Shown here: positions 1-37,039 of the stretch, one piece after another
Position numbering within the stretch: the stretch's first letter is position 1
How the letters are laid out: every line of letters begins with the position of its first letter
NCBI GenBank assembly: GCA_011620345.1
Contig: WOZJ01000018.1
Coordinates: forward strand, 41,428 to 78,466
From: Nitrospirota bacterium
GTDB taxonomy: Bacteria > UBA2233
Direction: 5' to 3'
DNA length: 37,039 nucleotides
The notes under the pieces: generated by a model
What the model saw: the letters and a program-made list of their open reading frames with translations, nothing else
Told to the model about the DNA's origin: nothing
The model's database searches: none
Made by a program: the position numbers and the translations under genes

Positions 1-1053
1 CGATGCCAACTGCGAGGGCGAAGTTACGCTCTGCGAAAGGCTTCCTGAAATATTCTGCGTCTTGAGCGTCTTCAGGCTGCCCGAAACGCTCTGCGAGGCG
101 TTGAACGGACTTCCCGCCACGTTTGCCGATGAGTTCGCAGGCACTGTCACGGCCGACTGGGATGTGGCCGAAGGCGATGTGCTCACAAAAGCGCTCGGGC
201 CGCCAGAAACAGGCAAGCTTCCTACCGTCGAGTTTACAGACTGCTGGGTGCTCGCCGAAGGAGAGGTCGATATCGACGCCGCAGAGGTAAACGGCGAGCC
301 CACTAGGTTCCCGCTCGAGCCGAACAGTCCTGGTCCTCTTTGAGGAGCCCCCGCGGGAGCCGCCGGCATTTGAGCGAAGCACGCACCCATGGGCTGCGTC
401 CTGTTCACCGCCAGCGTCTGGTTGTAGCCAGGATCGTCCATGTTGTCCACGCGGCCGTTGCCGTTGCAGTCTTCAAGGCCGTCGACCACGCCGCCGCCGT
501 CAGAGTCGGCGTTGCGCGGGTTTGTCGTGCATGTTGGGTCCAAATCGGGCTGGAACTTATTGAAGTCCGTCCCTTTGACACCCTCCTTAACGGCCGACAT
601 CGCCTGCATAACCATCTCGCAGGTAAGCCCAATCTCGGTGCCGTCTTGGATGCCGTCGTTGTCGGTGTCGGCAGAAAGCGGGTTCAGAAGCCACTGGAGC
701 TCGCGGCCGTCCCAAATGCCGTCGTCGTCGGTGTCGACATCCCGCGGGTCCGTCCCTAGGCGCAGCTCATCGCCGTTTAAAATCCCGTCGCCGTCCGAGT
801 CTACGTTGGGGTCAAGCTGACCAGCTGGCCCACCAGTGCCCGGACTTGCCGAGGAAAGAGAATTGCTCACCGACTGGAACGGCGCGCTTGCGATGTTTGA
901 AGCCGATTGCAACGAGTTGCTTGCGGACGTAAAGGGCGATGTGAGATACTCGCTCGCCCTTCCACCCACCGCAAGCCCCCCCGTCAGCACGGCGATACCC
1001 GCCACGGCCAACGGAAGGCGCAGTAAGGGAAATCTTCCCTTCCTCCACTTCAT
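1..1053 (-). CDS. Secreted Ser-rich protein with TSP3-like calcium-binding repeats (3' end outside window)
   Basis: This is an open frame of 351 codons from ATG at 1053 to the window edge with no stop; the C-terminus lies outside. A basic N-terminus and a hydrophobic stretch (about residues 8-30) look like a signal peptide. Residues 39-70 contain two 18-residue Ser-rich units (SPFTSASNSLQSAS and APFQSVSNSLSSAS). Residues 85-140 carry three Asp-rich loops (DSDGDGILNGDE, DTDDDGIWDGRE, DTDNDGIQDGTE) of thrombospondin type 3 kind, which bind calcium in known proteins. A fourth, imperfect loop (DSDGGGVVDGLED) lies near residue 185. Four cysteines flank the loops. The rest is Ser/Thr-rich and repeats the SPF motif (GSPFTSA, GSPFNAS). 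A GGGAGGG-type ribosome site lies about 8 nt upstream. The gene has its own promoter, so it is probably transcribed alone. It is likely an exported or surface protein; its exact role is unknown. Confidence 0.85.
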   Translation of the reverse strand, partial: MKWRKGRFPLLRLPLAVAGIAVLTGGLAVGGRASEYLTSPFTSASNSLQSASNIASAPFQSVSNSLSSASPGTGGPAGQLDPNVDSDGDGILNGDELRLGTDPRDVDTDDDGIWDGRELQWLLNPLSADTDNDGIQDGTEIGLTCEMVMQAMSAVKEGVKGTDFNKFQPDLDPTCTTNPRNADSDGGGVVDGLEDCNGNGRVDNMDDPGYNQTLAVNRTQPMGACFAQMPAAPAGAPQRGPGLFGSSGNLVGSPFTSAASISTSPSASTQQSVNSTVGSLPVSGGPSAFVSTSPSATSQSAVTVPANSSANVAGSPFNASQSVSGSLKTLKTQNISGSLSQSVTSPSQLAS

Positions 1054-1156
1054 GGACTCTTCCCTCCCTTGAGCGTTATTCAACAAATGAAACCAAAACC
1101 CCACTGGGAACGTACGCAATCCTTTCGCCTTTCGGAAGGCTGATTTTGCTGTCGTT

Positions 1157-1185
1157 ATTCTAATCAATGGCAAGAGGGTTGTCAA
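1157..1185 (-). promoter_or_regulatory. Sigma70-type promoter for the TSP3 protein gene
   Basis: The minus strand reads TTGACA (1185-1180), a 17-nt spacer, then TAGAAT (1162-1157). This is a perfect -35, an optimal spacer and a 5/6 match at -10. It starts just after the T-run of the uvrC terminator. The predicted leader is about 95 nt long. It contains a tandem 7-nt repeat (CGAAAGG twice, 1121-1134) and a small hairpin GCCTT/AAGGC (1127-1140). I do not recognise a known riboswitch in it. Confidence 0.8.
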
Positions 1186-1187
1186 CC

Positions 1188-1211
1188 AAAAAAAAGGCTT
1201 GCCCCAAGCCT
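1188..1211 (-). terminator. Rho-independent terminator of the carD-uvrC operon
   Basis: On the minus strand a perfect 7-bp stem AGGCTTG/CAAGCCT with a 3-nt loop is followed directly by eight Ts. It lies 20 nt after the uvrC stop codon, where an operon terminator would be expected. Confidence 0.92.
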
Positions 1212-1230
1212 AACACATGGGAAAAAGCAG

Positions 1231-3081
1231 TCAAGATGAGGGAAAGGCATCTTGAAGAGCCCTTTTTAGACTTAGAGCCCTTTTTGGGGTTGTATGGATT
1301 GCATCCGCCAAGTCTTCGTAGGAGGCGTCAAGCAGGCTTCTTGGGGTCGCAAATCGCATCAAAAGGCGCTTTTTGGTCAACCTACCAACCCCTTTGACGT
1401 TGTCCAGCCAGGAAGCAAGGGCGCGCTTTTGCCTGCGCTTCCTGTGGAACGTCACGGCAAAACGGTGCGCCTCGTTCCTTAGGCGCTTGAGTAGCTTGAG
1501 CGCGGGGGCATACTCAGGCAGGATCAAGGGCGTGTCTTCGTCTGGCAGGATAACCCTCTCAAAGTCCGAGCTGGAGTGCTTTTTGGCGATCCCTATCGTT
1601 GGGACCGCTCCATATCCCTGCTCGTTTAGCGCCTCTTTGGCCAACGAAAGCTGCCCACGACCTCCATCCACGACGATTAAGTCTGTGGAAAGCCCAGCCT
1701 TTGAAAGCTCCAACAACCCCCGGCCTACGGCCTCTTTAATCGAGAGGAAATCGTTGGGGCCGCCCTTGACGGATCGAACGATAAAATGGCGATAATGTTC
1801 CTTGCTCGGCCTCCCTTCCCTAAAAACCACCATGGAGGCCACAATGTCCTGGCCCAAGAGGTTGGAAACATCGAACCCGGCGATGGTCTCCGGATGGCCC
1901 GGGAGCTTGAGTGCCATCTGCAAGTCAAGAATTTCCCTTTTGGCCTTGAGCGCGTCGTCTAGGCGCTCAAGCAGCCGTTGACGGGCGTTCTGCTCGGCCT
2001 GGGCCATTAAGGCGAGCACGTCGGGTATAGCCTTTGGAGGCGTCAAGATCTTTACGTCAAGCCCGGCCCGTTGGGAAAGCAGCTGTTTGAGCGCCTCTTT
2101 TCCTTCAGGCAGGAACGGTACGTAGAGCACGCTGGGGATATTAGAGCCTTCTGCGTAGGCATCCGCGAGCAAGCGGGTGAGCGTCTCTTTTGGGTCTACG
2201 TCCAAACCCTGGCCGTGGTAGGCCAGGCCGCCTTCAAGCCGGCCTTCGCGAAGGCATAAGCGGTAGGCCGTAGCGAGCCTGCCTTGCTGGGCCAGCGACC
2301 AAACGTCCGCGCTGTTTAGCCCCTGGTAGACAACGACGTGCTGCGCCTGAAGGGCCCCCTCGAGCATTTTTAGCCTGTCGCGAAGCTGGGCGGCCTTCTC
2401 GAACTCGCACCTCTCGGCATAGCGCTCTATCTGCTCTTTGAACAGAGGCTTTAGCTCGCCAAGCCGGCCCCGAAGCGCCGAGACGATCCCTTTGAGCAGG
2501 CGCGCATAAGCATCCTGGTCGATCAGCCCCACACAAGGAGCGCTGCAGAGCCCAAGCCCATGCTTGAGGCATGGCCTGACCCGGTTCCGGAACTCCGTAT
2601 CCGAGCATGTCCTTACAGGAAAGACGGGCTCCAAAAGGTGCAAGAGGTCCCTGATCACTCCGCCAGAGGGGTAGGGCCCGAGGATTAGCTGGTTCTTTTT
2701 GGCTTTTGGGCGCCTCTGAATGCAGGGCCTAGGGAAAGCGTGCGAAAGGTCGATGACGAGGCTAATATAGGTTTTGTCGTCCCTAAAGCGTATGTTATAG
2801 CGCGGCCTGAAGCGCTTGATAAGCTCGTCTTCTAAAAGCAGCGCCTCCTTCTCGTTTCCTGTAAGAACCCAATCGATCCCCCGGGCCTTGGAAAGCAAAA
2901 ACCCAACCTGAGAGCGGGTGTCTTTTTGGGTTAGGTAGTTCCCTACCCGTCTTTGCAGGTTTTTAGCCTTGCCAACATACAGGACTTGGCCTTCCTGATC
3001 GAGAAATTTGTACACGCCAGGACCGGAAGGAAGGCTTTTCCAGGCCTTAAAAAGCTCTGGATAGGCTTTTGCCTCAAGCAT
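1231..3081 (-). CDS. uvrC: Excinuclease ABC subunit C
   Basis: UvrC makes both incisions around a DNA lesion after UvrB is loaded. The protein has 616 residues, normal for the family. An N-terminal GIY-YIG nuclease domain (about 19-97, with GPGVYKF and [13 protein letters not shown]) makes the 3' cut. Cys159, 171, 179 and 183 have the spacing of the four cysteines that hold the Fe-S cluster in E. coli UvrC. A UVR motif (about 213-247) contacts UvrB. The C-terminal RNase H-like nuclease keeps Asp404 (GFDVSN), Asp472 (VDGGRGQL) and His539. A helix-hairpin-helix region (about 557-610) ends the protein. I chose ATG 3081 because it overlaps the uvrB stop as ATGCTTGA, which suggests translational coupling; a TTG start 7 codons upstream is also possible. 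It is the last gene before a strong terminator. Confidence 0.97.
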
Positions 3082-5104
3082 GGTTCGTCCACTTGAGCGC
3101 AAGCGCCTTGAGCCTTCTTAGCTCGTCCCTAAGGCTTGCCGCCTGCTCGAACTCCCAGGCCTTTGCCGCATCCTTCATCCCCCGCGTTACCTCTTTGATG
3201 CGCTTATCGAGGTCGAAGGACGTTTTGAACACCCTTGCAAGCTCTGCGTCGTCTGCGATATCCACGGCGTCTAAGCTTTCCTGCGTTGCCAAGCTAAGAG
3301 GAGCGTACACGGCCTTCTGAATGCTAGCCGGCGTGATTCCGTGCGCTTCGTTGTAGGCCCGCTGGATCGCCCGACGCCTGTCGGTCTCCGCGATCATCCC
3401 CCGCATCGAAGGGGTCATTGTATCGGCGTACAGAAGGACCTCTCCGTTGACGTTCCTGGCGGCCCGGCCGCAGGTCTGTATGAGAGAGACCTGGGAGCGT
3501 AAAAACCCCTCCTTGTCGGCATCGAGGACCGCCACGAGCGAGACCTCTGGGATGTCTAGGCCCTCCCTTAAAAGGTTCACGCCCACGAGGCAATCGAAAC
3601 TTCCAACCCGTAACTCTCTGATGATTGCCATCCTCTCGAGCGCATCGATGTCCGAGTGTAGGTAGCGGGCACGAATACCTGCACCCATAACGTACTCGAC
3701 CAAGTCCTCGGCCAGCCTTTTTGTCAGCGTCGTCACGAGCACCCGTTCTTTCTTTGAGACCCTCGCCTTGATTTCCGCGACCAAGTCATCGATTTGGTTT
3801 TTTGCGGGCTTGACCCGGACTTGCGGGTCTAGAAGGCCCGTGGGCCTGATGATCTGCTCGATAACCCGCCCTTTGCTCTTTCTCATCTCGTATGGTCCAG
3901 GCGTTGCGCTGACGTACACGGCCTGTTTGACCATGCCCTCGAACTCTTCGAAGGAGAGCGGCCGATTGTCTAGCGCGCTAGGAAGCCTAAACCCGTACTC
4001 GACAAGCGTCTTTTTGCGAGCGATGTCTCCTCGGCTCATGCCCGCGATCTGGCCGGCCGTCAGGTGGGATTCGTCCAAAAACAACAGGAAGTCTTTGGGG
4101 AAGTAATCGAGCAAGACAGGCGGCGGCATACCGGGGGGCCTGCCCGTCAAATGCCTCGAGTAGTTCTCGATCCCGTGACAAAAGCCCATTTCGGAAAGCA
4201 TCTCCAAATCGAAGCGGGTACGCTGCTCGAGCCTTTGGGCCTCAAGCAGTTTGCCCTGGCGCTTTAGTGTCTCAAGGGTTTCTTCAAGCTCGTTTTCGAT
4301 AGATCTCGCGGCACGCTTTAGCCTGTCTTCCGGCGTGACGTAGTGCGAATTGGGGAATATACGAACGGCCTTGAGCGTTCCGAGCCGTTTCCCTGTAAAG
4401 GCCTCGACTTCAAGGACGCGCTCAATCCGGTTTCCGAAGAATTCCACCTTGACGGCACGCTCTTCTTCGTGGGCCGGGAAGATTTCGAGCGTGTCCCCCC
4501 TGGCCCTGAAGCTTCCCCTTCGAAAATCGACCTCGTTTCGCTCGTAGAGAATCTTGACGAGTTCCCGCATGAGTTTCTCCGGGGACAACTCCATGCCGGT
4601 CTCTAGGGTGATATGCATCCCTCCGTAAGTCTCTGGCTCTCCCAAGCCGTAGATGCATGACACGCTCGCGACGATGAGTACATCCCGCCTTGTCAACAGG
4701 CTCCTTGTGGCGCTGTGCCGCATCTTGTCGATGTCGTCGTTGATGGCCGAGTCTTTCTCGATGTAGGTGTCGGTTTCGGGGACGTACGCCTCCGGCTGGT
4801 AATAATCGTAATAGCTGATAAAAAACTCGACCGCGTTCTCGGGGAAGAGCGAGGCAAACTCCTGGTAAAGCTGGGCGGCTAGCGTCTTGTTCGGGGCGAT
4901 GACGAGCGCGGGCCGGTTTAGGGCCTCGATCACCTTGGCCATCGTAAACGTCTTCCCCGAGCCTGTCACCCCAAGGAGCACCTGGTGGCCAACGCCCCCT
5001 TGAATCCCATGAACGAGCTGTTCTATGGCTTTAGGCTGGTCCCCTTTTGGACTAAACGGCTCTTGAACCCTGAAGGGCAGGCTTGGCTCGAGCGGATGTC
5101 CCAT
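3074..5104 (-). CDS. uvrB: Excinuclease ABC subunit B
   Basis: UvrB is the damage-verifying helicase-like ATPase of nucleotide excision repair; it is loaded by UvrA and recruits UvrC. The 676 residues match the usual length. Visible are Walker A GVTGSGKT (45-52), the beta-hairpin region [12 protein letters not shown] (98-109) that inserts between the DNA strands, a DESH Walker B ([10 protein letters not shown]), motif [15 protein letters not shown], and a C-terminal UVR coiled coil (about 634-670) that pairs with UvrC. The ATG is preceded by AGAGG at 6 nt spacing. It starts 9 nt after the cysS stop and overlaps uvrC by 8 nt. uvrA is not in the window. Confidence 0.98.
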
Positions 5105-5113
5105 GGTCAGCCT

Positions 5114-6535
5114 CTATACGTCCAGGCGCACCAGCGTACCCTCAGGGGTATCTTCTAGTAAGACTCCATAGCCTTTCACCTGCTCGCGGATGGCGTCCGC
5201 CCTCTGAAAATCTTTTTGCCCTCTTGCAAGCTCACGCGCCCGGACAAGCTCTTGGAGCGTGCCTTGATCCAATCGCTTTTCCTTAAAAAACGCCGATTCG
5301 ATGCGCTCGAGGAAGGCGCACGGCTCCAACCCGAACGCTCCCAAAATCTCGTCCGCTTCCTTATAAAGCCCTAGAAGCTCTTTGTAGGTCTCCTCATCCA
5401 CCCCGGGCTTTTCTTGCAGAAGGCCCAGCGTCTTGAATATCGCCCCGATGGCCCTTGGCGTATTGAGGTCGTCTTTAAGCGACCCTAGAAATTCTTCCTT
5501 TAGGGCACGAGCCTCTTTTGTGCGCCCCTTGCCTCCTTGGCCCGATCGCAAACGCGCCTCTTGGCGGGCCCTTGCAAGGTAAAAACGGTACAAAGCCCGC
5601 CCAGTATTCTCCACGAGCTCGAAAGAGAAATCCAGCGGGCTCCTGTAGTGGGTCGAAAGCAGTGCAACCCTAAGCGCCTCCGGATGGTAGCTCGCCTTAA
5701 GGTCACGAAGGTACACCGTGTTGCCCAACGACTTAGACATCTTAACGTCTTTCATCGTCACAAACCCGACGTGCATCCAGAGGTTAGCCAAGGGCTTTCC
5801 CGTTGCGGCAAGCGTCTGGGCGCGCTCGTTTTCGTGGTGGGGGAAGACAAGGTCCTCACCGCCGCCGTGGATGTCTAACAAATCGCCAAGGTAACGCATG
5901 GCCATAGCCGAGCACTCGATATGCCACCCGGGCCTTCCTTTGCCGAACGGGCTTGGAAACCCGGCATCGGTATCGCTCGCCGCCTTCCAAAGCACAAAAT
6001 CCAACGGATCGCGTTTTTTTGGGTTGACTTCAACCCTGGAGCCAGCGATCAGCTCATCAAGCTCCTTTTTGGAAAGGGCCCCAAAATCCGGCACCGAACG
6101 CACGCGAAAGTAGACATCCCCGCCCGCCTCGTAGGCCACACCCTTTACAAGGAGCCTCTCGATCAATGCCACCATCTCTTGAATATGCTCCGTGGCGCGG
6201 GGTTCGACATCCGGAGGCTGGACACCGAGCCATGCCATATCCCCTTGAAACGACTCGATCATTCCTTCTGTCAACCGCTCGTAAGGAATTCCCTTATCTC
6301 CCGCCCGCTCGAGGATCTTATCGTCAATGTCCGTAATGTTCCTGACATAAAATGTCTTCAGCCCTTCGTGCCGAAGGAGGCGTGAGAGGACATCGAACGC
6401 TACCATGACCCGGCCATGGCCGATGTGACAGTGGTCATAGACCGTAACACCACAAACATAAAGCCTTACCCTGCCCGGCTCCAGCGGAGTCAGGGCCTCC
6501 TTGGACTGGGTAAGCGTGTTGCGAAGCCGGATCAT
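5114..6535 (-). CDS. cysS: Cysteinyl-tRNA synthetase
   Basis: This class I aminoacyl-tRNA synthetase charges tRNA-Cys in the cytoplasm. The signature HIGH (37-40) and KMSKS (265-269) motifs are present. The catalytic zinc ligands are in place at Cys28, Cys208, His233 and Glu237, matching E. coli Cys28/Cys209/His234/Glu238 almost residue for residue. The 473-residue length is typical. I chose ATG 6535 because AAGGAG sits 9 nt upstream. A GTG start 10 codons earlier would overlap ispF and is less likely. It lies between ispF (17 nt upstream) and uvrB (9 nt downstream) and so belongs to the carD operon. Confidence 0.97.
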   Translation of the reverse strand: MIRLRNTLTQSKEALTPLEPGRVRLYVCGVTVYDHCHIGHGRVMVAFDVLSRLLRHEGLKTFYVRNITDIDDKILERAGDKGIPYERLTEGMIESFQGDMAWLGVQPPDVEPRATEHIQEMVALIERLLVKGVAYEAGGDVYFRVRSVPDFGALSKKELDELIAGSRVEVNPKKRDPLDFVLWKAASDTDAGFPSPFGKGRPGWHIECSAMAMRYLGDLLDIHGGGEDLVFPHHENERAQTLAATGKPLANLWMHVGFVTMKDVKMSKSLGNTVYLRDLKASYHPEALRVALLSTHYRSPLDFSFELVENTGRALYRFYLARARQEARLRSGQGGKGRTKEARALKEEFLGSLKDDLNTPRAIGAIFKTLGLLQEKPGVDEETYKELLGLYKEADEILGAFGLEPCAFLERIESAFFKEKRLDQGTLQELVRARELARGQKDFQRADAIREQVKGYGVLLEDTPEGTLVRLDV

Positions 6536-6552
6536 GGCTTTTAACTCCTTTC

Positions 6553-7047
6553 TTAAGGACACCACACGAGCGCGACGGCCTGCGCCATCACGCCCTCTCC
6601 TCGGCCGATTGCACCGACCCCCTCAGGATGCTTCGCTTTGAGCCCCACACGGCCTAAAGAAAGGTCAAGGGCGGAGGCAATGTTGTGGCGCATAGAATCA
6701 AGATACGGGGCAACGGCCGGCCTTTCAAGAAAAAGCACTGCATCGAGGCTCAAGATGCGTGCTTGGTGCTGAGCGACAAGCACCCCGACACGCTCCAAAA
6801 GCGTTAACGAACAAACCCCGCGGAGCGATGGGTCGTGCGCAGGGAACAGCGTTCCGATGTCGGGTTCGCCCAGGGCTCCGAGAACGGCGTCCATAAGCGC
6901 GTGCAAGAGCGCATCCCCGTCGGAGTGGCCAAGCGGACCACGGTCAAAGGGAACCCGGACCCCCCCCAGCACAAACTCTCTGCCTTGGACAAGGGCGTGC
7001 TGGTCCAGGCCAAGGCCGGTTCGAAGCCCGCCTAGCAGGTCGTCCAC
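6553..7047 (-). CDS. ispF: 2-C-methyl-D-erythritol 2,4-cyclodiphosphate synthase
   Basis: IspF closes CDP-methylerythritol 2-phosphate to the cyclodiphosphate, releasing CMP, in the MEP isoprenoid pathway. The 164 residues include the metal ligands Asp15 and His17 (GLDQH) and His49 (HSDGDALLHALMDA), and DIGTLFP is conserved. The substrate-binding loop near the C-terminus reads KAKHPEGVGAIGRGEG (137-152). The usual form is KATTTExLGFTGRxEG, so both conserved threonines are replaced while Glu142 and GRGEG remain. Translation probably starts at GTG 7047, with purine-rich sequence upstream. The gene follows ispD by 20 nt, the common neighbour in this pathway. Confidence 0.95.
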   Translation of the reverse strand: MDDLLGGLRTGLGLDQHALVQGREFVLGGVRVPFDRGPLGHSDGDALLHALMDAVLGALGEPDIGTLFPAHDPSLRGVCSLTLLERVGVLVAQHQARILSLDAVLFLERPAVAPYLDSMRHNIASALDLSLGRVGLKAKHPEGVGAIGRGEGVMAQAVALVWCP

Positions 7048-7067
7048 GCCCTACCGACCCCCTGCCC

Positions 7068-7745
7068 TTAGGCCAAAAGATAACGGCTTGCGAATGCAAA
7101 ATCCTCCGGGTAGGTTACCTTGAGGTTGAACGGGCTTCCTCTAACAACGCGCACCTCGTTGCCCAGAAGCTGTACTAGGTGGGCATCGTCCGGCGCATCC
7201 TCGATGCCCTTTTCTTTGGCAAACGCGTGTGCCCGGTAGAGGGTTTCCGGCAAGAACGCCTGCGGGGTTTGGATTAAACAGAGTCCACCCCTTGGGATGT
7301 CCCGGATAATCGTCAACCCGTGCACCTCTTTGATGGCGTCCCGCACGAACACCCCGAGCGTTGCCGCTCCGAAGGCCCGCGCTTCTTTGAGCAAGGGAGC
7401 GAGCAGCCTGCTTTCCAAGCAAGGCCTTGCCCCGTCATGAACGAGCACCAAATCAAGCTGTTCTCCCGCTAGCAGGGCAAGCCCGTTCCGCACGGAGGCC
7501 GTCCGTGTCGGACCGCCTGCCGCAAGGCGCGTTGTTTCGTCAGGAACGATGAAGCGGGCGTTCTCGACTTCGTTGGCCGGAAGAACAATCACGGGAATTA
7601 CGCTGGCATCGAGCTCAAGGAGCGGCCTTAAGGCCCAAAACCAAAGCGGCTTGCCTTGAATCTCGAAGAACTGCTTTGGGTAGGACAACCCAGACCTCTC
7701 CCCCAGCCCAGCAGCACATAGCACGATGCCGATTCGCATACGCAT
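7068..7745 (-). CDS. ispD: 2-C-methyl-D-erythritol 4-phosphate cytidylyltransferase
   Basis: IspD joins CTP to methylerythritol 4-phosphate to give CDP-methylerythritol and pyrophosphate. The 225-residue protein shows the nucleotidyltransferase signature AAGLGERSG followed by PKQF (about 11-26), the GGPTRTASVRNGL segment (about 77-89) and VHDGARP (about 100), all typical of IspD. The product passes through IspE (not in the window) to IspF, encoded next. The start is ATG 7745; a second ATG two codons on is also possible, and there is no strong ribosome site. It begins 35 nt after carD. Confidence 0.96.
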   Translation of the reverse strand: MRMRIGIVLCAAGLGERSGLSYPKQFFEIQGKPLWFWALRPLLELDASVIPVIVLPANEVENARFIVPDETTRLAAGGPTRTASVRNGLALLAGEQLDLVLVHDGARPCLESRLLAPLLKEARAFGAATLGVFVRDAIKEVHGLTIIRDIPRGGLCLIQTPQAFLPETLYRAHAFAKEKGIEDAPDDAHLVQLLGNEVRVVRGSPFNLKVTYPEDFAFASRYLLA

Positions 7746-7780
7746 GGAGCTTTTTGACCCGAAGGAACGCTTGAGCGCAG

Positions 7781-8290
7781 CTAAATGGATTGTTCGCCGT
7801 TCAAAGCCGCCTCGATTTCATTTAAAGCCCTATCCGTGCTACAGCGCTTGGCCACGGCGATTTCTTGTGCGAGCAGGGCCTTAGACGTGTTCAAGATACG
7901 CTTCTCTCCGAACGAAAGACATTTCGTTAACCCGACGCTAGAGAGGGTTCGGAGCACTTCAGCGATTTGTACCGTATTCCCCGTTTTGATCCGCTCCATG
8001 TATTCCCGGAAGCGCCTGTTCCAGCTCTGCTTATTGTGGTTGTTTTCGACCTTGACTACATCCGGCTCTTTCAAGATGGCCAGGATGCGTTCCGCAGTCT
8101 GCACGTCGACAACATGCCTAAGGCCAGCATGCTCGATCTTGTCTTCCGGGATTAAGATGCACATTTCCGCCCCTAAAGCCCTAAGAAGAAAAAACCGCTT
8201 GTTCACGCCAGACATTAATCTTTCAACAATTTTTTCTATTTTGCATACACCGTGCCCGGGATAAACGACGACTTCCCCAACTGCAAACAT
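7781..8290 (-). CDS. carD: CarD/CdnL-family RNA polymerase-binding regulator
   Basis: The 169-residue protein has the CarD layout. The N-terminal Tudor-like RNA-polymerase-interacting domain (about 1-60) starts FAVGEVVVYPGHGVCKIEKI. The rest is a helical domain with conserved basic and aromatic residues (about 95-160, including WNRRFREYMERIKTG). In mycobacteria and myxobacteria, proteins of this family bind the RNA polymerase beta subunit and stabilise open complexes, notably at rRNA promoters. It is the first gene after a near-consensus promoter and heads the ispD-ispF-cysS-uvrB-uvrC operon. The start codon has no clear Shine-Dalgarno sequence and follows a potential hairpin, so its translation may be controlled. 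It has no DNA-binding adenylate-type domain or TRCF helicase part. Confidence 0.93.
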   Translation of the reverse strand: MFAVGEVVVYPGHGVCKIEKIVERLMSGVNKRFFLLRALGAEMCILIPEDKIEHAGLRHVVDVQTAERILAILKEPDVVKVENNHNKQSWNRRFREYMERIKTGNTVQIAEVLRTLSSVGLTKCLSFGEKRILNTSKALLAQEIAVAKRCSTDRALNEIEAALNGEQSI

Positions 8291-8294
8291 AACG

Positions 8295-8318
8295 AAAACC
8301 CGTGTCTTTGGGGGTTTT
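8295..8318 (-). promoter_or_regulatory. Potential leader hairpin just before carD
   Basis: On the minus strand AAAACCC and GGGTTTT form a perfect 7-bp stem with a 10-nt loop. It ends 4 nt before the carD ATG, where a ribosome binding site would be expected. It has no T-run, so it is not a terminator. It may affect carD translation or mRNA stability; that role is inference. Confidence 0.4.
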
Positions 8319-8343
8319 AGCCCGACTCAAGCTAGTTTTCTTT

Positions 8344-8372
8344 ATTTTAGTATGCTATGGAAAGTATGTCAA
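8344..8372 (-). promoter_or_regulatory. Strong sigma70-type promoter for the carD operon
   Basis: TTGACA (8372-8367), a 17-nt spacer and TAAAAT (8349-8344) give a perfect -35, optimal spacing and 5/6 at -10. The -35 hexamer includes the TGA stop codon of dnaG. The predicted transcript starts about 45 nt before carD. No terminator lies between dnaG and this promoter, so some read-through from rpsU-yqeY-dnaG is possible. Confidence 0.85.
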
Positions 8373-10174
8373 CAAAACGCGTCTAGAGATTCATCCAATG
8401 CGGACCCTCCACGCTTTAGGGCTTCCACTATTGCTTTTTTCCTTATTAGCAACGTCTTGAGCGCAGCCATCTCCCCCTTTTGTTCGGCCTCCCTAATTTT
8501 TAGGTTAAGCTCCATGCTCATCCCCATCAAGACCTTGGCCCGAACCCTTGAGAGCAGCTCTTCAAATACTCCATCTGCCGAGGCCTGGCTTAAGGAGGAG
8601 TACGCAAACGCCTCAAGGGCGTTCACAAAGCCTGTCAAGTAGGCTCCCGAAGCGCGTACTTCGGGAAGTTCCCGAAGGTTCTGCCAGAGCGGGCCCTGAT
8701 CTTCTGGAAGGGAAAGCCGTTCCATGGCTTCCCACACCCTTACGAGACGATGGTCTCCGCCGCGCTTAAGAAAGTGGGAGAAGGGCCTAAATTTAGGGAT
8801 ATACTTTGGGAACTGGATCAAGAACGCGAGCACTAAAGAGAAAGGCTCCGGCCGTAACAACACCTCGCCTTTTGGCTCATTGGACTGCCCTTTTTGGTTG
8901 GACTTCAACCTAGGGGCAACACCCGGGAGAACAAGGCCGAATTGCTCTTTAAAGCGCTCCCAGAGGAAGGCGCGGTACATAGGCTCCGGACAGGCTTCCA
9001 AGAGGCGGTGGAACTCCCTGACAAGGGCGGCCCTTCCTTCAAGAGAAGATCCAAGCGTCTTAAGTCGCTCTAGAACGTAAAGGTCGACAAGGGGAACTCT
9101 GTTTGTGGCGTGCCTTTCGAAGCCTTCCTTGCCGTAGGCGCGCAAATAGCTATCGGGGTCATGACCGTCCGGAAGCGCCAGCGCATACCCCCAGATCCCC
9201 ATCTCTACAAGCAGGGCAAAAGCCCGCACAAGCGCGGCAACTCCCGCCTTGTCGCCATCAAACAAAAGACAGATGTTCGTGGCCTTTTTTGATAGCTTTT
9301 GGATATGCTCCTTGGAGAGCGCCACCCCAAGCGTTGCAACGACGTTCGAAAAGCCCGCCTGGAACATCGCCAGCACGTCGATGTAACCCTCTACGACGAA
9401 TACGCTTCCAAGTTTGCGAATGGCCTCGTCTGCAAAGGAAAGCCCGTAGAGGGTATGCCCTTTCTTGAACAGCCGGCTTTCTTTTGTGTTGAGATATTTC
9501 GGAGCCTGGTTTGGCAAAAAGGCTCGCCCTCCGAACCCAATTACCCTACTCCGCTCGTCAAGGATCGGAAAGACGACCCGCATTCCTAAGGGATCACGGT
9601 AGCCGCCCGTATCGGCGGGTTGCAACACGCCGACCTCCACGGCCTGCTCGAGGGGTATCTCCGCTCGCTCGAGCGTGGCAACAATGCCTTTCGGATCCCT
9701 AGGCGCAAACCCCAGGCAAAACTTTTCTTGGGTTTCTTTCGATAGGCCACGATCTTCTAAGTATCGGCGAGCCCCCTCTCCTATGCGAGGATGGGCAAGG
9801 CAAGCGCTGTAGAAAGCCTGGACGGCCTTCAGACAGTCCCAATCCTGCCGGGATTGAGCCTGATCTTGATCCCAGGCCTTTGGAAGGCCGTTCTCGAGCC
9901 CCACACGCCTGGCAAGCTCCTCGATGGCTTCCCGAAAGGAAAGCCCTTTGATCGTCATATAGAAGGATAGGATATCGCCCGTTTTACGGCAGCCGAAACA
10001 GTAATAGAACTGTCCGTCTGGGTTTACCGTAAAAGATGGAGTTTTTTCTTCATGGAACGGGCATAGCCCGAAAAGACGGGAACCCCGCTGGACAAGCTGG
10101 ACATATTCTCCTACCAGCTCTTCCAGCGGGAGACGTTGCTTGATGAGCTCGGCGAGTGGCGGAGGGTACGCCAT
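8369..10174 (-). CDS. dnaG: DNA primase
   Basis: DnaG makes RNA primers at the replication fork. The 601-residue protein has the CHC2 zinc domain with Cys38, His41, Cys59 and Cys62 (CPFHEEKTPSF, CFGC). The RNA-polymerase core follows with the basic segments FGGRAF and APKYLNT (about 214-230). The Toprim fold has Glu262 (VVEGYIDV) and DGD at 306-308 as metal ligands. The C-terminal part (about 430-601) is the variable, helicase-interacting region. It starts 12 nt after yqeY with a purine-rich sequence (GAAGAAG) upstream. The order rpsU-yqeY-dnaG is a form of the macromolecular-synthesis operon; rpoD does not follow here, and carD occupies that place. Confidence 0.97.
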   Translation of the reverse strand: MAYPPPLAELIKQRLPLEELVGEYVQLVQRGSRLFGLCPFHEEKTPSFTVNPDGQFYYCFGCRKTGDILSFYMTIKGLSFREAIEELARRVGLENGLPKAWDQDQAQSRQDWDCLKAVQAFYSACLAHPRIGEGARRYLEDRGLSKETQEKFCLGFAPRDPKGIVATLERAEIPLEQAVEVGVLQPADTGGYRDPLGMRVVFPILDERSRVIGFGGRAFLPNQAPKYLNTKESRLFKKGHTLYGLSFADEAIRKLGSVFVVEGYIDVLAMFQAGFSNVVATLGVALSKEHIQKLSKKATNICLLFDGDKAGVAALVRAFALLVEMGIWGYALALPDGHDPDSYLRAYGKEGFERHATNRVPLVDLYVLERLKTLGSSLEGRAALVREFHRLLEACPEPMYRAFLWERFKEQFGLVLPGVAPRLKSNQKGQSNEPKGEVLLRPEPFSLVLAFLIQFPKYIPKFRPFSHFLKRGGDHRLVRVWEAMERLSLPEDQGPLWQNLRELPEVRASGAYLTGFVNALEAFAYSSLSQASADGVFEELLSRVRAKVLMGMSMELNLKIREAEQKGEMAALKTLLIRKKAIVEALKRGGSALDESLDAFC

Positions 10175-10186
10175 CGCGGACTTCTT

Positions 10187-10630
10187 CTAGGGAAACAAGC
10201 GCTGAAGGACCTGCTGAACCCGCTTGCCTTCTGCCCTACCCTCGGCCCGCTCAAGGACAAGCCGGGTCAAGGGCTGCGCTTCTTTAAGGGAGGTCGCGCC
10301 ATGCTCTTCAAGAACATCCTGAACTAGACGTTCGAGCTGCTCCTCGCTAAGCTGCTGAGGAAGGTAAGCTTCCAGGATCTTTGCCTCTTCGGCCTCCTGG
10401 TCTGCCAAATCCTGCCTCCCTCCCGCGCGGTATGCCTCAATCGATTCTTGGCGCTGCTTTACGAGCATTTGAACCACACGCAGTTCTTCTTGCGTCGTAA
10501 GCCCCCTGCCTTCTTCGATTTCTTTGTTGCGAAGGGCCGCCTTCAGCATGCGAAGCGTCGAAACCTTGAGTTTTTCCCCGGCCTTCAAGGCCGTCTTGTA
10601 CTCTTGCTCGAGTTCCTCTTTAAGGCCCAT
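10187..10630 (-). CDS. yqeY: GatB/YqeY domain protein
   Basis: This 147-residue, highly helical and charged protein matches the YqeY family ([17 protein letters not shown] near 23-39, [19 protein letters not shown] near 80-98). The family resembles the tRNA-binding tail domain of the GatB subunit of Asp/Glu-tRNA amidotransferase. A stand-alone role in tRNA-dependent amidation has been suggested but not established. Its start lies inside the last codons of rpsU (11-nt overlap) and dnaG follows 12 nt later, so the three genes are probably translated from one message. This neighbourhood (rpsU-yqeY-dnaG) recurs in many bacteria. Confidence 0.93.
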
Positions 10631-10847
10631 GGCTTCCAGCTCCCTGAAGCCGTCTTTGGCGTTGCTTTTCCCTCCGAATCACGCGCTTCCTTGCCGCAAG
10701 CGCTTTGCGTTTGCGCTTGATCGAGGGCTTCTCGTAGTACTCCCGCCTGTAGACTTCCGAGAGGATTCCCGCTTTTTCACATTGCTTCTTAAAGCGCTTG
10801 AGTGCAGTTTCAAACGATTCATTGTCGCTAATCACAACATACGTCAT
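10620..10847 (-). CDS. rpsU: 30S ribosomal protein S21
   Basis: S21 is a small basic protein of the 30S subunit platform, close to the anti-Shine-Dalgarno end of 16S rRNA, and helps initiation. The 75-residue sequence fits the family: N-terminal strand [19 protein letters not shown], then [18 protein letters not shown] and an Arg/Lys-rich tail. It is preceded by an unusually complete Shine-Dalgarno sequence. It overlaps yqeY by 11 nt and begins the rpsU-yqeY-dnaG unit just after the nuo terminator. I saw no convincing separate promoter between that terminator and rpsU. Confidence 0.96.
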
Positions 10848-10856
10848 CCTAAGGCC

Positions 10857-10867
10857 ATCACCTCCTT
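10857..10867 (-). promoter_or_regulatory. Extended Shine-Dalgarno sequence of rpsU
   Basis: AAGGAGGTGAT is complementary to 11 successive bases of a typical 16S rRNA 3' end, with a 9-nt gap to the rpsU ATG. Between the two lies a four-codon frame ATG GCC TTA GGA TGA (10858-10844), whose stop overlaps the rpsU start as ATGA. Confidence 0.85.
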
Positions 10868-10883
10868 CCGTTAAATCAAGGAC

Positions 10884-10936
10884 AAAAAAACTCCCCTTCG
10901 CCGCTCTAGTTCTTAAGGGTAGCGCCGAAGGAAGAG
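10884..10936 (-). terminator. Rho-independent terminator after nuoN
   Basis: The minus strand reads CCTTCGGCGCT, a 15-nt loop, then AGCGGCGAAGG, which pair at 10 of 11 positions. The stem can be extended outward through CTCTT/GGAG with wobble pairs. Seven Ts follow. It lies 20 nt past the nuoN stop and closes the nuo operon before rpsU. Confidence 0.82.
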
Positions 10937-10956
10937 CGTGTCAAACGAGACACCGG

Positions 10957-12432
10957 CTAAGGAAGGCGCGCGATCGTACCCGGCTGAAGCATGCTCTGCG
11001 AAAACGCCCCTTGAAATGCCGCAATGGGCGAAGAAACGAAACAGCCAAACCAAAGGACAAGGACTGCGCAGGCTGCTACGGCTACCTTCGCTCCAAACCC
11101 CTTGGGCGGGATGATCACAGCCCGAGCCTCGGGCATCATGAACAGTGCGACAAGGACGCGTAAGTAATACCCTAGGGATATGACGCTGTTTAGTACTCCG
11201 ATTACGGCTAGCACGGGCATTCCCGCCGAAAGCGCAGCGGCAAACAGGTAATATTTCCCGACAAAGCCGGCCGTTGGCGGAATCCCTATCATCGAAAGGA
11301 TGAACAACGCCATCGCCACCCCCAAGAATGGGTGGCGAAGTCCCATCCCCCTGAGGTCATCCAACGTCACGTTCTCTTCGCCACGTTGACCGAACGCAAT
11401 CACGACCGCAAACGCGCCCACGTTCATGAACGTGTATGCCAGCAGATAGTAAAGAACTCCTTGCTGACCAAGGGCGTTAAAGCTAAGCAACCCAACCAGG
11501 AGGTACCCTGCGTGTGCGATGCTGGAAAAGGCAAGAAGACGTTTGATATTCGTTTGGTACAACGCCCCCAGGTTTCCGGCAAACATGGTAAGCACGGCTA
11601 CAAGCCATCCAAAAGGCTTAAGGACGGGAAGGATATCGGGCGGAAGAGAAAAGAGGATACGTATCAGCGCTCCAAACGCGGCAACCTTGACAAAGGTCGC
11701 CATAAACGCCGTGATCGTTGTCGGCGCTCCCTCGTAGACATCCGGGACCCATGCATGGAAAGGCGCAAGGCCCGCCTTGAAGGCGAGCCCGCACAAAAGG
11801 AGAGCGAGGCCGAAGGCACACATTAGCCCATGCCGATTCGAGGAGATAGCGAGTGCAGCCAGCCCTTCAAGGTTTACAGTGCCGAGCGCACCGTAGAGGA
11901 AAGAAATGCCGTAGAGCATGACAGCGCTAAAGAATGCTCCAAGGTAAAAATATTTTAGCCCGGCCTCTGGCGATTTTCCAAAGTTCCGCTTAAGCCCGCA
12001 GAGCACGTACAGCGGCATGCTTAACACCTCAAGCCCGAGGAACAAGGTCAAAAGGCTTGCAGCTTTGAACATAAAAAACCCGCCGACCAGGCTAAGGAAG
12101 ACAAGCCCGTAGTATTCCGCCTTGTGTATCCCTTCTCTCGAGAGATAGGCAGGGGACATGAAAAGCACCAGCAGGCCGGAAATAAGGCTGAACAGCCCTA
12201 GGAACGCGCCCAATCGATCGGAAACGACCAAGCCGTAGAAAGATCGCGCAACACCGTCGATGCCAGACGAACTAAGTGAAAACCCTCCCAACGCTATTAG
12301 GGCCAAAACAGCGACCGCCCATGCGCCCGTCGGACTCGTGTTTGGCCGTTGCCATGCCCCCAGCAAGATAAACAAAAGCGCAAGGAGAGACAACGCAACT
12401 TCTACTGCGACAAGGCCAACTCGAAAATCCAT
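10957..12432 (-). CDS. nuoN: NADH-quinone oxidoreductase subunit N
   Basis: NuoN is one of the three antiporter-like, proton-pumping membrane subunits of complex I. The 491 residues are almost wholly hydrophobic, with about 13-14 membrane spans. Family features include the AYTFMNVGAFAVVI segment, a lysine-bearing helix (AGLAFKAGLAPFHAWVPDVYEGAP) and NIKRLLAFSSIAHAGYLLVG, which matches the conserved NxKRLLAYSSIxHxGY motif. It is the last gene of the operon, 3 nt after nuoM, and is followed by a terminator. Confidence 0.97.
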   Translation of the reverse strand: MDFRVGLVAVEVALSLLALLFILLGAWQRPNTSPTGAWAVAVLALIALGGFSLSSSGIDGVARSFYGLVVSDRLGAFLGLFSLISGLLVLFMSPAYLSREGIHKAEYYGLVFLSLVGGFFMFKAASLLTLFLGLEVLSMPLYVLCGLKRNFGKSPEAGLKYFYLGAFFSAVMLYGISFLYGALGTVNLEGLAALAISSNRHGLMCAFGLALLLCGLAFKAGLAPFHAWVPDVYEGAPTTITAFMATFVKVAAFGALIRILFSLPPDILPVLKPFGWLVAVLTMFAGNLGALYQTNIKRLLAFSSIAHAGYLLVGLLSFNALGQQGVLYYLLAYTFMNVGAFAVVIAFGQRGEENVTLDDLRGMGLRHPFLGVAMALFILSMIGIPPTAGFVGKYYLFAAALSAGMPVLAVIGVLNSVISLGYYLRVLVALFMMPEARAVIIPPKGFGAKVAVAACAVLVLWFGCFVSSPIAAFQGAFSQSMLQPGTIARLP

Positions 12433-12435
12433 AGG

Positions 12436-13989
12436 CTACCCTTCCCTTGAGCCGTTGTGGGCGACGATTCCGGCGGGCCTGTAAGGCTTAACCCCAGGAA
12501 CGTTGACCTCCTCGAGGATCCGGCTCAGGCTTGGCTCGAGCCTTCCCAAAAATGGGGCCGGGAACAGGCCAATCCAAACAAACGAGGCAACAAGGGGAGC
12601 CATTACGGCAACCTCGCGAAACGATAGATCCCTTAGTACGCGGTTAGCCTCGTTTCGAATAGGGCCGTAGAAGACCTTCTGGACGGCTTGAAGCAAGTAC
12701 CAGGCCCCTAGTATGACCCCAGTACCCGCGAGAACGCCGACAATCGGCTGGTTCAAGAAGCTGCCAAGAAGAATATTCCATTCCCCGATGAACCCGTTTA
12801 GGGCTGGCAAGCCGATAGACGAGAGCGTGGTGACCAAAAACAGGGTTGCATACTTAGGCATCAGGCTCCCGATACCGCCGAACTCGTCTAAGAGGCGCGT
12901 ATGCCTCCTTTCGTAGATCATGCCGACCAAAAAGAACAAGCCGCCGGTAGAGAGCCCGTGGTTCACCATCTGAAGCATAGAACCTTGGTAGGCCAGAAGG
13001 TTAAAAGAGAATAAGCCAACGATGACGAACCCCAAATGGCTAACGCTCGAGTAGGCGACAAGCTTTTTAATATCCGGCTGTACCATGGCAACCAGCGCCC
13101 CGTACACGATCCCAACGACGCCAAGGCCGAGCATCCACGGGGCGACCTCTCTGGCAACGTCTGGAAACAGAGGAATGGCAAATCGAAGGAAGCCGTACGT
13201 TCCCATCTTAAGCAAAACACCCGCTAAAATCACGCTTCCTACGGTCGGTGCTTCCACGTGGGCATCCGGAAGCCAGGTGTGAAAAGGAAAAACAGGGACC
13301 TTGATCGCAAACGCGAGCGCGAACGCAGAGAATAAGACAGCTTGCGTTGCAAAGGCCATGTCTAGCTGATACCAATCTAGTACGCTGAAAGACCATACGC
13401 CCGTCTGAGCGTGGTAGGTGTATCCACTGTAGAAAATGGCTAGCAGCATGAGCACGCTGCCCAGCATCGTATACGCAAAGAACTTCATTGAGGCATATAT
13501 CCTTCGCTCCCCGCCCCATATTCCGATGATGAAATACATCGGAACAAGGACGGCATCCCAGAATACGTAAAACAGGAACATATCCAGGCTGGCAAACGTT
13601 CCTGTAATGGCGGCCTGCTCGAAAAGAAGGCACACGAGGAGCGGCTTGAGGCGCTGGACTGAATCTCCCAGGCTAAGAACGCACAGGGGAAACAAGAGGG
13701 CGGTCAGAAGAATCAAGAACAAGCTGATTCCATCCGCGCCCAATTGGTACCGAATTCCCAATGCGGGCATCCAATCAAGGCTTTCGAGCAGGACAAAGCC
13801 ACCTCGGACCGAGGAAGAATCATACGCACAAAAGGCCCAGGCAGCAACGGAAAGCTCTACCAGCCCCCCCAAAAAAGCAAGGGTTTTCAGCGTGCCCTTC
13901 GAAGAGCCCGGAACAAAGACCAAGGCGATCGCAAGCACGACGGGGAAAAATATTAAGAACGATAGGCAAGGAAAACCTGCTACTTCCAT
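12436..13989 (-). CDS. nuoM: NADH-quinone oxidoreductase subunit M
   Basis: NuoM is an antiporter-like proton-translocating subunit in the membrane arm. The 517 residues have about 14 predicted membrane spans. Conserved elements include FALAFAIKVPVFPFHTWLPDAHVEAPT, carrying the channel lysine, and DIKKLVAYSSVSHLGFV. Both are diagnostic of the NuoM/ND4 family rather than L or N. It begins 10 nt after nuoL and ends 3 nt before nuoN, so the three antiporter-like genes are packed together. Confidence 0.97.
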   Translation of the reverse strand: MEVAGFPCLSFLIFFPVVLAIALVFVPGSSKGTLKTLAFLGGLVELSVAAWAFCAYDSSSVRGGFVLLESLDWMPALGIRYQLGADGISLFLILLTALLFPLCVLSLGDSVQRLKPLLVCLLFEQAAITGTFASLDMFLFYVFWDAVLVPMYFIIGIWGGERRIYASMKFFAYTMLGSVLMLLAIFYSGYTYHAQTGVWSFSVLDWYQLDMAFATQAVLFSAFALAFAIKVPVFPFHTWLPDAHVEAPTVGSVILAGVLLKMGTYGFLRFAIPLFPDVAREVAPWMLGLGVVGIVYGALVAMVQPDIKKLVAYSSVSHLGFVIVGLFSFNLLAYQGSMLQMVNHGLSTGGLFFLVGMIYERRHTRLLDEFGGIGSLMPKYATLFLVTTLSSIGLPALNGFIGEWNILLGSFLNQPIVGVLAGTGVILGAWYLLQAVQKVFYGPIRNEANRVLRDLSFREVAVMAPLVASFVWIGLFPAPFLGRLEPSLSRILEEVNVPGVKPYRPAGIVAHNGSREG

Positions 13990-13999
13990 GCACGCACCC

Positions 14000-15901
14000 T
14001 CAAAGCAAAAATGTCAGACACACCACGAGCACAGCGAGCGACGCAAACGCCATGAGGGCGTAGAATTGAACGTTGCCGTTTTGGAGAACGCGTACGCCCG
14101 CGCCTGCGGCGAACGTCAGGTAGGCCATCGCGTTGACCAGCCCGTCGATGAAGAACACGTCCACGACTCTCCATAGCCCCTGCGCAAGCAGGACGATTGG
14201 CCTAACCACGAGCGCATTATAGATTTCATCCACCCAGTATTTATTCCATAACAGCCGATAGCCCCTCGAGAACATCTGGCCCACCAAATAGGGTAACCCC
14301 GGGTAACGGAGGTAAAACACGTACGCTAGAAGGATGCCAAACAATGCCACGCCTAGGCTTACCGCCATCAGCGCAAATTCAGGGATGGGGGAGGCATGAG
14401 CCTCGTGGTGCGGCATGGGCAAAACACTCGACAAAAAGCCGCTGAATCGCGCAAGGGATTCAGACCCTGGAATTTCGACGAACCCGGACACGAGTGACCC
14501 TAGGGCCAAAACAACCAACGCAACGGCCATCTTAGGGCTTGCATCGTGCAGATGCTCATACGTATGCTTCTCTAGCCTGGTCTCTCCGTGAAACGCCAAG
14601 AAGATCACTCGAAACATGTAGAATGCCGTCATGAACGCCCCGAGGACTCCTAGCGCCCAAAAAATAGGCCCATAATGGATCCATAGCGCCGAAAGGATTG
14701 CATCTTTGCTGAAAAACCCGGCAAAGGGAAAGATGCCCGAGAGCGCCAACGCTCCAACAAGGAACGTCCAGTACGTAAGGGGCATTTTTTGTTTGAGCCC
14801 TCCCATCTTTTGGACGTCAAGTTCCCCGTGGAGCGCGTGCATCACAACACCGGAACCCAAGAACAAGCAGGCCTTGAAGAACGCGTGAGTGAACACGTGG
14901 AATACGCCGTAAGAAAAAGCCTGGGCGCCCAAAGCCGCGAACATGTAGCCGAGCTGGGATATCGTTGAATAGGCAAGCACGCGCTTCATGTCGTTTTGGA
15001 CGAGGGCAATGCTGGCGGCCAAAAGAAGCGTCAAGACGCCAATCAGGGTCACCACGAACAACGCGGGGGGAGAAAGGAGGTAAAGAGGATGAACCCTGGC
15101 GACCATGTACACTCCCGCAGTCACCATCGTCGCCGCATGGATGAGCGCCGAGACGGGTGTGGGGCCTTGCATCGCGTCGGGCAGCCAAACGTACAAGGGA
15201 ATCTGGGCGGATTTTCCCGTAGCGCCGACAAAAAGAAGCAACGGGATCGCGTGGACAAGCCATGCCGATCCACGGAGCACCTCCGGGGCCCTTGAAAGCA
15301 CATCGTGAAACGAGAGCGTCCCGAAGGCGTACACGATGCAGAACATTCCAACCAAAAACCCAAGGTCCCCGATACGATTCACAAGGAACGCCTTTTTGCC
15401 GGCGTTTGCGTTGACGTCCTCCATGTACCAAAACCCTATCAACAGGTAGGAGCAAAGGCCGACTCCTTCCCAGCCGATGAACATCAACAAGAAATTATCC
15501 GCAAGAACCAAAAGCAACATCGCCGTCATAAAGAGGTTGAGGTATGCGAAATACCGGCCAAAGCCTGGGTCGTCTTTCATGTAATCCGAGGAGTAGAGAT
15601 GGATAAAAAACCCGACGAACGTGACGACCGCGATCATAACCATAGAGAGCGCATCCAGGCGCAGCGCGAAGGGAATCTTCAACGTACCTATGCTCATCCA
15701 GGTGTAGAGCGTCTCGACAAAGGCGCGCTCGCCTTCCGGACTGGAGAAGAACCGCCCGCCCAAAAGCAGCATCCACAGAAGCGAAAGCCCGACGGATCCC
15801 ACGCCCACCCAAGCGATCGTACGCTTCGAGAACCGGCCTCCAAAAAGGCCGTTTACCAGAGCGCCCAACAAAGGAAACAGAAGAATAGGGAGGATCGCCA
15901 T
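14000..15901 (-). CDS. nuoL: NADH-quinone oxidoreductase subunit L
   Basis: NuoL is the distal antiporter-like subunit, with a C-terminal lateral helix that runs along the membrane arm. The 633 residues are the expected length. They show YVWLPDAMQGPTPVSALIHA, DMKRVLAYSTISQLGYM and, in the C-terminal quarter, NKYWVDEIYNALVVRP, which marks the NuoL-specific end. The helix near residue 230 keeps the GATGKSAQIPLYVWLPDA motif with its buried lysine. It follows nuoK by 11 nt. Confidence 0.97.
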   Translation of the reverse strand: MAILPILLFPLLGALVNGLFGGRFSKRTIAWVGVGSVGLSLLWMLLLGGRFFSSPEGERAFVETLYTWMSIGTLKIPFALRLDALSMVMIAVVTFVGFFIHLYSSDYMKDDPGFGRYFAYLNLFMTAMLLLVLADNFLLMFIGWEGVGLCSYLLIGFWYMEDVNANAGKKAFLVNRIGDLGFLVGMFCIVYAFGTLSFHDVLSRAPEVLRGSAWLVHAIPLLLFVGATGKSAQIPLYVWLPDAMQGPTPVSALIHAATMVTAGVYMVARVHPLYLLSPPALFVVTLIGVLTLLLAASIALVQNDMKRVLAYSTISQLGYMFAALGAQAFSYGVFHVFTHAFFKACLFLGSGVVMHALHGELDVQKMGGLKQKMPLTYWTFLVGALALSGIFPFAGFFSKDAILSALWIHYGPIFWALGVLGAFMTAFYMFRVIFLAFHGETRLEKHTYEHLHDASPKMAVALVVLALGSLVSGFVEIPGSESLARFSGFLSSVLPMPHHEAHASPIPEFALMAVSLGVALFGILLAYVFYLRYPGLPYLVGQMFSRGYRLLWNKYWVDEIYNALVVRPIVLLAQGLWRVVDVFFIDGLVNAMAYLTFAAGAGVRVLQNGNVQFYALMAFASLAVLVVCLTFLL

Positions 15902-15912
15902 GGCTAAAGCCT

Positions 15913-16215
15913 CTAGCCTTGCATCAGGTTAATGTTGTCGACGTTAATCGTCTTCCTTGTACGGTACAGCAAAAGGACAAAAGCAAGCCCGATCGCCGCC
16001 TCGGCGGCCGCAACCACCATGACCATAAAAACAAAAACCTGCCCTTCGCTCTGGCCTAACTGCCTTGCGAACGCGAGGAACTGAAGGTTCACGGCGTTGA
16101 GCATAATCTCGACCGCCATGAGAATGACGATCAAATCCCTGCGGACGACGACGCCAACCGCACCGATAAGGAAAAGGATCGCCGCAACAAACATGTAGGA
16201 AGAAGGTCCGGCCAT
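15913..16215 (-). CDS. nuoK: NADH-quinone oxidoreductase subunit K
   Basis: NuoK is a 100-residue, three-helix membrane subunit whose glutamates form part of the proton path linking the quinone site to the antiporter-like subunits. The motif MAVEIMLNAVNLQFLAF and the later glutamate in AAAEAAIGLAFVLLLYR are typical. The length equals the family norm. It sits between nuoJ (12 nt) and nuoL (11 nt) and has AAGGGG upstream of the ATG. Confidence 0.96.
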   Translation of the reverse strand: MAGPSSYMFVAAILFLIGAVGVVVRRDLIVILMAVEIMLNAVNLQFLAFARQLGQSEGQVFVFMVMVVAAAEAAIGLAFVLLLYRTRKTINVDNINLMQG

Positions 16216-16227
16216 GTAACGCCCCTT

Positions 16228-16719
16228 TTATACCTTTCGCTTGGCTAACAGAACGGCACCCACAATCCCTACGAGCAACACAAGCGATGTCAGCTCGAAC
16301 GCCAACGCGTATTCTCGAAAAAGCGGGACGGCTATGGAGCGAACGTCCCCAAACCCTCGAGAGGTCGGCATGAAGCCTTCTTTGGTCGGAAAAAACTTGC
16401 CCGCCAGGAAAAGTAGCGCCACCGCTCCAAACGCGACTCCCCAAGCCCTCGTGCCGCCGAGCGCAAGAGGAGGAAGCTCTTCCTGGGGAAGGTTCAGTAT
16501 CATGATGATGAAGCTAAACAGGACCATGACGGCACCGGCGTAGACCAACACCTGAATCACAGCAATAAAGTGTGCATCCAACAAAAGAAACAGGCAGGCT
16601 AGCGCTAACATGCTGCCCATCAAGAACACAGCGCTTACCACTGGATTCTTTTTGAAGACGACTCCTAAAGCGCAACCTACGGCCAGGGCAGAAAACAGCC
16701 AGAAGAACACCGCCTGCAT
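16228..16719 (-). CDS. nuoJ: NADH-quinone oxidoreductase subunit J
   Basis: NuoJ is a five-helix membrane subunit near the quinone end of the complex I arm. The 163 residues contain the NuoJ signature in the middle helix (ALACLFLLLDAHFIAVIQVLVYAGAVMVLF split over residues 35-65), including the pi-bulge glycine-rich VYAGAVMVLF. I placed the start at ATG 16719, 5 nt after the nuoH stop. Earlier in-frame starts would overlap the nuoH coding sequence and add about 49 residues unlike NuoJ. The gene that normally precedes it, nuoI, is absent. Confidence 0.95.
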   Translation of the reverse strand: MQAVFFWLFSALAVGCALGVVFKKNPVVSAVFLMGSMLALACLFLLLDAHFIAVIQVLVYAGAVMVLFSFIIMILNLPQEELPPLALGGTRAWGVAFGAVALLFLAGKFFPTKEGFMPTSRGFGDVRSIAVPLFREYALAFELTSLVLLVGIVGAVLLAKRKV

Positions 16720-16724
16720 AACCT

Positions 16725-17813
16725 TTACCCCTTCACGGCCAAAACCGCCACCGCAGTAACGGCGATGTTCAGCAGAACCAAGGGAAGGAGAACCTTCCAA
16801 CACAAGCTCATGACTTGATCGTACCGGAACCTGGGCAAGGTCCAGCGAATCTGCATCAACAGCCACAAGAAGATAACAACCTTAAGGCAGAAGGTAAGAA
16901 GTTGTAAGAGCGGAACCCAAAGCCCGGAAATATGCACGACCCCTACCAAAGGAAGGGCCAACCCCCTTGCAACATCTACCGGTAGCTGCCATCCGCCAAA
17001 GAAGAGCGTGGCGCTTAGACCGGCCACCAGAACCATTTCGCAAAACTCAGAGAACAGGAAGGCCGCGTATTTCATTCCAGAGTATTCCGTGAAATACCCG
17101 GCTACGATCTCAGATTCTCCTTCAGGGAGGTCAAAAGGCATCCTTTTGGTCTCCGCAAACGCCGCCGTAAAGTATAATAGAAACCCTACCGGCTGCACAA
17201 AGACGCCCCACCTGGGAATAAATCCCAACCAATAGCCGCCCTGCGCGCGAACAATCTCGTTCAAATCGAGCGTGCCGTACACCAAAAGAATACCGATCAC
17301 CGAGAGCCCAAGCACAACCTCGTAAGAGAACATCTGTGCTGCCCCCCTTAGGGCACCGAGCAGGCTGTAGCGGTTGTCCGATGCCCAGCCGGCGAGCGTA
17401 ATGCCGTAAACGGATAACGAGGCAATGGCAAACACAAGCACGACGCCGGCGTTGATGTCGCTCACCCTAAGAGATACTTCTCTCCCTAAAACGTGCACGT
17501 TGTCTCCAAACGGGATTACGGCGAACGTCATCAGTGCCGGCACGATGGCCAGGGCAGGTGAGAGCACGAACAATACGCGATGTCCATGCAAAGGAACAAA
17601 ATCTTCTTTTGTAAACAGCTTCAAGGCATCGGCGATCGGGTGGAACAGCCCGATCATACGTACCCCGAAGATGCTTGCCCTATTCGCCCCGATTCGGTCC
17701 TGGAGGACCGCGGATTGCTTGCGCTCTACCCAGGTCAAAATACCTGCTATGCCGAGCACGAACAGGAACATGAACAGGACTTTGCAGGTTACGATCAACA
17801 GGTCAATCCACAT
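16725..17813 (-). CDS. nuoH: NADH-quinone oxidoreductase subunit H
   Basis: NuoH lies at the junction of the peripheral and membrane arms and shapes the quinone-binding channel. The 362-residue protein has about eight or nine membrane spans. The family sequences include WVERKQSAVLQDRIGANR, FHPIADALKLFTKEDF, GWASDNRYSLLGALRGAAQM, AFAETKRMPFDLPEGESE and ETKRMPFDLPEGESEIVAGY, all conserved quinone-channel loops with acidic residues. It starts 3 nt after the nuoG stop. nuoJ, not nuoI, follows after 5 nt. Confidence 0.97.
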   Translation of the reverse strand: MWIDLLIVTCKVLFMFLFVLGIAGILTWVERKQSAVLQDRIGANRASIFGVRMIGLFHPIADALKLFTKEDFVPLHGHRVLFVLSPALAIVPALMTFAVIPFGDNVHVLGREVSLRVSDINAGVVLVFAIASLSVYGITLAGWASDNRYSLLGALRGAAQMFSYEVVLGLSVIGILLVYGTLDLNEIVRAQGGYWLGFIPRWGVFVQPVGFLLYFTAAFAETKRMPFDLPEGESEIVAGYFTEYSGMKYAAFLFSEFCEMVLVAGLSATLFFGGWQLPVDVARGLALPLVGVVHISGLWVPLLQLLTFCLKVVIFLWLLMQIRWTLPRFRYDQVMSLCWKVLLPLVLLNIAVTAVAVLAVKG

Positions 17814-17816
17814 ACC

Positions 17817-19430
17817 CTACGCCTCAAGATGCTTGGGTTGCTCTTCGCTGGGCAAGCTTACCCCTTCAAGCCCGACATCCGCAAGGGATGCCCCTGAAAG
17901 CCCACCAATCGCCTCGAGGAAGCGCTTTGTGATGTCCTCTAGCTTTCCAACCTGAAACGACTCGCCCATGAACTCCGCTAAGAGGCCAAGCGATTCGCCG
18001 TCGGCCAAAATGTCCCGGTTCAGCCTGTAGGCTTTCCGAACACGCTGAACATGCCCGGTAACGTTCACCCATGTGCCGTCTTTTTGGATCATGCTTGCCG
18101 ACGGGATGACAAACCTTGCCTGCGGGAAGGACGCTTTCCGTTTAGAAGCGAATATTGCTAGCGTTGGTAACGCCTTGAACGCCTCTTGCATGCCTGGCCA
18201 GGCGGCCTCAAGCCCTTCCCAAGCGTCGCCAAAAAGCATAACGGCTTCCAGCTTCCCTTCCTTGAGATCTTGCTTAAACGCATCGATAGTGTAGGGCTTT
18301 GCCGACCTAAAGGCAAAGAGGCTGAGCCCTGCAGGGTTGCTTGCCATCTCGCCCGTCAGCAAAAGGTCATCTTTTGGGCCCTTGGGCGCCGGTACGTCGA
18401 GAACAACGCGGCTCGAGCCGAAAATTTCCGCCATAAAAGCGCAAACAGTGAAAATTTCCTCGTTCGTCCTGTCCGGAGCGACAAGCGCCGCGACGGAGGA
18501 CTCTTTGGCCTTGCCCTTGAGCCCCTTAAGCTCTTGCGCTAGCACGCCAAGGAGCTCCGGCGTGGCCATTTCCTTGGTTCCGGAACCTTCCCGCACCCAT
18601 CCTTTAAGGATCAACGAGGATGAATTCTCTTCTTTATAGGAATACCTCCCGATGTCGCACATCCAGGCATGGTTTACCGAATCGTTTTGCCTGGGCGTAA
18701 ACCGGTAGATTTTTTTGTCCTTGTGCCATGCCGTAATGTTGCATCCCCTGGAACACCCTGGGCATATCGTATCCGTCCTCGAGAGGAACCAAACGCGCAT
18801 CTTGAACCGGAAATCTTCGCTCGTCAGCGCGCCTACCGGGCAAATGTCGGCCAGGTTGCCCGCATAGAGGGTGCTCAAGGGCTCCAAAAGGGCGATCTCT
18901 TCGTGGTCACCCCTGTTGGTTACGCCGATGGCACGCTTGCCGACGACCTCCTCCATAAATCGCACGCAGCGCGTACATAGAACGCACCGTTCGGCATCGA
19001 ACACGATTCCGGAACCCCAACGAATGGCCTTTCTTGGCTTTTTAACCTTGAACTCCTGCGGCATTCGGCTTTTGTAGAGCCCGACTTCCATGTAGTAGTC
19101 CTGGAGCTTGCACTCCCCGGCTTGGTCGCATATGGGGCAATCGAGGGGATGGTTAATGAAAATAAACTCCAGCACGTCAGCACGCGCTTCTTTTACTTTC
19201 TGGGAATCCGTCAGGACGGACATGCCATCTCGCACGTTTGTGTTGCAAGAGATCTGGAGCTTTGGCATCCCCTCGATTTCTACCAAACACATCCGGCAGT
19301 TACCGGCAACCGAGAGGTTGGGGTGGTAGCAAAACCTGGGGATATATACCCCTACCCGGTCGCAGACGTCGATCAGCCTCTCGCCATCCGCGACATCGTA
19401 GCGCTCACCGTTTATAACAACGCTGGCCAT
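17817..19430 (-). CDS. nuoG: NADH-quinone oxidoreductase subunit G (short form)
   Basis: NuoG carries much of the Fe-S wire in the peripheral arm. The 537 residues are shorter than E. coli NuoG (about 900), so the molybdopterin-type domain is reduced. All cluster ligands are present: N1b Cys34/45/48/62, N5 His94/Cys98/101/107, and N4 Cys149/152/155/197. There is also an extra set, Cys223/226/230/258, with the CxxCxxxCx27C spacing of cluster N7 known from E. coli and Thermus. After residue 265 the sequence is a weakly conserved remnant of the Mo-domain. ATG 19430 follows AGGAGG at 6 nt spacing; an upstream start adding 33 residues is less likely. It follows nuoF by 37 nt. Confidence 0.95.
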   Translation of the reverse strand: MASVVINGERYDVADGERLIDVCDRVGVYIPRFCYHPNLSVAGNCRMCLVEIEGMPKLQISCNTNVRDGMSVLTDSQKVKEARADVLEFIFINHPLDCPICDQAGECKLQDYYMEVGLYKSRMPQEFKVKKPRKAIRWGSGIVFDAERCVLCTRCVRFMEEVVGKRAIGVTNRGDHEEIALLEPLSTLYAGNLADICPVGALTSEDFRFKMRVWFLSRTDTICPGCSRGCNITAWHKDKKIYRFTPRQNDSVNHAWMCDIGRYSYKEENSSSLILKGWVREGSGTKEMATPELLGVLAQELKGLKGKAKESSVAALVAPDRTNEEIFTVCAFMAEIFGSSRVVLDVPAPKGPKDDLLLTGEMASNPAGLSLFAFRSAKPYTIDAFKQDLKEGKLEAVMLFGDAWEGLEAAWPGMQEAFKALPTLAIFASKRKASFPQARFVIPSASMIQKDGTWVNVTGHVQRVRKAYRLNRDILADGESLGLLAEFMGESFQVGKLEDITKRFLEAIGGLSGASLADVGLEGVSLPSEEQPKHLEA

Positions 19431-19467
19431 GCAACCTCCTTTATGATGCGCACTCGTCCCAAGCCCC

Positions 19468-20754
19468 TCAAGCTGCCCTCTTGGGCCTGACGGGACAGCG
19501 TTTCTCGCGAACGTGCGCTTCGAACTCATCCCTATATTTTTTAAGATAGCTTAAAATGGGCAGGGCACAGGCGTCCGCCAGGGGACAAATCGTTCTCGTC
19601 ATCATCCCTTTGGCAATCTTCTCCAAAAGCTCGATGTCGGAGGCCGTTCCATGCCCCCCTTCGATCCGCCTTAGGACTTTCTCGGCCCATCCCGTCCCTT
19701 CTCGACACGGAGAACACTGTCCACAAGACTCATGAGCATAGAACCTTGCCAGGTTATGGAGCGCCCAAACCATGCAGGTTCCCTCGGCCATGGCGATAAT
19801 CCCGCCAGACCCTCCCATCGATCCGATTTTGGCAAGCTGATCGAAATCCATCCCGACATCGACCTCTTCGGGCCTCAGGATCGGGGCAGAAGAACCCCCT
19901 GGAATGACGCCCTTCAGCGGACTGTCTCCAATAATACCCCCTGCGTGTTCGTATAGGATTTCCCGAAGCGGGGTCCCCATAGGAAGCTCGTACACGCCAG
20001 GTTTCTTCACGTGTCCGCTTACGCTAAAAAGCCTCGTCCCACCGTTGCGATCCGATCCTATTTTGGCGAACCATTCTGCCCCGTTGAGCAAAATCTGGGG
20101 AACATGCGCGATCGTTTCGACGTTGTTCACGATCGTTGGGCACCCGAACGCGCCCACGACGGCGGGGAAAGGAGGCTTATTGCGCGGCCTCCCGGGCTTC
20201 CCCTCGAGTGATTCAATGAGCGCTGTCTCTTCTCCGCAGATGTAGGCCCCCGCGCCAGGATGGATATAAACGTCCAGGTCAAACCCTGATTTTAAGATGT
20301 TCTTTCCTAGGTAACCGGCTTCTTTCGCCTCCGCGATCGCCTTGCCGAGCGCCTCCATACAAAACGTAAACTCACCTCGCACGTAGATATAGGCGGTATG
20401 AGCACCGAGCGCGTAAGAGGCAAGGAGCACGCCTTCAATTAGCCTATGCGGATCCCGGGTCATGATTGTGCGATCTTTGAACGTCCCGGGTTCTCCCTCA
20501 TCGCCGTTGATAAGCAAGTACACGGGCTTTTTGGAGGGCTTCGAAATAAAGCTCCACTTCATACCGGTAGGAAAGCCTGCCCCGCCTAGACCCCTTAAAT
20601 TGGAGCGCTTGACCTCTTCAATCACGCCCTCCGGGGCAATTTTTCCGAGCACCTTCCGGACCGCCTGGTAGCCTCCGGTTTTCGTGTAGGCCTCAAGCGT
20701 ATGGGAGTCCTCTAGACCAAAATTTTGCGTCAAAATCTTAATTGCTTTTTCCAT
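19468..20754 (-). CDS. nuoF: NADH-quinone oxidoreductase subunit F
   Basis: NuoF binds NADH and FMN and passes electrons to cluster N3. The 428 residues show the FMN/NADH loops GLGGAGFPTGMKW (56-68) and NGDEGEPGTFKDR (83-95), HPGAGAYICGEETALIESLEG (165-185), and the N3 ligands Cys344, Cys347, Cys350 and Cys390 (ESCGQCSPCREGTGW and TRTICPLADA). It begins 57 nt after nuoE; that spacer is the widest in the operon and has no clear terminator. Confidence 0.98.
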   Translation of the reverse strand: MEKAIKILTQNFGLEDSHTLEAYTKTGGYQAVRKVLGKIAPEGVIEEVKRSNLRGLGGAGFPTGMKWSFISKPSKKPVYLLINGDEGEPGTFKDRTIMTRDPHRLIEGVLLASYALGAHTAYIYVRGEFTFCMEALGKAIAEAKEAGYLGKNILKSGFDLDVYIHPGAGAYICGEETALIESLEGKPGRPRNKPPFPAVVGAFGCPTIVNNVETIAHVPQILLNGAEWFAKIGSDRNGGTRLFSVSGHVKKPGVYELPMGTPLREILYEHAGGIIGDSPLKGVIPGGSSAPILRPEEVDVGMDFDQLAKIGSMGGSGGIIAMAEGTCMVWALHNLARFYAHESCGQCSPCREGTGWAEKVLRRIEGGHGTASDIELLEKIAKGMMTRTICPLADACALPILSYLKKYRDEFEAHVREKRCPVRPKRAA

Positions 20755-20811
20755 TCCGTTTCTTTTTTACCCCCTCCAAAACAAGCGTCGAATGACCACG
20801 AGAGAAAGGGT

Positions 20812-21315
20812 TCATGCACCCTTTTTGGGGCCCTTAGAGAGCTCCTTTAGGGTGGATTCCAGCCTGTCGATCGTCTGAAGCTCGTAGTAGGTCTCGTTGA
20901 TCCGCACTATGGGGGACTCCCCGCACCCGCCCAAGCATTCCACCGTCTTGAGCTCGAAGAGCCCGTCCGGAGTCATCTCGCCCTCTTTGATTTTTAGCCG
21001 ATTTTTTAGGTAGGCAAGCAGCTCTTCTTGGCCAAGGAGCGCACAGGACAAGCCTCTGCACACCTGAATGACGTACTTGGCCTGAGGCCTTCTTGCAAAC
21101 AGCGTGTAGAAGGTGAGTACCTCCACGGCCACGGCAAAGGGAATCTCCAAAAGCCCGGCAACGGCTTCGGCAATAGGGTCCGAGATATAGCCAAACTCCC
21201 GGTGGACGAGGTGCAAGACCGGCAATAAACAGGCCTGTTTGGTCGGGTAGGCCTGTAGGATCGATTCGAGCTCCGCTTGGGCCTCCTCCGAGAAGGCCAA
21301 GACCTCCGGGCTCAT
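20812..21315 (-). CDS. nuoE: NADH-quinone oxidoreductase subunit E
   Basis: NuoE holds the off-path 2Fe-2S cluster N1a next to NuoF. The 167-residue protein has a helical N-terminal half and a thioredoxin-like C-terminal half with cluster ligands Cys86, Cys91, Cys127 and Cys131 (VCRGLSC and ECLGGCGESP). The start overlaps the nuoD stop as ATGA, so it is translationally coupled to nuoD. Confidence 0.96.
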   Translation of the reverse strand: MSPEVLAFSEEAQAELESILQAYPTKQACLLPVLHLVHREFGYISDPIAEAVAGLLEIPFAVAVEVLTFYTLFARRPQAKYVIQVCRGLSCALLGQEELLAYLKNRLKIKEGEMTPDGLFELKTVECLGGCGESPIVRINETYYELQTIDRLESTLKELSKGPKKGA

Positions 21316-22535
21316 CGTTCCATCTCCCCGGCAATCATGTTGAGCGAGCCAAAAACCGGAACGATATCGGCCATCATCGCCCCCTTAATCATGAAGTCCA
21401 TGGAAGAAACGATCATAAAGCACGGAGGACGCACCCGAACCCTGTAGGGACGGCCTGTCCCGTCGCTGACGATGTAGTAGCCAAGCTCTCCGTTGCCGCC
21501 TTCGACCATTTGATAGACTTCGCCTTTAGGAGGTCTAATCCCCTCGTACACGAGCTTGAAGTGATTCACCAGCCCCTCGATCGTGTGGTAGACCTCCTGC
21601 TTTGGGGGCAAGATCACCCTTGGGTCGTTCACAGACACGGGCCCGTCGGGAATTTGGCGCATACACTGCTCGATGATCCTGACGCTCTGCTCCATCTCTG
21701 CCATCCGTACGAGGTAACGATCGAGCGTATCGCCGGTTGACCCCACGGGCACTTCGAAATCTACGCGGTCGTAGGCAGAGTAAGGAAAGGCCTTACGGAC
21801 ATCGTATGCCATGCCGCAAGCCCGAAGGCAAGGCCCCGAATAAGAGAAACTGAGCGCGTCTTCTTTGGAAATCGCCCCTACGTTGCGTGTCCTGTCGATA
21901 AAAATCCGGTTCTTAGTGAGCAGCTTGTCGGTCTCCGAGGTTACCTCCCTGATCACCGGAAGAATATCCCTAAGGTGCTCGAAAAACCCTTCCGGCAAGT
22001 CTGCCGCCAAGCCGCCCGGCCTCATGTAGTTGATCGTGAGCCGATGGCCCGTTACCTCCTCGAGGATCCGGTAGATGAGCTCCCTTCCCTTCATGAGGTA
22101 CAGAAACGGCGTGAACGCGCCAAGCTCCATGGCTGCCGCACCGATGCAGGTTTGATGGTCGCTGATCCTGGAGAGCTCGGAGAGCATCGTCCGGATATAT
22201 TTGCAACGTTCGGGCACATCCACGCCAAAGAACTTTTCGACGGCCAGACAGAAGCCCTCGTTGTTGATCAACGGGGAGACGTAATTGAGCCGGTCCGTGT
22301 AGGGAATGCAGAGCTGGTAGGTATGGTTCTCGCACTCTTTTTCGAACCCCCTATGGAGGTAGCCGAAGTTTGTATCCGAGTAAACGATAGTCTCGCCCTC
22401 AACTTCGACCACGATTTGGATAACGCCGTGCATTGCAGGGTGGGACGGACCAACGTTTACTCGCATCCTGCGGGTTTCCGTTGGCTCAAGGATATCAACC
22501 TCGGCAGAAGGGGAAAGGCTTTTTTCGGTATCCAT
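21312..22535 (-). CDS. nuoD: NADH-quinone oxidoreductase subunit D
   Basis: NuoD is the 49-kDa-type subunit, related to NiFe hydrogenase large subunits. With NuoB it forms the quinone-reduction site. It has 407 residues. Conserved segments include VGPSHPAMHGVIQIVVEVEGE, with the quinone-head His in the HPAMHG loop, GYLHRGFEK, YTDRLNYVSPL and, at the C-terminus, IVPVFGSLNMIAGEMER. ATG 22535 has AGGG 9 nt upstream; a TTG three codons earlier is possible. It is separate from nuoC, not fused as in E. coli. Confidence 0.97.
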   Translation of the reverse strand: MDTEKSLSPSAEVDILEPTETRRMRVNVGPSHPAMHGVIQIVVEVEGETIVYSDTNFGYLHRGFEKECENHTYQLCIPYTDRLNYVSPLINNEGFCLAVEKFFGVDVPERCKYIRTMLSELSRISDHQTCIGAAAMELGAFTPFLYLMKGRELIYRILEEVTGHRLTINYMRPGGLAADLPEGFFEHLRDILPVIREVTSETDKLLTKNRIFIDRTRNVGAISKEDALSFSYSGPCLRACGMAYDVRKAFPYSAYDRVDFEVPVGSTGDTLDRYLVRMAEMEQSVRIIEQCMRQIPDGPVSVNDPRVILPPKQEVYHTIEGLVNHFKLVYEGIRPPKGEVYQMVEGGNGELGYYIVSDGTGRPYRVRVRPPCFMIVSSMDFMIKGAMMADIVPVFGSLNMIAGEMER

Positions 22536-22553
22536 GCGACTCAACCCTAGGCT

Positions 22554-23090
22554 CTAAATTCCCTCTTCCTCTTCCCTTTCGGGAGAAAGAAGAGGTACAC
22601 GAGGTTGGGATTTCTTAAGCGGGTAGTCTTTCCTCAGGGGGTAGCCCTCAAACTCGTCGTACATCAAAATCCGGCGCAAATCGGGATGGCCTACGAACCG
22701 GATTCCGAACATATCGTAGACTTCGCGCTCAAGCCAGTTTGCGCTCCGCCAAAGAGGAGCAAGCGAGGCAATCGTTGCGTCTTCCTCGGGAATGCGCGCC
22801 TTCACGCGAAGCCGCTTCCCCGATTCAAAGGCAAGCAGGTGAACGACCATCTCGAACCGCGGCTCCTGCCCGAAGTAATCGACACAGGTCAAGTCCACTA
22901 GGTAGTTAAAGGCCAAAGAAGGGGCGTCTTTCAAGAACTGGAGGATATCCAGCCATCGCTCTCTTTGGACAACGACTGTATCGTCCCCAAAATCGCTTCG
23001 GTGAGCAAGCACCACGTCCCCAAAGCGCCCCTTAAGGGCGCTCAAAAGATCGGAAAACGCGACGGGAGCCGATGTTTTAGTGCTGGCCAT
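22554..23090 (-). CDS. nuoC: NADH-quinone oxidoreductase subunit C
   Basis: NuoC is the 30-kDa-type subunit of the peripheral arm. The 178 residues contain the family signature WLEREVYDMFGIRFVGHPDL, followed by RILMYDEFEGYPLRKDYPL near residues 115-160. The first 14 nt overlap the end of nuoB and the gene ends 18 nt before nuoD. Its short acidic tail (SPEREEEEGI) is not conserved in the family. Confidence 0.96.
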   Translation of the reverse strand: MASTKTSAPVAFSDLLSALKGRFGDVVLAHRSDFGDDTVVVQRERWLDILQFLKDAPSLAFNYLVDLTCVDYFGQEPRFEMVVHLLAFESGKRLRVKARIPEEDATIASLAPLWRSANWLEREVYDMFGIRFVGHPDLRRILMYDEFEGYPLRKDYPLKKSQPRVPLLSPEREEEEGI

Positions 23091-23655
23091 GGAGCTCTTT
23101 GAACCCTTGCTTCCGTAGCGCCCTGCGCTTATTCATGTAGCCTTCCTGCTGGATTTGTGCTTGAAGCATGATGAGCCCATCCAACACAGCCTCCGGTCTC
23201 GGAGGACACCCAGGGATGTAAATGTCGACAGGGATGATCCTGTCCGCCCCACGAACTGTCGTGTAGTTGTCGTAAAAACCGCCCGAAGAAGCGCACGCAC
23301 CGAAGGCGATGACCCACTTGGGCTCGCACATCTGCTCGTACACCCGCTTTAAGATCGGGGCCTGCTTGTGGTTGATCGTGCCGACGATAAACAAGACGTC
23401 GGCCTGCCTTGGCGTGAACCGAGGCATTCCCGCACCAAAACGGTCGATGTCGTAATGGCTCACGGCCACCGACATGAATTCCATCCCGCAACAGGCCGTT
23501 ACAAAGGGATACTGAAAAATGGAATACTTCCTAGCCCAGCCGATGGCCTCGTCGAGCTTGGCCATCACAAACCCGCTTGGCGGAGCTGGGCGGGCCTTCT
23601 GGAGCGTGTCTTTGAGCTCCTGGTTCAAGTGCTCGTAATCTATGTTTAATCCCAT
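23077..23655 (-). CDS. nuoB: NADH-quinone oxidoreductase subunit B
   Basis: NuoB carries cluster N2, the last Fe-S cluster before quinone. The 192-residue protein has the N2 ligands: tandem Cys55-Cys56 (FVTACCGMEF), the cysteine in GACASSGGFYDNY and the one in PGCPPRPEAVLDG. The start at 23655 has AAGGAG 7 nt upstream; an ATG 7 codons earlier lies deeper in nuoA and is less likely. It overlaps nuoA by 10 nt and nuoC by 14 nt. Confidence 0.97.
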   Translation of the reverse strand: MGLNIDYEHLNQELKDTLQKARPAPPSGFVMAKLDEAIGWARKYSIFQYPFVTACCGMEFMSVAVSHYDIDRFGAGMPRFTPRQADVLFIVGTINHKQAPILKRVYEQMCEPKWVIAFGACASSGGFYDNYTTVRGADRIIPVDIYIPGCPPRPEAVLDGLIMLQAQIQQEGYMNKRRALRKQGFKELHGQH

Positions 23656-23999
23656 TCTAGAGCTCCTTTCTTCCATGCATAGGCCAAAGCGCCTACCAAA
23701 AACAGCAGGAACGCTAACATTTCAACCCCTGCAACAAGACCTAAGTCCTTGAGAATCACCGCCCATGGAAAGAAGAAGACGCTCTCAACGTCGAACAGGA
23801 CGAACAAAAGCGCCACCAGATAGAAGCGTACGTGGAGGGGCTGCCTAACAGGCCCGTACACCTCGACACCACACTCGAAAGGCTCGAGCTTCGAGGGGGT
23901 CATCGCCTGGGGGCCGAGCAGCCTGTTGGCAAGGACGAACACGATCGCCGTGACGCTGGAAAGAACAAACAGGATCAACAGCGGAACGACGGTGTACAT
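23646..23999 (-). CDS. nuoA: NADH-quinone oxidoreductase subunit A
   Basis: NuoA is a three-helix membrane subunit next to NuoH and NuoJ. The 117 residues show the conserved loop LEPFECGVEVYGPVRQPLHV, with the cysteine that becomes accessible in the deactive enzyme of mitochondria, and then FYLVALLFVLFDVESVFFFPWA. It is the first gene of the operon, about 50 nt downstream of a predicted promoter. No good Shine-Dalgarno sequence precedes the ATG. Confidence 0.97.
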   Translation of the reverse strand: MYTVVPLLILFVLSSVTAIVFVLANRLLGPQAMTPSKLEPFECGVEVYGPVRQPLHVRFYLVALLFVLFDVESVFFFPWAVILKDLGLVAGVEMLAFLLFLVGALAYAWKKGALEWD

Positions 24000-24011
24000 C
24001 CTGAATTTACC

Positions 24012-24052
24012 CTAGCATTTGCGTATCTAGTGGTTATCTAGTGCTTGCGTAT
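24012..24052. repeat. Paired direct repeats in the nuo leader
   Basis: On the plus strand CTAGCATTTGCGTAT (24012-24026) and CTAGTGCTTGCGTAT (24038-24052) match at 12 of 15 positions, start to start 26 nt. A further CTAGTG copy lies at 24027-24032. They fall between the predicted promoter and nuoA. They could be binding sites for a regulator of complex I expression; no known operator is recognised. Confidence 0.5.
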
Positions 24053-24059
24053 ACGAAGC

Positions 24060-24088
24060 ACTTTAAAAGAAAGCCTATAAAAAATCAA
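24060..24088 (-). promoter_or_regulatory. Candidate sigma70 promoter for the nuo operon
   Basis: TTGATT (24088-24083), a 17-nt AT-rich spacer and TAAAGT (24065-24060) give 4/6 matches at each hexamer with optimal spacing. The predicted start is about 55 nt before nuoA. I saw no clear terminator between fabD (ends 24138) and this site, so fabD transcription might read into nuo. Confidence 0.6.
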
Positions 24089-24137
24089 GGGCTTGGGCCA
24101 AACGTGTAAAAAAGCGGGCACGCGTGGTTATGGTGGC

Positions 24138-25073
24138 CTAATGTCCTGCCTGCACAAGCCCGAGCGATAGAAGTCCACGTTCGAGCGTTTGGGCGTCTCC
24201 AATAGAGATAACGCTCTTCCCCTTCGCCAAGCGCCTGAGCATTCCCGCCAGGACGCGCGAAGGGCCGATTTCGACGAACGTCTCGATCCCGCCTTGAAGC
24301 ATCCGCTCGATCGTTTCGAACCAATGCACGGGCGAGGCGACCTGGAGGACAAGGCCGTCTTTTGCGCTCTCGATATCCACAACCTGCGAGGCATCCAGGT
24401 TTCTGTAAACGGGGACTCTTGGGGGCTGCCAATTTAAGGCGAGGATGGCGTCTTTAAGGCGGACCTCCACTCCAGACATCAACGAGCAATGGAAGGGGGC
24501 CGAAACATTCAGCCAAACGACCTTGCCGATCTCTCTTAGGCTTTCCTCGGCCGCTTTGAGCCCGAGCGAATCTCCCGAGATGACGACCTGGGTAGGGAGG
24601 TTCAGGTTGGCCACCTCGGCTACGCCTTCGCGCACCTCTTTGAGCCTCTCTTGCACCTCTCGAAGCTCCGGGCCGATGACGGCGAGCATCCCTCCCATAC
24701 GCGCCCGGGAAACCTCCGCCATCAGCTCACCCCTTTTGCGAACGACCCTGAGCGCGTCCTGGAAGGAGAGCGCCTGCGAGGCGACGTAGGCCGAGTATTC
24801 CCCTAAGCTGTGCCCCGCCATGACGGATGGAAGCCCTGGAATCATGCGCATGATCGCGGCCTGTACCGTAAGGAGCGCGGGCTGGGCGTTCTCCGTCTGG
24901 GTAAGCGCCTCGATCGGCCCTTCAAAGCAAAGCTCTTTTAACGGTATTTTCAGCGTTTCCTCGGCCAAGTCGAACACCTCGCGGACCTCTGAAAAACTCC
25001 CGTAAAGGTCTTTTCCCATCCCCACGCGTTGTGACCCCTGGCCAGGAAACAAAAACGCAACCCCATTAAGCAA
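24138..25073 (-). CDS. fabD: Malonyl-CoA:ACP transacylase
   Basis: FabD moves malonyl groups from CoA to acyl carrier protein for fatty-acid synthesis. The 311 residues have the start FLFPGQGSQRVGMG, the nucleophile Ser89 in GHSLGEYSA, Arg114 (VRKRGELM) and the catalytic His195 in APFHCSLMSG. The frame seems to begin with TTG at 25073, overlapping the thiD-thiN stop as TTGCTTAA, with AGGGG about 11 nt upstream. The family N-terminus fits this start, and there is no ATG in frame before the active-site region. fabH, fabG, acpP and fabF are not here, so it is separated from the usual fab cluster. Confidence 0.95.
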   Translation of the reverse strand: MLNGVAFLFPGQGSQRVGMGKDLYGSFSEVREVFDLAEETLKIPLKELCFEGPIEALTQTENAQPALLTVQAAIMRMIPGLPSVMAGHSLGEYSAYVASQALSFQDALRVVRKRGELMAEVSRARMGGMLAVIGPELREVQERLKEVREGVAEVANLNLPTQVVISGDSLGLKAAEESLREIGKVVWLNVSAPFHCSLMSGVEVRLKDAILALNWQPPRVPVYRNLDASQVVDIESAKDGLVLQVASPVHWFETIERMLQGGIETFVEIGPSRVLAGMLRRLAKGKSVISIGDAQTLERGLLSLGLVQAGH

Positions 25074-26475
25074 TCGGACGTTCCCCTCTACCGGCTTTTT
25101 TTAGAGCGCGAAGCACCTTTTCGACGACTTCCAACGCGTCGGGCCCAAGAATGCGGACCATCGGTTCTTTGCCTTTATCCCCTTCATCGAAAAGGGCGTC
25201 CAGAGCTCCAACTCCGCTTTCCGCCCAACGCTTTACAAGGTAAGGAAGCGTTCTTCCTTCGATTTCCTCCACCTCCCGAGGAATTTGCGAGCGATCGAAG
25301 CGCTCGATCCGAAGCCCCGCATCTTTCATCGCTTGAACGAGCTTTTTAGAGTAAGCAAGATTCATGGCGGCGCGAACATCCGGAAACGTTTCCATCGCCG
25401 CAAGAACAAGCCTGGCCATGTGGTCCGACCCGCCAAACTCTGGACCGAGCGGAACGAGGATGCCGTGCTTCGTTTTTATGATTCTAGCCGGAAATCCTGC
25501 GACCTCCTCCGGCCCTTGGGCAGCAGGGAGCGCCTCGACCAAGTTCGAGCCCACCTCTGGAATATGCTCGAGAGGGCAGGCCTCCATGAAGCGCCTGGAA
25601 GCCTTTTTGAGTCGCTCGATGATGGCATGGCGGCCCGTTTCACGCTCGAGATAGGCTAGCGTGTTCACGGGCCTTACTCCTCCCCCCACCAAGGCGGGAG
25701 CCAAAAGACCCAGGTATACGAACGTTTTTGCCTTGGCTACGGCCTGCTCCAAGGACTCTCCAAGGGCAAGATAGGCCGTGATCGCGGAAGAAAGCGTGCA
25801 ACCCGTCCCATGGCCATGCCGGGTCTGAACCCTAGGATAGGCGAAACGAACGACCTTGCCCTTCAAAAACAGCACATCGATCGCCTGCTGTCCTTGAAGA
25901 TGCCCGCCTTTGACAAGGACCGCCCGAGCGCCAAGGCACATCAGCCTCTCCCCGAGTTCCTTAAGCCCTGCCTCATCCCTTGAGATGCCGTTGGCCTTGG
26001 TCAGTTCGATCGCCTCTTCAAAGTTTGGCGTAACGAGCGTGCTAAGCGGAAAAAGTTTGGCTCGGAGGGCTTCCGCCGCCCCTTCGCCCAAAAGTCGCGC
26101 ACCCGATTTCGAGAGCATGACAGGGTCCAAGACAATGGGAGGAGACCCAGGAAGGCCAGCGAGCGCTTGTGCAAGGACATCCACAACTTCTAACGACCCG
26201 AGCATGCCGATTTTGACGGCCTTCGGGGGCAAATCATCGACAATGGCCGCGAGCTGGTCCAGGACGAGCCGAGGGTCTAGTATAGAAACCCTTTGGACCC
26301 CTTTGGTGTTTTGGGCAGTCACGGCCGTGAGGACGGAACAGCCGTAGACCCCAAGGGCGGTGAAGGTTTTTAAATCCGCCTGAATCCCAGCACCGCCGCA
26401 GGAGTCCGAGCCGGCGACGGTCAACACGACGGGTGCATGATCGGAGTAAGCAAGCGTACGTTGCATGGGCCCCAT
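25066..26475 (-). CDS. thiD/thiN: Fused HMP-P kinase (ThiD) and thiamine-phosphate synthase (ThiN type)
   Basis: The N-terminal domain (about 15-265) is ThiD, which phosphorylates hydroxymethylpyrimidine phosphate; visible are AGSDSCGGAGIQADLKTF, DPVMLSKSGARLL and the anion-hole GHGTGCTLSSAI. The C-terminal domain (about 285-465) is ThiN-like (SNLVEALPAA, GPEFGGSDHMARLVLAAM, DVRAAMNLAYS). ThiN joins HMP-PP to thiazole phosphate, replacing ThiE. One polypeptide could thus carry out the last two pyrimidine-side steps of thiamine phosphate synthesis. ThiD-ThiN fusions are known mainly in archaea and some bacteria. The start is probably ATG 26475, though ATG 26466 is also possible. It is divergent from folD, with an AT-rich region between, and its 3' end overlaps fabD. 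Confidence 0.9.
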   Translation of the reverse strand: MGPMQRTLAYSDHAPVVLTVAGSDSCGGAGIQADLKTFTALGVYGCSVLTAVTAQNTKGVQRVSILDPRLVLDQLAAIVDDLPPKAVKIGMLGSLEVVDVLAQALAGLPGSPPIVLDPVMLSKSGARLLGEGAAEALRAKLFPLSTLVTPNFEEAIELTKANGISRDEAGLKELGERLMCLGARAVLVKGGHLQGQQAIDVLFLKGKVVRFAYPRVQTRHGHGTGCTLSSAITAYLALGESLEQAVAKAKTFVYLGLLAPALVGGGVRPVNTLAYLERETGRHAIIERLKKASRRFMEACPLEHIPEVGSNLVEALPAAQGPEEVAGFPARIIKTKHGILVPLGPEFGGSDHMARLVLAAMETFPDVRAAMNLAYSKKLVQAMKDAGLRIERFDRSQIPREVEEIEGRTLPYLVKRWAESGVGALDALFDEGDKGKEPMVRILGPDALEVVEKVLRALKKAGRGERPIA

Positions 26476-26477
26476 GT

Positions 26478-26506
26478 TTTCCAATGCGTCTATAAACTAT
26501 TATAAT
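26478..26506 (+). promoter_or_regulatory. Promoter for the folD-gcv operon
   Basis: TTTCCA (26478-26483), 17 nt, then a perfect TATAAT (26501-26506). The same AT-rich core also reads TATAAT on the minus strand (26504-26499), so the region may also drive thiD-thiN divergently. The minus-strand -35 is poor. The predicted folD transcript starts near 26513. Confidence 0.7.
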
Positions 26507-26546
26507 AAAACCCTATCCAAAGACCATGTCAATCTTAGGGGAGAGA

Positions 26547-27467
26547 ATGAAAACCCAATTGCTCGACGGCAGGCAGCTTGGAAAAGCGCTGACTGACAGA
26601 ATCAGGCAAGAGCTTGAGCTTGCCGGCATCAAACCTGGCCTCGCCGTAGTCCTCGTAGGCGACAACGAAGCTTCGAAGCTCTACGTCGGGAGCAAGCAAA
26701 AAAAAGCGCAAGAATTAGGAATGCGCTCGTTCCTCCACAGGCTCCCAGCAGACATTTCCGAGGACGAGCTTTTAGGAGAGATCGAAATGCTCTCTGGCCG
26801 TGACGATGTGCACGGCATCCTCGTTCAACTGCCTTTGCCGTCCCATATGGACCCCTACAGGGTCCAGCAGCACATACCGCCCGCCAAAGACGTGGACGGG
26901 CTGAACCCATTCAACCAAGGTGCGCTCGTTTTAGGGAGGCCCACCCTCGTTCCTTGTACCCCACTGGGCATCCTTTATCTGCTTTCGGCCTACGGGATTC
27001 CGCTCGAGGGAAAGCATGCCGTCATCGTGGGTAGGAGTGCGATCGTGGGTAAACCGATGGCCCTGTTGCTCTTAGAGATGAACGCCAGCGTGAGTGTGTG
27101 CCATTCAAAGACCAAAGACCTTGGTCTCCATACCATCCAGGCCGATATCGTCGTGGCGGCCGTCGGCAGGCCGGGGCTCATTCAAAAAACGCAAATTAAA
27201 GAGGGGGCAACCGTCGTGGACGTCGGCCAGAATAGGCTCGAAACGGGCAGGCTTGTGGGAGATGCCGACCTCGATGGGCTGATGGGCCATGCCGGATTCC
27301 TGACTCCGATCCCCGGAGGCGTCGGTCCGATGACCGTCGCGTTGCTTATGTGGAACACTCTCCTTGCGTTTCTTCTCCAAGAAAAACCCAAGGCGGTACG
27401 CCTGCCCATGCTGGAAGGCATTCATGAGCGTCTATTCGGCCACCTAAACCTTCCTTTGGTGCCTTAG
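26547..27467 (+). CDS. folD: Methylene-THF dehydrogenase / methenyl-THF cyclohydrolase
   Basis: FolD converts 5,10-methylene-THF to 10-formyl-THF in two steps with NADP(+). The 306 residues include the active-site pair Tyr46 and Lys50 (YVGSKQKKA), QLPLPSHMD, CTPLGILYLL, the nucleotide loop GRSAIVGKPMALLLL and the end signature GGVGPMTVALLMWNT. The protein is about 20 residues longer than usual because of a C-terminal tail (after about residue 280) that the family does not share. ATG 26547 has AGGGGAGA immediately upstream; an ATG 7 codons earlier lacks a ribosome site. It is followed after 53 nt by the glycine cleavage genes, whose product methylene-THF is its substrate. Confidence 0.96.
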   Translation: MKTQLLDGRQLGKALTDRIRQELELAGIKPGLAVVLVGDNEASKLYVGSKQKKAQELGMRSFLHRLPADISEDELLGEIEMLSGRDDVHGILVQLPLPSHMDPYRVQQHIPPAKDVDGLNPFNQGALVLGRPTLVPCTPLGILYLLSAYGIPLEGKHAVIVGRSAIVGKPMALLLLEMNASVSVCHSKTKDLGLHTIQADIVVAAVGRPGLIQKTQIKEGATVVDVGQNRLETGRLVGDADLDGLMGHAGFLTPIPGGVGPMTVALLMWNTLLAFLLQEKPKAVRLPMLEGIHERLFGHLNLPLVP

Positions 27468-27520
27468 CCCGTGCTAACGCAAACGATGTCGCTTACCGTA
27501 TCCCGGCAGGGGATCTCCCT

Positions 27521-28645
27521 ATGAGCGGGTTGCGCACGCTCCCTTTGCAGCCCCTGCACGCACAGCTCGGGGCAAGGATGGGCCCGTTTGCGGGCTGGCA
27601 GGTTCCTATCTCTTACGAGGGGATCCTCAAAGAGTGGGAACACGTTCGTTTCGCCTCGGGCCTGTTCGACATCTCTCACATGGGGCGGATCTTGGTCTCT
27701 GGAGAAGGCGCGCTTGCGTTCTTGAACGCCATGCTCACGCGCAACCTCTACACGCTGCCAAAGGGTAAGGTTGCCTACGCTCTCTTGCTCGAGGAAGAAG
27801 GGGGCATTTTAGACGACGTAACGGTTTATCGTATCGAAGATACTCTCTGGTTCTTGTGCGTCAATGCGGCCCACGAAGAAGTGGTTTTTCAGCACTTGCG
27901 CTCTTTTGTTCCTTCTGGCGTCCGGATCGAGCGAAACGAAGAGTATCCGATCCAGCTCGCCTTGCAGGGCCCAACGGCCGAAGAGGCCCTGCTTCCTTTT
28001 TGCAAGGGCCAAGAGAGTACGCTTCGAGGCCTTCCTTACTACGGATGGGCGAAGCTCTCGCTCATGGGTACGGCAACGCTCGTTTCGAGGACGGGCTATA
28101 CCGGAGAAGACGGGTTTGAGCTCTACCTCAAGGATCAAGCGCAAGCTGAAGGGTTCGTAGACGGCCTGCTCCGGGCAAAAGGCCGGGCATTCGGCGGTCT
28201 ATGTGGGTTCGGTGTCCGTGACGTGCTCAGGCTAGAGGCGGGCTACGCCTTGGCGGGAACCGATTTCGACCGGCAAACAACGCCCCTCGAAGCTGGGCTC
28301 GAGTTCGCGATGCACTGGGAAAAGCCGTACTTTATCGGCAAAGAGGCCCTCATTGTACGTAAACAAGAAGGGCTAAAAGAACGAAGAACTGGGTTCATCG
28401 CCACAACCTCGAGGGTTCCTAGGGAGGGATACCAGGTTCATCTCGAAAGCTCGAGCGTTGGGCGTGTGACGTCGGGTACTTACTCTCCGTTTCGACGATC
28501 GGGGGTTGCGATGGGCTACATGCCGACCCATCTTTCTAACCCCGGTTTGGACGTTTTGTTGACGGACGCCATGCGCTTGGTAATTCCGGCCAAAACGTCC
28601 AGCCTTCCTTTCTACCCACCTCAAACCAAGCGAAAAAAGGGGTAA
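27521..28645 (+). CDS. gcvT: Glycine cleavage system T protein (aminomethyltransferase)
   Basis: GcvT takes the aminomethyl group from lipoyl-GcvH and gives ammonia plus 5,10-methylene-THF. The 374-residue protein has the family features MGPFAGWQVPISYEGILKEW, FDISHMGRI, GGILDDVTVYR with the catalytic Asp, and SRTGYTGEDGFELYL. The C-terminal barrel domain ends near GVAMGYMP. The start follows AGGGG at about 9 nt. It is followed by gcvH after 7 nt. Similar to sarcosine-oxidase-type folate enzymes, but the gcv context settles its identity. Confidence 0.97.
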   Translation: MSGLRTLPLQPLHAQLGARMGPFAGWQVPISYEGILKEWEHVRFASGLFDISHMGRILVSGEGALAFLNAMLTRNLYTLPKGKVAYALLLEEEGGILDDVTVYRIEDTLWFLCVNAAHEEVVFQHLRSFVPSGVRIERNEEYPIQLALQGPTAEEALLPFCKGQESTLRGLPYYGWAKLSLMGTATLVSRTGYTGEDGFELYLKDQAQAEGFVDGLLRAKGRAFGGLCGFGVRDVLRLEAGYALAGTDFDRQTTPLEAGLEFAMHWEKPYFIGKEALIVRKQEGLKERRTGFIATTSRVPREGYQVHLESSSVGRVTSGTYSPFRRSGVAMGYMPTHLSNPGLDVLLTDAMRLVIPAKTSSLPFYPPQTKRKKG

Positions 28646-28652
28646 CAGCACC

Positions 28653-29039
28653 ATGCAGGTTGAACCCGGCCGGTTTTACACCTCCGACCATGAATGGGTA
28701 GCGTTTGCAGACGACGGAACCGCTACGGTTGGCATCAGCGATTATGCGCAAGGAAAGCTCGGAGATCTCGTGTACATCGAGTTCCTTGCTAGATCTGGAC
28801 ACGTCTCTCGCGGGGACGCCGTCGTCTCGCTCGAGTCCGTCAAGGCGGTTGCGGAGGCCTACGCACCGTTCGATGCCGAAGTCTTGGCCGTAAACGAAGA
28901 GCTCCCCCAAACCCCCGGTTGGGTCAACGAGGACCCTTACCACAAGGGCTGGATGCTTAAGTTAAGGCCGCTTTGCCAAGACCCAAAAGCCGGGTTGATG
29001 GACGCCAACGATTACGAAGTTTCCCTTAAGGGGCTTTAA
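28653..29039 (+). CDS. gcvH: Glycine cleavage system H protein
   Basis: GcvH shuttles the aminomethyl group on a swinging lipoyl arm among P, T and L proteins. The 128 residues include TSDHEWV, the lipoylated Lys64 within SLESVKAVAE and PLNAEV-like YAPFDAEVLAVNEEL. The C-terminus KGWMLKL is also typical. Lipoylation genes (lipA, lipB or lplA) are not in the window. It is 7 nt after gcvT and 3 nt before gcvPA. Confidence 0.97.
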   Translation: MQVEPGRFYTSDHEWVAFADDGTATVGISDYAQGKLGDLVYIEFLARSGHVSRGDAVVSLESVKAVAEAYAPFDAEVLAVNEELPQTPGWVNEDPYHKGWMLKLRPLCQDPKAGLMDANDYEVSLKGL

Positions 29040-29042
29040 ACC

Positions 29043-30416
29043 ATGCGAGGATTTGTCCCCCACAATGCCCCACAGCTAAGACAAATGCTCCGGGCAATCG
29101 GCATTCCGTCCCTAAGGGCGCTCCTGCCGACGCTTCCTGAAGGCGAACCCGTCGAGCATAAGGTCGAGGGCATCCCGAAGCCTTTGTCCGAGTGGGAAAT
29201 CGAGAAAACGCTCGAGGAGCGCTTCTTCCTAGAGCCCCTTCCAAAGACCGTCCTGTTGGGCGCAGGGGCCTATTGTCACGCCATTCCGGCAGCCGTCGAG
29301 GCGCTTGCCCAAAGGGGAGAGTTCCTCACGAGTTATACCCCATACCAGGCCGAGGCCAGCCAAGGGACACTCACTGCGCTTTTTGAGTTCCAGACGTTCA
29401 TCGCAAGGCTATTTGGCATGGAGATCGCGAATTCTTCCATGTACGACGGCGCCTCATCGCTCGCCGAGGCGGTATTGATGGCCTTCAGGGTCACCAAGCG
29501 GCACAAAGCCCTCATCAAGGCAACCTTGCACCCAGAATACCGCGAGACACTCAAGACATACGTAGCCCCCCTTGGCTTTAAGCTGAAAACATTGCCGATT
29601 ACGCCAAAAGGTGCCAGCGACTTGGCATCGCTCGATGCCGAGCTCGACGACGGCGATCCTGTGGGCGCCGTCGTGGTCGACTACCCTAGCTTCCTGGGGA
29701 CGCTCGAAGACTTGGGGCCTTTGGTGGAGCGGGCTCACAAAAAAGGCGCGCTGGTCGTATCGGTCACCTACGAACCCACGGCGCTCGGGCTCATCAAGGC
29801 CCCCGGCGACTTCGGCGTCGATATCGCGGTTGGCGAAGGACAAGCCTTGGGAAACCCCGTTGCATTCGGGGGGGCGACGCTTGGGCTCTTTGCAACGAAG
29901 GCTTCTTTGGTTCGTCAAATGCCTGGAAGGCTCGTTGGAGAGACGCGCGATGCCAAGGGCCGCCGGGCTTTTTGCGTCACGTTAGCCACGAGGGAACAGC
30001 ACATCCGAAGGGAAAAGTCCACTTCGAACATCTGCACCAACCACGCGCATTTTGCCCTCCGAACGAGCATCTACCTGGCACTTCTTGGGGCATCCGGAAT
30101 CCGGAGACTGGCCAAGCAAAACTTCCAACGCGCTCATTACCTAGCCGAACTCATCTTAGAGGAAATCCCGAACGCAAGGCTTTTGTTCGACGGTCCGTTC
30201 TTCAACGAATTTGCAGCGGCCATCCCAGGCTTGACCGGCGAACGATACCGGGAGCTCTTTAAGGAGGGCATTCTACTCGGCCTTCCGCTTCGAGACGTCC
30301 TCATCAGGGGCCTTGCCCTCCCCAAGGAGAGCTTCCTCATTTGCGCTACGGAAACGCTCAACTATGAGCAGCTCGAGGAAGCCGTCAAGAAGCTGGCTTG
30401 GGCGATAAAGCACTAA
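29043..30416 (+). CDS. gcvPA: Glycine dehydrogenase (decarboxylating) subunit 1
   Basis: This is the N-terminal half of the split, PLP-dependent P protein, which decarboxylates glycine and loads the aminomethyl group on GcvH. It has 457 residues, normal for subunit 1. Visible are YTPYQAEASQGTLTALFEFQ, ANSSMYDGASSLAEAVLMA and, toward the middle, the GRLVGETRDAKGRRAFCVTL and REKSTSNICTNHAHFALR motifs of GcvP. The subunit lacks the PLP lysine, which lies in the partner subunit. The two-gene form is found in many non-proteobacterial and deep lineages. Confidence 0.97.
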   Translation: MRGFVPHNAPQLRQMLRAIGIPSLRALLPTLPEGEPVEHKVEGIPKPLSEWEIEKTLEERFFLEPLPKTVLLGAGAYCHAIPAAVEALAQRGEFLTSYTPYQAEASQGTLTALFEFQTFIARLFGMEIANSSMYDGASSLAEAVLMAFRVTKRHKALIKATLHPEYRETLKTYVAPLGFKLKTLPITPKGASDLASLDAELDDGDPVGAVVVDYPSFLGTLEDLGPLVERAHKKGALVVSVTYEPTALGLIKAPGDFGVDIAVGEGQALGNPVAFGGATLGLFATKASLVRQMPGRLVGETRDAKGRRAFCVTLATREQHIRREKSTSNICTNHAHFALRTSIYLALLGASGIRRLAKQNFQRAHYLAELILEEIPNARLLFDGPFFNEFAAAIPGLTGERYRELFKEGILLGLPLRDVLIRGLALPKESFLICATETLNYEQLEEAVKKLAWAIKH

Positions 30417-30426
30417 GGAGCCCGGA

Positions 30427-31908
30427 ATGCAGGAATCCGATCGTAAGGATAGTCTTTTGTTTGAGCTTCCCCCGCACAGCCCAAACCCGGGGCTTGTGGT
30501 TTGCAGGCCTTACCCTAAAGATAGACTGCCTCCATCGATACCAAAAGAGCTCGTCCGGAAAGAGGGTACGCTGGAGTTTCCCAGTCTCGACGAGCTGAGC
30601 GTGGTTCGTCATTTTACAAACCTCTCCCGGAAAAACTTCTCTGTAGATACGCATTTTTACCCCTTGGGATCGTGTACGATGAAGTACAACCCCAAGGCGA
30701 TCGAAGTCTTAATCCCCCGGACAAGGCTTTCGAAGATCCATCCTTACATGCCACACGCATTGCTTCAGGGCTTGCTGCAAACGCTCCAGGAGCTCGAGCA
30801 CTACCTTATGGCGCTTTCGGGCATGGATGCCGTCAGCCTCCAACCATCTGCGGGCGCTCAGGGCGAGCTTGCCGGCCTTTTGATCATAAAAGCTTATCTG
30901 CAAGCCAGAAACATCCAAAAGACCGTTGTCCTCATCCCAGATACCGCACATGGAACAAACCCCGCGAGTTCCTCGCTCGCCGGGTTTAAACCCGTCGTAA
31001 TTCCTTCCGGCCCAAACGGAATTTTGGAGCCTAGCCTACTCGATTCCGCCCCGCTAGGCGACACGGCTGCCCTCATGATCACGAACCCGAACACGCTCGG
31101 GTTGTTCGAAGCACATATGCCGGAAATCGCGGAGAAGCTTCACGCCCAAGGAGCGTTCGTGTACATGGACGGGGCAAACCTAAACCCTCTTTTGGGCTTT
31201 GTCCAACCAAGACGGCTAGGGGCGGATATTGTCCACTTCAACCTCCACAAAACGTTTGGAGCCCCACACGGAGGAGGAGGCCCTGGCGCCGGACCGATAG
31301 GGGTTGTGCAAGAACTCTCCCCTTACCTTCCCATTCCAAGGATAGAGAATGGGGCGGAAGGGCTATCGCTCCAGCAGGAAAACCCGGAATCGATCGGAAG
31401 GCTGCGGGCTTTCTTTGGCAATGTCTCGGTACTGCTCAAGGCTTGGGTTTACATCCGATTGCTCGGCTTGGACGGCCTTCGAAACGTCGCCATGACAAGC
31501 ATTTTAAACGCCAACTACGTGAAAGATCGGCTAAAAGGAACGTACCATCTTCCGTTCGATACCGCCTGCATGCACGAATGCGTCTTCTCTGACCGTATCC
31601 AGGCCGCCTATGGCATCAAGACGGTGGATATTGCCAAAAGGCTTCTCGATTACGGGTTCCACCCTCCGACGATTGCCTTCCCCTTAATCGTGCCAGGAGC
31701 GCTCATGATCGAACCAACGGAAACGGAAACGCTCGAAACGATCGAGGCCTTCCTTAGCGCCATGGAAGCCGTCGCGAAAGAAGCCAAAGAAACCCCAGAG
31801 GTCTTAAAGGGCGCCCCCTACACAACCCCCGTATCCAGGGTTGACGAAGTCAGGGCAAACCGTGAGCCGAGGCTCGTCCACCCTCTTAGTCAGGAGAAGA
31901 AGCGATAA
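30427..31908 (+). CDS. gcvPB: Glycine dehydrogenase (decarboxylating) subunit 2
   Basis: This subunit carries the PLP cofactor of the split P protein. The 493 residues show HFTNLSRKNFSVDTHFYPLG, CTMKYNPK, LQPSAGAQGELAG, TAHGTNPAS and the PLP lysine Lys275 in FNLHKTFGAPHGGGGPGAGP. It begins 10 nt after gcvPA, with AAGGAG upstream. Its last 19 nt overlap the convergent tonB-like gene, and no terminator lies within that overlap. The L protein gene (lpd) does not follow. Confidence 0.97.
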   Translation: MQESDRKDSLLFELPPHSPNPGLVVCRPYPKDRLPPSIPKELVRKEGTLEFPSLDELSVVRHFTNLSRKNFSVDTHFYPLGSCTMKYNPKAIEVLIPRTRLSKIHPYMPHALLQGLLQTLQELEHYLMALSGMDAVSLQPSAGAQGELAGLLIIKAYLQARNIQKTVVLIPDTAHGTNPASSSLAGFKPVVIPSGPNGILEPSLLDSAPLGDTAALMITNPNTLGLFEAHMPEIAEKLHAQGAFVYMDGANLNPLLGFVQPRRLGADIVHFNLHKTFGAPHGGGGPGAGPIGVVQELSPYLPIPRIENGAEGLSLQQENPESIGRLRAFFGNVSVLLKAWVYIRLLGLDGLRNVAMTSILNANYVKDRLKGTYHLPFDTACMHECVFSDRIQAAYGIKTVDIAKRLLDYGFHPPTIAFPLIVPGALMIEPTETETLETIEAFLSAMEAVAKEAKETPEVLKGAPYTTPVSRVDEVRANREPRLVHPLSQEKKR

Positions 31909-32783
31909 AGGACGAATTCAAAAGGCCAGACCAAGAACAGGCGATCCTCCCCAAGGCGTTTTGGGATCGGGTTAAGCGGGGAGGCCATCCGGATAGCCCG
32001 GAGGATCTCGTGGTCGAAAGAGGTGTGCCCGGAGCTTCTCACGACCCGCACCTCCGATACGCTTCCGTCCTTCTCGACGGCAAAAGCGACGAGGCCCCCC
32101 CCAGAGATCCCTTGAAGCGCCATATCTTCCGGGTAGGACATGCACCCTTCCACGGCCCTCTTAATGCTTAAGAAATACGAGGTGTACTTGAACTCTTTGG
32201 TGTTGAGGTTGATAAGTTCCCCCTTTTGGATCGCCTCGTCAAGGTTGGCTGCAGGCTCCCGATTGGCCTTTGTCAGATCCTCGACAGAAGGGAACGGAGG
32301 GACATTCGGCGCGTAAGCCTGCCGATCTTGGCCTATTGCGCCCTTGTCTGGGCTTGGAAGCTTAGGGATGGAAGCAAGAATGTCGCTTCTTTGTTCGTGA
32401 GGAGGCGTCTTTGGAAACGTCTTCGGCGTCTTGTTCTGCGTCTTGGGGCGGGCGGTCTGGCGATGCGCTTTCACGGCGGATTTTGGCACCTGAGCAGGAA
32501 GCGACAATCCGCCCTCTTTCTTTGTTTCCTGGAGTGCCCTATGCGCCGTTTCGGCAAGATATCGGGCATTCTTTGGCTCTTCTTGAGGGGTTTTTGGGTG
32601 GGGGTTTTGTAGCAGGATTCGGGTCACGTCGGTGCGCTGGGGCGTTTTCTTGGGCTGCCTGCCGATGTCCGGAACAGCACGGCTTAGCAAAAGGAGCAAG
32701 AGAAGATGGATTAGTGCCGAGGCGAGCAAGAAAGGCTCGGCTCGAAACGGCCTGCTGATGGAGTCTCGTTCGTTCAAAAACAT
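31890..32783 (-). CDS. TonB family energy-transducer protein
   Basis: The 297-residue protein has a short cytoplasmic N-terminus, one membrane helix (about 17-36, rich in Leu), a long Pro/Lys/Gln-rich spacer (about 40-170) and a C-terminal TonB domain (about 205-297). That domain contains YPEDMALQGISGGGLVAFAV, then VVRSSGHTSFDHEILRAIR and the final aromatic strand. TonB spans the periplasm and passes proton-motive energy from ExbB-ExbD to outer-membrane receptors. No exbB or exbD lies nearby. A cysteine precedes the SYPEDMA motif, which is unusual. The ATG has no Shine-Dalgarno sequence, and the start lies 18 nt from the divergent small ORF. It could serve TonB-like or TolA-like envelope functions. 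Confidence 0.88.
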   Translation of the reverse strand: MFLNERDSISRPFRAEPFLLASALIHLLLLLLLSRAVPDIGRQPKKTPQRTDVTRILLQNPHPKTPQEEPKNARYLAETAHRALQETKKEGGLSLPAQVPKSAVKAHRQTARPKTQNKTPKTFPKTPPHEQRSDILASIPKLPSPDKGAIGQDRQAYAPNVPPFPSVEDLTKANREPAANLDEAIQKGELINLNTKEFKYTSYFLSIKRAVEGCMSYPEDMALQGISGGGLVAFAVEKDGSVSEVRVVRSSGHTSFDHEILRAIRMASPLNPIPKRLGEDRLFLVWPFEFVLYRFFS

Positions 32784-32788
32784 AACTT

Positions 32789-32793
32789 GGAGG
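32789..32793 (+). promoter_or_regulatory. Ribosome binding site of the 63-codon small gene
   Basis: GGAGG stands 8 nt before ATG 32802, the best-placed site in this part of the window. It is the main evidence that the following small frame is translated, and it decides the ATG over an in-frame TTG at 32787. Confidence 0.75.
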
Positions 32794-32801
32794 AAATTCC
32801 C

Positions 32802-32993
32802 ATGAATACGCTGATTGCCGCGCTTACAGCCATCGTTGAACTGCCTGCCGGCCTTTTGCCTGCCCTTAACACGTTGATTATGTCTTTTTTCGAATCCGGC
32901 GGATCCATTCTTGAGAGCATCCCGATGTCTTTGGGGCCCGCAGGAGATATTCGAAGACTATTCGATCCAGCCCAAACAACAGTGCCATTTTAA
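32802..32993 (+). CDS. Small hydrophobic protein of unknown function (63 residues)
   Basis: I do not recognise this gene. It encodes 63 residues starting MNTLIAALTAIVELPAG. Residues 1-30 are hydrophobic and largely free of charge (one Glu), enough for a membrane-inserting or amphipathic helix; residues 31-63 are more polar and end in LFDPAQTTVPF. There is no cysteine or lysine at all and only two arginines (RR), unlike a lysine-rich signal peptide. Support for translation is the well-placed GGAGG site. It starts 18 nt from the divergent tonB-like gene. No clear promoter is visible; any promoter would have to lie inside tonB. It could be a small membrane or secreted peptide. Confidence 0.6.
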   Translation: MNTLIAALTAIVELPAGLLPALNTLIMSFFESGGSILESIPMSLGPAGDIRRLFDPAQTTVPF

Positions 32994-33242
32994 CACATCT
33001 GGACCGATTGAAGGGATGCCTCCGGCCCCTGCTTGATGTACAAACGCTCCGTGCCGGTTTTCCGGTCAAAGGGCATCCCTTTGTTTTGTTGCGCTGAGGG
33101 GTATTTCTTTTGCGCTCGATGCTGGGGATCGCCTCGGGATCGCGGGAGAGTCAGCTTCGGGATGTAGATCTGTTGGTATGCTTGACTTCACCCATGGCAT
33201 CGGACAAACTGGAACAAAGCCAAGCAAGGAGGAGGAACGATC
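32994..33242 (+). other. Intergenic region with candidate structured RNA
   Basis: This 249-nt stretch separates the small gene from bactofilin. The left third holds a nested stem structure described separately (33011-33081). The remainder has a TTGACT (33182-33187) whose -10 partner is poor, and no convincing promoter. Short frames here (for example 33110-33295) overlap the bactofilin start in another frame and lack support. I see no tRNA. Confidence 0.5.
33011..33081 (+). ncRNA. Nested stem-loop, terminator-like or structured RNA
   Basis: AAGGGATGCC (33011-33020) pairs perfectly with GGCATCCCTT (33072-33081). Inside, CCGGC (33022-33026) can pair with GCCGG (33053-33057), and CCGGTTTTCCGG adds a small hairpin. 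A T-rich TGTTTTGTT follows the outer stem, so it could be a terminator of the small gene; the large loop is unusual for that. A cis-regulatory or small RNA is an alternative. The 10-bp perfect stem is seen directly; function is inferred. Confidence 0.45.
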
Positions 33243-33770
33243 GTGTGGAAAGGAATCGGCAAGGACAAAGAACCGGAAAAAGACGAGTCGATTGAGCTGA
33301 TCGGGATGGAGGAACGGGCCGTTCCTCAGCCTTCTATGCAACCTCAACCTTTTCAATCAGGAATGCCCCATCCCAAGACCTTTTCTAAAGCGACCCATAT
33401 CGGGAGTGGGATCGCCTTTCGAGGCGAGGTTACCGGCAAGGAAGACCTTGAGGTCGAAGGCAGGTTTGAAGGCAAGATCCATCTACCCGGTTGTACCGTT
33501 TCCATCGGCAAGGATGGAGAGGTCAACGCAGAAGTAGCCGCCAAAACCGTGAGCATCCATGGCAAGCTCGTGGGCAACGTGGTTGTCAGCGACAAAGTGG
33601 AAATCTTCGAAATGGGCTCGATGGAAGGGGACATCGTTTCTCCTAGGATCCAGATTGCGGACGGCGCCAAGTTTAAAGGAAGCGTGGATACCCAGCATCC
33701 ACACAAAGAGGCTCAAACCCAGCCTGGGCAAAAAGAAGGACTCCCCACCGTTTCAAAAAAAGGCCCGTAG
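33243..33770 (+). CDS. Bactofilin family cytoskeletal protein
   Basis: The 175-residue protein has the bactofilin layout: a polar Pro/Gln-rich N-terminal tail (about 1-50), a central beta-helix of repeating short strands (about 52-150) and a polar C-terminal tail. The core reads GSGIAFRGEVTGKEDLEVEG, GKIHLPGCTVSIGKDGEVNA and KTVSIHGKLVGNVVVSDKVE, with hydrophobic residues at alternate positions. Bactofilins polymerise without nucleotide into filaments that scaffold cell-wall enzymes, stalks or chromosome segregation machinery. Translation starts at GTG with a repeated AGGAGG 7 nt upstream. No peptidase (such as an M23 enzyme) is adjacent; a methyltransferase-like gene follows after 32 nt. Confidence 0.93.
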   Translation: MWKGIGKDKEPEKDESIELIGMEERAVPQPSMQPQPFQSGMPHPKTFSKATHIGSGIAFRGEVTGKEDLEVEGRFEGKIHLPGCTVSIGKDGEVNAEVAAKTVSIHGKLVGNVVVSDKVEIFEMGSMEGDIVSPRIQIADGAKFKGSVDTQHPHKEAQTQPGQKEGLPTVSKKGP

Positions 33771-33802
33771 AGTGTTCCGGGCAACCGTCGTCTTGACCTG
33801 AT

Positions 33803-34456
33803 ATGCAAGGAGGTGGCAAGCCTGCCGGGGAGCAGCGTGGCAAGCCTCAGGGCGCGCAAGGCGGAAGGGCATATTTTGGCGTTCACGCCCTCAAATCTTT
33901 CCTTCAAGGCCTTCAAGCCAAAGGGGAAAAGCCGATCGTTCTCGACCTTAGCCCGGCTTCCAACGCAAACTTAGAATACTTTCTCCAGTTCGGGCTGAAG
34001 GTTTATCTCTATGACATTCTAAGGGAGGTCAGCGAGAAAGAAGAAGGTCTTGGGGATGCCAATGCCAAGGTGAAAGTTGCCACGTTGGCCATGCGTCTTG
34101 TCGAAGCATTTCCCTTTCAGGGGATTCCGTTCGATGGGGTAATCCTATGGAACACGCTCGATTATTTAAGCGACCTCGTGTTTCCGATAGTTTTAACGAA
34201 GGCGTTGGGTGCCTTAAGGGACAAGGGTCTCCTGTACGCATTTTTTTTCGAAGAAACGGCCCCTCTCGCTTACGAGCGCATCCAAATCGCCAACATCAAC
34301 CAAGTTACGGTCGAACCTCTCCCCGCTCTTTCTGTGAAACGCCTACGCACATTTTCGAATCGAATGATTCAAGACCTGTTCGGTGGCCATAAGATCGAAG
34401 CCTTCTACATGACACCCAACGGCATTCGGGAGGTATTAGTACGCAAGCATTCATAG
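33803..34456 (+). CDS. Methyltransferase-like protein with degenerate SAM motif
   Basis: The 217-residue protein starts with a Gly/Gln/Lys-rich segment (about 1-22; an 11-nt direct repeat GTGGCAAGCCT lies in its DNA). It then has alternating strands and helices like class I methyltransferases: KPIVLDLSPASNANLEYFL (about 43-61), LKVYLYDIL, FDGVILWNTLDYLSDL and GLLYAFFFEETAPL. The glycine-rich SAM loop (usually GxGxG) is replaced by SPASNAN, so it may bind another ligand or be inactive. The ATG lacks a ribosome site, and the gene follows bactofilin by 32 nt, suggesting co-transcription. The family name and function are unknown to me. It converges with the flippase-like gene, overlapping by 6 nt. 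Confidence 0.7.
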   Translation: MQGGGKPAGEQRGKPQGAQGGRAYFGVHALKSFLQGLQAKGEKPIVLDLSPASNANLEYFLQFGLKVYLYDILREVSEKEEGLGDANAKVKVATLAMRLVEAFPFQGIPFDGVILWNTLDYLSDLVFPIVLTKALGALRDKGLLYAFFFEETAPLAYERIQIANINQVTVEPLPALSVKRLRTFSNRMIQDLFGGHKIEAFYMTPNGIREVLVRKHS

Positions 34457-35437
34457 CACAGGGGGCAAGGTGCCGCTCGGTTTTTTTTTACGGTCACCAG
34501 GTATTCTTAGCATAAGCCAGCCATAACCCAAGGGTCCGAGGACAATCGTCGTCAAAAGCATGGCTCCACGGTCCAAAGACGATGCAAGCGCCCCCATCCT
34601 CACGTCATAGTCCAGCACTCGCCCCAAACATCCAAGGACGTACTCGGTCAAGCCTGCCCCAAGCGGAGTAATACCAAGCATCGTAATCACGTTGGCAAAC
34701 GGAACAAGCGCCATGCTCCTGCCCCACGGAAGCTCTATGCCTGCAAGGCGAAAGCTTGCCCAGTAGCGAAGCACCATCCCAAGCGCATACAGAAGATCGA
34801 TCAAGATGATCCAGGCGACGATCGAAGGATGTCTAAAGATTGCCTCTAAACCCTCAAAGAAGGAAGTAAAGCGCCCGGAGAACGGCCTCGAGAGGTAACG
34901 TTTCAACGAAATCCAAGCAGCCACTGCCACGACGGCAAGGCCAAGCAAAAAAAGAAGGCCATAGGGCAGCCAGACAAAGAACAGAGCCACGACCCCGACA
35001 AGGACCAGGTTACCTAGAAAGGAAAGACACCACGTAGCCACGAACAGCCCGCTGTAGGCAAGGAGGGACAACTCATGAGCACGCTTCATATAGACGGCGA
35101 CAAGCACCTCCCCCAAGCTGGGAAAAAACTGGTTAAAAAACCTGTTCGTCAACCCTACCGCCACGCTGTCCGTAATGCCTAGCCGTAACCCAAGCAGCCA
35201 GAACGTCGCCTGGTATTTCAGCCCGATCAAGATGCAAGACGATACGATACCCAGGATATCCAGCGTGAGGTAGGTCCTGTCGAAGCGTACGTTGGCAACA
35301 ACAAAATCGCGGTGCCGCCATAAAAGACACGCCCCAATCCCGAATACAAGGACCGAACTGAAGGTTTTAAGAAGAGCCGGCCAACGCTTTGCGCGGTCGG
35401 CCTTCTTAGGGCGCACGAACGACGTCGGCAAGAGCAA
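34451..35437 (-). CDS. Flippase-like (UPF0104 / lysylphosphatidylglycerol synthase TM-type) membrane protein
   Basis: This 328-residue integral membrane protein has about seven or eight hydrophobic spans. It matches the UPF0104-type family: TNRFFNQFFPSLGEVLVAVYM near 90-110 and VITMLGITPLGAGLTEYVLG near 260-280. The soluble transferase domain found in MprF is absent. Relatives are proposed to flip lipid-linked or amino-acylated lipids, but the substrate here is unknown. The start is uncertain (TTG 35437, overlapping the upstream ligase gene by 32 nt; GTG 35416 also possible). It lies downstream of a PaaK-like enzyme and both may act in one envelope pathway. The C-terminus is Lys-rich (DRKKKPSG). 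Confidence 0.78.
   Translation of the reverse strand: MLLPTSFVRPKKADRAKRWPALLKTFSSVLVFGIGACLLWRHRDFVVANVRFDRTYLTLDILGIVSSCILIGLKYQATFWLLGLRLGITDSVAVGLTNRFFNQFFPSLGEVLVAVYMKRAHELSLLAYSGLFVATWCLSFLGNLVLVGVVALFFVWLPYGLLFLLGLAVVAVAAWISLKRYLSRPFSGRFTSFFEGLEAIFRHPSIVAWIILIDLLYALGMVLRYWASFRLAGIELPWGRSMALVPFANVITMLGITPLGAGLTEYVLGCLGRVLDYDVRMGALASSLDRGAMLLTTIVLGPLGYGWLMLRIPGDRKKKPSGTLPPVL
34456..34489 (+). terminator. Weak candidate terminator after the methyltransferase-like gene
   Basis: GGCAAGGTGCC (GGCA/TGCC, 4 bp) and CCGCTCGG precede nine Ts (34481-34489), 25 nt past the stop. The stems are short, and the region is also coding on the other strand, so the call is tentative. Confidence 0.3.
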
Positions 35438-36848
35438 CGACTGGTTTGAACTTTAGAGAGGTTTTATCTCTAGGAATATCATGAACCACCTCGAGGGTAT
35501 ATTCTATTTCTCCGTCGAGGCGCTTTTGCTCGAGCATGGCCAACAACTCTTTTTCGACACTGAATTTCAGCTGGTCACCCTGGCCAGGAACAAGCGGTAC
35601 AATGTAGAGAACGATGGAATTTTCCGAAGTTTGGAGCACTTGGTAGCGTTTGAGCTCTTGAATTTCTTCCAGAAAATCGTAAAAGCAGAAAGGATGAAGA
35701 GGCTCTAGGCTTCCGTCTTTGCGCTTCATCCATACGATATCCATCGTTCGCCCCTCAACGCGGGGAATCTTTCGAAATTTTAGCCCACACGGGCAAGCAT
35801 CGTCCCGAATTGTGCTGATCATGTCCGATATTTCATACCGGATGATCGGCTCTACGCGGTTCAAGAGGTTGGTCAAGAGGACCTTCGACCCGAAGGTTCC
35901 TTCTGGAACCGGCTTGCCCTTATCGTCAACCACCTCCAGGATCACGGCATCTTCATGAATATGCATGCCCCTTTGGGCAAAGCACTCGGAGGCCAAGGCA
36001 AGACTCTCGGTCGTCGAGTAGACCTCCATCAAACAGTCGCCAAAGGCCTTGTTAATCACCTGGCGTCCTTTTAGCGAAAGAGGCTCCCCGCCGCATTTGA
36101 GCTCCTTAGGCCGAATATTAAGGTTTCCCCCAAGTTGTTCATAGGCAAGCACTTCCATTATGGCCGAGTAGCCAACAAGAACGATGGGCTGCGAGGCGTT
36201 TAGCGTTTCGACCATTTCGGCAACCGGCATGGTCACGGGCAGAACAACGTTTCTAAGGACCCAGTTTGGAAGGGCAGAGACGTTGGAAACTGTAGCGTTG
36301 TATCGTCCTGTCGTAACGATCGTCGCAATGCAGTAAGGTTTTCGTATAAGAATACGAAAAGCCATCCGGAAATAAAAGCCGATTGTTTTCCATTTAAGCG
36401 TGGAACGGATTATATTGCACGCTATGCCGTAGAGCGTTGCGGATTTATCATACGCAAAAACGACCGGTTTTCCCGTTGAACCGGATGTTTTGTACAGCTT
36501 GTAACGCCCTAGGTAGAAGCCTAAGACGTCCCCCTCCCCTTGGAGCTCGCGCTCGATTTGCTCCAGCCGAAGGCGTTTGTCCGTTACGACATGGTCGAAG
36601 TTTCGATAAAGCGTGTCTTTTTTCGTAATCGGCAAATCCTCAAGCTTGCAGGAGGAAACGTCGATCCCGCGGTAAAGGTCCCTGTAAAACGGGCTGTGCC
36701 TCACAGCATAGCCAAGAAGCCTCCGCATTTTCTTTTCGCGGTACGCCTCAAGCCGGGCTCCGGAAAGCCTGGAGTTCCACTTTACTTTAGCCAAATAGTA
36801 TATAAAGGCTGCTGCTAGCCATACTGCATGCACAAACCTGTTAAGCAC
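35406..36848 (-). CDS. PaaK/CapK-family adenylate-forming enzyme (phenylacetate-CoA ligase-like)
   Basis: The 480-residue protein belongs to the adenylate-forming superfamily. The ATP loop is TSGSTGKPVVF (121-131). It also has GGEPL (253-257), YSTTES (277-282), YEISDM (338-343) and CPCG with GRTMD (352-370), as in PaaK. These enzymes activate a carboxylic acid as acyl-AMP and then usually transfer it to CoA. CapK-type members occur in surface polysaccharide loci with unknown substrates. The first 25 residues are hydrophobic (AVWLAAAFIYYLAKV), unusual for PaaK, suggesting membrane attachment. A GTG start at 36848 fits; a second GTG lies 5 codons on. The next gene is a flippase-like protein; upstream is a LysM protein. 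Confidence 0.82.
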   Translation of the reverse strand: MLNRFVHAVWLAAAFIYYLAKVKWNSRLSGARLEAYREKKMRRLLGYAVRHSPFYRDLYRGIDVSSCKLEDLPITKKDTLYRNFDHVVTDKRLRLEQIERELQGEGDVLGFYLGRYKLYKTSGSTGKPVVFAYDKSATLYGIACNIIRSTLKWKTIGFYFRMAFRILIRKPYCIATIVTTGRYNATVSNVSALPNWVLRNVVLPVTMPVAEMVETLNASQPIVLVGYSAIMEVLAYEQLGGNLNIRPKELKCGGEPLSLKGRQVINKAFGDCLMEVYSTTESLALASECFAQRGMHIHEDAVILEVVDDKGKPVPEGTFGSKVLLTNLLNRVEPIIRYEISDMISTIRDDACPCGLKFRKIPRVEGRTMDIVWMKRKDGSLEPLHPFCFYDFLEEIQELKRYQVLQTSENSIVLYIVPLVPGQGDQLKFSVEKELLAMLEQKRLDGEIEYTLEVVHDIPRDKTSLKFKPVVALADVVRAP

Positions 36849-36879
36849 TCTAAAAACCTGTATAGTTTAGTCGTGGGTC

Positions 36880-36892
36880 AAGCACAGTGCTT
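36880..36892. repeat. Short palindrome between LysM and ligase genes
   Basis: AAGCACAGTGCTT is a 13-nt near-perfect palindrome overlapping the LysM gene's stop codon. A second AAGCAC lies at 36843-36848, in the ligase start. It may be an operator or a small hairpin; there is no T-run. No convincing promoter is seen here. Confidence 0.35.
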
Positions 36893-37039
36893 ATGAGCGA
36901 GGAATATGGAGAACCTGCCCCTTTCTCAGCTTAGCATTTGGAGGAATTCCGTTCCAAGAAGCTATCTGTTTGTGGGGTACCCCGTAGCGCCTAGATAGGC
37001 CATAAAGCGTCTCGCCGGGCCGGACTTTGTGAAGGACAG
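36891..37039 (-). CDS. LysM-domain protein, C-terminal end (5' part outside window)
   Basis: Only the last 48 codons and stop (TAA at 36893-36891) lie in the window. They encode one LysM repeat: VLHKVRPGETLYGLSRRYGV, then IASWNGIPPNAKLRKGQVLHIP. LysM binds N-acetylglucosamine-containing glycans such as peptidoglycan. LysM at the C-terminus is common in lytic transglycosylases, amidases and some lipoproteins; the catalytic part, if any, is beyond the edge, so the class cannot be given. It points to a wall-associated role and lies 42 nt upstream of the PaaK-like gene. Confidence 0.85.
   Translation of the reverse strand, partial: VLHKVRPGETLYGLSRRYGVPHKQIASWNGIPPNAKLRKGQVLHIPRS

Follow-up and report, generated by a model that had tools for sequence, protein, structure and literature searches.

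The window analysed here, a stretch of 37,039 nucleotides taken as a whole, carries a nuo operon that raises one question: from where does its complex I obtain the NuoI subunit? NuoI normally holds clusters N6a and N6b, the step between NuoG and NuoB. An earlier note on this DNA had claimed that nuoI is missing from an otherwise complete nuo operon, and our reannotation bears this out. All 13 window Nuo proteins (13/13) were matched by NCBIfam or Pfam in the order that the note had given, nuoA-B-C-D-E-F-G-H-J-K-L-M-N, and the genes occupy the minus strand from position 23999 to position 10957, as follows:

23646..23999, minus strand: nuoA (NCBIfam NuoA models, up to E 2e-28)
23077..23676, minus strand: nuoB (NF011392 over cut-off, E 1e-82)
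22554..23090, minus strand: nuoC (TIGR01961 over cut-off)
21312..22544, minus strand: nuoD (TIGR01962 over cut-off, E 1.5e-148)
20812..21315, minus strand: nuoE (TIGR01958 over cut-off)
19468..20754, minus strand: nuoF (TIGR01959 over cut-off, E 1e-184)
17817..19430, minus strand: nuoG, a short form of about 537 aa from its likely start (TIGR01973, E 8e-120), with the domains Fer2_4, NADH-G_4Fe-4S_3, Fer4_Nqo3 and Molybdop_Fe4S4
16725..17813, minus strand: nuoH (NuoH models, E 5e-96)
16719..16727, minus strand: junction of the nuoH stop and the nuoJ start, the usual site of nuoI, with a 5-bp spacer
16228..16719, minus strand: nuoJ (NuoJ models, E 7e-32)
15913..16215, minus strand: nuoK (NF004320 over cut-off)
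14000..15901, minus strand: nuoL (PF00361 and PF00662)
12436..13989, minus strand: nuoM (PF00361, E 1.6e-75)
10957..12432, minus strand: nuoN (PF00361, E 1e-71)

At this junction, the TAA of nuoH (16727-16725) and the ATG of nuoJ (16719), both on the minus strand, are separated by a gap of 5 bp. The double CxxCxxCxxxCP motif had been reported as absent from the frames of the window, and the absence extends further, as not even one CxxCxxCxxxC motif was found in any frame of the whole window. For nuoG, the start is most likely at 19430 rather than at the longest-ORF start, 19529, because residue 35 of the long frame is where the 2Fe-2S domain begins. The window NuoG (17817-19529) matches the family well only over the Fe-S part, and similar lengths were observed in many of the sampled lineages.

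The genome that contains the window is a draft of 1,795,685 bases (1.80 Mb) in 72 contigs, 96.8% complete. A NuoI profile search of the whole genome returned two good homologues, one from a stand-alone gene (E 5.5e-31) and one from a second nuo operon (E 9.9e-23):

G000:C26:127218-127760: stand-alone nuoI, 180 aa, ATG start, on another contig than the window, between pgsA and mrp/apbC
L010:4902-15016 (G000:C53): second nuo operon, nuoA-B-C-D-H-I-J-K-L-M-N, without nuoE, nuoF and nuoG, with its own NuoI

The ATG of the stand-alone gene is preceded by an AGGAGG site, and the gene lies about 28 bp from pgsA and about 16 bp from mrp; a scan for promoters and terminators around it gave nothing above chance. 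Its product possesses two intact 4Fe-4S CxxCxxCxxxCP motifs, CTACMLCATACP and CIYCGDCVEACP, and resembles the solved NuoI/NDUFS8/Nqo9 chains over both of them, with 8qby_I as the best match (E 2.3e-26) and 5lc5_I and 2fug_9 matched as well. Against TIGR01971 it scored 106.5-107.1 bits, below the curated cut-off of 113 bits, yet this was its best family hit; that cut-off, which is a conventional naming threshold and not a biochemical feature, was missed in 25 of the 26 genomes searched too. All 14 core subunits of complex I are encoded in the genome, 13 in the window and NuoI on C26. The earlier note had offered three explanations for the gap, of which a gene elsewhere in the genome agrees with the intact NuoI on C26, while another ferredoxin-like protein and a lost subunit were not supported. 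In the terms of that note, an intact two-4Fe4S NuoI homologue found elsewhere by a genome-wide search amounts to simple relocation.

The absence of nuoI from the operon is a change of gene order, with no subunit lost. We are highly confident that the enzyme is an ordinary 14-subunit NADH:quinone oxidoreductase with a displaced nuoI, its fourteenth subunit being supplied by the stand-alone C26 gene. NuoI made from this gene would assemble with the products of the window operon, and would be expected to carry N6a and N6b in the usual way.

The same arrangement was observed in the next relatives after UBA2233, which we call Binatota-type, namely Binatota and the genomes, variously titled in their records, that group with them. 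In each of the 22 readable Binatota-type nuoH loci, nuoH is followed directly by nuoJ with no nuoI between them, and every genome behind these loci possesses a stand-alone NuoI. The Binatota-type stand-alone NuoIs are about 60% identical, and the stand-alone nuoI has a rhodanese-ThiF fusion gene about 0.1-3 kb downstream in 32/32 loci (L042-L073). Among the comparison lineages (NuoI loci L014-L040), nuoH is directly beside nuoI in 22 of 27. Several further features of the Binatota-type genomes were noted. In L062, L063, L066, L069 and L072, nuoB, nuoF and nuoG lie outside the main operon, downstream of the stand-alone nuoI at a distance of about 5 kb; one locus (L043) has the record title Klebsiella pneumoniae and Binatota-like genes, so that the title looks wrong; and most of the genomes checked also have a second nuoH, accompanied by a NuoI of its own. 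Complex I has been reported in all Binatota genomes, in a paper whose main text does not mention the nuo genes (PMC8262859, 2021). In the open-access papers searched, we found no description of nuo gene order in Binatota, nor of a phylum-wide displacement of nuoI in Binatota and UBA2233.

The second operon of the genome provides another candidate source of the subunit. The set nuoABCDHIJKLMN is that of an 11-subunit complex I-like enzyme without the NADH module, and the window complex might borrow the NuoI of this operon (hereafter type II NuoI), the stand-alone NuoI then serving some other partner. We regard such borrowing as very unlikely, even if a second NuoI does exist in the same genome, since six genomes (G009, G041, G042, G043, G049 and G054) have a single nuoH, of the window type, and a single NuoI, encoded by the stand-alone gene. 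NuoF was over cut-off in all five of these six that were tested (5/5), and G009 is 95% complete. As the sole NuoI of genomes with a single nuoH, the stand-alone NuoI must be a complex I subunit in these six genomes if they are near complete. In addition, type II and stand-alone NuoI are only 42% identical over 125 residues and fall into separate supported clades. The NuoI tree unites the stand-alone proteins from UBA2233, Binatota and G009 in a single clade (support 100/98), which is nested among the NuoIs of ordinary nuo operons; the type II NuoIs form a clade of their own. An AU test that grouped the UBA2233 stand-alone NuoI with the type II NuoIs gave p 0.08, so that this grouping is not firmly rejected, a point that counts for borrowing, and the NuoI tree alone does not settle which NuoI serves the window operon.

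A true loss of NuoI, leaving a complex that either dispenses with N6a and N6b or uses an unrelated ferredoxin, would agree with the absence of nuoI from both the operon and the window. We rejected it, and give it almost no weight, on the basis of the intact and conserved NuoI, which this genome shares with every UBA2233 and Binatota-type relative checked. Candidatus Cutipiota is the name under which the phylum UBA2233 is listed, with two genomes of 1.8-1.89 Mb (PMC11382960). In a further genome of this genus, Nitrospirae bacterium UBA2233 (G001), we observed the same nuoH-nuoJ junction with the same 5-bp spacer, nuoH and nuoJ being 96% and 91% identical between the two genomes, and the same pgsA-nuoI-mrp arrangement, with a stand-alone NuoI that is 94% identical. 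Although the assembly is a draft of 72 contigs, an assembly or binning artefact, with nuoI dropped at the junction or with a stand-alone gene that came from another organism, is extremely improbable, and the assembly error at the junction that the earlier note had named as a possible refutation is excluded by this independent second genome and by the 22 Binatota-type loci.

As for the displaced nuoI, either the gene would have moved once, in or before the lineage common to UBA2233 and Binatota, or it would have spread between them after its move; the arrangement would then have been kept in both. As judged from the trees, nuoI may have moved once in an ancestor or may have been transferred, because the NuoH tree does not place UBA2233 next to Binatota and the concatenated H-J-K-L-M-N tree, in which joining UBA2233 and Binatota gave a p-AU of 0.38, does not resolve the placement.

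The neighbour of the stand-alone gene also deserves attention. Ind1/NUBPL is the mitochondrial Fe-S assembly factor of complex I. The Mrp/ApbC encoded beside nuoI belongs to the same P-loop family (PF10609). In Yarrowia, Ind1/NUBPL is an assembly factor needed for normal levels of complex I (PMC6196649). The pairing of nuoI and mrp in UBA2233 is a small hint of a possible link between an Ind1-like carrier and NuoI. However, the adjoining mrp may be just the housekeeping copy, because PF10609 detected no other high-scoring ApbC-type Mrp in the genome. The pairing is also absent from Binatota, where the rhodanese-ThiF gene adjoins nuoI instead; for both reasons the pairing, although suggestive, may be a coincidence, and a dedicated role of mrp for NuoI is only weakly supported. 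One speculation, which we consider improbable, is that nuoI adjoins mrp in UBA2233 because there is a benefit in producing NuoI alongside its cluster carrier; the locus apart from the operon would then mark a dedicated step of N6a/N6b loading.

These results indicate that an operon of complex I can be without nuoI across two phyla while the subunit is still encoded; therefore, automatic pathway calls that rely on a complete operon could mistakenly flag complex I as defective. Compared with the bacterial 14-subunit complex I (NDH-1, nuoA-N), the system described here has the 13 operon subunits in canonical order apart from I, with NuoI encoded elsewhere; it differs in the location of nuoI, which is at a separate locus next to mrp. 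The 11-subunit complex I-like enzyme has its counterpart in the second operon of the same genome, whereas the window operon possesses nuoE, nuoF and nuoG and is without nuoI. In Bdellovibrionota, three loci (L095, L098 and L112) have nuoI after nuoG in a nuoB-C-D-E-F-G-I cluster, and no adjacent nuoH was found. Such split clusters, and the nuoC-D-I clusters of Acidobacteriota, resemble the present case in that nuoI is apart from nuoH and nuoJ, but there nuoI stays among other nuo genes, whereas in UBA2233 it stands alone.
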